A stretch of 48,053 bases of DNA from Crocinitomicaceae bacterium (GTDB lineage: Bacteria; Bacteroidota; Bacteroidia; Flavobacteriales_D; Crocinitomicaceae). Positions within the stretch are counted from its first letter, which is position 1. Every line of letters starts with the position of its first letter. This document shows positions 1 to 48,053 of the stretch, in pieces. The DNA lies in assembly GCA_025210175.1 (NCBI GenBank), contig JAOASF010000095.1, positions 1-48,053 on the forward strand. Direction: 5' to 3'. The notes beneath the pieces were generated by a model that saw only the letters and a list, made by a program, of their open reading frames with translations, was not told the DNA's origin and searched no databases. Both the position numbers and the translations under genes were made by a program.

Positions 1-84
1 AAACTCAAGATAAGGCTAGCAGGAAGCTATGGTCTAAACAAACTATGGAAAAAGAAAATCGTAAAGTTGATTGTAAACAAAAAA

Positions 85-120
85 AAAGAGGCTATCTCAT
101 GCTTTTGAGACAGCCTCTTT
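85..120. terminator. Bidirectional intrinsic terminator downstream of purE
   Basis: A 15-bp stem (85-99 with 106-120, one mismatch) closes a 6-nt loop. On the minus strand the stem is followed by a run of T (complement of the A run at 79-87), which suits purE termination. On the plus strand it is followed by TTTTTATGCTTTTTTTT, so it could also stop a plus-strand gene ending left of the window. Bases 1-84 and 121-185 show no gene I can support. Confidence 0.8.
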
Positions 121-185
121 TTATGCTTTTTTTTCAAGATAAGTTTGCCGATTATACTAGAACGGAACTTAATGTCTTGACTGAA

Positions 186-668
186 TTATTTCAAATTTTT
201 CCCGCTTTCCAAAACGGCTTCTTTCATTTCTTCCATGTAGGCCAACAATTTTTGTTGAAGCTTTTGATCCGTTGCACCGACAATTTTGGCTGCCAAGATA
301 CCAGCATTTTTCGCTCCGTTTAGGGCAACTGTCGCCACGGGTATCCCACCAGGCATTTGCAAAATAGACAGAATTGAATCCCATCCATCAATGGAGTTGC
401 TTGATTTAACAGGCACACCGATTACAGGCAAGGGGGTTAACGAGGCAGTCATTCCTGGAAGGTGAGCAGCGCCTCCAGCTCCAGCAATAATAACCTCCAA
501 CCCACGTGTATGTGCTCCTTTGGCGTATTCAAACATTAACTCTGGAGTTCGATGTGCTGAAACGATGTTCATTTCGTATTCTACCCCAATTTTATCCAAG
601 AAATCAGCAGCTTGTTGCATAACTGGCAAGTCCGACTTGCTGCCCATGATGATTCCAACTTTAACCAT
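186..668 (-). CDS. purE: PurE, N5-carboxyaminoimidazole ribonucleotide mutase
   Basis: 160 residues, the usual length of class I PurE. This cytoplasmic enzyme moves the carboxylate of N5-CAIR to C4 to form CAIR in purine synthesis. Family hallmarks are visible: the N-terminal [13 protein letters not shown] phosphate-binding loop, SAHRTPELM with the catalytic His region near residue 39, [11 protein letters not shown] near 63-73, and the [21 protein letters not shown] substrate loop. It lies 28 bp downstream of a LytTR regulator gene on the same strand and may be read through from it; a strong terminator follows. No purK lies next to it here; in this family PurK normally makes the N5-CAIR substrate. 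Confidence 0.97.
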
Positions 669-696
669 TTTCTAAATTTTGGACAAAGTTAAGGCT

Positions 697-1419
697 TTAC
701 CAACCTAAACGTTCTTTTAAGTGAGGAAAAGCCGATCTTGATATCGGTAAACGCACATCGTTGGGCATCACAACCTGATACTTTCCTTTTTCCACTGCTT
801 CTATACGTTGAATCTTGTCGATGGAAATGATGTACGAACGATGGATGCGGGCAAACAACTTATTGGGCAAGCTTTTCTCATAATACGTCATGGTTTGCTT
901 CTTCACGAAGCGTCCCTGCTTGGAGTATATTTTTACGTAGTCGTCGTAAGCTTCAAAATAAATTAAATCACTGAACTGCAAGATGTTAATCTTTTCGCCG
1001 TCTTTGATGACAACACGGGTAGTATCGTCGGGATAGATGGCCTGCTGACCCAATTCTTCTTTTTCTGTTTTCTCTTGGGTTTCCACCTTTTTGATGGCCT
1101 GCTCAAAACGGTCAAAAAGAAAAGGTTTGAGCAAATAGTCAATCGCATTTTCATCGAAAGCCTTCACTGCGTATTCATCAAAAGCCGTACAAAAAATGAC
1201 TTTCGGCCGGTCATTCAAAAGCTCCAATACTTCGAAGCCGCTCAATTTGGGCATTTGAACATCTAAAAAAATGAGATCCGGTTTTTTTTCCTCTATCATT
1301 TTCACCGCTTCATAACCGTTTTCGCATTCACCAACAATTTCAAGGCTGGGAATTTTCGCACAAAAGCTGGCAAGTAGTTTCCTTGCCAATGGTTCGTCGT
1401 CAATCAGTATTACTTTCAT
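697..1419 (-). CDS. LytTR-family response regulator
   Basis: 240 residues: a CheY-like receiver (about 1-120) with acidic pocket DDE at 7-9, phospho-acceptor Asp53 in FLDVQMP and LLKPF with the conserved Lys; then a linker and a LytTR DNA-binding domain (about 136-240) with the typical FARIHRSYIIS motif. It starts inside the end of the upstream kinase gene (20-bp overlap), so the two are almost certainly translated from one message. Expected role: phosphorylation by the LytS-type kinase lets the LytTR domain bind promoter direct repeats. Targets cannot be read from this sequence; the LiaF-like gene at the head of the operon hints at envelope stress. Confidence 0.93.
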   Translation of the reverse strand: MKVILIDDEPLARKLLASFCAKIPSLEIVGECENGYEAVKMIEEKKPDLIFLDVQMPKLSGFEVLELLNDRPKVIFCTAFDEYAVKAFDENAIDYLLKPFLFDRFEQAIKKVETQEKTEKEELGQQAIYPDDTTRVVIKDGEKINILQFSDLIYFEAYDDYVKIYSKQGRFVKKQTMTYYEKSLPNKLFARIHRSYIISIDKIQRIEAVEKGKYQVVMPNDVRLPISRSAFPHLKERLGW

Positions 1420-2446
1420 CTCGAAGAGGAATTTTAAGTTTGGTAATGAATTGGTCTCCCTGGGTTTTGGTCTCTAGTAGATTGGCTTCCGCATATAACC
1501 AATACAGTTTTTGGCGCACAGATTTGAGTCCAAAACCAGTTCCTTTTGAAGCTCCTTGGTCGGGGTCGTAAGGATTTTCCATCCGAATGATCAGGTAGTT
1601 GTTAACCCGGTCTACCTGGAGTCGAATACAACTCTGCTGGACGGTTCCATAAATACCATATTTAATCGCATTTTCGAGCAAGGGCTGTAAAAGCATGGAA
1701 GGGATTTCAATCTTTTTTAACTCTTCGGGGCATGTTATTTCGTAGTTCAATCGAGAAGCAAATCGAATTTTTTCTATGGAAAAATATCGGTCGATTTGAG
1801 CAAGTTCGTCCGCCAAAGAGATGTACATTTTCTGATTTTTCATCACCGAATGACGCAGGAACTCCGAGAGTTTTACAATCATGTGCTGTGCTTCTTCCAC
1901 ATCAATAAGCATCAGGGAATTAATCGAATTGAGGGAGTTGAAAAGATAGTGAGGCTGATCGTTTTGCTGAATGTTTTTTATCTCTGCATTCTTCAGGTCT
2001 TCTTGCAAACCGAGTAGTCGCTTGGTATTGTATTCGTTGCGTATTTCCTGCTTTAAAAACCACCATTCGTAGTACAGTATCCAAAAAAGGAAAAACAGGG
2101 CGACGAGGTGGAAGGGAAAACCAATGTTGTACAAGTGCTCCCGATCCATCCATGGGTTAAAATTTGACAGGGTATAAAACCCGTAGCCGATTAATAAACT
2201 TATGGTGAGCAGGATGAAAATAGGGTTGAAGGAAAAGGTTTTTTTGGGTTGATAAAATTGGAATATGTTCCAAACCAGTCCGCCACCTATGAAAATTTCT
2301 ATTGCCACAAGGCTCCCGAACCAAATCGCTTCTTCAAATTGGTCGAATACGCCCCAGCGCAAACCAAAGACCAAAAAGCCCATACAAATTGCTAGGACCG
2401 TTAGGACTTGTATGTATTTTTTACGAGCTAGGGCTATGGGATCCAT
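1400..2446 (-). CDS. LytS-type sensor histidine kinase (HisK_5TM/His_kinase family)
   Basis: 348 residues. Four hydrophobic segments (about 13-30, 43-61, 74-92, 108-126) form a membrane sensor with little periplasmic domain. A coiled linker (about 135-160) leads to a His_kinase domain in which His166 lies in NDQPHYLFNSLNSIN, a variant of the usual NPHFLFN box. The ATPase part has LLQPLLENAIKYGI and a short GTGFGLKSV glycine box. The gene abuts its neighbours exactly: the LiaF-like stop at 2447 is adjacent to this ATG, and its 3' end overlaps the LytTR regulator. It probably reads membrane state or a membrane partner and passes phosphate to that regulator. Confidence 0.93.
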   Translation of the reverse strand: MDPIALARKKYIQVLTVLAICMGFLVFGLRWGVFDQFEEAIWFGSLVAIEIFIGGGLVWNIFQFYQPKKTFSFNPIFILLTISLLIGYGFYTLSNFNPWMDREHLYNIGFPFHLVALFFLFWILYYEWWFLKQEIRNEYNTKRLLGLQEDLKNAEIKNIQQNDQPHYLFNSLNSINSLMLIDVEEAQHMIVKLSEFLRHSVMKNQKMYISLADELAQIDRYFSIEKIRFASRLNYEITCPEELKKIEIPSMLLQPLLENAIKYGIYGTVQQSCIRLQVDRVNNYLIIRMENPYDPDQGASKGTGFGLKSVRQKLYWLYAEANLLETKTQGDQFITKLKIPLRDESNTD

Positions 2447-3235
2447 TTAAGCGCTGAAACTTTTGATTTCGACTCCTCCGAAAATACAAGTTCCTTTTAA
2501 AACAAGCACTTTTTGAATATCACCATCCATAGGTATTTGAGAGCGATTGTCTTCTAAACCACCGAAAATGGTAACCACCTCCGATCTCACTTGCCAATCG
2601 GCTGGAACAATGATTTCAGTTCCACCAAAAACAGTGGTCATATCTACGATGGCCTTGGTTTCAAAGTCCGCTTGCAAAAGGTTCAATTCCATCCCACCGA
2701 AGACAGTGAATAGGTCGGCTCCTTTAAACTTTTTGGACGTAACCATGCGCTTTACGCCTCCAAATACTGAAACAGCATCTACAAAATCTTCTGAAGAAAT
2801 TTCTTCATCTGTTAGTCCCATCATCCCCTTACTTCCTCGCATTCTTTCCCATTTGTTGGGACGATTGGAGTTCGGGTTACGCGCCTTAACGACCATGATT
2901 AAGCCAAAGATGATAACGAAAATGGAGATGACTACCTTCGGGTTGATCATCTCTGGGAAAAAGAAATGAAGTTTTAAGGATAGACCGATTCCAACCAACA
3001 AATAGCCCATTACCCGGCGAAACTTGTGTTTAACAAGTATGATTAAACCAATTGCAATGATGAAGGTAGAAGGATGGAAAATAGTTCTAGGGATGTGAAA
3101 CCCAAGTTCTCTTAGTAAGAAAACTACTCCAAAGAAAATAATGAGGGCTCCCATCATCATCTTTCCTCTCAATCTTCCTCTTTCCCATGAAAGAAAGTCG
3201 TGTTGCTCTTCTGGTGCCATGTTTCTTTTGATCAT
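2447..3235 (-). CDS. LiaF-like membrane protein (DUF5668-type membrane domain plus LiaF-type C-terminus)
   Basis: 262 residues. After a charged N-terminus come about four short hydrophobic segments (about 26-42, 49-65, 73-88, 98-115). The C-terminal half is soluble beta-rich sequence with repeated FGG turns (SVFGGVKRM, TVFGGMELN, TVFGGTEII, TIFGGLED, CIFGGVEI), the pattern of the LiaF/cell-wall-active-antibiotic-response family. It heads a tight three-gene operon with a LytS kinase and a LytTR regulator. In Firmicutes LiaF inhibits the LiaS kinase; by analogy this protein may restrain or tune the downstream kinase, which is inference. It is transcribed divergently from murI across a 187-bp gap. 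Confidence 0.85.
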   Translation of the reverse strand: MIKRNMAPEEQHDFLSWERGRLRGKMMMGALIIFFGVVFLLRELGFHIPRTIFHPSTFIIAIGLIILVKHKFRRVMGYLLVGIGLSLKLHFFFPEMINPKVVISIFVIIFGLIMVVKARNPNSNRPNKWERMRGSKGMMGLTDEEISSEDFVDAVSVFGGVKRMVTSKKFKGADLFTVFGGMELNLLQADFETKAIVDMTTVFGGTEIIVPADWQVRSEVVTIFGGLEDNRSQIPMDGDIQKVLVLKGTCIFGGVEIKSFSA

Positions 3236-3422
3236 TGTAGGTGTATTTCTGAAACAAAACTGAAGAATTTCTTTTGATTTGAAAATAAGTCATCGGTAAA
3301 CGGAAAGGGTGAGTCGGCAAAGAGTTGATTTGCAAGGGATCGATCCCAATTCTAAAACCCAAAATGAAAAAAACGAAGCTTTTCCGTTCCTCGTCCTTAT
3401 CTTCGCTTACGAGTTTTGAATT

Positions 3423-4241
3423 ATGAGTGGTCCAATAGGCGTTTTTGATTCGGGTTATGGAGGGTTGACAGTTCTGAAAGAACTTGAAAAAACCTTGCCT
3501 CAATACGATTATTTGTATTTGGGTGATAACGCGCGTACCCCATACGGAACCCGTTCTTTTGAGGTGGTGTATGAGTTTACGCTACAGGCGGTAACAGAGT
3601 TATTCAATCGCGGTTGTCATCTGGTTATTTTGGCCTGTAATACTGCTTCAGCGAAAGCTTTGCGAAACATTCAAATGAACGATTTGCCGCAAATGGCTCC
3701 AGAAAAACGCGTCTTGGGAGTGTTGAGGCCCAGTACAGAGCAATTGGGACACCTTTCGAGAACCAAACATGTAGGCATTCTAGCCACCCCAGGAACAGTT
3801 CAGTCGGGTTCTTATACCATCGAACTGCATAAGTTTTTTCCCGAACTCAAGGTTACAGAACATGCCTGCCCTATGTGGGTACCCCTAATTGAAAACAACC
3901 GACACGATTCCTTTGCAGGACAACTTTTTCTTAAAGAAGATCTGGATTCCTTGTTGAACGAAGACCCTCAAATAGACACGGTTGCATTGGCATGCACCCA
4001 CTATCCTCTAGTAAAGGATTATTTAACGTCCATTGCCCCTAAGAATGTTCAAATCATTGGACAGGGCGAAATCGTTGCCAATAGCTTGAAAGAATATTTG
4101 GATCGACACCCAGATATCGAAAACAAATGTCTCAAAAATGGAAATATTTCCTTTTTAACCACCGAAAGTGCAACCATTTTTGAGGAGAAGGCGTCTACCT
4201 TCTACGACCGAGAAATTAAAGCTGAAAAAATTAAACTGTAA
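3423..4241 (+). CDS. murI: Glutamate racemase
   Basis: 272 residues, normal length. It interconverts L- and D-glutamate for peptidoglycan precursors. Both catalytic cysteines are present: Cys72 in ILACNTASA and Cys191 in ALACTHYPL. The N-terminal IGVFDSGYGGLTVL motif is the usual DSGxGGL with Tyr in the variable place, and GDNARTPYG is intact. The start follows an open region; TATCTTCG at 3398-3405 is one base off the Bacteroidota -7 consensus and would give a short leader. It is followed 29 bp later by a type IX cargo gene that may be co-transcribed. Confidence 0.96.
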   Translation: MSGPIGVFDSGYGGLTVLKELEKTLPQYDYLYLGDNARTPYGTRSFEVVYEFTLQAVTELFNRGCHLVILACNTASAKALRNIQMNDLPQMAPEKRVLGVLRPSTEQLGHLSRTKHVGILATPGTVQSGSYTIELHKFFPELKVTEHACPMWVPLIENNRHDSFAGQLFLKEDLDSLLNEDPQIDTVALACTHYPLVKDYLTSIAPKNVQIIGQGEIVANSLKEYLDRHPDIENKCLKNGNISFLTTESATIFEEKASTFYDREIKAEKIKL

Positions 4242-4252
4242 GTTAACTTACA
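4237..4252. repeat. 16-bp perfect palindrome across the murI stop codon
   Basis: TGTAAGTTAACTTACA reads the same on both strands, covers the murI stop codon and sits about 19 bp before the start of the following gene. Without a loop it is a poor RNA hairpin; it could be a protein-binding site or chance, since a palindrome of this length is expected about once in 48 kb. Confidence 0.3.
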
Positions 4253-4270
4253 AGCCTTTTAACACTGAAA

Positions 4271-5779
4271 ATGAAAAAGTACCTTTTGACCAAGGTGGCT
4301 ATCTTTTTATTTGCCACAACACACTTTAGCCAACAATTATTAATCAACGAAGTTTCCCAAGGAACATCCAATGCTGAATACATAGAATTCGTAGTGGCGG
4401 GTGATTTCTCTTGTTCTACAGAAACTTGTCTCGATTTGAGAAACCTTGTTTTTGATGATAACAACGGACCGGCCAATTCAGGTTCCGTATCTACAGGAGC
4501 CATGCGTTTTGCCAATATTGATTTTTGGGCCTGTATTCCACAGGGAACGTTGCTTGTAATTTACGATGCCGACAATAAAAATGCATCTTTGCTTACAGAT
4601 GATTTAACCATGGAGGATGGAAACTACGTCTTGATTATCCCATCCAATTCAGAACTATTCGAACACAATACGGTGGCACCAAACGGTAGCCTCTTGGTTT
4701 CAACCTATCCAAATAACGATGCGTGGGTATCTGGCGGTAACTGGAATACCATTCGCATGCAAAACGCTACTGATATGGTTCAAATCCCAAGTTCAATGAC
4801 TGGGATCAATCCTGATTTTTCTCTAGCATGGGGAAGTGCGAACGGAATGGGTAGCATTAATTTTCAGGGTTCTGCTGAAGGGAAGGTTTTTGCCTTCGAA
4901 AACAATACGAACGATGATGTAATGTTACAAGCTAACTGGACTGCAAGGGGAATTGCAGAAGGTCAAACACCAGGAAAGCCAAATAGCCCTGAAAACCAAA
5001 AGTGGATTCAAGAAATGAACCGTAATTACGGTACTGTTTCAAACCTAAGTGCCTTGTCTAGTTTGGAAAATGAACAGTGTTTCAATACCTGTGATGGAGC
5101 AATCCTGACTCAAACTCAAGGTGGTTATGCCCCATATATATTTGAATGGTCGAATGGTGAAACGGGCAATAATCTCCAGAATCTTTGTCCGGGTCAGTAC
5201 GATTTGCGAATTGTAGATGCCAAAGGCTGTGAGTATACGACCTCTTTCGAAATAGAAACACAAAACAATGCTGGTTTGGCCGAATTTGCTGTGCCAGGCG
5301 AACTTGCTTCGGGTGAAAAAACACAGTATGAAACACAAGTTGAAGGAGGCTTATGGTCGGCAACATGCGGTACTTGTATCGATCAAGATGGGATTTTCAA
5401 CAGTTCGATTTCTGGTGTTGGGACGTTTGAGATTACCCACATTGTTGGTGTAGGAGAGTGTTCGGATACCGCAACCAGAATTCAAACGGTCAACGGTCAT
5501 TTTCAAAATTCCCTACCGAATGTTTTTTCACCAAATGGAGACGGAGTCAATGATTTCATCGACTTTAGAGCCAATAATTCGACCGTTCTTTCGGGGCGTG
5601 TTTTTGATAGATGGGGAAATGTGGTTTACGAATACCGACAAGGAAATCCACGTTGGTTTGGGAAAAACTTGAATGGCGATCGTTTGAAGAATGGCAGTTA
5701 TTTTTACCGTTTTGTATACCAAGATGCTTCAGTACAAGATGAGATTACAATTCAAGGCTTCATTACACTCGTGGAATAA
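4271..5779 (+). CDS. Secreted type IX cargo protein, lamin-tail-like and SprB-like regions, CHU_C (type B) sorting domain
   Basis: 502 residues. The signal peptide covers about residues 1-17. The next roughly 230 residues begin LLINEVSQGTSNAEYIEFVV, like lamin-tail (LTD) domains of secreted Bacteroidota proteins. Residues about 275-330 (GGYAPYIFEWSNG, NLCPGQYDLRIVDAKGC) resemble one SprB repeat. The C-terminal about 85 residues (NVFSPNGDGVNDFIDF, VFDRWGNVVYE, NGSYFYRFVY) are the gliding-motility-associated CHU_C domain, the type B signal for type IX secretion. The protein is therefore predicted to be released or attached at the cell surface, possibly in adhesion or gliding. No enzyme motif is visible. 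Confidence 0.88.
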   Translation: MKKYLLTKVAIFLFATTHFSQQLLINEVSQGTSNAEYIEFVVAGDFSCSTETCLDLRNLVFDDNNGPANSGSVSTGAMRFANIDFWACIPQGTLLVIYDADNKNASLLTDDLTMEDGNYVLIIPSNSELFEHNTVAPNGSLLVSTYPNNDAWVSGGNWNTIRMQNATDMVQIPSSMTGINPDFSLAWGSANGMGSINFQGSAEGKVFAFENNTNDDVMLQANWTARGIAEGQTPGKPNSPENQKWIQEMNRNYGTVSNLSALSSLENEQCFNTCDGAILTQTQGGYAPYIFEWSNGETGNNLQNLCPGQYDLRIVDAKGCEYTTSFEIETQNNAGLAEFAVPGELASGEKTQYETQVEGGLWSATCGTCIDQDGIFNSSISGVGTFEITHIVGVGECSDTATRIQTVNGHFQNSLPNVFSPNGDGVNDFIDFRANNSTVLSGRVFDRWGNVVYEYRQGNPRWFGKNLNGDRLKNGSYFYRFVYQDASVQDEITIQGFITLVE

Positions 5780-5814
5780 AAATTAATCTACCTTTATTTC
5801 AAATTTTGTTTGGA

Positions 5815-6492
5815 ATGAAGAAGGCGATTTTATTGGAAGACGATCAGGTTTTATCAAAGGAGGTATGCAATTATCTTCAGTCAAAAAACTATGAATGTCA
5901 CCGCGAGCGGGATGGGGAAATTTTTTTAAAACGAATTGCTGAAGAAATATATGACATTTATTTATTGGATGTCAACCTGCCTGGGTTAAGCGGCATGGAA
6001 GTATGTGAACGCATCCGATCCAAGAACAAAAGCACACCGATCATTATGTTAACGGCTTATAGTGATATAAGCGACAAGCAAAAGGCATTTAACTTAGGTG
6101 CTGATGATTACTTGGTGAAGCCATTTCATCTGGACGAATTGTACCTGCGGTTGAATTCACTTTTAAAAAGAGGGGCTGTTCTGCAAGGAGATGAAAGAAT
6201 TAAAATTGCGGATTTGGAAATTTCGGTGGGAGACCAAGAAGTTTCTCGTGGAGGAAATAAAATAGAACTTACACCAAAGGAATACAACCTTCTACTGTTT
6301 TTGGCTCGAAATAAGGGAAAGGTACTGTCTAAGAAAATGTTGGCCGAAAATGTTTGGAACATTTATTTCGAAACAAACTTCAATACCATCGAGGTTTATA
6401 TGAACTTCTTGCGCAAGAAAATAGACAAGGATTTCGAAAAGAAATTGCTCCATACCAAAACGGGGTACGGATATTATATTTCTGAAGAATGA
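5815..6492 (+). CDS. OmpR/PhoB-family response regulator
   Basis: 225 residues from the ATG at 5815; a longer reading from TTG at 5806 adds only three residues and is less likely. The receiver domain has LLEDD at 6-10, Asp52 in LLDVNLPGLSG, and Lys102 in YLVKPF. The C-terminal winged helix (about 125-225) has ELTPKEYNLLLFLARNKGKVLSKK and the terminal TKTGYGYYI hairpin. It overlaps its kinase gene by ATGA, so the pair is translationally coupled. The stimulus is not evident; it follows the type IX cargo gene by 35 bp. Confidence 0.95.
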   Translation: MKKAILLEDDQVLSKEVCNYLQSKNYECHRERDGEIFLKRIAEEIYDIYLLDVNLPGLSGMEVCERIRSKNKSTPIIMLTAYSDISDKQKAFNLGADDYLVKPFHLDELYLRLNSLLKRGAVLQGDERIKIADLEISVGDQEVSRGGNKIELTPKEYNLLLFLARNKGKVLSKKMLAENVWNIYFETNFNTIEVYMNFLRKKIDKDFEKKLLHTKTGYGYYISEE

Positions 6493-7841
6493 AACTAAAA
6501 CAGAGGGTTTCTCTGTACGTTTCTATCGCGTTTTCCATCGTGATGGGGGTAGCTTTTTTGGTCGTATTTTGGTCTTTTTCAAGTTACCGCCAAGAAGATT
6601 TCCACGATAGACTCGAGAGAAAAGCCAGAATCACATCGCGTTTACTTTTTGACATTGAGGAAATTGACGAGGTTTTGTTGGGTCGAATCGAGGAGAATGC
6701 TGAGTATAAAATGTGGGACGAGTGTTACGTGGCCTTCGATCAAAACAACCAGGTTGTTTTTAGTTCGGGTGATGAATTCGACTGGGTTTTCTCCGAAAAT
6801 TTGCTCCAGAAATTCACCAAAGGTAAGGTCAGCGCGGGTTATCAAAAACTTGAAATTTTAGGTCTCGAATTGAGTGCGGGCGATAAAGAATACAAAGTTT
6901 TCATTGCTGCCGAGGATAAGTTCGGCCATCAAAAATTGAACTTTTTGAGATGGTTGATGAGCTCAGTTTTTGTGGTTTGTACCCTTTTCATCGGTTTGTT
7001 TACTTCCAAGTTGGTGCGCAACGCTCTAAAGCCATTGAATGATTTACAAGAAGAAATCACCAATATCACTACGAGTAACCTCAATAAGCTTATACCAGAA
7101 GGAAGTGCTGAAGATGAAATAGCAGCTCTAACGAAGGCGTTTAACCAAATGCTCGAGCGAATTAATGAAGGTTATCGGGCACAAGCAGCTTTTACCTCAA
7201 ATGCCAGCCATGAATTGAGGACACCCATTTCTAGAATTTTGTTCCAGCTCGAAAATTTAATTGCTCAGCATTCGCATTCGCCTGAGGTTTTGGCCTACCT
7301 ACAAAGTATCAAAGGTGATGCAAATCAAATGGCGGAATTGACCTCCTCATTGTTGATCTTGGCCAAAATATCCCGCGATAAACAGGAGCCTTTATCTTCC
7401 TTGCGCATTGACGAGGTGATTTTTGAAGCATATGAAAATTTGGGGCCTCAAATGGATAAGTTGAGAATTAGCTTCGATATTTTGGAACCCGAAAGTGATT
7501 TTGTAATCAATGGTTCACGTTCACTCCTGGAAATCGTGTTTTCCAATTTGCTTCGCAATGCGAATCATTATTCGAGTGATCACAAGGCGGAAATAACGGT
7601 GGATGAAAAGGAAGGTGAACTGATCGTTTGTGTTTCGAATGAAGCAGACCATTTGGTAGAAGAAGATCCAGAAAATTACATGAAACCTTTTGTGAGAGGA
7701 AATCATAGCAACATCGTTTCGGGATCCGGTTTAGGCTTGAGTATCGTGAAACGAATCATGGATTTCCATCATGCAAAAGTCGACTACCAAATTAATGGCA
7801 GCCGACATCGCTTTGTTCTTCGGTTTCCTTTACTGAAGTAG
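6489..7841 (+). CDS. Two-component sensor histidine kinase (HAMP, HisKA, HATPase_c)
   Basis: 450 residues. TM1 is about 10-31, followed by a roughly 120-residue periplasmic sensor region, TM2 about 153-172, HAMP about 173-227, and HisKA with phospho-accepting His241 in SNASHELRTPISR. The ATPase domain has an N box with NLLRNANHYS and a glycine box GSGLGLSIVKRI. This is the partner of the OmpR-type regulator just upstream (4-bp ATGA overlap). The 3' end overlaps the convergent barrel gene by 12 bp. The sensor domain has no motif I recognise, so the ligand is unknown. Confidence 0.95.
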   Translation: MKLKQRVSLYVSIAFSIVMGVAFLVVFWSFSSYRQEDFHDRLERKARITSRLLFDIEEIDEVLLGRIEENAEYKMWDECYVAFDQNNQVVFSSGDEFDWVFSENLLQKFTKGKVSAGYQKLEILGLELSAGDKEYKVFIAAEDKFGHQKLNFLRWLMSSVFVVCTLFIGLFTSKLVRNALKPLNDLQEEITNITTSNLNKLIPEGSAEDEIAALTKAFNQMLERINEGYRAQAAFTSNASHELRTPISRILFQLENLIAQHSHSPEVLAYLQSIKGDANQMAELTSSLLILAKISRDKQEPLSSLRIDEVIFEAYENLGPQMDKLRISFDILEPESDFVINGSRSLLEIVFSNLLRNANHYSSDHKAEITVDEKEGELIVCVSNEADHLVEEDPENYMKPFVRGNHSNIVSGSGLGLSIVKRIMDFHHAKVDYQINGSRHRFVLRFPLLK

Positions 7842-8510
7842 GTATGCCACGCTGATCATGTAATAAGTATTGGTGGCGTAGTTGGAATATAGTCGACCAG
7901 CTGGACTGGCTCCAATGCTTGATCTGAAATCGAGAATATAAGTGTCGCCGTTGTCCGTATTGATATCAATTCCTGCTCCCAAGACCCAACTACCATCCGC
8001 GGCATTCATTGTGTTTACTTCGCGGTTATAGAATCCATTCGACTCGTTGTAATCGTTGTTGTCGTAAACCCTATTTTGCCAACCACTAAAAAAGAAGTTC
8101 AACGAAGGGCCGGTATAAGCGTGGAGAGCAAATTCACCACCCAAGGGCAGCGATAATTTTAGCATAAGCGGTATTTCCACATAATTCAACCTGTATGAAT
8201 CGGTATAGGCGTAGTCTCGAGCTCCCAGAGTAGTGTTAACGCGTGTGCTTCCATATCGCTTACCTCCTTTACCGGTTACCAAGAAGTCTGTAGAAAGACC
8301 CAGAAAGCGATTGAACTGATAATTGGCTGATAGACCTCCAGAAAGCAACAATCTGCTGTCAAGGCCATTGGTATTGTTCACAAACAAATAGCTTTCACCG
8401 ATTCCCAATCGAATTCCGTAGTGAAATCCATCTGTTATTTGACTTTGAGAATTGCTTGCAAAAAGCAGAAGAAAACTTGTTGCAACGAGGGTGTTTCGAA
8501 TTGTTTTCAT
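7830..8510 (-). CDS. Outer-membrane beta-barrel protein (PorT/OMP_b-brl-like)
   Basis: 226 residues from ATG at 8510. An upstream in-frame start would overlap the neighbouring regulator and would precede the signal peptide, so it is not used. The signal peptide is about 1-22 (LVATSFLLLFASNSQSQ). The mature part alternates polar and hydrophobic residues in strand-like blocks: GFHYGIRLGIGESY, LLSGGLSANYQFNRFLGLSTDFL, YVEIPLMLKLSLPL, FALHAYTGPSLNFFFSG. It ends YYMISVAYLLQ, with an aromatic strand near the terminus as in 8-stranded Bacteroidota barrels. Function unknown. It lies 19 bp after the lone receiver gene on the same strand. Confidence 0.82.
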   Translation of the reverse strand: MKTIRNTLVATSFLLLFASNSQSQITDGFHYGIRLGIGESYLFVNNTNGLDSRLLLSGGLSANYQFNRFLGLSTDFLVTGKGGKRYGSTRVNTTLGARDYAYTDSYRLNYVEIPLMLKLSLPLGGEFALHAYTGPSLNFFFSGWQNRVYDNNDYNESNGFYNREVNTMNAADGSWVLGAGIDINTDNGDTYILDFRSSIGASPAGRLYSNYATNTYYMISVAYLLQ

Positions 8511-8529
8511 GATGTTGATATTTATGGAA

Positions 8530-8964
8530 TTATTGTAAACTTTCTTGAATCGCTTTTTCCACTGCCATACCAATGTGTTCATGGGTTTGAACGTGCTTGT
8601 CGATGTAAGCGTAAACGCCTTCCTTTTTGATCAAATTGACAACCTCAGGATTTCGCAAGGAAGAAACCATGATGATTTTGCAGCTCGGATTCACCTTTTG
8701 AATAAATCGCATCACCTCATGACCATTGATTAAGACGCTACTATCTCCCACGTCGTGCGTGAGATAATAATCGAGAATGGCGATATTGATGCTGTTGTGA
8801 ATGTTCAAAATACACTCAGTACCAGACTTGTAAGAATGCACTTTGTAATTGGTGTTGAAGGGTAGGTTGGTCTCCAACAGGGTAGTGACATATTTTGAAA
8901 GGATCTTGTTGGAGTAATAGTGATCCTCCAAAATTATAACCTCAAATGTTTTCGATGTTGGCAT
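8530..8964 (-). CDS. Stand-alone receiver-domain protein
   Basis: 144 residues from the ATG at 8964 (a further start at 8991 would add 9 residues before the fold). It is a single CheY-like domain: FEVIILEDH acidic pocket, IAILDYYLTHD with the phospho-acceptor Asp at about residue 67, MVSSLRN with the conserved Ser, and AYIDKH with the conserved Lys. There is no output domain. The segment after the Asp (DYYLTHDVGDSSVLINGHEV) is longer than in CheY. It sits between a sigma-54 activator and a barrel gene; a terminator at 9003-9033 separates it from the activator, so it probably has its own promoter. It could act as a phosphate sink or protein-binding switch, which is inference. Confidence 0.88.
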   Translation of the reverse strand: MPTSKTFEVIILEDHYYSNKILSKYVTTLLETNLPFNTNYKVHSYKSGTECILNIHNSINIAILDYYLTHDVGDSSVLINGHEVMRFIQKVNPSCKIIMVSSLRNPEVVNLIKKEGVYAYIDKHVQTHEHIGMAVEKAIQESLQ

Positions 8965-9002
8965 TTTCTTTTTTATAGAAGCAAATACCAATAGTGTACC
9001 TA

Positions 9003-9033
9003 AAAAAGAAAACCCTTGATTTTCAAGGGTTTT
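9003..9033 (-). terminator. Intrinsic terminator after the sigma-54 activator gene
   Basis: A perfect 11-bp stem (9009-9019 with 9023-9033) has a 3-nt loop. On the minus strand it is followed by CTTTTTT. It lies between the activator stop (9080) and the lone receiver start (8964). Confidence 0.8.
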
Positions 9034-9079
9034 GCTAAATTCTATAATTTATAATTTTTTCAATTTGAAAATCGAACCG

Positions 9080-10453
9080 TCAAATCGCATTTTCTGATTT
9101 GAGCATTTTGTCTTCTTTCAAAAGGCGGTACACCGTTGTTTGACCAATGTCTAATTTGTCAGCCACCATTTTGGTATTGTTGTCGTACTTTTCCATGTAT
9201 AGCTGAACAATTCTACGGTTGTATTCTCGCAGAGACAATTCTTCGAACATAACATCGGGCAAAGCATCGCCTGAAGTAAGAACGATATCGGTTGCATCTA
9301 TTTCAGAATCATTGGACATGACGCAAGCCAGTTCGATAACAGATTTGAGTTCACGGATATTCCCTGGCCAATGGTACGACATCAGTTTCATTTGTGCACT
9401 TTCGTTCAAAGTTTTGTCGCTCATGCCGTTTTCTTTGCAAAATCCTTGAATAAATGATTTCGAAAGAATCAGTACGTCTTTGTCTCTTTCTCTCAGCGGT
9501 GGAAGTTGGATCGGCAATCCGAATAGACGATAATAGAGGTCTTCTCGGAAATTTCCTTTTTTCACTTCTTCAAGCAAGTTTTTGTGGCTGGCCACAATAA
9601 TGCGACAGTCTGTTTTAATGGGTTTGTTGCTACCTATTCGAGTAACTTCTTTTTCTTGCAAGGCGCGAAGGAGTTTCGCTTGAAAATTGATGTCCATTTC
9701 ACCTATTTCATCCAAAAAGAGCGTTCCACCAGATGCTTCTTCAAATTTACCTATGCGAGTTGTGTTTGCACCTGTAAATGAGCCTTTCTCGTGACCAAAG
9801 AGCTCGCTTTCGAATAATTCAGAAGGAATGGCCGCTACGTTCACAGCTACAAAAGGTTTGTTTTTGCGTTCTGAATTGTAGTGAATGGCCTTTGCTACAA
9901 CTTCCTTTCCCGTTCCAGTTTCACCGGCAATTGAAACGGTTATGTTGTTCCCCACTGCCTTTTGCAAAATTTGAAACAATTTTTTTATTCCAGCACTTGC
10001 GCCAAGTATGGTTTTTTCGAACTCGTATTTTTGGACAACCTCCTCTTCCAATCGGGCAATTCTTTTTTGTAGCCCCACGTTTTTGCGAATGTGTTGAATG
10101 GTGTTGAGTAAGGTGTCTCGGATGTCTTTCGTTTTTACCAAATAGTCATATGCTCCTGCTTTGAGAAGGTTGACAGCCGTTTTTATATCTTCTTGTTCGC
10201 TGATGATTACCACCTCAATGTTCTCATTAACGTTTTTGATTTTTTGCAGAAGTTCTTCCCCAGTCATATCGGGAAGTCGGTAATCGACCGTAACAACGTC
10301 GGGCATTTCATGGAGGGCGTTCAACAATTTCTTACCAGAAAAAAAAGACTTCACAATAAAGTCTGGGTTCAAGGAGAGGTTGTGTACCAGCAATTTGTTA
10401 TACCAATCGTTGTCCTCAACTACGTACACAGTAAAGGGCTTTTCTATACTCAT
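9080..10453 (-). CDS. NtrC-family sigma-54-dependent response regulator
   Basis: 457 residues. The receiver (about 1-120) has acidic E13/D14, phospho-acceptor Asp57 in VTVDYRLPD and Lys107. The central AAA+ domain (about 145-380) has Walker A GETGTGKE at 177-184, the sigma-54 contact loop GSFTGA at 224-229, Walker [10 protein letters not shown] near 244-252, and the arginine-finger region [16 protein letters not shown]. The C-terminal Fis-type helix-turn-helix reads [20 protein letters not shown]. It overlaps the upstream hybrid kinase by 4 bp, so it is the obvious output of that kinase. It should activate sigma-54 promoters; sigma-54 itself is not in the window. Confidence 0.96.
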
Positions 10454-12936
10454 TTTTTAGTTCTTAGTTTCTTTAATTCAATTCCAGTTTCTGTCTCCAT
10501 GGCCGTTAGGATTTCTTTTACATGTCCTTCCAGAAAGGAAATTTCTTCTTCAATTTTTACCTGATTTGTTTTTGCTCGGGCCATGCTCTCAATCTGCTTC
10601 AGCGCTTGGTGCATTGTATTGGCCTCAAGATGGGTACACGGCGAGGCCATTTTGTGCGCTAGATCGGCAATTTTATCGAAATCAAAATCATTCTTTAATT
10701 CAGTTAATTCATCCATACTTTTCGCGGTGGAAAGCATAAATGTTTCTACCATTTCTTGGAAAAATGATTCATCTCCTGCGCTTAAGTTTTTCAGATTGCT
10801 CAGGTTATATAAACCATTCTGATATTCCTTTTGTTCTTCTTCGGGCGTTTTAATGGGCAAATTTAAAATTTCAATTAGTTTTGATTCGGTGAAAGGCTTT
10901 TGCATACAGGCATTGAAACCGTTTTTATCACACTCATGGTCGTCCAATAATTGCGTATTTGCTGTAAGGGCAATGACGATCAATTCCTCCTTGCTTTTTT
11001 TCAATTCGGAACGAATGATTCGCGTAGCCATCTTGCCGTCCATTTCAGGCATTCGCAAGTCCATAAAAACAAGGTCAAAATGCTCGTTCTCAATTTTTTC
11101 GATAGCCTCTTTTCCATTCTCCGCTTCTTCGGTGTAAATGTTGTGCTGGTGCAAGAGGGTAACGAGTAACTTGCGATTAAATGGTTCATCGTCCACCACC
11201 AAAATGTTTTTCCCCTGTAAATAGCTGATTTCAGTATGGGCAATTTCCTCTTGGGCAAGGGCATCCTCACTTCCAACTTCGAAAGGGAGCAAAACAGTAA
11301 TGGTCGTACCTTTTCCCATTTCGCTTTTCAATTCAATGGAACCACCTAGCAATTCAACAAGCTTCTTTGTGATGGAAAGCCCCACACCTGTTCCTCCGAA
11401 TTTTCTTTGCGTACTTTTTTCGGCTTGTTCAAATTCATCAAAGATGCTGGCTTGCTTGTCAGGAGGAATTCCAATCCCTTCGTCCTTCACGCGAATGCGT
11501 AGCTCGAGTTTTTCCTTTGCTTTTTGAATACTTTGAATTTGAAGATAGACGTTGGCATTCTCGGTAAACTTAACGGCGTTGCTGCATAAATTCAAGACGA
11601 TTTGTTTCAGTTTCATTGGGTCACCCAATAAATGATCTGGAACGTTTTCCTCGATTTGAATGTGAAATTGGTTTTTTCTTTTGGTCAATTCAGTTTGCAA
11701 AACATTGGCAATCCAGTTCAACTCATTGCTTAGTTGAAAACTAACTTTTTCAACAGGAAGCTTGTTTGATTGAAGCTTGGTTAAATCCAAAATCTGATTG
11801 ATCAAGCCTATGAGATGCTTGCTAGATTCTTCAATGATGTTGAGCTTTTCTCTTTGTGTCTCGGGTAGTTTTTCCTTCGAAAGTAAGTGCGCAAAACCCG
11901 AAATGGCATTCAACGGAGTGCGAATTTCATGACTCATATTGGCCAGAAAACGCTCCTTGGTAGCTGCGAGTTCTTCGGATTGGATTTTTGCTGTTTGCAG
12001 TTGTTTCTTCGAGCGATTATTCGTTTGAATATAGCTGAATATCGTGTAGAGTGTAACGCCAATGAGCACGGCAACGAGTAGACTAAATACCATTAGAAAA
12101 TAAGACAGCGTTACGGCACTATTATTCGCGGCTTGAGCGTCCATTTCAAGTTCCGTTAGGATATTTGTTTCCAGGAAATTGAGCGTGGAGCTGAGGCGTA
12201 GAGATATAATTTTGCTTTCCGATTGTAACTCGAAAAGGATTTCGTTGTTTTTGCGCTCCTTGGAGGTTTCATTGTTGCTAATGGCCTGAATTTCCCGATT
12301 CAAATTATCGATACCTGTATCCGTTGGGTTCATTACAGGTGCAGTTTCCTCTTTTCCCTTTTTGCCAAATATTTTCTCGCGAAGAGATTTTTTTGTTTGA
12401 GGTTGCGGAAGAGACGAAATGATTTTTTGGGAGCGATTCACTTCGCGTACTTCTTGAGCCACCTTTTTCATTGCATCGGTTACTCTAAACTGATTCTGAA
12501 CCACTAGCATGGAATCTAAAATCTCGTATTTTAAGTCAGCGTATTCCAATAAGTCTTGTACCAAGGATTCTTGCTTTACCTTGTTTTCCGTACTTACCTT
12601 TAACGCCTCAATTCTTTCGTAGGTTCGATTGATGATTTGATTATAGGCCCTTAAGAAAGTGTCTTGCTGCGATAGAGCATAAGCGTTTACTCTATTTTCG
12701 GCCAAAATAAAATCGCTCTGAATGTCTTTAATCAGAAGAAGTGACTTTTCAGATGATCGATCTAGGCGAACATTTTCGGCTACGGTATTCAATTGATAAA
12801 AAATGGCACCTCCGGCAATTATGACAAAAGCGAGGAGTGCAACAAGTAAGGTTATCAATCGATATTCGTAGGTCTTAGAAATACGCATAGAACGAAGTTG
12901 ATGAAGTGCTTTTTTTATGAAGTTATCCTTTTTCAT
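10450..12936 (-). CDS. Hybrid sensor histidine kinase with receiver and HPt domains
   Basis: 828 residues. TM1 is about 27-47. An extracytoplasmic helical region (about 50-270; CHASE3-like pattern with long coiled stretches) is followed by TM2 about 278-303. HisKA has His336 in FLANMSHEIRTPLNA. The ATPase has Asn453, DEGIGIPPDK near 485 and GGTGVGLSI near 514. A receiver (about 576-695) carries Asp626 in DLVFMDLRMPEMDG and Lys680. An HPt domain (about 715-820) has His761 in LAHKMASPCTHLEA. All residues for an internal His-Asp-His relay are present; the last step is probably to Asp57 of the overlapping sigma-54 activator. A terminator-like hairpin lies just before its start codon. Confidence 0.95.
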   Translation of the reverse strand: MKKDNFIKKALHQLRSMRISKTYEYRLITLLVALLAFVIIAGGAIFYQLNTVAENVRLDRSSEKSLLLIKDIQSDFILAENRVNAYALSQQDTFLRAYNQIINRTYERIEALKVSTENKVKQESLVQDLLEYADLKYEILDSMLVVQNQFRVTDAMKKVAQEVREVNRSQKIISSLPQPQTKKSLREKIFGKKGKEETAPVMNPTDTGIDNLNREIQAISNNETSKERKNNEILFELQSESKIISLRLSSTLNFLETNILTELEMDAQAANNSAVTLSYFLMVFSLLVAVLIGVTLYTIFSYIQTNNRSKKQLQTAKIQSEELAATKERFLANMSHEIRTPLNAISGFAHLLSKEKLPETQREKLNIIEESSKHLIGLINQILDLTKLQSNKLPVEKVSFQLSNELNWIANVLQTELTKRKNQFHIQIEENVPDHLLGDPMKLKQIVLNLCSNAVKFTENANVYLQIQSIQKAKEKLELRIRVKDEGIGIPPDKQASIFDEFEQAEKSTQRKFGGTGVGLSITKKLVELLGGSIELKSEMGKGTTITVLLPFEVGSEDALAQEEIAHTEISYLQGKNILVVDDEPFNRKLLVTLLHQHNIYTEEAENGKEAIEKIENEHFDLVFMDLRMPEMDGKMATRIIRSELKKSKEELIVIALTANTQLLDDHECDKNGFNACMQKPFTESKLIEILNLPIKTPEEEQKEYQNGLYNLSNLKNLSAGDESFFQEMVETFMLSTAKSMDELTELKNDFDFDKIADLAHKMASPCTHLEANTMHQALKQIESMARAKTNQVKIEEEISFLEGHVKEILTAMETETGIELKKLRTKK

Positions 12937-12951
12937 GTTCTTGTCAAAGTT

Positions 12952-12989
12952 TTAAAAAAAAGGAGCCTGCATGGCTGCGAGGCTCCTTT
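12952..12989 (-). terminator. Terminator-type hairpin 16 bp upstream of the hybrid kinase start
   Basis: A 10-bp stem, GGAGCCT core plus A/U pairs (12959-12968 with 12980-12989), has an 11-nt loop. On the minus strand it is followed by an uninterrupted T run (12953-12961). The start codon of the hybrid kinase is at 12936, and no gene lies upstream on this strand before the divergent thiL. It therefore ends either a small RNA or an attenuated leader. Confidence 0.7.
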
Positions 12990-13045
12990 ACCCTAACTAT
13001 GTCTTGAACCTAACGATTGCTTTACGTTCATCTACATAACGAATA
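12952..13045 (-). ncRNA. Candidate small RNA or attenuator leader upstream of the hybrid kinase
   Basis: On the minus strand AACCTTTG (13052-13059) is one base from the TAnnTTTG -7 consensus. The stretch that follows contains GTTAGGTT and GTTAGGGTAAAGG, then the terminator hairpin at 12959-12989. This order (TTAGG-type motifs, A-rich junction, strong hairpin, U run) resembles the twin units at 31.4-31.75 kb. No ORF of note is present. The gap 12937-13248 otherwise holds only the thiL promoter. The relation to the twins is inference. Confidence 0.35.
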
Positions 13046-13225
13046 GGGTGCCAAAGGTTTCAGTGAGAAGGATGAGAAATGAAAACACTTGAAAAAGAGC
13101 ATGTTATGTTTTGGACCATTCTTTATTTCTGCATGCCAAATTTTCAAAATGAAAAAAATGAAGTCAGAATGAACATTCCACAGGTCAAAAAGTGGATAGG
13201 AAGGAACTATTCTTTTGATTAAAGC

Positions 13226-13233
13226 TACCTTTG
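13226..13233 (+). promoter_or_regulatory. Bacteroidota -7 element for thiL
   Basis: TACCTTTG matches TAnnTTTG exactly and lies 15 bp before the ATG, so the leader would be about 10 nt or less. No good TTTG -33 element is seen at the usual 19-21 bp spacing. Confidence 0.5.
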
Positions 13234-13248
13234 TGCAAAAATTGAGTG

Positions 13249-14292
13249 ATGTCTGATAAGCGAACAGAATTAGAGCAACTAGGAGAATTTGGTTTGATTG
13301 ATCAATTGACGAAAAAATTCGAAACAAAAAATCCTGAAACCCTTTTCGGTATTGGTGATGATGCCGCTGTATTGGAGGGAAAGGAGGATAAAGTCCGCCT
13401 AGTTTCTACAGACATGCTACTCGAAGGCATTCACTTTAATTTGATGTACATGCCTCTCAAACACTTGGGGTATAAGGCAGTTTCCGTAAACGTATCGGAC
13501 CTGTGTGCCATGAACGGAAAAGCGGAGCAAATTACCGTTTCTTTGGCGGTTTCCAATCGTTTCCCAGTAGAGGCTCTGGAAGAATTGTACGAAGGTATTC
13601 GAGCGGCTTGTGAACATTACAAGGTCGACTTAATTGGAGGAGACACGACCAGTTCCGTTTCGGGATTGATTCTATCAATTTCTGTCATAGGCACCGCTTC
13701 TAAGAAAGACGTAGTTTACCGCTCAGGAGCCAAAGAAAATGACCTCTTGGTGGTTTCTGGCGATTTGGGAGGTGCCTACATGGGGCTTCAGGTTTTGGAA
13801 AGAGAAAAGGAAGTGTTCAAAGCAAACCCGAATATACAACCGGACCTGGATGGTCACGATTATATCCTGCAGCGCCAATTGAAGCCCGAGGCCCGAGTGG
13901 ATGTCATTGATATTTTAAAGGAATTGGAAGTGGTTCCAACTTCCATGATTGATATCAGTGATGGTCTGGCGTCGGAGGTACTTCACCTTTGTAAGGCAAG
14001 CGGTGTGGGATGTCATGTTTACGACGAAAAACTCCCAATAGACGCAGCCACATCCACCACAGCTTTGGATTTTAACATTAACCCTAACACCGCTGCAATG
14101 AATGGAGGGGAAGATTATGAATTGCTATTTACCATTGGTCAAAGTGATTACGAAAAGGTAGCGAGCAACCCTAATTTTACGGTTATTGGTCATATAACGC
14201 ATCAAAACGATGGGATGTACTTAATCGATCGCAATGGAGCTGCAGTGGAACTGAAGGCTCAAGGTTGGAATCATTTTAATAAAGAAGATTAG
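13249..14292 (+). CDS. thiL: Thiamine-monophosphate kinase
   Basis: 347 residues from the ATG at 13249 (a GTG at 13246 is also in frame). It phosphorylates thiamine phosphate to the active cofactor thiamine diphosphate with ATP. The AIRS/PurM-like fold markers are present: GIGDDAAVLE near residue 36, VSTDMLLEGIHF, VSVNVSDLCAMNGKAE, LIGGDTTSS, VSGDLGGAYMGLQVLE, MIDISDGLASEVLHLCKASGVG and NGGEDYELLFTI. It is monocistronic as far as can be seen, with a near-leaderless promoter. Its 3' end overlaps the convergent gene by 4 bp. No other thiamine gene is in the window. Confidence 0.96.
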   Translation: MSDKRTELEQLGEFGLIDQLTKKFETKNPETLFGIGDDAAVLEGKEDKVRLVSTDMLLEGIHFNLMYMPLKHLGYKAVSVNVSDLCAMNGKAEQITVSLAVSNRFPVEALEELYEGIRAACEHYKVDLIGGDTTSSVSGLILSISVIGTASKKDVVYRSGAKENDLLVVSGDLGGAYMGLQVLEREKEVFKANPNIQPDLDGHDYILQRQLKPEARVDVIDILKELEVVPTSMIDISDGLASEVLHLCKASGVGCHVYDEKLPIDAATSTTALDFNINPNTAAMNGGEDYELLFTIGQSDYEKVASNPNFTVIGHITHQNDGMYLIDRNGAAVELKAQGWNHFNKED

Positions 14293-15845
14293 GCTGCGGG
14301 CTTCACCGAACATCCTTTTTCTTGCATTAATTGGATAAAAGAGCGGTTTTGCCCTTTTGATTTTATCCACAAACACAAATCGAAGTAGTCTTGAGAAAGT
14401 ATGCTTTTTTCTGTCATTTGGGATAAGGATTGATGCAAATCCATCCATTTTTCTCTTTGGTCTAGAATATGTGGCGTTTGACTAACACGTTGCAACCCCA
14501 AGAGCAATTCTTTTTCGGTCGTACCTAAACGGTTTCTCAATTGAAGAAAACGTTGTGTACTTTTTACAAGGTGTGGCACGACGTCGAAATTTTTCAATTC
14601 CAATTGAATTAATATTTCCAATATGTGACTGAAGCTCACGATGTCTTCTTTTTTGTCCAAATGCGAATCATTCAAGATCATTCGAATACTTTTCAGAGCA
14701 TGGTTGTAATTACCAAGCACGAGTTGAACCGAAGACAGCTTGAAATATATGTATGCCTTACGGAGGGTCGACATCTCATGCTCGAATTCATGAATGTCCT
14801 TTTCGAGAGAAGGAAGCTTTTTCTCGAGAATATGGTAGTTGCCTCTTTTTGTGTAAAAGGAGAGTTCAATGCTGGCAAGTGTTGAAAATAGTTTTACCCG
14901 CAAGTCCTGCATCGCTTCTTCCTTGGTTTCAACATGGAGTAAACGTAGTTCATTCAAATATTCTTGGGCTTCCTTTTCTCTTTCAAGTTGATCGCAAGTG
15001 TAGATGAGGTTGGTTATAATGGAAATATAGCGATCTGGATAAGTCTTGCGTTGAACTTCGTTATCGATGAACAATTGTCGATTTTGTTCCAAGGCGAGTA
15101 AACTTTTGGAAGGTTCGTGAACGGCAAAATGATAGGCGCTTTTGATGTGTTGAGCCAAGTAACTCGCTTCAAAGGTTAGTTGTTTGGGTAGGTTTAACTT
15201 TTGGAAGGATTTAAAATATTCTGTATAAATGGCTTTCTCTTGCTCACTTCGCGCAGGTCCTTCATGAGATAATCGATGAAAAATTTTACTCTTGATTACC
15301 CAAAGTTGATCCTCAGATTTGGACTGCGCATGAAATTCAGCATCCGTTTTTTCTACTTCCTCAATGTCCTCAATTTCGATATCGAAGTAATTGTTGATTT
15401 CTAATAGTCGTTTGCTTTGTTTACGTATCTCAAGCAAAACATTGGTTAAATGATGTTTCGTAGCAAGTTTCTCAGCACTTCGCAAAATTTTCTTGGCCTG
15501 CGAATAAAGCGCCTTATCGAATAAAATGGATGCGCTTTGCAGTTGACGATACAATTGCGCCTCCACATTGCCGCTGCTATGAAACAGGGTTAACGCTTGC
15601 AGTACTTGGTCGTACAATCGCTTTTTGGTTATGGAGAACTAGTTCAGAAAAGCAGCACCTTTGAAATCTTGGAACAACTTGGCTTCGTCGTAAGCCGCTT
15701 GTTTGTCGATGTAATCGAAAAGGGTTACATAGTTGTTTTCTTCTCCAATGGTGTGGCGTGATGCATGTAGTTTGAAATATCGTTTCTCCGACTTGGTAAG
15801 AGATCGAATTAATTCAAAAATAGATTCACTTGATTTGGTAGACAT
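14289..15845 (-). pseudogene. Conserved helical Bacteroidota protein interrupted by an in-frame TAG
   Basis: One frame runs from ATG 15845 to the stop at 14289 (519 codons) but is cut by TAG at 15639-15641 after 68 residues. The first part (STKSSESIFELIRSLTKSEK, RYFKLHASRH) is the typical start of a Flavobacteriia hypothetical family. After the stop the frame continues FSITKKRLYDQVLQALTLF with no shift. From memory the family reads roughly F-x-Q-F-S-x-x-K-x-x-L-Y there, which would make the lost residue Gln (CAG to TAG). The remaining about 449 codons are alpha-helical, TPR-like and intact; the only restart is a TTG at 15617. Function unknown. It is either a young nonsense mutation, a sequencing error or a site of readthrough. 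Confidence 0.8.
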
Positions 15846-15950
15846 GTTTAATAGTATTGCCTTTTAGTATTCTGAAATCAAGTTATAAAAAGAAACTACC
15901 TCTTTTCTGGGATTCTTTTGAAGTGTATAAATTATTGAGTGAAATGGGCA

Positions 15951-15975
15951 AAAAAAAAGCTCCAAATAGGAGCTT
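15951..15975 (-). terminator. Intrinsic terminator after the small lipoprotein gene
   Basis: A 7-bp stem AAGCTCC/GGAGCTT (15957-15963 with 15969-15975) has a 5-nt loop and is followed on the minus strand by eight T residues. It sits just after the stop at 15997. Confidence 0.8.
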
Positions 15976-15996
15976 CAATATCGAAAGGGAGAGGGA

Positions 15997-16272
15997 TTAG
16001 TCTCTCGTTTTCTTTTTCTTATTTTGATCTTCGTCGCTGTTCGGATCGGTAATACTTCCTCCGAATGGATCAATACTACCTCCGCCGTTGTTTCCATTGT
16101 TATTGGATTCAAAAATACGAGAAGATTGGTTGGAATCGTCCGAAGAATTATCAGCTGGGCTCATGATTTCACAAGATTCGGCTCGATGTTGATTCGGCTC
16201 GATAACTTCCTTCTGACAAGCAACTGCAGTCAAAAGTACCGCTGAAAGGATTAATATTTTCTTTGTTCGCAT
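15997..16272 (-). CDS. Small Asn/Gly-rich lipoprotein
   Basis: 91 residues from ATG 16272 (an ATG at 16278 would add two). A signal sequence ends in a lipobox, LLTAVAC, with Cys19 the lipidated residue. The mature part is low-complexity and acidic to neutral (SSDDSNQSS, NNNGNNGGGSIDPFGGS), ending in a basic NKKKKTRD tail. No domain is recognised and it is probably disordered. It is transcribed after the propeller-kinase locus on the same strand (39 bp) and is closed by its own terminator. A link to that sensor system is possible by position only. Confidence 0.7.
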   Translation of the reverse strand: MRTKKILILSAVLLTAVACQKEVIEPNQHRAESCEIMSPADNSSDDSNQSSRIFESNNNGNNGGGSIDPFGGSITDPNSDEDQNKKKKTRD

Positions 16273-16311
16273 GATCATTATATACACAATGCTATCTCAA
16301 AAATAAGGTAT

Positions 16312-19212
16312 TTAGTCTAGATTATCCAAAATATTTAAGGGTATTTTGAGTAAAACGTAGGTTCCATTGATTTTGCTGTCTTCGTTTATGCGGTCAATTG
16401 GCCCCACAATCTCAAAGGCTTGATTGGAAATCTTTTTGATCAATTCAATTCGTTTGGCCGTTATTTCCATGCCTTGAGACTTGTGATCGCCCATAAAACT
16501 TTCTTTTTGCTTGAGCGAGTTGGAAATACCAATTCCGTTGTCTTCTATTTTTATCTCCAAACAATTGTTTCTCTCTTGAATGGAAATCATGATGACTCCT
16601 TTTTGGTTTTGATTGGGCAAAATACCGTGAATAATGCTGTTTTCCACAAAGGGTTGAAGCAACATTGCAGGCAAGTAAATTCCGTCCAAATCTTGGGGTT
16701 CAATCTGGAATTCATACGAAAACTTGTCTTTAAAGCGCATGGCTTCAAGGCTCAAGTATAGCTTGAGTCGCTCGATTTCTTTGGAAAGTGGAATCATGTT
16801 TCCATCGTGTCCGGCAGAGTCCAAATTTTTGCGGATCAGTTGGGCGAAATTCGTCAAAAAACGGTTAGCTGAGAGTTTGTCTTGGGTGTTGATAAAGTAT
16901 TGTATGGAATTCAATGAATTAAAGATGAAATGTCGATTCATACTGGCATTCAAAGATTGTTGCTCCAAGGCCAATAGGCGTGAACGAAATTGCATTTTTT
17001 CTTTTTCATTTAATTCTCGTTCGCGATTGATGCGAATCTTCACGATTCTCCAAATAACAAAGGCAATCAGGATGCTTACTGCAACGAAAAACCACCAAGT
17101 TCGATAAAATGGGGGGAGAATGTCGAAGGGTTAAATGATGCTTTTCGAGGTGGTACCATCCAACCCGATCGTCCTTGCGTGAAGAATGTAATTCCCTGGG
17201 CTCAGTGAGGTAAAAACCACATTGGCATTGGTCGTAGGAGGAGACCAGTTTTCATCGGCTCCTTCGAGCCAATATTGAAAGCGCATGCTTTCTGGGTTGC
17301 TTAGTGAAATTCCATCGAAAGCAAAGGAGATGTTGTTCTTAGAGGAAGGGATTTCAGTAATGTTTTCAAGGTTTTCAGAAAAATTAAACGGCTGGTAATT
17401 AAGCAGTACCTGCTCCAAAATAACCCGTGGTGGCTTGCTTTGCGTTTTTGGTAGGTTTTTGCGCATTCGCACCAAACCTGAGGCTGTACCGAACCAAAAA
17501 TTTCCTCTTGAATCGACAAAACCACTGTTTAGATTGGTCTCGAGATTGATGACTCCTTCTTGAATGCCGTAGTGTTCAATCTGGATTTTGTTCCTTTTTT
17601 CAAATAGAATGTACAAACCGTTGTTCGAGCCTATGTATAGGCGTCCATCTCGGTAGTTCAAGAAGTTGATGAATTTACCTGATGGAATGTCGGTGTAGGA
17701 TACATTGCTAATTTTTTCACCGTCAAACTTGAAGAGGCCTTCTTCGGTACCCAACCACAAAACTTTACCATTGCTCGCAAGGCTAAAGGTGGTGCGGTTG
17801 AAATTGGAAATGAGTTTCGGGCCAAGAGGGGTTAGTTCGTAGAAACCTTTGTCTGATGCGATATACAATTTACCATTATAGGATCGCATATTTCGGATGG
17901 TGCCGATGTCCTTGGTCTTGTTTTCGTGTTTGGTAATAAGTTTGCCGCTCTTAAATAACTGTAAACCTTTCGATCCACCGATGTACATCGATTCTGAATT
18001 GACTTTGTACAGGCAGGAAACTTTGTTCGAAAGCAGGCCATTTTCAGTAGTCCATGTTTTTTGTTTTCCTTTCGAGTTGATTTCTAACAAACCTGTTTCT
18101 GTACCAAACCAGTCAGATTGCGAAATGTCCAATGCGCTTGTCCAAATGGTGCTGTTTTCTGTGTGAAAATTGGAAAACTTGCCCCAATACCGAAGCAAGC
18201 CTTGGTCGTAAGTTCCGATGAAAAAATGGTTGTTGCCCTTTTCCGATACATTCAAAACGAGATCACTCGTCATCCCAGAATTCGTGTTGAAATGCACAAA
18301 TAGATCTCCTGGGAAGTAAAGCAATCCTTTTCCGAGAGATTCGAACCAGATGTTGTTCTCATCATCTTCAAAGATGTTCTTGATATCTAGAAGTGGTAGG
18401 CCGTTGGATCCATTGATGGTTTTCCATTTTCCGTTTTCTTTGACCAATACGCCTTGATTGGAACAAAGCCAAATTTTCCCTTCACTGGTCTGCGTTACAG
18501 ATTTAGGAGAGAAGTCGATGGGCAATTCTTCTGATCTTATTATTCCCGTGCGTGGATTGAAACGAATCAAACCATCTCCATAGGCCGCAAGAAAGAACTC
18601 TCCGTCGATGATTTGAATATCAGCTAAGGACCAATATTCTGAATCAGGAATTAAATGAAAACTTTGAAAATCCTTGGTAGAGAAAAGTCCATCTCTCGTA
18701 GCGACGTAATAGATGTTGTTGAACTTAACAATATCCCTGATTCGATCACCGCCCGGGAAATTGCGACTTATCGGAAGCAGTTGGTCTCCCTTTAGTCGAT
18801 ACAAACCGTCACCATTCGTTGCTACGATTAAATCGTTTTGAAAAGGAAGTATGGCCGAAACTTGGACATTGCTGGCCTCCTTGCGAAGCGGCCAATGGAT
18901 AAACTTGTCTTTTTGGAGTTTGCTTAGGCCTCCTTCGTGTCCAATCCAAAGTGTTTTGTTTTCATATTGAACAAGACTGATCTTGTTGTTAAACAGCCCA
19001 TCGTCGTTGGTAAAGGTTGTGAATTGAATCCCATTGAATTTTGCAAGGCCTCCAAGCGTTCCTATCCACATGTATCCAGAACTGTCTTGGCAAATACTGG
19101 TGACCTGCGACTGTGGCAACCCTTGTGCAGTGTTGTACTCAACAAAGGAATAGCGTTGTGCCCACCCACTAAAAGTGAGATTTAGTAAAAGAAGAAAAAA
19201 GAGGTGTTTCAA
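16312..19212 (-). pseudogene. Two-component propeller sensor kinase (LytS type) split by an in-frame TAA
   Basis: The frame from ATG 19212 encodes a signal peptide (about 1-18), some 600 residues of Reg_prop beta-propeller repeats (GYMWIGTLGGLAKFNG, KTLWIGHEGGLSKL, NLYIGSNNGLYIL-like units) and most of a Y_Y_Y domain, then hits TAA at 17131-17133. The same frame continues PFDILPPFYRTWWFFVAVSI, the canonical junction and transmembrane segment of this family. It then reaches a His_kinase domain with its His (codon about 761, MNRHFIFNSLNSIQ), LLQPFVENSIIHG and an ATPase end at 16312. The downstream half has no ATG; its first usable start (GTG 17043) would lose the membrane helix. The full-length family protein would sense periplasmic ligands (often glycans) and signal to the LytTR regulator encoded 3 bp upstream. 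Confidence 0.82.
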
Positions 19213-19215
19213 TGT

Positions 19216-19989
19216 TTAGTTTTTCAACATGCGTACAAATTCCGTTACTCGATTACGGGCTATTGGGATGCGTAGGCCTCCTTTCAATACAGCAAAGTGT
19301 CCATCTTCGTTGAGGTAATCGGTCATCATTGCTAAATTAATGATGTGTGATTTGTGGATGCGACAAAACTTGGTGTCGTCTAGTATGTTTTCGTAAATCT
19401 TGAGTGTGCGCGTATCGAGATAACGAGATCCGTCCGTAAAGTGAATCATGGTACAATTTCCGCTCGCTTCCAAATGCGAGATGCTGTCGTCTTCTACAAT
19501 TTTGAGCCCTTTGGTGTGACTGATAGCGATGCGATTATTTGGCTTGTTTCGAAGAAAAGTGTCTGACAGGTTCTTCAGGGAACGGAAATAAGTTTGAAAC
19601 GACTCGGGGTTTTCTGTAAATATTTTCTTGGATTCCATCAATCGCTCCGACGCCAATTTCAATTCATCGATATCGATCGGTTTGAGCAAGTAATATACGG
19701 CGTTGGCATTGAAGGCCCGAATGGCAAAATCTTTGAAAGCTGTAACAAAAACGACCAATATTTGCTTGTCTTCAATTTCTTCAAGAAGTTCAAATCCTTC
19801 CGAACCGCTAGGCATACGAATGTCCAAAAACAATACATCTGGCTGTAGTTCATTGATTTTTTCCAATCCGTCTGTCTTACCATTCGCCTCACCTACCACC
19901 TCAATGTCTGGGCAGTATTCTGTTAGTAAGATCTCCAGGTTTTTACGAGCAAATTCCTCGTCATCTATAAGAAGTGCTTTTAGGCTCAT
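19216..19989 (-). CDS. LytTR-family response regulator
   Basis: 257 residues. The receiver domain has IDDEE at 8-12, Asp56 in LFLDIRMP and YLLKPI with the conserved Lys. A linker (about 125-150) leads to a LytTR DNA-binding domain (about 150-257) with FCRIHKSHIINL and the C-terminal RIPIARNRVTEFV strand. It is followed after 3 bp by the propeller sensor kinase, its expected partner, which carries an in-frame stop; the regulator itself is intact. A minus-strand -7 element TATATTTG at 20121-20128 would start its message with a roughly 125-nt leader. Confidence 0.93.
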   Translation of the reverse strand: MSLKALLIDDEEFARKNLEILLTEYCPDIEVVGEANGKTDGLEKINELQPDVLFLDIRMPSGSEGFELLEEIEDKQILVVFVTAFKDFAIRAFNANAVYYLLKPIDIDELKLASERLMESKKIFTENPESFQTYFRSLKNLSDTFLRNKPNNRIAISHTKGLKIVEDDSISHLEASGNCTMIHFTDGSRYLDTRTLKIYENILDDTKFCRIHKSHIINLAMMTDYLNEDGHFAVLKGGLRIPIARNRVTEFVRMLKN

Positions 19990-20120
19990 GTTGAGTTTTG
20001 TTTTAGAGTTTTAGCTTGTAACCGAATATACCGAAAGCGTTTTTTATTCTGTTTCAAAATAGATACCGAATAAAGACCAAGGTTAACCATTTAAAGTTGG
20101 AAACAAACCAAAGAATCAAT

Positions 20121-20128
20121 CAAATATA
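20121..20128 (-). promoter_or_regulatory. -7 element for the LytTR regulator
   Basis: The minus strand reads TATATTTG, an exact TAnnTTTG match, about 132 bp before the regulator start. No clear TTTG is found at the optimal upstream distance. It is back to back with the plus-strand promoter at 20140-20176. Confidence 0.35.
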
Positions 20129-20139
20129 CGGAACAGATG

Positions 20140-20176
20140 TTTGTTAAAATTCCTTAACAAAAGGAATGTAAATTTG
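20140..20176 (+). promoter_or_regulatory. Promoter of a short plus-strand transcript
   Basis: TAAATTTG (20169-20176) matches TAnnTTTG exactly. TTTG at 20140-20143 could serve as the -33 element, although the 25-bp spacing is longer than usual. Transcription would start near 20182. Confidence 0.45.
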
Positions 20177-20181
20177 AGTCA

Positions 20182-20276
20182 TTAGTTAAACCAATGGCTT
20201 ATGCGTAAAACTATACAACCTCGAAATTTAATTTGGATTTTTATCGATAACGGGAATTAAAACTCCCGTTTTTTAT
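20182..20276 (+). ncRNA. Candidate short transcript: small RNA or micro-ORF mRNA
   Basis: A predicted promoter and a terminator (20249-20275) frame about 95 nt. Within it ATG 20201 opens a 19-codon reading frame (MRKTIQPRNLIWIFIDNGN) that ends at 20260 inside the terminator stem. Translation could therefore influence hairpin formation. No longer gene lies on this strand between 19990 and 20272. Whether it acts as RNA or as a micro-protein cannot be told from one sequence. Confidence 0.4.
20249..20275 (+). terminator. Intrinsic terminator of the short transcript
   Basis: A 7-bp stem AACGGGA/TCCCGTT (20249-20255 with 20264-20270) is followed by TTTTATTT on the plus strand only. The opposite strand lacks a T run, so it does not obviously serve the hydrolase gene ending at 20273. 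Confidence 0.7.
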
Positions 20277-21007
20277 TTCAATTGGGTGCAGAGGATGGCC
20301 GTAAGTCCTTCTGGGTCTTCCACGTGTCCCATGTGACCAGCTTTTTCAAGGATATAAAAGTGAGTCATGAAAAAGCAGTTTTCTAATCCATCGCGCAGGG
20401 CAACAATTGGATCCAAGGCTCCCTGAATGAAAACGTAGTCTTTCTCATTGTCGGCCACCACATCTCGAAAACACTGTCGATCCTTCATGGCCAGGCAGGC
20501 TCCAGCAACTGCCTCTCCAGTCATATTTGAGTTGTGCTTGAGTCCAAATTGAATGCACTCCTTGTTCGCTTCGGCGTTTAAAAAAAGTCCAGGAAAAGTT
20601 TCACGGATGACGAGGGAAGAGTTCTTCATAGCGAGTTGTGCCATTCGAATTCGGTCTTTTTTCTTGCTGTCGGTGTCGGTCCAAAAATTGGAATGAACAA
20701 GTACTGTTTTACCCTTCATTCGTTCGTCTAAACTCATTTCTAGCGCCACGTACCCTCCCATTGAGTGACCTACCACGTGAAAATCTCGTATTCCTTTTTG
20801 CTCGAGTAATTGCCAAACCTGTTGTGCATAGTCTTTTAGCCTCGGGTACTCAGGGCTGTATTTAGTGGCTCCATGACCATTGAGATCGATGGCCAAACAA
20901 TGAAAGAAAGCCCCAAGTTTAAGGGGCTTCCACATTTCTTTACTTTCAAGAAATCCATGCAATAAAACCAGGGTTTTACCGCTTCCATATTCTTCGTAGG
21001 CGAGCAT
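20273..21007 (-). CDS. Alpha/beta-fold hydrolase
   Basis: 244 residues, cytoplasmic, no signal peptide. The canonical fold elements are seen: oxyanion region LVLLHGFLESKEMW near 14-27, nucleophile elbow VVGHSMGG with Ser82, acid Asp199 in QGALDPIV, and His225 in EKAGHMGHVEDPEG. The family includes esterases, lipases and MenH/BioH-like enzymes; the substrate cannot be assigned. Its start codon shares one base with the stop of the Xaa-Pro aminopeptidase gene (TAATG arrangement), so the two are translationally coupled. Confidence 0.88.
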   Translation of the reverse strand: MLAYEEYGSGKTLVLLHGFLESKEMWKPLKLGAFFHCLAIDLNGHGATKYSPEYPRLKDYAQQVWQLLEQKGIRDFHVVGHSMGGYVALEMSLDERMKGKTVLVHSNFWTDTDSKKKDRIRMAQLAMKNSSLVIRETFPGLFLNAEANKECIQFGLKHNSNMTGEAVAGACLAMKDRQCFRDVVADNEKDYVFIQGALDPIVALRDGLENCFFMTHFYILEKAGHMGHVEDPEGLTAILCTQLK

Positions 21008-22299
21008 TAAGAATTCATTAATTCTTCAATCTCATCTGCCTCAATCGGTATGTCTCGCATCAAATTAAAGGCAGGTCCGTTCGCCTGAACAACTAAATCG
21101 TCCTCCAAACGGATTCCTAAATTTTCTTCGAGAATGTATATGCCAGGTTCACAGGTAAAGACCATGCCCGCCTCAATGGGCTTTTGAAAGACCCCGACAT
21201 CGTGCGTGTCCAAACCAATAAAGTGAGAAGTACCGTGCATAAAATACTTTTTGTATGCTGGCCAGTCTGGATTTTGGTTTTTGATATCCGTTTTATCGAT
21301 TAGGCCCAGTTTCAACAATTCACCTTCCATTATTTTACCAACTTCTTTGTGGTATTCTGGAATTAAAGTTCCTGGAACCAACATTTTTTCAGCTTCCTTT
21401 TTAACGTGAAGTACACTGTTGTAAACCTCCTTTTGGCGCTTCGTAAATCGACCGTTGGCTGGTAAGGCACGAGATAAATCGGAACTGTAGTTGGCGTATT
21501 CTGCTCCAACGTCCAACAAGATTACATCACCGTCCATGCATTGTTGGTTGTTTTCTATATAGTGCAATACACAGGCGTTTCTACCAGAGGCAATGATTGG
21601 TGTGTAGGCAAATCCTTTTGAACGATTGCGCAAAAACTCATGTGCCAATTCAGCTTCTATTTCGTATTCCCAAACACCTGGTTTCACAAAATTCAGCAAA
21701 CGACGAATTCCAGACTCGGTGATTTTACAAGCCTTTTGCATGAGATCCAATTCGATTTGCTCTTTCACACTGCGGATGGCATGCATGATGGGAGCACTTT
21801 TGTGCACTTGATGTGCAGGGTAACCGGCTTTTACTTTTTGAATAAAACGATCTTCACGAGTTTGGGTATCAATCGAAGCGCGCAAGTGTTCGTTCGTGTT
21901 CAGGTAAATTCCTTCCGCTTCGGCCATCATTTGGGTAAAAATGGTGTCGAATTGATTCAGCCAATAAACTGTTTTCACACCTGTCATTTCAAAGGCTTTT
22001 TCTTTGGTCAACTTTTCACCTTCCCAAATGGCGATCAATTCACTTGTTTCCTTCAAGAAGAGAACTTCTCGATGGGCTTCATTCGTGGCATTTGGAAAAA
22101 GTACCAAGATGCTTTCTTCTTGGTCAACGCCAGATAAGTAAAAAATGTCGCGATGCTGCTGAAAAGGCATGGTGCTGTCGGCGGAAATAGGATATATATC
22201 ATTGGAATTGAAAACAGCTAGGGTGTTTTCCTTCATTCGACTCGTGAACTTTTTTCTGTTCGCAATGAACAGTGATCGGTCGATTGCTTCGTATTTCAT
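21007..22299 (-). CDS. pepP: Xaa-Pro aminopeptidase (M24B family)
   Basis: 430 residues. A short N-terminal creatinase-like domain (about 1-170) precedes the pita-bread catalytic domain. Dimetal ligands are visible: Asp residues in ILLDVGAEYANYSSDLSRALP, His in FMHGTSHFIGLDTHDVG, Glu in FTCEPGIYI and Glu in GIRLEDDLVV. It removes an N-terminal residue preceding proline from peptides, with Mn as usual metal. No export signal, so cytoplasmic. TAACTTCG at 22320-22327 on the minus strand could be a -7 element just upstream. It is followed by the hydrolase gene with a one-base overlap. Confidence 0.93.
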   Translation of the reverse strand: MKYEAIDRSLFIANRKKFTSRMKENTLAVFNSNDIYPISADSTMPFQQHRDIFYLSGVDQEESILVLFPNATNEAHREVLFLKETSELIAIWEGEKLTKEKAFEMTGVKTVYWLNQFDTIFTQMMAEAEGIYLNTNEHLRASIDTQTREDRFIQKVKAGYPAHQVHKSAPIMHAIRSVKEQIELDLMQKACKITESGIRRLLNFVKPGVWEYEIEAELAHEFLRNRSKGFAYTPIIASGRNACVLHYIENNQQCMDGDVILLDVGAEYANYSSDLSRALPANGRFTKRQKEVYNSVLHVKKEAEKMLVPGTLIPEYHKEVGKIMEGELLKLGLIDKTDIKNQNPDWPAYKKYFMHGTSHFIGLDTHDVGVFQKPIEAGMVFTCEPGIYILEENLGIRLEDDLVVQANGPAFNLMRDIPIEADEIEELMNS

Positions 22300-22393
22300 G
22301 ATTCTAATTTTTTGCGTCTCGAAGTTATAAAAAAGGAGGGCTTGCTTAAGAAATGGAACTTGTTTTAACGGATTTTATTAGAATTTGAGAAGT

Positions 22394-22428
22394 ACGTAAT
22401 TGGATTACGTTCTACTGCTCAATCTTTG
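22394..22428 (+). promoter_or_regulatory. Palindrome overlapping a possible promoter
   Basis: ACGTAAT and ATTACGT (22394-22400 and 22404-22410) form a perfect 7-3-7 inverted repeat. It covers a TTG at 22400-22402 that lies 18 bp before AATCTTTG (22421-22428), one base off the -7 consensus. The start codon of the next gene is at 22450. This is a candidate operator, but repeats of this size are common by chance. Confidence 0.3.
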
Positions 22429-22449
22429 TATCATCAAAAGGAATAAAAG

Positions 22450-22758
22450 ATGAAAAATTGGACAGTTAATAGAATCGAATGGATGGACAAGGATAACGAA
22501 TTGATGTTGTTCTACAAGGATCAAGCAGGACATTTCAGTTATGAATCGCGTATATTTTTGCCAGCGAGTTTGCTGAATAAGATTTTGATGGAAATTCAGA
22601 AGCAAAATGGTTTTGAGCAGATTGATGCTTTTTTGAAGATTGAACAATGGTCAGATGCCGAAACGAATTTTGTGTTTGATTTTTCAAAACTCGATGGAGA
22701 AGTGACTTGGACGGTGCCAGTTGAAGCTCAAAATCAAATACGCCAGATACGGGCCTAA
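22450..22758 (+). CDS. Hypothetical protein, 102 aa
   Basis: I do not recognise a family. The protein is soluble, with no signal peptide or membrane segment, and mixes short strands (NWTVNRIEWMDKDNELMLFYKD, split by turns) with a central helix (LPASLLNKILMEIQKQNGFEQI) and a final helix rich in Gln/Arg. Coding evidence is an uninterrupted frame on the strand of its downstream neighbours, plausible codon use and a promoter-like element upstream. It is divergent from pepP across 150 bp and precedes a lipoprotein gene by 83 bp. Confidence 0.7.
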   Translation: MKNWTVNRIEWMDKDNELMLFYKDQAGHFSYESRIFLPASLLNKILMEIQKQNGFEQIDAFLKIEQWSDAETNFVFDFSKLDGEVTWTVPVEAQNQIRQIRA

Positions 22759-22841
22759 GCCACTGTTTTCAAAATAGATATTTGGTGCATTCACTTGTTT
22801 TGTGTTATTTTAGCCGTAAGATTATAATTGTCTTAAGCACC

Positions 22842-23492
22842 ATGAAAAAATTACCAATTATTGCGGCTACCCTTGCCTTTTTACCTTTTGTGGCATGTAA
22901 CAAACCAGAGGTGGTTCCTACTCCTACAGAAAAAGCAGAATTAAACACTCATTTTATCGGTACCATCAATGGTACTCAAATCGAGTGGACAAAAAACGTT
23001 AGTGGTTATGCTAACTACTCTTCATTAGAGTACTACTTGGATACCAACACCAATGTATACTATTATAAGTACTACGGTGGTATGAAGTCAGATACGGATC
23101 CGAAAATGGTACGCGTTGGATTGGGATCATTTATTGCAGACCCAACCGTTCAAGCGGCTCCATCTATCGAGAAGTTTAAATCATTTATTCAATCTTACGC
23201 AGATCCGAATACGGCTCCAGAATTTAAGAACAATGCCTTCTTTGGTTTTGAAGTTCAATACCGAGATGCTGCTGGAGATTTGTTCAAATCGGACACGACT
23301 GTTCCAGGATCGTATGTCATGAAAGATTTGAAATATTCGGAGGATGTGAACGGAGACTACATGTCTTACACCTGCGAATTTGAGGCGACGGTTTTCCACA
23401 AGAGACGAGATACGGTGAACAATATCGATACCATCAATAAAATGGCTGTTATACAAAATGCTGTTTTAAAGGGATGGTTTAGAAGAGAATAA
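22842..23492 (+). CDS. Lipoprotein of unknown function
   Basis: 216 residues from the ATG at 22842, chosen because the signal peptide begins there; an upstream TTG in frame would bury it. The lipobox LPFVAC places lipidated Cys at residue 19, followed by NKPEVVPTPTEKAEL. The mature region starts with HFIGTINGTQIEWTKNVSGY and is predicted beta-rich with many Tyr and Asn. This resembles the small Bacteroidota lipoproteins whose first strand reads F-x-G-x-x-N-G. No catalytic motif. It is followed directly by a strong terminator at 23500-23525. Confidence 0.8.
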   Translation: MKKLPIIAATLAFLPFVACNKPEVVPTPTEKAELNTHFIGTINGTQIEWTKNVSGYANYSSLEYYLDTNTNVYYYKYYGGMKSDTDPKMVRVGLGSFIADPTVQAAPSIEKFKSFIQSYADPNTAPEFKNNAFFGFEVQYRDAAGDLFKSDTTVPGSYVMKDLKYSEDVNGDYMSYTCEFEATVFHKRRDTVNNIDTINKMAVIQNAVLKGWFRRE

Positions 23493-23499
23493 TTAAATT

Positions 23500-23525
23500 A
23501 AGTCGTTGAAAAACGACTTTTTTTA
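23500..23525 (+). terminator. Intrinsic terminator after the lipoprotein gene
   Basis: A perfect 8-bp stem AAGTCGTT/AACGACTT with a GAAA tetraloop is followed by six T residues. It ends about 5 bp before the start codon of the next gene (23530), so that gene either depends on read-through or starts from a promoter lying within the lipoprotein gene. Confidence 0.88.
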
Positions 23526-23529
23526 TGCT

Positions 23530-24228
23530 ATGAGTGATGGTTTAAAGATAGCTGTGCTGGGTGACTATAATTTCACCTACAATTCGCATCATGCGACCAA
23601 TCTTTCTATTGACCATGCGTCAAAGTTTTTGGAAGAGGACATCAATTACTATTGGATCAAGATTGATGAGGCGGCCTATTTCAAGATGGAAAACTTTGAG
23701 CGCTTTGATGGAATTTGGATTGCTCCTGGGCCATACAAACATGCCTTCTATCTGAATGCGATTCTCGATATCTTGGTTCAATTGAACATTCCCACGCTTA
23801 TAACGGGCGAAGGATTCAAGGCATTTATAGAAGTTTTGATCAGCCGAAATAACCTCAATGCCAATAGCGAGAAATTAATCAGTGACAACCTTGTTGACGG
23901 AAATCAATTTGAGTCGGTGCAAATCATTCCACACAGCACGGAAATGATTCGCTTGTACGAGAATCATTCAAATATTGAACTGACTTCATCAAGATACAGT
24001 CTTTATCCGAGACTCATTCAAATGTTGCAAGATGAAATTGTTGATGTTGAGGCATATAATCATCTGGAAGAACCCGAAATTGTTTCGCTGAACAACCATC
24101 CGTTTTTCTTGTCGATGGCCAATTGTCCACAGATTTCATCTACCAGAGAAATTCCCCATCCCATCATTTATACGTTCATGAAGGCAAGTAGGTATATCAA
24201 TCAATTGGATGGAGAGAAAATTGCTTAA
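23530..24228 (+). CDS. CTP-synthase-type class I amidotransferase-like protein lacking the nucleophile
   Basis: 232 residues from ATG 23530. The start LKIAVLGDYNFTYNSHHATN and FDGIWIAPGPYKHAFYLNAI match the glutamine-amidotransferase-like family related to the CTP synthase C-terminus. At the nucleophile elbow, where relatives have a G-T-C-G-G-F type sequence, this protein reads LITGEGFKAFIEVLI, so the Cys is replaced by Gly. Downstream His and Glu of the triad are not convincing either (SLNNHPFFLSMANCPQ keeps a His). It is therefore probably not a glutaminase and may bind a metabolite or protein. It overlaps the convergent rnhA by 4 bp. Confidence 0.7.
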   Translation: MSDGLKIAVLGDYNFTYNSHHATNLSIDHASKFLEEDINYYWIKIDEAAYFKMENFERFDGIWIAPGPYKHAFYLNAILDILVQLNIPTLITGEGFKAFIEVLISRNNLNANSEKLISDNLVDGNQFESVQIIPHSTEMIRLYENHSNIELTSSRYSLYPRLIQMLQDEIVDVEAYNHLEEPEIVSLNNHPFFLSMANCPQISSTREIPHPIIYTFMKASRYINQLDGEKIA

Positions 24229-24722
24229 AACAATCCCTCTTCTCCTGCTTGTTCTCTTTCGTATACTTCATCCACATTTAAGGTCCGCAGTTCTGCTGCC
24301 ATAACTGCTAGTGTATCGCATCGCTCATTCATAGGGTTACCAGCATGTCCTTTAACCCAATGAAAGTTAGGTTTGAATTTTTGATGTAAAGGAATGTATT
24401 GTTCCCAAAGGTCCTTATTTTTCTTCCCCTTGTATCCTTTTTGCCTCCAGCCAAAAACCCACCCCTTGGTTATCGAGTCAATGACATACTTGCTATCTGA
24501 AAATATTTCTACCTGATGTGCAGTTGTTTTCAAAGCTTCGAGCGCGCGAATTACGGCAAGTAACTCCATTCGATTATTGGTCGTCAGACGAAATCCTTCG
24601 CTCATTTCTTTTTTTTGCCCGTTGAACAAGAGAACAATACCATAGCCTCCTGGTCCTGGATTTCCTTTGGCCGCGCCGTCTGTGTAGATTTGGATTTTCC
24701 CCATGAACGGCGAAGTTACCAT
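24225..24722 (-). CDS. rnhA: Ribonuclease HI
   Basis: 165 residues from ATG 24722; an internal ATG at 24704 starts right before the first strand and is equally possible. It hydrolyses the RNA strand of RNA-DNA hybrids (primer and R-loop removal). The four carboxylates of the active site are visible in IYTDGAAKGNPGPGGYG (Asp), NNRMELLAVIRAL (Glu), EIFSDSKYVIDS (Asp) and NERCDTLAV (Asp). The basic handle region WVFGWRQKGYKGKKNKDLWE and the HWVKGHAGNPMNE loop with its His are intact. It is divergent from the tetR-efflux operon. Confidence 0.96.
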   Translation of the reverse strand: MVTSPFMGKIQIYTDGAAKGNPGPGGYGIVLLFNGQKKEMSEGFRLTTNNRMELLAVIRALEALKTTAHQVEIFSDSKYVIDSITKGWVFGWRQKGYKGKKNKDLWEQYIPLHQKFKPNFHWVKGHAGNPMNERCDTLAVMAAELRTLNVDEVYEREQAGEEGLF

Positions 24723-24781
24723 TTTTCAGAAGCATTTCACCGCGACTTGGCAACCGTTTACCGACTATTACGCATGCTTAA

Positions 24782-24807
24782 GAAACTTTTAACACAAAAA
24801 AAGTTTC
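24782..24807. promoter_or_regulatory. Candidate TetR operator (9-8-9 inverted repeat)
   Basis: GAAACTTTT (24782-24790) and AAAAGTTTC (24799-24807) are perfect inverted repeats around an 8-bp A-rich spacer. The site lies 18-43 bp upstream of the tetR -7 element and 34 bp before the tetR start, where binding would cover the -33 region. Location and symmetry suit autorepression by the TetR protein; this is inference. Confidence 0.5.
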
Positions 24808-24824
24808 CAACGTATTTTATTCTG

Positions 24825-24832
24825 TAATTTTG
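24825..24832 (+). promoter_or_regulatory. -7 element of the efflux operon
   Basis: TAATTTTG matches TAnnTTTG exactly, 8 bp before the ATG of tetR, so the transcript would be almost leaderless. A TTTC at 24804-24807 is the only -33-like sequence, 17 bp upstream, and it lies inside the palindrome. Confidence 0.5.
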
Positions 24833-24840
24833 TCCCGGTT

Positions 24841-25452
24841 ATGGAAAAAAGGGAAGAAATATTAATCGGAGCGACAAACGTCTTCATGTCATACGGAATC
24901 AAAAGTGTGACCATGGATGATCTCGCTCGTGAGCTGGGGATTTCCAAGAAAACAATCTATTTATACTTCAAGGACAAGAATGATTTGATCGAATCGATCC
25001 TCAATGAACATTTGAGCAAAGATCAAAATCGCTGCATCGAAGTTCGCGAGGACGCAGAGAATGCGATTGAATCATTTTATAAGGTCATTTCGATGGTTAT
25101 GGAGAACATGGGACGAATACACCCATCTGTTTTTTATGACTTGCAAAAGTATCACCCTAAGGCATGGGTTAAGGTGGAAGAACATCAAACAGTTTTCGTT
25201 CGCGAGGTCATTCGACGAAATATTGAAAGAGGTAGGCAAGAGGGTATGTATCGAGCAGATTTTGATGCCGAAATTTTAGCTCAAATGTACGTCAAGCTCA
25301 CCGATGCTGCTATTCGTCGTGAAATAAAGGATGTGCAGAAGGACGACCTAGCTCATGTATTCAATGAAATTATTTCCCTAATCGTTCACAGTATGATTAC
25401 TGAAAAAGGGAAACAGTATATATCACAAAAACAAAAAGATCAAGATGCTTAA
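24841..25452 (+). CDS. TetR/AcrR-family transcriptional repressor
   Basis: 203 residues. The N-terminal TetR helix-turn-helix is clear: EEILIGATNVFMSYGIKSVT, MDDLARELGISKKTIYLYFKDKNDL. The remainder is helical ligand-binding and dimer region with no sequence clue to the inducer. It is the first gene of a four-gene operon and overlaps tolC by 8 bp, so it is made with the pump it probably controls. A perfect inverted repeat upstream is the likely binding site. Expected role: block transcription of the operon until a pump substrate binds. Confidence 0.93.
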   Translation: MEKREEILIGATNVFMSYGIKSVTMDDLARELGISKKTIYLYFKDKNDLIESILNEHLSKDQNRCIEVREDAENAIESFYKVISMVMENMGRIHPSVFYDLQKYHPKAWVKVEEHQTVFVREVIRRNIERGRQEGMYRADFDAEILAQMYVKLTDAAIRREIKDVQKDDLAHVFNEIISLIVHSMITEKGKQYISQKQKDQDA

Positions 25453-26773
25453 AAATTGGTTACTCGGATCTTCATTCCTGGTTGCGATCATCGGGATAGG
25501 TCAGGAAAAGAGCACTTTTTCTCTGTCTGAAGCCAAGGAGTATGCGCTCGAACACCACGTCAGTGTGCGCAATTCTGCTCTAGACACAGAAATTGCCATT
25601 CAAAAGAAGAATGAAACGAGAGGAATTGGATTGCCACAGGTAAATTTGAACGGAACATTTAACAACTTCATTAATCTTCCGGTTCAAGTTGTTTCTGCAA
25701 CTTTTATCAATCCGAATGCTGCACCTGGGGAAACGATTTCCTTTCGTGCGGGAACAGATTATAACTCCACAGGTACCATGCAAGTGAATCAAATTTTATT
25801 CAATGGTTCGTACTTGGTTGGTTTACAGGTTTCAAAGCAATATGTGGATTTCTCTTCTACTTTGGAAAAGCAGAGTCAGGAAGAGGTTGCCTTTTCAGTT
25901 ATTCAAGCCTATAACTTGGCTGCAGTAGCAAAAGACAATCTTCAATTTGTAGATTCCTTGGTTGTTATCACTCAAGAATTGGTCGATAAACAGAAGAATT
26001 ACTTGGAGTTGGGCTTGATGAAACAAGAGGATATGGATCAATTGAACTATTCCTTGTTAACGGCAAAGAACGCTCAAACCAGTGCGAAGAACCAATACAA
26101 AAATGCCATGGTTATGTTGAAATTGACCATGAATTATCCGTTAGAAAGTCCATTGGAGATTTCGCAAAGTTCAGATGAGTTGATGCGTTCAAACAATGTT
26201 GCGAAAGGTAACTTGGAAGACAACATGGGCTTGCAGATTTTGCAAAAACAAATGATGTTGAATACGTATAGTTTGAAGAATGAAAAATTCTCTCGTCTGC
26301 CAACATTGAATGGATTCTTCCAGCAATCGTATAACGCCTACAGAAATGAGTTTGATTTCTTTACCAATAATGAATGGTTTCAACAGACTTTTTGGGGCTT
26401 GCAGTTGAACATCCCTATTTACAGTGGAGGTCAAGGTTATGCTCGTATTAAGCAAGCAGAATTGGAAGTGAAGAAAAATGAAAATTCTATCGAACAATTA
26501 CAACACGCATTGAAGGTTCAAGAAATTGCTGCTCGAAATAATCTTTCGAGTGCATTGGATCAGTTCGAGATGCAATCTGCAAACGTGGAACTAGCAGGTA
26601 AAATTTACAACAATGCCTTAATCAAAGAGAAGATTGGTAGTGAGAGTAGCATTGTGGTTACACAGAAATACAACCAATTGTTGATGGCGCAAACACAATT
26701 AACAGCGGCCAAAATAGAGGTGTTTAACGCCAAATTAGAATTAGAAAAATTGTACAATCAAATATTGAAATAA
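25445..26773 (+). CDS. TolC-family outer-membrane efflux channel
   Basis: 442 residues with an N-terminal signal sequence (about 1-20). The two homologous halves of the OEP family are recognisable: FSLSEAKEYALEHHVSVRNS at the start of the first, long Gln/Lys/Asn-rich coiled helices around 150-230 and 325-440, and an FWGLQLNIPIYSGGQGYARIKQAELE strand-helix turn in the second. It should form the trimeric outer-membrane duct of the tripartite pump with the adaptor and RND transporter that follow. It overlaps tetR by 8 bp and is 7 bp before the adaptor. Confidence 0.94.
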   Translation: MLKNWLLGSSFLVAIIGIGQEKSTFSLSEAKEYALEHHVSVRNSALDTEIAIQKKNETRGIGLPQVNLNGTFNNFINLPVQVVSATFINPNAAPGETISFRAGTDYNSTGTMQVNQILFNGSYLVGLQVSKQYVDFSSTLEKQSQEEVAFSVIQAYNLAAVAKDNLQFVDSLVVITQELVDKQKNYLELGLMKQEDMDQLNYSLLTAKNAQTSAKNQYKNAMVMLKLTMNYPLESPLEISQSSDELMRSNNVAKGNLEDNMGLQILQKQMMLNTYSLKNEKFSRLPTLNGFFQQSYNAYRNEFDFFTNNEWFQQTFWGLQLNIPIYSGGQGYARIKQAELEVKKNENSIEQLQHALKVQEIAARNNLSSALDQFEMQSANVELAGKIYNNALIKEKIGSESSIVVTQKYNQLLMAQTQLTAAKIEVFNAKLELEKLYNQILK

Positions 26774-26780
26774 CAAGAAG

Positions 26781-27842
26781 ATGAAAAAGCAAATTACATA
26801 TTTAACTCTTGCTCTTGCGACGGCAACCTTGATGTTCGCATGTTCTTCTGGTGGCGAAGAGACAAAAGAAGAAGTTACTTTCTTGCCACTCGTTAAGTTG
26901 GATAAGGCAGCAGAAAAGAATTTCATTCATGAAATTAGTGTTCAAGGGAATATTGAAACGGATCAGGATGTTTTGTTGAACGCAGAAATGGGAGGACAAA
27001 TCATCAAGATTTATGTCAAAGAAGGACAAAAAGTAAAGGCAGGTCAATTGTTGGTTAGTCTGGATGCTTCAATTCTTGCTTCAAACCTCAACGAAATCCA
27101 AACGCAATTGGATTATGCGGAATACATGCTTCAAAAACAAGAAGAATTAAAAAAGCGTGGTGTTGGTTCTGAATTCGATTATGAAACGGCCAAAAACCAA
27201 GTAAGTTCTTTGCGATCCAAAATGAAATCTGTGAATGCGCAGAAAGGAAAGTCGACTATTACGGCTCCATTTACCGGAGTGATTGACCAGATTTATGCCA
27301 AAGATGGACAAGTTGTGGGACCGCAAAATCCATTGGTTCGTTTGGTGAACAATAGCAAGGTGGAGGTTACTGCCGATATTTCTGAAAAGCACCTTGGATC
27401 AATTGGAGTCGGAACGCCGGTAGAAGTAAGTTTCCCAAACTTCCGAGATACAACCATTCAGGTAAAAATCACCAATATTGGAAATTACATCGAACCGACA
27501 AACCGTACCTTCAGAGTGCAAGCGGATATTCCAAATAACAAGGTTTTGTTGCCGAATATGTTGGCTGAATTATCAATTACGGACATGAATGTATCGGAGG
27601 CTTTGGTAATTCCATCGGTATCAATCATTAAGGATCAAGACAACAATGACTTTATTTATAAAGCCGTAAGAACGAAGAACAAAGATGAGTTCAAGGTGGT
27701 GAAGGTAGGAGTAAAGGTTGTACAACGCTACAAAGGTGAGGCCATGATTGAAGTGGTTTCGGGTAAAATCAAAGACGGTGATTTCGTTGTAACAGATGGT
27801 GCAAAAGGAGTTACTGAGAACGATATCGTACGTACTAAATAA
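26781..27842 (+). CDS. RND efflux periplasmic adaptor (HlyD/AcrA family) lipoprotein
   Basis: 353 residues. Signal peptide with lipobox MFAC, Cys21, so anchored as a lipoprotein. Order of domains: a barrel-sandwich/lipoyl half (VQGNIETDQDVLLNAEMGGQIIKIYVKEGQKVKAGQLLVSLD), a short helical hairpin (about 95-150), the second lipoyl half (STITAPFTGVIDQIYAKDGQVVGPQNPLVRLV), a beta-barrel domain, and a membrane-proximal domain ending DGAKGVTENDIV. It links the TolC channel to the RND pump. It lies 8 bp before the pump gene. Confidence 0.94.
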   Translation: MKKQITYLTLALATATLMFACSSGGEETKEEVTFLPLVKLDKAAEKNFIHEISVQGNIETDQDVLLNAEMGGQIIKIYVKEGQKVKAGQLLVSLDASILASNLNEIQTQLDYAEYMLQKQEELKKRGVGSEFDYETAKNQVSSLRSKMKSVNAQKGKSTITAPFTGVIDQIYAKDGQVVGPQNPLVRLVNNSKVEVTADISEKHLGSIGVGTPVEVSFPNFRDTTIQVKITNIGNYIEPTNRTFRVQADIPNNKVLLPNMLAELSITDMNVSEALVIPSVSIIKDQDNNDFIYKAVRTKNKDEFKVVKVGVKVVQRYKGEAMIEVVSGKIKDGDFVVTDGAKGVTENDIVRTK

Positions 27843-27850
27843 GACGACGA

Positions 27851-30800
27851 ATGGAAGAGAATAATAAAAAAGGATTTGGGTTGTCTACCCTCTCCGTCAA
27901 TAACAGAAAGTTTGTTTTCCTCTTGGCCATCATTATCTTCTTCGGAGGATTGGGTGCCTATACTTCGATGCCAAAGGAGAACTTCCCAGAAATTCAAATT
28001 CCAGAGATTTATATTGGAATTGCCAAACCAGGAGCATCTCCTGAGTACATGTCCAAAAAGATTACTGAGTCTATCGAAAAAGAGGTAGGTGGAATTAAAT
28101 TGGTCGATGAAATCAACTCGAATTCAGTTCACGGTTACGCAACCATTCGGGTAAAATTTGATTTCAAAATGAAGGTGACAGAGGCTTTGCAAAAAGTGAA
28201 GGATGCAGTCGATAAGGCACGAACCAAAACCGACTTCCCTGATTTGCCAGTGGAGCCCAATATTTTTGAAATGGATCCGGCTCAAATGCCGATTCTGAAT
28301 ATCAACTTACGCGGAAACAATGCATCCCTTTTGAAGGATGTAGCGGAGGTTCTCGAAAAGAGAATTGAAGAATTGCCTGAAATTTCTGAAGTAGATATTA
28401 GAGGCGTTCAGGAACAAGAAATGCGCATCGATGTTGACCCGATTAAAGCACAAGCGGTGAACGTTTCCTTAGACGACATTGAAAATGCTGTGAATTCAGA
28501 GCATCAAAATATCCCTTCTGGAGAAATCTTGATGGACGGGGTTCGTAAAACACTCCGAATTGATGGTGAGTTTACCAATGCTTCTGAGTTGAAAAAGTTG
28601 ATCGTAAAAGATGATGATTACTTGCCTGTTCATTTAGAGGATATTGCCCATGTTTATTTTGGTAATTCAGATACAACCTCATTTGCTCGTGAGTTTGGAG
28701 AGCCTGTAGTGATGTTGGATGTAAAAAAACAAGGTGGTGAAAACTTGCTAGACGCTTCCGATAAAATCTTTGAAATTTTGGACGAGGCCCAAGTGGATGG
28801 AACGATTCCGCGAAGCATTTCAGTTTCTACGACCAATGATCAGTCGAACAACACTCGCGATATGGTTTCCAATTTGGAAAACTCCATTTTGTTTGGAATC
28901 ATGTTGGTAGTTGGCGTCTTGCTTTTCTTCCTTGGTTTGAGAAATGCCTTATTTGTTGGTGTGGCAATTCCACTATCCATGTTGATGTCCTTCCTGATTT
29001 TGGATGCAATGGATGTGTCCTTGAACGTAATGGTCTTGGTCTCACTCGTTTTGGCTTTGGGTATGGTGGTAGACAATGGAATCGTAATTGTCGAAAACAT
29101 TTACCGAAATCTGAGCAATGGTATGAAACAGAAAGATGCTGTCATCCAGGGGGTAGGAGAGGTCGCATGGCCGATTATTGCTTCTACTGCAACGACGTTG
29201 GCAGCCTTTGTTCCCTTGGCATTCTGGCCAGGCATTATGGGGGAATTCATGAAATACTTGCCAATTACCTTGATTATCGTTTTGGGTTCCTCCCTTTTCG
29301 TTGCCTTGGTTATTAACCCTGTATTAGCAGTGGCTTATATGAAATTGGAAGAAACAAATCCATCTAAAAAACGAGTTTTCACGATTGCATTGGTGATGTC
29401 TACCATTGGGGTGGTTGCTCTAGTTGCAGGTTTCACTTCCTTCGGTAACTTCCTCATCATCATGGCGATTTTTGGGTTGATAAACCTTTATGTTTTCCTT
29501 CCTGGATCACGAGTTTTCCAAGGTAAGGTATTGCCTAAATTGGAGAACTTCTACGAAGGTTTCTTGAAAAAAGCGTTGAAAGGAAATAATCCATTGGGTG
29601 TTTTGGCTGGAACAGTTGGCTTGTTCATAGTGGCAATTATTTTGATGGCGGTATTTCCCCCGAAGGTTGATTTCTTCCCAGTTAATGAGCCAAACTATGT
29701 GAACATTTTCATCTCTCATCCGATCGGAACGGATATCATGACAACCAATAAGACGACAGAAAAAGTTGAAAAGGTTATCAATGAAATCCTTCAACCTTAT
29801 TTGGCTGCGGATGCAAAATACCCGGTGGGCGACAGCAAGCGATTAATTCGATCCATTATCTCACAAGTAGGTGAAGGAACAAGCGACCCAGGTGAAGGAG
29901 TTGCAATGGGAAATACGCCGCATAAGGCACGTATCACAATTAACTTCACGGAGTTTCAAAACAGAGATGGGGTGAGTACCGGAGAGGTCCTATCGGAAAT
30001 TCAAGAGAAATTGAAAGGACGATTCACGGCGGATATTAATATTTCTGCTGAAAAAGAAGCGAATGGTCCGCCTCAAGGAGCGCCTATTAATATTGAAGTA
30101 ACAGGACGCGCTGAATACGCAACCTTAATTAAGGAAGCGGAAAATTTGAAAAACAAGTTAGAACGCTCAGGTGTGGCCGGTGTCGACAAATTGAAATTGA
30201 ATGTAGAATCCGATCGACCAGAAATTCCAATTGAAGTGGACAGAGACGCGGTTCGTAAGTTCAATGCATCAACCATGCAGGTTGGAATGGCTATACGTAA
30301 AGCCTTGTTGGGGCAAGATATTACAACCTACAGTTTGAATGAGGAATCGTATGATTTAGTGGTTCGCTTCGAAAAGAAAAGCCGCGAAAGCCTCGATGCC
30401 TTGTTGGATCAAAATCTAATTTTTAGAAACAACAAAGGTGTATTGATTAAAATTCCAATTCGCTCAGTTGTGAAACGTCCTGAAGAACAAAGTTCATTTA
30501 CGGCGGTTGTACGCAAGGACCAATTGCCATTAGTGGCAATCACCTCGGGGGTTCAAGAAGGATACAACGCCAATGAGGTGGTGGAGCAACTCAAAGAAAA
30601 GTTGAATGAATACGAAAAGAAGGGTGAGTTGGATGAATCCTTGTCGTATACTTTTACAGGACAGCAAGAAGAACAAGCCAAGGAGTTCGCATTTTTGAGC
30701 ACCGCATTGATGTTGGCCGTCTTCATGATTACCCTTATCATTGTCGCTCAGTTTAATTCCTACTCGGCACCATCCGTTATTATGCTAACTGTCGTATTAT

Positions 30801-31321
30801 CCTTGATCGGTGTATTGCTCGGTTTGTTGATTTCTCGTCAAAATTTCGTGATCCTCATGACCATGATTGGTATCATCTCCTTGGCAGGTGTGGTTGTAAA
30901 CAATGCGATTGTATTGATCGATTTTACAAACATGCTTCGCAAGAATAAACGAGCAGAGTTGAAGTTGTCTGAAGACGAACAGTTGCCATATGAGGAAATT
31001 GTTAAAGCAGCCGTTGAAGCGGGTAAAACTCGTTTGCGCCCCGTATTGCTCACAGCGATTACAACTATTTTGGGCTTGATCCCACTAGCGGTAGGTTTTA
31101 ACATCGACTTTTTTAGCTTCTTGTCAAGCTACGACGCCAAGATTTACATCGGTGGTGATAACAATATTTTCTTCTCACCTATGTCTTGGACTATTATTTA
31201 CGGTCTTACGTTTGCAACCTTCCTTACCTTGGTGGTCATCCCATCACTGTACTTGTTGACAGTTCGCTTGAAGTTTTGGTTCTACGACTTGATGGGTTGG
31301 AAAATAGTAAGCAATATTTAA
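27851..31321 (+). CDS. RND-family efflux transporter permease (AcrB/MMPL-like, HAE-type)
   Basis: 1156 residues, slightly longer than AcrB (about 1050). A first membrane helix (about 18-36) leads to a large porter domain, then helices around 345-560 with the proton-relay motif LALGMVVDNGIVIVENIYR (conserved Asp in TM4). A second porter half and a second helix set follow, with GVVVNNAIVLIDFTNMLR, GKTRLRPVLLTAITTILGLIPLA and a final helix FATFLTLVVIPSLYLL. The long loop before the last helices (FSFLSSYDAKIYIGGDNN) is typical of Bacteroidota members. It is the motor of the tripartite pump; drug versus metal specificity cannot be assigned. Confidence 0.95.
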   Translation: MEENNKKGFGLSTLSVNNRKFVFLLAIIIFFGGLGAYTSMPKENFPEIQIPEIYIGIAKPGASPEYMSKKITESIEKEVGGIKLVDEINSNSVHGYATIRVKFDFKMKVTEALQKVKDAVDKARTKTDFPDLPVEPNIFEMDPAQMPILNINLRGNNASLLKDVAEVLEKRIEELPEISEVDIRGVQEQEMRIDVDPIKAQAVNVSLDDIENAVNSEHQNIPSGEILMDGVRKTLRIDGEFTNASELKKLIVKDDDYLPVHLEDIAHVYFGNSDTTSFAREFGEPVVMLDVKKQGGENLLDASDKIFEILDEAQVDGTIPRSISVSTTNDQSNNTRDMVSNLENSILFGIMLVVGVLLFFLGLRNALFVGVAIPLSMLMSFLILDAMDVSLNVMVLVSLVLALGMVVDNGIVIVENIYRNLSNGMKQKDAVIQGVGEVAWPIIASTATTLAAFVPLAFWPGIMGEFMKYLPITLIIVLGSSLFVALVINPVLAVAYMKLEETNPSKKRVFTIALVMSTIGVVALVAGFTSFGNFLIIMAIFGLINLYVFLPGSRVFQGKVLPKLENFYEGFLKKALKGNNPLGVLAGTVGLFIVAIILMAVFPPKVDFFPVNEPNYVNIFISHPIGTDIMTTNKTTEKVEKVINEILQPYLAADAKYPVGDSKRLIRSIISQVGEGTSDPGEGVAMGNTPHKARITINFTEFQNRDGVSTGEVLSEIQEKLKGRFTADINISAEKEANGPPQGAPINIEVTGRAEYATLIKEAENLKNKLERSGVAGVDKLKLNVESDRPEIPIEVDRDAVRKFNASTMQVGMAIRKALLGQDITTYSLNEESYDLVVRFEKKSRESLDALLDQNLIFRNNKGVLIKIPIRSVVKRPEEQSSFTAVVRKDQLPLVAITSGVQEGYNANEVVEQLKEKLNEYEKKGELDESLSYTFTGQQEEQAKEFAFLSTALMLAVFMITLIIVAQFNSYSAPSVIMLTVVLSLIGVLLGLLISRQNFVILMTMIGIISLAGVVVNNAIVLIDFTNMLRKNKRAELKLSEDEQLPYEEIVKAAVEAGKTRLRPVLLTAITTILGLIPLAVGFNIDFFSFLSSYDAKIYIGGDNNIFFSPMSWTIIYGLTFATFLTLVVIPSLYLLTVRLKFWFYDLMGWKIVSNI

Positions 31322-31333
31322 CGTTCAAAAATT

Positions 31334-31356
31334 AACAAATGAAAGCCGATTTGTTT
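31334..31356 (+). terminator. Weak terminator after the efflux operon
   Basis: AACAAAT and ATTTGTT (31334-31340 with 31349-31355) form a 7-bp A/T-rich stem with an 8-nt loop, then TTAAAA. It lies 13 bp after the pump stop codon. A second inverted repeat, TCATGTT/AACATGA (31371-31377 with 31393-31399), follows. Neither has a strong U run. Confidence 0.35.
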
Positions 31357-31403
31357 TAAAAGGCAAAAAATCATGTTAAAAGGCGAAAAAAAAACATGAA
31401 ATG

Positions 31404-31434
31404 CTTTTCAGAATAAAAAATATGCCTACATTTG
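31404..31434 (+). promoter_or_regulatory. Promoter of small RNA copy 1
   Basis: TACATTTG at 31427-31434 is an exact TAnnTTTG -7 element, identical to that of copy 2. The -33 position shows only CTTTT (31404-31408), so this copy has the weaker promoter. Confidence 0.5.
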
Positions 31435-31439
31435 TTATG

Positions 31440-31546
31440 TAAGAATAAGATAAAAAACGAAGATTTTTTAAAGATCTTTTTCAGTGAATAGTGGTTAGGT
31501 TAGGTTAGATTAAAAATGGCAGCTGCAAAGCTGCCATTTTCCTTTT
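31440..31546 (+). ncRNA. Candidate small RNA, tandem copy 1
   Basis: About 105 nt from the predicted start to the end of the U tract. A 5' A-rich part holds a short hairpin AAGAT/ATCTT (31460-31464 with 31474-31478). A single-stranded segment CAGTGAATAGTGG then TTAGGTTAGGTTAG (31482-31508) follows. A 12-bp terminator stem with a GCAA tetraloop (31513-31524 with 31529-31540) and TTTTCCTTTT ends it. No start codon with a sensible ORF is present. The segment before the terminator is identical to copy 2, 206 bp downstream. Confidence 0.65.
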
Positions 31547-31550
31547 AACC

Positions 31551-31594
31551 AAATTGTTAGGCGTAAGCCGTGAGGCAAAAAGTTTTAACAATTT
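31551..31594 (+). repeat. Inverted repeat between the two small RNA copies
   Basis: AAATTGTTA (31551-31559) and TAACAATTT (31586-31594) are perfect 9-bp arms around 26 nt that contain a small GGCGTAAGCC hairpin. It could be a structured RNA element or a protein-binding site just upstream of the copy 2 promoter. Confidence 0.35.
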
Positions 31595-31609
31595 ATTAGT
31601 AAATGAATG

Positions 31610-31640
31610 TTTGGTATATTAAGAAAATGTCATACATTTG
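31610..31640 (+). promoter_or_regulatory. Promoter of small RNA copy 2
   Basis: TTTG (31610-31613), 19-bp spacer, TACATTTG (31633-31640): this matches the Bacteroidota primary sigma factor consensus TTTG-N19-TAnnTTTG fully and is the best promoter in the window. Confidence 0.72.
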
Positions 31641-31645
31641 TTATG

Positions 31646-31746
31646 TAAGAATAAGAAATCAATAAAGATTAAAAATCTTTTTCAGTGAATAGTGGTTAGG
31701 TTAGGTTAGATTAAAAAGGCAGCTGCAAAGCTGCCTTTTTCCTTTT
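31646..31746 (+). ncRNA. Candidate small RNA, tandem copy 2
   Basis: About 100 nt. The 5' hairpin is AAAGATT/AATCTTT (31664-31670 with 31674-31680), stronger than in copy 1. It is followed by the shared CAGTGAATAGTGG/TTAGGTTAGGTTAG segment (31683-31709) and a 12-bp terminator stem (31713-31724 with 31729-31740) with the same GCAA tetraloop and a U-rich end. No ORF. From here to the small minus-strand gene at 31958 I see no convincing gene; a minus-strand TACTTTTG at 31855-31862 has no obvious product. Confidence 0.68.
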
Positions 31747-31957
31747 ACAGAAATGGTTTTTGGGATTTATTTTTCATTTTGTATCAGGTCGTAAAGACGA
31801 GATTTATCGACCTGGTTTTAGCAATGATTTTGCTTTGTTAAAAGATTTGGACTGCAAAAGTACAATTGCAAGCATGCCGATTTATTTCCATGTCGGAAGT
31901 GAAGCTATGACTCGAGATTTTCTTTTGGGAAGATGTATTTAGATATGTACCGACAAA

Positions 31958-32152
31958 TTAGCCTTGAGTTTTGGAGGTGGAATCTTGGCTAAATTGAGTT
32001 TTTTGTCCTAGAAATTGTTCTAACTGAACCAGGGTTTGAATTGCGCTGTTCTTCGAATTTTTAATTTCTTTTTGAGAGTCGGAACTCAGACTATCCATCA
32101 TTTGAATGAGCCTTTTTTGTTCTTCAATCCATCTCTTTAATTTTTCTTCCAT
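31958..32152 (-). CDS. Small helical protein, 64 aa
   Basis: MEEKLKRWIEEQKRLIQMMD opens a continuous amphipathic, charged helix with coiled-coil character. The end is Gln/Ser/Thr-rich and probably disordered. There is no signal peptide, membrane segment or known motif. The frame starts with ATG and its composition is protein-like rather than random. It stands alone between the small RNA pair and the diacylglycerol kinase gene, same strand as the latter (108 bp apart). Confidence 0.5.
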   Translation of the reverse strand: MEEKLKRWIEEQKRLIQMMDSLSSDSQKEIKNSKNSAIQTLVQLEQFLGQKTQFSQDSTSKTQG

Positions 32153-32260
32153 AATTTGATCTTACCAGCATATACTCGCAGAAAATAGACATAGATTGAA
32201 AGGTAAATTTCAAAATAAAAAGTCTTATTACCAAATATTTATGCTATGCAAGCAGAGTTT

Positions 32261-32599
32261 TTATAGAATGTACTTCCAAAGTAGATATAAGCCAATTCCC
32301 CCAGCGTAAATGGCACTTAACAAAACAGCTCCCGCACTAATGTCTTTGATGAAACGGACCTGTTCATTTTGGTTTGGTTCCACAAGATCACAAATAGCTT
32401 CAATTGCTGAGTTCAAGATTTCGAAGCCAATTACAAGTACAGAGGCGGAAAAGAAAAGAATCCAGTCGAGGCTAGTAAACCTGATCCATAAGCCAAAAAG
32501 TATACCCAGAAAAAGAAAGATGAACTGTAACCGTGTACTTTTCTCCTTCCATACGGCTAGGTATAGGCCTCTTAGGGCGGGATGGAATTTTTTCTTCAT
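32261..32599 (-). CDS. dgkA: Diacylglycerol kinase family protein (DgkA-like)
   Basis: 112 residues with three membrane helices (about 25-42, 46-63, 88-110). The family signature is visible in VLVIGFEILNSAIEAICDLVEPN, with the catalytic and metal-binding Glu, and in VRFIKDISAGAVLLSAIYAG. In Gram-negative bacteria such enzymes recycle diacylglycerol; in others they phosphorylate undecaprenol, and the sequence alone does not decide. A single gene divergent from the SAM-riboswitch/metH transcription unit. Confidence 0.9.
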   Translation of the reverse strand: MKKKFHPALRGLYLAVWKEKSTRLQFIFLFLGILFGLWIRFTSLDWILFFSASVLVIGFEILNSAIEAICDLVEPNQNEQVRFIKDISAGAVLLSAIYAGGIGLYLLWKYIL

Positions 32600-32649
32600 T
32601 TCAAATTGGACTTCATTAACCCATGGGTTGAAGATAGGATTTTAAAATA

Positions 32650-32682
32650 TTTGTATCAGACAAATTCTATTGCTTATCTTTG
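32650..32682 (+). promoter_or_regulatory. Promoter of the metH operon
   Basis: TTTG (32650-32653), 21-bp spacer, TATCTTTG (32675-32682): a good match to the Bacteroidota promoter. Transcription would begin near 32688, about 10 nt before the riboswitch. Confidence 0.7.
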
Positions 32683-32698
32683 TGGCACTTATTGTTCA

Positions 32699-32803
32699 AC
32701 TTATAAAGAAAGGTGGAGGGACAGGCCCTGTGAAACCTTGGCAACCTTCCGGTATTCGGAAAAGGTGCCAAATCCGATTCCGGCTTACCGGGAAAAGATA
32801 AGT
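32699..32803 (+). promoter_or_regulatory. SAM-I (S-box) riboswitch
   Basis: The conserved core is present in order: P1 5' strand ACTTAT (32699-32704), AGGTGGAGGGACAGGCCC, TGTGAAACCTTGGCAACC, a P3 stem-loop with CCGGTATTCGG, AAGGTGCCAAATCC (the pseudoknot-forming and SAM-contacting region), a P4 hairpin CCGGCTTACCGG, and P1 3' strand ATAAGT (32798-32803). S-adenosylmethionine binding should reduce expression of the methionine synthase genes that follow. The family and mechanism are established; the assignment is by consensus recognition. Confidence 0.93.
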
Positions 32804-32805
32804 TT

Positions 32806-32828
32806 GAGAAAGTTTCTCTCTTTTTTTG
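32806..32828 (+). terminator. Possible riboswitch expression platform
   Basis: GAGAA-AGT-TTCTC (32806-32818) is a short weak hairpin followed by TCTTTTTTTG. With P1 formed it could act as terminator. Its stem has only 5 bp, so the switch may instead work at translation; the metH start is 27 bp further. Confidence 0.35.
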
Positions 32829-32854
32829 TGGGTTGATGTTTACGATAGAGAGAA

Positions 32855-33865
32855 ATGAAGAAAATCCAAGACATAGCCAAAGAGCGAATACTCATTTTAG
32901 ATGGTGCCATGGGGACCATGATTCAACGTTATCAACTTACGGAAGAAGATTTTCGAAAGGGTTGGTTCGAAGATCATCCACATGCTCTTAAGGGGAACAA
33001 TGACCTTTTGTCGCTGACTCGTCCAGATGTCATCAAAGAAATTCACCGCGCTTATTTGGAAGCTGGAGCAGATATTTTGGAGACCAATACCTTTAGTGGA
33101 ACATGGGTTGCTCAGGAAGATTATCACCTCGCGAAGGCTGTTTACGATATCAATTTTCATTCGGCTAAACTGGCCAAGGAGGTATGTTCGGAGTTCAACG
33201 AGCTCACGCCAGAAAAGCCCCGTTTTGTAGCTGGATCGATGGGGCCTACAACCAAACTATCGTCCATGTCCCCAGATGTGAACGACCCGGGTTTCCGAGC
33301 CATAACCTTCGATGAATTGGTTGGTGCTTTTAAGGAACAGGTGGAAGGCCTCTTGGATGGGGGAGTTGATTTGCTTTTGGTGGAAACAGTGACGGATACT
33401 TTGAACGCCAAAGCTGCCTTGTTTGCGATTGACACTGTTTTCGAAGAAAGAGGGATGGAAGTGCCAATCATGGTTTCTGGAACCATCACAGACCAAAGTG
33501 GAAGGACTTTAACTGGTCAAACAACAGAGGCCTTTTTAATATCGATGCAGCACATGCCCTTGCTGAGTATTGGACTGAATTGCGCATTGGGTGCAGAAAT
33601 GATGAGACCCTATTTACAGGTGTTAAACAAGCGAAGTCCGTTTGGGGTAAGCGCTCACCCCAATGCAGGGTTGCCCAATGAATTTGGTCAGTATGACGAA
33701 ACGCCAGAAATGATGGTGGCTCAAATTAAAGTCTTCTTAGAGGAAGGACTGATCAATATTATTGGCGGTTGCTGCGGAACTACCCCAGAGCACATTCACG
33801 CCATAGCCGAATTGGCCAAAAATTATTCACCTAGAACGATAAACCGAATTGAAGAAAATGTCTAA
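32855..33865 (+). CDS. metH: Methionine synthase, homocysteine-binding half (split MetH)
   Basis: 336 residues, the N-terminal Hcy-binding barrel of cobalamin-dependent methionine synthase as a separate protein. The start motif [17 protein letters not shown] and NTFSGTW are typical. The zinc-binding cysteines are present: Cys in [13 protein letters not shown] and the CysCys pair in [13 protein letters not shown]. It activates homocysteine thiolate for methylation. Its stop overlaps the start of the second half by 8 bp (ATGTCTAA), and the operon is headed by a SAM-I riboswitch. A two-gene MetH is, to my knowledge, usual in Flavobacteriia and not a mutation here. Confidence 0.94.
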
Positions 33866-36530
33866 CGAATTGATCACGCTACAATTATCGGGGTTAGAAC
33901 CAGTATATGTTACCCCTGAGTCCAATTTTGTGAATGTAGGAGAGAGAACCAACGTTACGGGTTCTCGTGCCTTCTTGAGAATGATCAAGGAAAACGATTT
34001 CGAGGCAGCTCTTTCTGTGGCTCGTGACCAAGTAGAAGGTGGTGCGCAAATAATCGATATCAATATGGACGAAGGAATGATCGATGGCAAAGAAGCCATG
34101 GTGAAGTTCTTGAACCTTATTGCTGCGGAGCCTGATATCGCTCGTGTTCCGATCATGATTGACAGTTCAAAATGGGAAATAATTGAAGCTGGATTGAAGT
34201 GCATTCAAGGAAAAGGGATTGTCAACTCTATATCGTTGAAGGAGGGTGAGGAACTGTTTGTTGAGTATGCGAAAAAAATAAAGCGCTACGGAGCAGCGGT
34301 TATTGTGATGGCATTCGATGAAAACGGGCAAGCAGATTCGTATGAAAGAAGGATAGAGATTTGCGAAAGGTCGTACAGAATACTTGTGGATAAAGTGAAA
34401 TTTGACCCAAGAGACATCATTTTTGATCCCAATATTTTCCCTGTGGCCACAGGAATGGAGGAGCACAATAACAATGCTTTAGACTTTTTCCGTGCGACCA
34501 AATGGATTCGTGAAAATCTACCAGGAGCCCACGTTAGCGGTGGGGTTTCGAATGTGTCTTTTTCCTTTCGGGGAAACAACGTAGTTCGAGAAGCGATGCA
34601 CGCGGCCTTCTTGTACCATGGAATTCAGAATGGTATGGATATGGGGATTGTGAATCCGACTATGCTAGAGGTGTATGAAGAAGTTGACAAGGAGTTGATG
34701 GTGTATGTGGAGGATGTTTTGTTAAACCGAAGAGAGGACGCCACAGAAAGATTGTTGGAATACGCCGAAACGGTGAAAGGAGATGGGAAAAAGAAAGTAC
34801 AAGATCTATCTTGGAGAGAAGGACCAGTACAAGATCGCCTTACCCATTCTTTGGTTAAAGGAATTGTCGATTATATCGATGAGGATGTTGAAGAATGTAG
34901 ACAACTGTTTGATAGACCCATTCAGGTTATAGAAGGACCATTGATGGATGGGATGAACGTAGTGGGCGATTTGTTTGGAAGTGGGAAAATGTTCTTACCT
35001 CAAGTGGTAAAATCGGCTCGAGTAATGAAAAAGGCCGTTGCCTATCTGTTGCCCTTTATAGAAGCAGAAAAGGAAGGTGGGCGTAAAGCGGCAGGAAAGG
35101 TTCTGCTGGCAACCGTAAAAGGCGACGTTCATGATATCGGAAAAAACATCGTTGGGGTCGTACTCGGTTGCAATAATTACGAAGTTATCGATTTGGGGGT
35201 GATGGTACCCACCAATAAAATCATTGAAACCGCCATAGAAGAAAAAGTGGATATCATCGGCTTGAGTGGTCTAATTACTCCATCGCTCGACGAAATGGTT
35301 GATGTGGCGAAGGAAATGGAAAGAGCCGAATTGCAAATTCCTCTGCTTATTGGCGGTGCAACGACTTCCCGGGTCCATACGGCCGTTAAAATAGAAAAGA
35401 ACTTTTCGAAGGATCAAACCATTCACGTTTTGGATGCGTCGCGATCGGTAACGGTTGTGGAGTCACTTCTAGGAGGAAAAAAGAAAGATTTTGTAGAAAA
35501 AATAAAAACCGAATACCAAACCTTAAGGGAACATCACGAAAAGCACCGAGCGGCAAAAAGTCTCTTAAGTCTTGAAGCAGCACGAAAAAAGGCCCTTCAA
35601 TTGGATTTTACGGAAGAAACCATATGTGCACCAAAGCAACTGGGAACTCATGTGTTTGAAAGTTTCGACTTGAATGAAATTCGAGAATACATTGATTGGA
35701 CTCCCTTTTTCCAAACTTGGGAATTGCACGGAAAATACCCACGTATACTGCAAGATGAGGTAGTAGGGGTAGAGGCGCAACGCCTATTTGATGATGCTCA
35801 AAAAATGCTGGACCGAATGATTGCTCTAGAATGGATTGAAGCAAGGGCAGTGGTGGGCTTGTTTCCTGCAAACCGAGTTGGCGATGATATCGAAGTGTAT
35901 TCCGACCAAAGTAGATCACAAGTCATTCATACGATTCGGAGCATACGTCAGCAAACGGAGAAAACTCAGAGTGCCCCACAGTTGGCTCTGAGTGATTTTA
36001 TTGGTCCGAAAGAAGGTTTGGTAGATTACATCGGTGGTTTCGTTGTTTCCACTGGATTTGGTGTAGACGAGCAGGTTAAAAAATTCGAGGAGGATCATGA
36101 CGATTATAGTTCAATCATGGTGAAGGCTCTGGCTGACAGAATGGCCGAGGCATTTGCCGAATTGATGCACGAAAAAGTCCGTAAAGACCTTTGGGGGTAT
36201 GCAACCGAAGAGAACTTTGATAATGAAGCTCTAATTCAAGAGAAATACCGTGGAATTCGACCAGCTCCGGGATATCCAGCCTGTCCTGATCATACGGAAA
36301 AGATAGGTTTATTCGATTTGCTTGGAGCCACAGAGATTACCGGTGTAAGTCTTACTGAGAGTTTGGCTATGATGCCCGCGGCCTCCGTTTCGGGTTGGTA
36401 CTTTGCTCACCCACATGCTAAATATTTTGGGGTAGGGAAGATCAGTATGGATCAAGTGGAAGATTTGGCCAAAAGAAACGGCAGATCAACTGAAGAAATG
36501 GAACGTTGGTTGAGTAGTATTATTAACTAA
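33858..36530 (+). CDS. metH: Methionine synthase, folate/cobalamin/activation half (split MetH)
   Basis: 890 residues from ATG 33858 (an upstream TTG in frame is less likely). The pterin-binding barrel opens with [20 protein letters not shown] and [16 protein letters not shown]. The cobalamin cap helices (about 310-400) follow, then the B12 Rossmann domain with [20 protein letters not shown], whose His is the lower cobalt ligand, plus [13 protein letters not shown]. The C-terminal AdoMet activation domain has [15 protein letters not shown] and [13 protein letters not shown]. It transfers methyl from 5-methyltetrahydrofolate to homocysteine held by the partner protein. No metF is adjacent downstream. 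Confidence 0.95.
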
Positions 36531-36841
36531 CTTGTGAATAAAAACATCTAAAATGGGTTTTGTGTAAAAAAATTAACACAAAGTATGTTTCTCTATGAAC
36601 CAAAAGTGAAGTCAGAATTAACAATTGTCATAAAAAGCTGACTTTTGTCCCATCTCTGTCTCCGCCTGGTGTTCATTGGAATGTTATGCATAGAATAAAA
36701 TATATGCACTCCTAATAAATTAGGTCGATTCCTGTGGGTTTATAGCTTTAATCTTGTAAAATTTAAGTTTTGACTCTCGACTTGGATGGGGTAATTTTGG
36801 CTGAAACTATTAACTTTTTAACTAATCATAAACCATTCATT
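36531..36841. other. Intergenic region between metH and the adhesin
   Basis: There is no gene. AAGTCAG (36609-36615) and CTGACTT (36638-36644) could pair across a 22-nt loop and are followed by TTG, a poor terminator at best. TAATCTTG (36749-36756) is one base off the -7 consensus and would give a roughly 85-nt leader for the adhesin. An in-frame TTG at 36770 extends the adhesin frame upstream but precedes the signal peptide and is not used. Confidence 0.5.
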
Positions 36842-39800
36842 ATGAAAAAGAGCAACAAAACCTGGGGCTTCCTCCTCTTGTTGATGGGGGTGCTTACAAA
36901 CCATGCCTTTGGGCAGACCTATTGTACAGCCTCTTCCACCACATGTGAGGCAGAAATCCAAAATGTTACCCTTATTGGAGAGTCAAATGGAATTAACAAT
37001 TCCTCTGGGTGTACTCCTGGTGGTTATGCCGATTATACAGCCTTTGGCGCGTATTTAATGCCAGGAAGCACCTACACGGGTACAACTACCAGTAACCCAC
37101 AAGGATATTTCCAAGGAGTCATTGAAATTTTTATCGACTGGAACCAGAATGGTGACTTCAGTGATGCTGGAGAGTCCATTGCCAATCAACAAACTTTTCA
37201 AGCTGGTGGAGGTGTGCCATTAACATTCACCATTAGTGTGCCAGCGGGTGCTACTTTGGGAACCACCCGAATGAGAGTGCGTACACAAAATGGAGTAGGA
37301 AACATTCCACCGTGTGGAAACGTAGCAACGGGTGAAACGGAAGATTATACCATTATAGTAACAGATCAAGCCGTAACAGGAACAGATTACTGTCCTGCTT
37401 CAGGGGGTTGTGATGGAGGTGCTCAAGCCAGACACATTGCAAATGTTACCTATGGAGCTGTGGACAATACGACCACTTGTGGAACCGGTTCATATTCAGA
37501 TTTTACTGCACTATCTGCTGATGTAGCTGCAGGGGGAGCTCTCAATGTAATTGTTGAAAGTAGCGCATTTAACCCAGCTGACTTGGTGAATGTATTTGTT
37601 GATTGGAACAAAGATTTCGATTTCAACGATGCAGGTGAAAATTTCCTATTCTCGGGTAATGGCGGTGTGTATACTGGAACGGTTAACGCGCCAGCGAATG
37701 CTGTTGCAGGAACGGTTCGCATGCGAATTGCGTATTACTGGGGAGGAAACGGAACATATACAGGATGTGGATTCACGGCCATTGGTGAGATTGAAGATTA
37801 TTCAATAAACGTTACTGCACCAGAACCAAATTGTATCATTAATAATGCTCCAGCCGATGGCGCTGCGGGTGTTTGTAAAGATGCGATCCTATCGTGGGAC
37901 CGCGATTTGCTAGGTTCACAACCACAAGGTTATAAGGTTTACCTCGGTACTTCAACGACTCTTGCGTTGGTTTCAGATCAAGACACTACATCTTATGACC
38001 CAGGTACTTTGATGCCAAATACAACGTACTATTATTCTGTAGTGGCATATAATGCAACGGGTGACGCAACTGGCTGTGATACCTTCTCGTTCACAACCAC
38101 AGATTTGGCGACAGCCATCACGCCAAACCCAGCTGTGGCCTGTGTGGATGAAACAATTCGTTTGTCCGGAACACCAACTGGAAGTGGAGGAAATTATGAT
38201 AGTCACGCGTGGACAGGTCCCGGAGCTGCCAATATCAATTATACAGATACAGATACAACAGATTTCACCTCCAATACCGCAGGAGATTTTGATTTAACGT
38301 ATACGGTAACGGATAATAATGGATGTACTGTAAGTGAAGATATTACGGTATCAGTTCAAGTAACTCAAGTGGTAGATGTTACCATGGCCATTACCGGCGG
38401 TTCTAACCCAACTTGTGCTGGAGTGGATGTTGAATTTACAGCCACAGGTACCAATGAAGGAACTAACCCAACATATACATGGAGAATTAACGGAACTGAT
38501 GTAGCGAATGGGCCAATTTTTAACTCAACAACTTTGACTGATGGAGACGTTGTTGATGTAGTATTAGCTTCTAGTGAAGCTTGTATCGACGATCCGGCTA
38601 AGGTTTCCAACGATATTACGATGACGGTAACACCATCCGTGGTTCCTACAATAACAGTTTCATCTTCTGTCAATCCTTATTGTACCGGTGAGGTGCTGAA
38701 TATGAGTGCTTCTGTAACGAATGAAGGCCCTAACCCAACTTACGAATGGAGGTTGAATGGTGTGCCGGTAGGAACTGGACCAACCTATTCTCAACTTTTC
38801 CAAGACGATGATACCTTGGTATGCGAATTGGTTTCTGATGCTGTTTGTGCAACACCTTCAATTGTTACGGATACCTTTTTTGTCCTTTATACCACTTACG
38901 AGGATCCGCTTGTAGAATTGACAATCACACAAGGAGCAAACCCGAGTTGTGATGGCGAGAATATCGAATTTACTGCCTTGCCTACCTTCGGAGGATCCAA
39001 TCCAAACTACGAGTGGTTCTTGAATGGAAATTCAGTGGCCACAGGAGATATTTATTCTTCTTCAAGTTTCGCTGATGGGGATGTGGTTTCTTGTATTTTG
39101 ACGTCAGATTATGCCTGTTTGAATCAACCCACTGGTAACTCAGGAGATAGTATTGTGAGCATCAACCCATCTGTTACTCCAAGTATTATGGTGGCTCCTG
39201 CAACCTCTACCTATTGTGAGGGGAATCAATTAACGTTGAATTCTCAAGTTACCAATGAAGGTTCAGCGCCTATTTACGAATGGAGAGTTAATGGATCCGT
39301 AGTTGGATCGAACAGTTCTTATTCGCAAGTGTTTGCAGATGGAGATAAGGTTGTTTGTGAGCTGACGTCAGATGTAGCGTGCGCCACACAGTCGTCTGTT
39401 ATATCCGATACCTTGTTTATTATGCATTCTCCAAATGAAGACCCCGTTGTGGATTTGGTTATTTCACAAGGAGCGAACCCAAATTGTGATGGAGCTGATT
39501 TAGAATTTACAGCTAACCCTACATTCGGAGGAAACAATCCAAGTTATGAGTGGTTTGTGAATGGTAACTCTGTAGGAACAGGTCCAACTTATTCTTCTTC
39601 GACCTTCGCAGACGGTGATCTTATCGCTTGTGAACTCACGTCAGATTATGAATGTTTAAACCAAACTACCGCCAATTCTGGAGATAGTTTGATTTCAATT
39701 GTGGCAAACGAAACGCCAACAGTTGAAGCTCTTATCTTAATTGGGAACGATACGATCTGTGCAGGAGAAGAGGTTAGCTTTGGAACAGACGAGGAGTTCA

Positions 39801-40441
39801 CAGGGAACAACCCTACGTACGATTGGACAGTAAATGGAATTTCTATTTCCACCAACCCTACCTATACATCAACAACTTTGGCTGATGGCGATGTGGTTCA
39901 GGTAACGGTGGTTTCCGATTACGACTGTGTTACAGATCGAAATGCTGTTTCTCAAACCATCGAGATGGTCGTAAATGCTATTCCGGCGCAACCAACCATT
40001 ACAGCTGATGTAGATGTCTTGACATCCAGTGCTGACTTCAACAATCAGTGGCAACTCAACGGTTCAGATATCGTAGGAGCAGTTAACAAAACATACACTT
40101 TCACACAAAATGGAGATTACACTGTGTATGTTGTAGAGAACGGATGTAGCTCAGATACTTCAGATGTGTTTGTTGCAGATAATGTAGGGATCGAAGAAAT
40201 AGAGTTGAATGCAAGCTTGAAATTGTACCCTAATCCAACGAAAGGAATCTTTACACTTTCAACAGACCAGATTGAAGCTCAAGTAGCAGTGATTTCTGAC
40301 TTAAATGGTAAAGTTGTTCGACAAATTGTTTTGTCTGATAACGAAACGAAAATTGATATTTCCGAATTAGAAGATGGCGTTTACTTACTTACGGTAAATA
40401 CCTCTCATCGAAGCTTAGTTGCTCGCATAGTTAAGAATTAG
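36842..40441 (+). CDS. Large secreted repetitive adhesin-like protein, GEVED domains, type A sorting domain
   Basis: 1199 residues from ATG 36842. Signal peptide about 1-24 (LLLLMGVLTNHAFGQ). Two GEVED-type domains (about 30-185 and 190-325) contain IFIDWNQNGDFSDAGE and VFVDWNKDFDFNDAGE and end GETEDYTI and GEIEDYSI. A fibronectin III-like domain follows (about 330-425: GYKVYLGTSTT, NTTYYYSVVAYN). Then come about seven Ig/PKD-like units (about 425-1060), each with N-P-x-Y-E-W-x-x-N-G and A-D-G-D. The last about 75 residues (LKLYPNPTKGIFTLST, ELEDGVYLLTV) are the Por_Secre_tail signal for type IX secretion. Predicted at the cell surface in adhesion; no enzyme motif. Confidence 0.9.
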   Translation: MKKSNKTWGFLLLLMGVLTNHAFGQTYCTASSTTCEAEIQNVTLIGESNGINNSSGCTPGGYADYTAFGAYLMPGSTYTGTTTSNPQGYFQGVIEIFIDWNQNGDFSDAGESIANQQTFQAGGGVPLTFTISVPAGATLGTTRMRVRTQNGVGNIPPCGNVATGETEDYTIIVTDQAVTGTDYCPASGGCDGGAQARHIANVTYGAVDNTTTCGTGSYSDFTALSADVAAGGALNVIVESSAFNPADLVNVFVDWNKDFDFNDAGENFLFSGNGGVYTGTVNAPANAVAGTVRMRIAYYWGGNGTYTGCGFTAIGEIEDYSINVTAPEPNCIINNAPADGAAGVCKDAILSWDRDLLGSQPQGYKVYLGTSTTLALVSDQDTTSYDPGTLMPNTTYYYSVVAYNATGDATGCDTFSFTTTDLATAITPNPAVACVDETIRLSGTPTGSGGNYDSHAWTGPGAANINYTDTDTTDFTSNTAGDFDLTYTVTDNNGCTVSEDITVSVQVTQVVDVTMAITGGSNPTCAGVDVEFTATGTNEGTNPTYTWRINGTDVANGPIFNSTTLTDGDVVDVVLASSEACIDDPAKVSNDITMTVTPSVVPTITVSSSVNPYCTGEVLNMSASVTNEGPNPTYEWRLNGVPVGTGPTYSQLFQDDDTLVCELVSDAVCATPSIVTDTFFVLYTTYEDPLVELTITQGANPSCDGENIEFTALPTFGGSNPNYEWFLNGNSVATGDIYSSSSFADGDVVSCILTSDYACLNQPTGNSGDSIVSINPSVTPSIMVAPATSTYCEGNQLTLNSQVTNEGSAPIYEWRVNGSVVGSNSSYSQVFADGDKVVCELTSDVACATQSSVISDTLFIMHSPNEDPVVDLVISQGANPNCDGADLEFTANPTFGGNNPSYEWFVNGNSVGTGPTYSSSTFADGDLIACELTSDYECLNQTTANSGDSLISIVANETPTVEALILIGNDTICAGEEVSFGTDEEFTGNNPTYDWTVNGISISTNPTYTSTTLADGDVVQVTVVSDYDCVTDRNAVSQTIEMVVNAIPAQPTITADVDVLTSSADFNNQWQLNGSDIVGAVNKTYTFTQNGDYTVYVVENGCSSDTSDVFVADNVGIEEIELNASLKLYPNPTKGIFTLSTDQIEAQVAVISDLNGKVVRQIVLSDNETKIDISELEDGVYLLTVNTSHRSLVARIVKN
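38380..39980 (+). repeat. Internal tandem Ig-like repeat units of the adhesin
   Basis: Units of about 89-93 codons recur. The most similar pair at DNA level begins at about 38931 and 39465 (534 bp, two units apart; CAAGGAGC-AACCC, TGTGATGG, TACTTCGGAGG-like blocks shared). Alternating unit types (ITQGANPSCDG versus ITVSSSVNPYCTG) suggest duplication of a two-unit block. Such arrays can expand or shrink by recombination. Confidence 0.75.
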
Positions 40442-40458
40442 GCAAATATGAATGGATG

Positions 40459-40495
40459 AAAGGTTGCTCGTCGAAAGACGGGTGACCTTTTTTTT
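40459..40495 (+). terminator. Intrinsic terminator after the adhesin gene
   Basis: A 14-position stem with GAAA tetraloop (AAAGGTTGCTCGTC with GACGGGTGACCTTT, containing wobble pairs and one mismatch) is followed by TTTTTG and TTTT. It lies 18 bp after the stop codon. Confidence 0.85.
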
Positions 40496-40530
40496 GTTTT
40501 CACATTTCCTAGATAAATTGCCTACTGGTT

Positions 40531-40655
40531 CTGCTTGTTTTAATGAGGTACACGCCTGTGTGAAGTGCAACTCGGACACCAAGAAGGTGCGAAGCTTTGA
40601 CTTGTAAGTGGTTTGATATTAGGTGGATAGGTCGACCAAATTTAACCTGCAAAAA
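40531..40655 (+). pseudogene. Possible decayed 3' end of a tyrosine recombinase
   Basis: Reading 40547-40597 gives GTRLCEVQLGHQEGAKL, which resembles the GTDLRxIQxxLGHxS box around the second active-site His of tyrosine recombinases, with a two-residue deletion. The preceding TTGTTTTAATGAG would read L-F-N-E in another frame. Downstream ATTAGGTGGATAGGTCGACC recalls the usual C-terminal R-I-K-S-P-L. Several frameshifts would be required, so this is a remnant at most. It lies beside tRNA-Gln, a usual integration target. The remaining bases of 40442-40730 show nothing else. Confidence 0.28.
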
Positions 40656-40733
40656 TCGACATTCAATTTAGGTTCCTCCCCATTTTTGGTTACGATTCCT
40701 TTCAAGGGATCATTTCTGGGGTTGATAAAAATG

Positions 40734-40769
40734 AAAAACCCTCACAATCAAAAGATTATGAGGGTTTTT
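40734..40769 (-). terminator. Terminator of the tRNA-Gln gene
   Basis: A perfect 11-bp stem AAAAACCCTCA/TGAGGGTTTTT (40734-40744 with 40759-40769) starts 3 bp after the tRNA 3' end on the minus strand and is followed by CATTTTT. Confidence 0.8.
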
Positions 40770-40771
40770 TG

Positions 40772-40844
40772 TTGTCCCACTAGGGCTCGAACCTAGACTC
40801 TTCTGAACCAAAATCAGACGTGTTGCCAGTTACACCATGGGACA
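40772..40844 (-). tRNA. tRNA-Gln (anticodon TTG)
   Basis: A 73-nt cloverleaf: acceptor stem TGTCCCA/TGGGACA, D arm with GGTGTAACTGGCAACAC, anticodon stem TCTGA/TCAGA around the loop TTTTGGT (anticodon TTG), and T arm CTAGG-TTCGAGC-CCTAG. The discriminator base is A and CCA is not encoded. It is a single tRNA gene with its own terminator and a -7 element upstream. Confidence 0.95.
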
Positions 40845-40888
40845 GTTTCACAACGTTCTCCGTTTCGCGTGGTGCGCTGTTGCGGGTG

Positions 40889-40896
40889 CAAATTTA
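40889..40896 (-). promoter_or_regulatory. -7 element of tRNA-Gln
   Basis: The minus strand reads TAAATTTG, an exact TAnnTTTG match, 45 bp before the mature tRNA 5' end. A TTTC lies at the -33 distance instead of TTTG. Confidence 0.45.
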
Positions 40897-41083
40897 AGAA
40901 CAAATTTCGTTTCTGAAATAATTATTTCGAGATTTTTTTTGACTCTTTTTCTTAAAGCCTACAATTCAGGCAATTTTTAGCTTCACATTGCGTTAGGGCA
41001 ATCGATATATTTCTAAATTCGCAAGGCATTTCCTAGGGGGCTTTGCATACTTGAACCAGAGCGAATGCACAAAAAACATTACT

Positions 41084-44000
41084 ATGACATTTAAGAAGTG
41101 GAATTTGTACCTCGGTTGGGCTGTTTTTCTAATTGCCACAATCGTATACTTTATAACAATTGAAGACACGGTAAGTTTATGGGACTGTGGGGAATACATC
41201 ACCGCTGCCTATAAGTTGGAGGTGGGTCACCCTCCGGGAGCACCTTTATTCATGGTTCTTGGCCGCATGTTTTCATTTTTTGCAAACGAAGCCGATGTAG
41301 CCGTTTGGATCAACCGTTTGTCCGGATTGAGTAGTTCATTGACCATCTTATTCATGTTTTGGTCCATTACCTTGTTGGGGCAAAAAATTGTCTTGATGCG
41401 CAAGAACGCGCTTTCAAAAGGCGACCAGATAGCGATTTTGGCCAGTTCTTTTATCGGAAGTTTGGCTTATACTTTCTCAGATTCATTCTGGTTTTCAGCT
41501 GTTGAAGGGGAGGTTTATGCCATGGCATCTTTATTTACTGCTGCCATTTTCTGGGCAGCACTAAAATGGGATGAAGAAATGACCATGCAGAAAGCATCTC
41601 TCTTGACGGAAGGAGTAGTGCCCAATCGATGGTTGTTGTTGATCATGTTTATGCTTGGTCTCGCCATTGGAGTCCATCTCTTGGGTATTCTTGTGGTTCC
41701 GGCAATTGGTTATTTAATCTATTTCCAATATCGCAAGGAAGTTACTTGGAAAGGTTTGATTTTAACTGGGTTGATTTCAATCTTAACCCTCGGATTCATC
41801 CAAGAAGGAGTGATACCTGGATCGATTGCCTTGGCTTCTAAGTTTGAGGTGATGTTCACCAATTCTATTGGTTTGCCTTTCTTCTCTGGGACCATCTTCT
41901 TCTTTTTAATGTTGGTTTTCGGAGCGATATACTTGATCCGAAGAGCGCGCAAGAATGGGAATGAATTGTTGTACAATATTACGATGGGACTCGTCATGTT
42001 GTTGATCGGTTACGGTTCTTTTGCTGTAATCGTTATCCGTTCAAATGCCAACACACCTTTGGATGAGAATGACCCAGAAAACTTGGTAACCCTTCACGCT
42101 TATTTGAAACGTGAACAGTACGGTTCTGCACCTATATTGTTTGGGCCGTATTTTAACTCGAAGGAGAAACAAAGAGCCGAATGGGGTAATAGATCACCTT
42201 TTTACTTACGTCGTTTTGTCGTTGTTAAAGGCGAGGCAGATATCAAGGCATTTAAATCTGAAAAGGCTGCAAACGAGTACGCCAAAGAGTTGGGAGGAGG
42301 ATCCTATGTGGATGAAAAATATTTTGAAAGCAATGCTCAGGATCGTATTTCAATGGTTCCTACTTATGAGCAAACGACTTTCTTCCCACGCATGTATTAC
42401 AACACAGGTCAACCTTCCGATCGTGCCAAAATTCAGATGTACAAAGAGTGGTCTGGTTATGATGCCACGGATGGAACTATGACGGAAATTGGGAAAGATG
42501 GAAATCGCCTTCCTACGTTCCGCGAAAACATGACCTATTTCTTCCGCTACCAAGTCAATTGGATGTATTGGAGATATTTCCTGTGGAACTTTGCTGGACG
42601 TCAAAATGACATTCAAGGACATGGTGACCAAATGAGTGGAAACTGGTTGTCAGGATTCTCCTTTATCGATAATGCAAGATTGGGGAATCAAGATAACGCA
42701 CCTTACTACACGGTTGAAAACCCATCTTACAACCGCTTTTTCTTCTTGCCGTTGATTTTGGGATTGGTTGGATTATTCTTCCATTTTTATCGTGCACCGA
42801 AGGATGCTTTTGTGGTAACCTTGGTCTTCTTGTTTACCGGATTGGCCATTGTTGTTTATCTGAACCAGAAACCTTACGAACCACGTGAACGCGATTATGC
42901 CTACGCAGGTTCCTTCTATTTCTTCGCAATTTGGATTGGCTTGGGTGTATTGGCACTGTATGATGCCTTTACTTCTTGGGGAAAAACTGAATGGAAAAAA
43001 CTTGGAGCTGCGGCTGGAGTTGGCTTGGCCTTTTTTGCCATTCTTGATATCAATTCCACAGTTTCAATGCCAAATGCCCTTTCTTGGTTAGTGATTGCAG
43101 GTATTGGAGGAGCGGTTTTATTTTTAATGTCTCTTTTGAAGAAAGTACTCAAAACCGAAGCTCAAGGTGCTATCGTTGCCGGGTTGTTCGGTTTGTTTGT
43201 GCCAATTATCATGGGAATGCAAGGTTGGGACGATCACGACAGAAGTTTGAAAACTACGGCCCACGACTTGGCATTGAATTACTTGAATTCTTGTGAGAAA
43301 AACGGTATTCTTTTCACCAATGGTGATAATGATACATTCCCGCTGTGGTATATGCAGGAGGTAGAAGGACAACGTACCGATGTTCGCGTTTGTAACCTCT
43401 CTTTAATGCAAACAGACTGGTATACCGAGCAAATGAAAATGAAGGCATACGATTCAGATCCTTTGCCGATCAAATTCCGTGAGGATCAAACCTTGATGTA
43501 TGCTGGTAATACCGATCAAGTACTCTTCGTCGATTTGTTGGATTTGTACTATTCAGGTGCTAGCCAGCAAATGAGAGAAGCTGTTTTGGACATGCGCATT
43601 CAGGCGAATCAACCGCAAATTGAAGCAAGCTTGTTGACACTTCAAGGAACCATGAATGTGATCTTGCCTGCCTTTACAGACGGTCAAGGAGCAAAACCTG
43701 GTCGATTGGATCTATTGAAACGAGCAGTTGCCGGTGGAACTGGTGCAAGTTTGAAAGAAAAATTGAACAATATCTATACGGCTGCAACGCAGATTTTCTC
43801 TGACATTCAAACGAGAAGAATTGAGGTAAGTAATCAAGATCAAATTCAACAATTCCAAAAGGCCTTGCAGAACTTTGAATCGACATGGTCGTACACAGAT
43901 CTGCAAGAGGCAATGGCCTTTGTTCGCAACGACGACAATATGTTGAGACAAGATGGAGGCGTTCTATTGCGCGTTTTCCCTTCCAAAGGATTTGTGATGA

Positions 44001-45196
44001 AGGTCAATAAGGCAAATGCGATTGCCTCTGGAGTTATTACCAAGGAAGAAGGCAAAGATTTGTTAGACGAAATTCGCTTCAGCTTCACAGCTCGAGGGTT
44101 GACTCGTGAACAAGTCATGATGTTGGATGTAATGGCCAACAACGATTGGAAACGAGGTATATACTATTCTTCACCTGGAGGGTCTGAAGTAGCAATGGCT
44201 CTTTACCAAGGACGTTACTTGAAACAAAACGGTTTGGCTTATGAATTGTCGCCATTGGCCGATACACAAGTACCGTTGCACATGGATAAAATGTACAAGA
44301 ACTTGATGGAGAAGTACAAGTATGGAGCGATGGAGAACCCGGATGTTTTGACGGATTATTATGCTCGTCGTCATACTTCTCAATATCGTCAAACCTTTGA
44401 AGTATTGGCAGATCAATACTTGCGCAAGGCTTCAGAAGCGGCTGAAATTAAAGAGCGCGGCATGCCAATAATCGATGCTTATCGCCAAAGAGGGCAAGTA
44501 GCTGAGGCAGATCGCTTCGAGTATATTTTGAATAATGCAGACAAAATTATTTCGGAGTCGAAAGACAAAGCCAAGAAACTCTTGTTGAAGTCACTTGCTG
44601 AAATGCCAGCAGAGATTGTAATCGATAACGGTGAGCCAGGACAAGGAAGTGCTCGATACAACATCGAAGGTCAGCCGGTGCCATCTATGACTGATGGAAG
44701 TTTACAGCACTATGTAGCCATGCTATACGAAGCAGGAGCGAAGAAAGAAGCCAATAAATTGGCGAAAGAATTGGCTCGCCAGTATGAAAGTATTGTAGAA
44801 TACTTCTTGACTTCGAATCCGAAGATTGCCTTCAATACGGAGAACACAAAAGACTGGTTTGCAGCGATGGATTCTTACTTCCAAATGGCGCAAGCGGCTC
44901 AAGATCCTACCACAGGTGATCCAAATGGAGCGATTTCAATGCATATGAAAAAGCAATTGGAAGCTTGGTATAAATCAGACTTCCCAACGCTTTACAACAA
45001 GGCAGAGGCCATGATTACATCGAGCGGTGAAGCTGCACGAAGATCGGCAAATGCGAGTAATTTCACCAAGTCGTATTTCTCCACTAGAGATTATCTGGAT
45101 GCAATGGCTCGTCATTATGGACTTTTGCAGGATCAAAATCAAAGTGCGCCAGGAATGAATTCGGTGGACGTAAATCAGCTGATGAACGGACAATAG
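41084..45196 (+). CDS. DUF2723 membrane protein (GT117/protein O-mannosyltransferase-like)
   Basis: 1370 residues from ATG 41084 (an upstream TTG in frame gives 11 non-conserved residues). The N-terminal domain is polytopic, with more than ten helices to about residue 720, and carries the family motif [27 protein letters not shown]. Its Asp-Glu-like acidic site resembles GT-C glycosyltransferases. A long soluble C-terminal half (about 740-1370) begins [20 protein letters not shown] and includes helical TPR-like stretches. Family members in Bacteroidota are linked to protein or lipid glycosylation at the membrane; the substrate is not known. Seven bases separate its stop from the deacetylase gene. 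Confidence 0.9.
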   Translation: [1370 protein letters not shown]

Positions 45197-45202
45197 TCTA
45201 AC

Positions 45203-45817
45203 ATGAGGATATACAAGACCCCACGCGCCTTGCATTCGGTTTTCCCGAAGAGGACGTGGGGTTTTTCTTTGGAAAAAAATGAAGTGTACCTCACCTTTGA
45301 TGATGGCCCAAATCCGGAAATAACTCCTTGGATTTTGGATGAATTAGGCAAACATGCCATCCACGCCACCTTTTTCTGTGTCGGCGAAAATATTTTGCGT
45401 TATCCTCAGCTTTTCGAGCGAATCAAGGAGGAAGGACATCAAGTGGGAAGTCATACCATGAAACACGAAAAAAGTCCCGAAACCGAATGGTCCGTTTACA
45501 AGAAGTCAGTTAAAGATTGTGCTGCCCTGGTAGGGAATAATTTGTTCAGACCTCCATACGGTCGACTGAGCAGCTGGCGTGCCCGTTACCTGGCCAAATC
45601 CTATCGCATCATTATGTGGACTTGGTTGAGTTACGACTATGATGCTCAAGTGCCCGTTAAAGAAATTTTGGGAAGGGCTGAGAGGGAAGTTAAACCTGGA
45701 TCCATTCTCGTTTTGCACGACAATCAAAAAGTGGTTCATCGCGTCAAAGAAATCTTACCTCCCTTGATCGATATTATTCAAAAGAAAGATCTAAAATGTC
45801 GAACTATTTCCTTTTAA
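45203..45817 (+). CDS. Polysaccharide deacetylase (NodB-homology family)
   Basis: 204 residues. It has all NodB motifs: TFDDGP at 31-36 (Asp33 and Asp34, base and metal ligand), H84 and H88 in VGSHTMKHEK (metal ligands), RPPYGR, the MWTWLSYDYD block and VLHDNQ near the end. It removes acetyl groups from an N- or O-acetylated glycan, possibly peptidoglycan or an exopolysaccharide. There is no signal peptide, which is common for Flavobacteriia members of this size. It sits 6 bp after the DUF2723 gene, probably in one operon. A terminator-like hairpin lies inside its first 65 bp. Confidence 0.92.
   Translation: MRIYKTPRALHSVFPKRTWGFSLEKNEVYLTFDDGPNPEITPWILDELGKHAIHATFFCVGENILRYPQLFERIKEEGHQVGSHTMKHEKSPETEWSVYKKSVKDCAALVGNNLFRPPYGRLSSWRARYLAKSYRIIMWTWLSYDYDAQVPVKEILGRAEREVKPGSILVLHDNQKVVHRVKEILPPLIDIIQKKDLKCRTISF
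45218..45267 (+). terminator. Terminator-like hairpin inside the deacetylase coding start
   Basis: ACCCCACG (45218-45225) and CGTGGGGT (45255-45262) pair perfectly over 8 bp. An inner TTCGG/CCGAA hairpin (45235-45239 with 45245-45249) folds the loop, and TTTTC follows the stem. It begins 15 bp into the deacetylase frame and 22 bp after the DUF2723 stop, where it could end or attenuate transcription. Confidence 0.5.
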
Positions 45818-46307
45818 AAATAGGCACCGTAGAGCAAGGTTCTCCGTACATGATGGATTTAACGACAGGTTGAAGATGTTCTACCAAACAAGCCATGGCG
45901 TAATCGGGGTAGGGGTGGTCGGAGCATCCTTTGATAATAACCCGCCCATCCTTCATGGGTGCTAGATCAGTTTGTTGAATCAGTTGTTTGACGAGTATCT
46001 TTTCCAATTCTTCCTTTTTACCCATATGAATTGTACGTGCATAAGGTTGTAAGGAACTTGTAACTAACATATAGGCCCAGGTTGGTACAATGGCATCTGC
46101 TGAACAAAAAACGAGTACAGCTTTGCCTTCATAGGTAGTCCAATCATTTTCCTTGATCCAGGCCCTAAAGTCTTTTTCTTTCAAAACCAGCCCGTTCCAC
46201 AGTTGATCTGCGATGTCGATCAATTGAATACTTTCTGTGAGTTGATATTTGGCCAAATCCAAATTAATCAAACCACTTTCCTTTACCTTGTTAACTATTT
46301 CCTCCAT
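45804..46307 (-). CDS. DUF2480 family protein
   Basis: 167 residues, cytoplasmic. Recognised as DUF2480, a family found mainly in Bacteroidota, by the start EIVNKVKESGLINLDLAKY, the block KAVLVFCSADAIVPTWAYMLV and the end GCSDHPYPDYAMACLVEHLQP...SIMYGEPCSTVPIFKRK. Function is not established. Conserved Cys in GCSDH and GEPCS with nearby His/Asp could suggest metal or redox chemistry, which is speculation. Its 3' end overlaps the convergent deacetylase gene by 14 bp. Confidence 0.85.
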   Translation of the reverse strand: MEEIVNKVKESGLINLDLAKYQLTESIQLIDIADQLWNGLVLKEKDFRAWIKENDWTTYEGKAVLVFCSADAIVPTWAYMLVTSSLQPYARTIHMGKKEELEKILVKQLIQQTDLAPMKDGRVIIKGCSDHPYPDYAMACLVEHLQPVVKSIMYGEPCSTVPIFKRK

Positions 46308-46345
46308 AATCTTATTCCATACAAAAATACATTATCAGGCATTAC

Positions 46346-46353
46346 TATCTTTG
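46346..46353 (+). promoter_or_regulatory. -7 element for the lipoprotein/rhomboid genes
   Basis: TATCTTTG matches TAnnTTTG exactly, 16 bp before the lipoprotein ATG. No TTTG lies at the usual upstream distance. Confidence 0.5.
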
Positions 46354-46369
46354 CGGAAATTGTTTTGAG

Positions 46370-46789
46370 ATGTACAGGTGCAGTGCCTTTTTTGTTTTTT
46401 TATTAATTCTGACGAGTTGTCAGCTTGCTCCAAGTTTGAAAGGAAAATGGAAATTGGTAAAAATGGATTACACTCCTTTTGTTCAAACAATGACGGAAGA
46501 GGAAGCCGAGATGTTCCAAAGTCAGATCCAGAGTCACATTGATTTAATCACCAATCGTACATTTTTCACCTTTGAAGATAAGAATGTGCTTTACATCGCA
46601 TCTCCTAAATCGGAAGGAGGATCTGCGGTGGATAGTGGCAACTGGAGGACCAATGAAGATTTGGATTCACTCTATTTCTATATGGAGTCGCCCGAGCGCT
46701 ATTCCATTGGTTGGAAGGGTAGAGATACGTTGGAGCTGAGAACCGAGGATCGTCCCCAAAGAATTTTGACGCTTTCACGCGAACGCTGA
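46370..46789 (+). CDS. Small lipoprotein of unknown function (lipocalin-like start)
   Basis: 139 residues. The signal peptide has lipobox LILTSC (lipidated Cys17). The mature protein begins QLAPSLKGKWKLVKMDYTPF. The L-x-G-x-W-K-L pattern is that of small lipocalin-like lipoproteins in Bacteroidota. It then has an acidic helix (MTEEEAEMFQSQIQSHIDLI) and beta strands (RTFFTFEDKNVLYIAS, DSLYFYMESPERYSIGW, DTLELRTEDRPQRILTL), consistent with a small barrel. Ligand unknown. It is 50 bp upstream of the rhomboid gene. Confidence 0.8.
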   Translation: MYRCSAFFVFLLILTSCQLAPSLKGKWKLVKMDYTPFVQTMTEEEAEMFQSQIQSHIDLITNRTFFTFEDKNVLYIASPKSEGGSAVDSGNWRTNEDLDSLYFYMESPERYSIGWKGRDTLELRTEDRPQRILTLSRER

Positions 46790-46839
46790 CAAGCTGTCTG
46801 CTATATGAAAAAGGCACCTTTTTTGACTACCTTGATTTT

Positions 46840-47631
46840 GTGTACAGACTTCATGAAAATCAATTTGGTTCAAAATTAGAGGCCATTGTTTATCCACTTC
46901 TTTTGCTGGTCGTATTGTGGATGGTTCAAGTAACCATGCACGAAACGAACTGGAATTTTGTTCGTTATGGAATTCTGCCACGTACTCCTGAGGGACTCAA
47001 AGGGATCTTTTTCATGCCTTTTATTCATTCCCCAAGTGATTGGAATCACCTGATTAATAATTCCTTTCCGATAGCCATACTAACTTCTATTGTCATTTAC
47101 TTTTATCGGGATATTGCTCGCAAAGTTTTGATTTATTCTTGGTTGCTAACAGGTGCGGCGGTTTGGCTTTTCGCTGAAAGTACCACGGCTTACCACATTG
47201 GAATCTCGGGAGTAATTTATGCTTTGGTCGCTTTCGTATTTTTTAGTGGATATTTGCGAAAATACCTCCCTCTGCAGGCCCTCGCTCTCTTTGTCGTTTT
47301 TCTATACGGAAGCATGATTTGGGGAATCTTCCCGACTGAGGAGCGCATTTCATGGGAAGGTCATTTAGCTGGACTTCTGGTAGGTCTGTTTTTGGCCTGG
47401 GCCTATGTCAAAAGAGGGCCAGAGGTGCCGAAATATCAATATGAAATAGAGAAGGAGTTGGGAATTGAACCGCCAGATTACGAAGGGATTTATTGGGAGA
47501 AAGTGAGAGCCATGGAGGAAATGAAATGGCAACAACAAGAAGCAAAACGCAAGGAGGAAAAAGCGAATTCAACGGTTCGAATCGTTTATCATTTGAAATC
47601 TAACGATCATCCGGACGAAAACGCTCAATAA
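46840..47631 (+). CDS. Rhomboid-family intramembrane serine protease
   Basis: 263 residues from GTG 46840. The frame stays open upstream past the lipoprotein stop without ATG, GTG or TTG, so this start is the best available but unusual. It has six or so membrane helices. Catalytic elements: HLINN (His70 and Asn74, oxyanion region), Ser123 in HIGISGVIYAL, and His175 in SWEGHLAGLLVG. It cleaves membrane proteins within the bilayer. The C-terminal 70 residues are a charged, Glu/Lys/Gln-rich helix (EEMKWQQQEAKRKEEK) in the cytoplasm. The 3' end overlaps the convergent phosphatase gene by 32 bp. Confidence 0.9.
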   Translation: MYRLHENQFGSKLEAIVYPLLLLVVLWMVQVTMHETNWNFVRYGILPRTPEGLKGIFFMPFIHSPSDWNHLINNSFPIAILTSIVIYFYRDIARKVLIYSWLLTGAAVWLFAESTTAYHIGISGVIYALVAFVFFSGYLRKYLPLQALALFVVFLYGSMIWGIFPTEERISWEGHLAGLLVGLFLAWAYVKRGPEVPKYQYEIEKELGIEPPDYEGIYWEKVRAMEEMKWQQQEAKRKEEKANSTVRIVYHLKSNDHPDENAQ

Positions 47632-48053
47632 TTTTCCCCATACCCTTTGAAATTTCCATCCAAGAATCTCCTTCGAATTCCATGCACAGATATTCGGAAG
47701 TGCCGAGAACGATTTCTTCTTCGCTCAAATAGTTGACTAGGTCCGAAATCCCAAAATTATGGCCGATCAGGATGATGTCTTTTGCTCTTTCTTCTTTCCA
47801 CAAAGTTGATAACCAAGTTTTGTATGAACATAAGTACCATTGATCGTCGTAACGGAGTCGCTTGGTAATAAAGGCATTTTCAATTCCAGCATAGGTTTCA
47901 CGAGTTCTTTTGGCTCCTGAACAAAGAATGGTTGGCACGTCCCATTCCTTTTTCGACAGAAATTTGTACAAAGTAGCGCATTGTCTTTTGCCTCGAGGGA
48001 GCAATTGTCGGTCAAAATCATCCCCTGTGGGCGATGCTTGATTGGTCTTGGCA
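47600..48053 (-). CDS. Histidine phosphatase family protein (SixA-like), 5' end outside the window
   Basis: The frame is open to the right edge, so the N-terminus with the RHG-type catalytic His is missing. What remains starts AKTNQASPTGDDFDRQLLPRGKRQ, as in SixA-like enzymes just after the RHA/RHG box. It continues with PTILCSGAKRTRETYAGI (an Arg of the phosphate pocket) and IILIGHNFGISDLVNYL (the second catalytic His). In E. coli SixA dephosphorylates the HPt domain of ArcB. With several kinases and an HPt domain in this window a similar role is conceivable, but the family also acts on other phosphates. Confidence 0.85.
   Translation of the reverse strand, partial: AKTNQASPTGDDFDRQLLPRGKRQCATLYKFLSKKEWDVPTILCSGAKRTRETYAGIENAFITKRLRYDDQWYLCSYKTWLSTLWKEERAKDIILIGHNFGISDLVNYLSEEEIVLGTSEYLCMEFEGDSWMEISKGMGKIIERFRPDDR

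Follow-up and report, generated by a model that had tools for sequence, protein, structure and literature searches.

The window, i.e. the complete stretch of 48,053 nt of contig JAOASF010000095.1 (Crocinitomicaceae bacterium) that was analysed, harbours two short tandem units, here called the twin, which are flanked by the gene of an AcrB-type RND efflux pump upstream (27851-31321, + strand; PF00873, 554.8 bits) and, on the other side, by a region with a diacylglycerol kinase, a SAM riboswitch and metH. Both units lie on the + strand at a spacing of 201 bp and share an exact repeat of 43 nt, ATCTTTTTCAGTGAATAGTGGTTAGGTTAGGTTAGATTAAAAA, which starts at 31474 and at 31675 according to direct reading and repeat measurement; repeats in 300 shuffled versions of the twin region reached 13 nt at most. 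A sequence-only reading of this DNA had described tandem copies 206 bp apart with an identical segment of about 37 nt; the arrangement and the identity stand, and both lengths are corrected by our measurements. It had also stated that neither copy holds an ORF, and no ORF of more than 28 codons was found within the twin unit. Window positions 32698-36530 (+ strand), in the flanking region, comprise a SAM-I riboswitch (96.3 bits) and, behind it, a methionine synthase that is split over a pair of overlapping genes: 32855-33865 for the homocysteine S-methyltransferase part, 33849-36530 for the pterin/B12/activation part.

All elements of the twin are on the + strand. Copy 1 is preceded by the -7 box TACATTTG (31427-31434) without a good TTTG -33 box, and the predicted transcript of ~105 nt (31441-31547) has its start placed from this box and its end from the terminator. 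It comprises a 5' hairpin of 9 bp (31459-31479, -4.8 kcal/mol), the 43-nt block (31474-31516) with the invariant C-free core AGTGAATAGTGGTTAGGTTAGGTTAG and its three GGTTA-type repeats (31483-31508), and an intrinsic terminator of 12 bp with a GCAA loop and a T-rich tail (31513-31547). Copy 2 carries the full promoter TTTG-N19-TACATTTG (31610-31640), a predicted transcript of ~100 nt (31647-31748), a 5' hairpin of 7 bp (31664-31680, -2.4 kcal/mol), the 43-nt block (31675-31717), the C-free core (31684-31709) and a terminator that again has 12 bp, a GCAA loop and a T-rich tail (31713-31748). The -7 box is of the TAnnTTTG type and the promoter is complete in copy 2 only, just as had been claimed; the segment TACATTTGTTATGTAAGAATAAGA, common to the -7 regions of both copies, is an addition to that description. 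The core tract includes the UUAGG repeats plus an upstream part, GUGAAUAGUG being another named segment of it. The two terminators fold at -18.4 (copy 1) and -18.0 kcal/mol (copy 2), with z-scores of -4.8 and -5.3, and the reported swap, a T-A pair in one and an A-T pair in the other above GGC, was confirmed. The 5' hairpins exist as proposed, although each is weak on its own (z -0.8). A covariance model matches copy 1 at 31428-31549 with 88.5 bits and copy 2 at 31634-31749 with 96.9 bits, both copies having been part of its training set.

Relatives were fetched via the efflux gene. Downstream of the efflux pump orthologue, no fewer than 17 of them (record titles Crocinitomicaceae, Fluviicola, Flavobacteriales or Bacteroidetes) carry the sRNA, with CTTTTTCAGTGAATAGTGGTTAGGTTAGGTTA or a core nearly identical to it and, behind the core, a terminator whose sequence diverges. 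A search with a 21-nt pattern and up to 2 mismatches (1 hit for the reversed-pattern control in the family genomes) recovered the core CAGTGAATAGTGGTTAGGTTA from 78 of the 200 family genomes, representing 9 of 24 genera and mostly as an exact match; it had matches in 0 of 383 Bacteroidia genomes outside the family (395 were drawn from the class, with matches only in the same family). We inspected 77 distinct close matches, nearly all of which are followed by a terminator, and aligned the 64 with a 5' context of this first type. Across these copies 20 contiguous columns are invariant and the flanks drift. The terminator varies in sequence and keeps its pairing, with two-sided changes at 4 pairs in one clade alignment. 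The sequence of the 5' hairpin differs between clades, yet the arm stays structured (mean z against shuffles -1.5, 67% of the 64 copies below -1), so the hairpins become convincing only when the 64 copies are considered together; a consensus structure computed automatically from the complete alignment models the terminator alone, since the 5' hairpin is not alignable between clades. A mean unpaired probability of 0.53 over the same copies gives moderate support to the earlier view that the TTAGG tract is unpaired. The kind of covariance search that had been suggested, here with a model built from this alignment, exceeds 60 bits in this family only, the best score outside being 33 bits. The first proposal, stand-alone sRNA genes that form a paralogous pair, is thus supported by a core and a pairing terminator that are conserved in dozens of related genomes.

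Weaker matches of the covariance model led to a sister type of the form TAnnTTTG-n4-GATTTAGGTGGTTAGGTTAGGTTGATTAG-terminator with the core GATTTAGGTGGTTAGGTTAGG. This 21-nt core is almost always exact; 46 of 200 family genomes, from 9 of 24 genera, carry it, and a single genome can have as many as 9 copies (search control: 2 hits). Counted over two tables, about 103 of the 200 family genomes carry either type; the family is larger than the two genes of the sequence-only reading. In 23 of 42 distinct copies a -7 box is located no more than 10 nt from the sister core; it nearly always ends 4 nt upstream, which would give a predicted ~60-nt RNA with the core at its 5' end. In the genome under study, contig C165 bears a tandem triplet of the sister type at 3300, 3504 and 3791 (L334 1601, 1805, 2092) in a gap of ~1.9 kb between two ORFs, so twin and triplet together make at least five family members. 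The element GTGGTTAGGTTAGGTT is common to both types, and both cores are C-free downstream of a leading CAG. Related forms are AAAAGGTAGGTTAGGTTAGGTTAG (L329, L330) and TTTTTCATAAGTAGTAGTTTAGGTTAGG (L331, L341), and another bacterial family (f24, genus g54) has AGTTTAGTTAAGTTTAGTTAGGTTAGGTTAG plus a terminator in five genomes (L348-L352, near position 1500). These f24 UUAG-repeat sRNAs (L348, L349, L350, L351, L352) have a stem at the 5' end and a terminator of the GGATGCCCGTCC type.

Viral contigs, too, bear exact cores of both types together with terminators. One copy lies on the - strand of a contig with a terminase gene (L174 7754-7778), one on a contig with a portal gene (L424 5936) and one on the - strand with a tRNA-like sequence within ~55 nt after it (L425 1773-1789); the others are at L423 9323 and L426 1243.

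A known identity was not recovered for the twin. The Rfam search of the window returned only the SAM riboswitch and a tRNA at the gathering score, and no credible family for the twin up to E = 10. Flavo-1 RNA occurs in Flavobacteria and had been named as a possible known motif; it is absent from the matches of this stretch up to E = 10, and neither it nor another Rfam family accounts for the pair at threshold. The open-licence literature yielded no earlier description of the family. Rfp18 of Flavobacterium psychrophilum is likewise a conserved flavobacterial intergenic sRNA, described as structured with at least three stem-loops and predicted protease targets (PMC9723704); this description would set it apart, as it is conserved in the genus Flavobacterium and the twin core is absent from all sampled genomes outside its own family.

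The general features of trans-encoded sRNAs, i.e. an own promoter, no ORF, an intrinsic terminator and a conserved core, are present, and the twin units are almost certainly genuine small-RNA genes. We consider it probable (roughly 60%) that both belong to a new, multicopy family of trans-encoded sRNAs in Crocinitomicaceae and combine an antisense seed with a landing site for an RRM protein. A new family is indicated because the core is invariant amid drifting flanks, is restricted to the family and is followed by a terminator that keeps its pairing, and because the sister type is multicopy and forms a triplet in the same genome, and copies occur on phage contigs, as reported for FopS. Judging from the sequence, each unit would be transcribed from a Bacteroidota housekeeping-type promoter to its intrinsic terminator and would yield a free RNA, and additional copies may provide more dosage and separate transcriptional control. 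The active part would be the tract built from G, U and A only; it reads GUGAAUAGUGGUUAGGUUAGGUUA in the twin, whereas the sister type has GAUUUAGGUGGUUAGGUUAGG. By analogy to GibS and FopS this tract is most likely an extended seed: it would anneal to several mRNAs in A/C-rich 5' regions and may block the translation start as in Bacteroides, and the UUAGG repeats are probably the landing site for one of two RRM-domain proteins.

The precedent for this mechanism comes from GibS and FopS, which pair with regions around translation starts and are associated with the RRM protein RbpB (PMC11697453, PMC7366714); together with the two RRM_1 proteins of the genome itself it underlies our preference. 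One of these has 159 aa and a glycine-rich tail (L176:1492-1971), the other 232 aa and an acidic tail (L175), and both are related in sequence to eukaryotic RRM proteins including hnRNP A1. FopS (14 copies in Bacteroides thetaiotaomicron) and GibS are the closest known analogue of the twin; they have in common with it multicopy paralogues, a C-poor extended single-stranded tract, an intrinsic terminator, RRM proteins in the cell, an occurrence on phages (as reported for FopS) and a housekeeping promoter of the sigma-ABfr type, of which twin copy 1 lacks the TTTG half.

The antisense part of this reading is weakened by the target searches, which gave no candidate that holds across genomes. The CCTAA-type targets proposed earlier were not supported: an antisense 14-mer with up to 1 mismatch matched outside the family of sRNAs only at control level in 44 carrier genomes, matches of 13-14 nt were at control level with no conserved antisense site of 13-16 nt, and further exact matches that we inspected were mostly sense copies, otherwise undefined or coding sequence. 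A scan with a sister-type 16-mer in 26 genomes found essentially the sRNAs themselves. Duplex energies at 914 translation starts of one carrier relative (G021, ~1.1 Mb) equalled those of dinucleotide-shuffled cores, and k-mer counts at the same starts showed a small excess of TAACCAC/ACCACTAT. The neighbouring efflux pump, metH and rnhA genes were tried as targets and paired no better than shuffles. In G021 a dnaA-like leader (L269, + strand ORF, offset 10681) holds TAACCACTAA 29 nt before the start codon; being complementary to part of the core, it is a weak, single-genome candidate target. The moderate accessibility of the core and an exact invariance over 17-21 nt, more than an antisense seed usually needs, further weaken the antisense reading.

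An invariant tract without detectable complementary partners also fits recognition by a protein, which makes a decoy or platform like CsrB/RsmY a serious rival, possible if on balance doubtful: the UUAGG repeats would titrate an RRM protein or another RNA-binding protein, and antisense targets would not exist. The core is letter-invariant and repeat-like, the family is multicopy and tandem, and the two RRM proteins at hand are akin to hnRNP A1; RRMs of the hnRNP A1/D type favour UAGG/UUAG. RbpB binds single-stranded parts of FopS (PMC11697453). Against a plain decoy, the core segment ahead of the repeats (GUGAAUA or GAUUUAG) is equally invariant and would be needless for simple repeat binding, and each RNA has only two to three repeats, some copies (L019, L125) being one GGUUA short. 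The short repeated motif and the multicopy habit are shared with CsrB/RsmY-type decoys; those present GGA in hairpin loops, whereas the twin has UUAGG/GGUUA repeats in a linear tract, and the hallmark of many GGA motifs in hairpin loops was not found in the twin core. A G-quadruplex formed by the GG repeats is ruled out by copies with only two GG tracts (L019). As a wider and speculative conjecture, to which we give a rather low chance, the UUAG(G)-repeat RNAs (twin, sister type, f24 and the FopS-like sRNAs described below) would form one superfamily across Bacteroidota that docks or titrates RRM proteins, in the manner of Hfq or CsrA in a phylum without Hfq and CsrA, with phage copies that interfere with or exploit this system.

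Could the twin instead be a divergent true member of FopS/GibS? We regard this as improbable. The Rfam model of FopS (RF04319) does align over the entire length, the order UUUUUCA...UUAG...AGGUUA-terminator is held in common, the multicopy habit is alike and 'type 3' sRNAs of the same family seem to stand in between (0/1000 mononucleotide shuffles for L331 against BTnc231). The score, however, is 22.2 bits (E 0.55) against a gathering score of 56, and the model has no match in the twin's genome at E 0.1. When the twin was tested for the R1-type core GUGUUUUUCAUgGUAUUAGAUUUAAGGUUA of FopS, a profile built from 13 FopS-like cores missed it, and 32 of 1000 shuffles reach the twin-to-FopS alignment score. 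The FopS core UUUUUCAUGGUAUUAGAUUUAAGGUUA includes the complement of AUGAAAAA and the twin core has UUUUUCAG and GUGAAUAGUGGUUAGG instead; unlike FopS, the twin also bears a 5' hairpin ahead of the core. At best the twin works like FopS, and a distant common ancestry of the two through intermediate forms is conceivable. BTnc231 (RF04180) shares with the twin the UUUUUUUCA lead-in, UUAG/AGGUUA elements and a terminator, yet the match scores 25.6 bits where the gathering score is 80.4, and several model pairs are broken in it. Among 198 genomes scanned from the class, FopS reached threshold in only five, from two families. Sub-threshold FopS-like sRNAs with TTTTTTCATAGT...TTTAGGTTA plus terminator, near position 1500 (L369, L371, L374, L375, L376, L382, L389), span several Bacteroidia families beyond those; their UUUUUCAU, the complement of AUGAAAAA, suggests pairing to start codons.

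That core and terminator act only in cis, as a termination or 3'-end element of upstream genes without a free RNA, is very unlikely. A terminator does follow nearly all copies, the twin sits behind the efflux pump gene, and some copies without a recognisable promoter lie close behind a gene (L099, L137). Most copies, on the other hand, have their own TAnnTTTG box (40-60 nt upstream of the core in most relatives with the first type, 4 nt in the sister type), tandem arrays have a promoter-like box for each member (L326, L334 and the window), and the genes upstream of the core depend on the clade and are often on the opposite strand. The sRNA lies 3' of the efflux pump in some clades and between rnhA and the metH 3' end in others, a variation which favours an independent gene over part of one operon. 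A DNA element without RNA function (a repeated protein-binding, mobile or integration-type sequence) would suit short, multicopy, invariant sequences in phage contigs and is scarcely credible given the strand-asymmetric order of promoter, core and hairpin with T tail, hairpins that vary in sequence with their pairing kept, and mobile-element hallmarks that were not seen.

To our knowledge, the Bacteroidota other than Bacteroides have very few known trans-acting sRNAs. The twin family allows the FopS/RbpB network to be compared with an independent case and bears on the question of RNA-binding partners in Bacteroidota. Its exact C-free core, with at least five members here, up to nine sister copies elsewhere, tandem arrays and phage members, provides a testable handle: a single short probe (e.g. 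against CCTAACCTAACCAC) or a single pull-down would cover the whole family.

Two minor observations concern the surroundings of individual copies. Some cores, in tandem or single copies, are preceded by a TTTGGCACrTTTTTTCG-like sequence in place of TAnnTTTG (L163 4642-5100, L173 ~5043, L209 ~2055, L210 4838 and 5046); it looks sigma-54-like, with a spacing off the usual consensus. At L109 2599-2817 a row of near-identical inverted repeats, GCCCACCT...AGGTGGGC, gives chance matches to Rfam microRNAs and is possibly a small repeat element.
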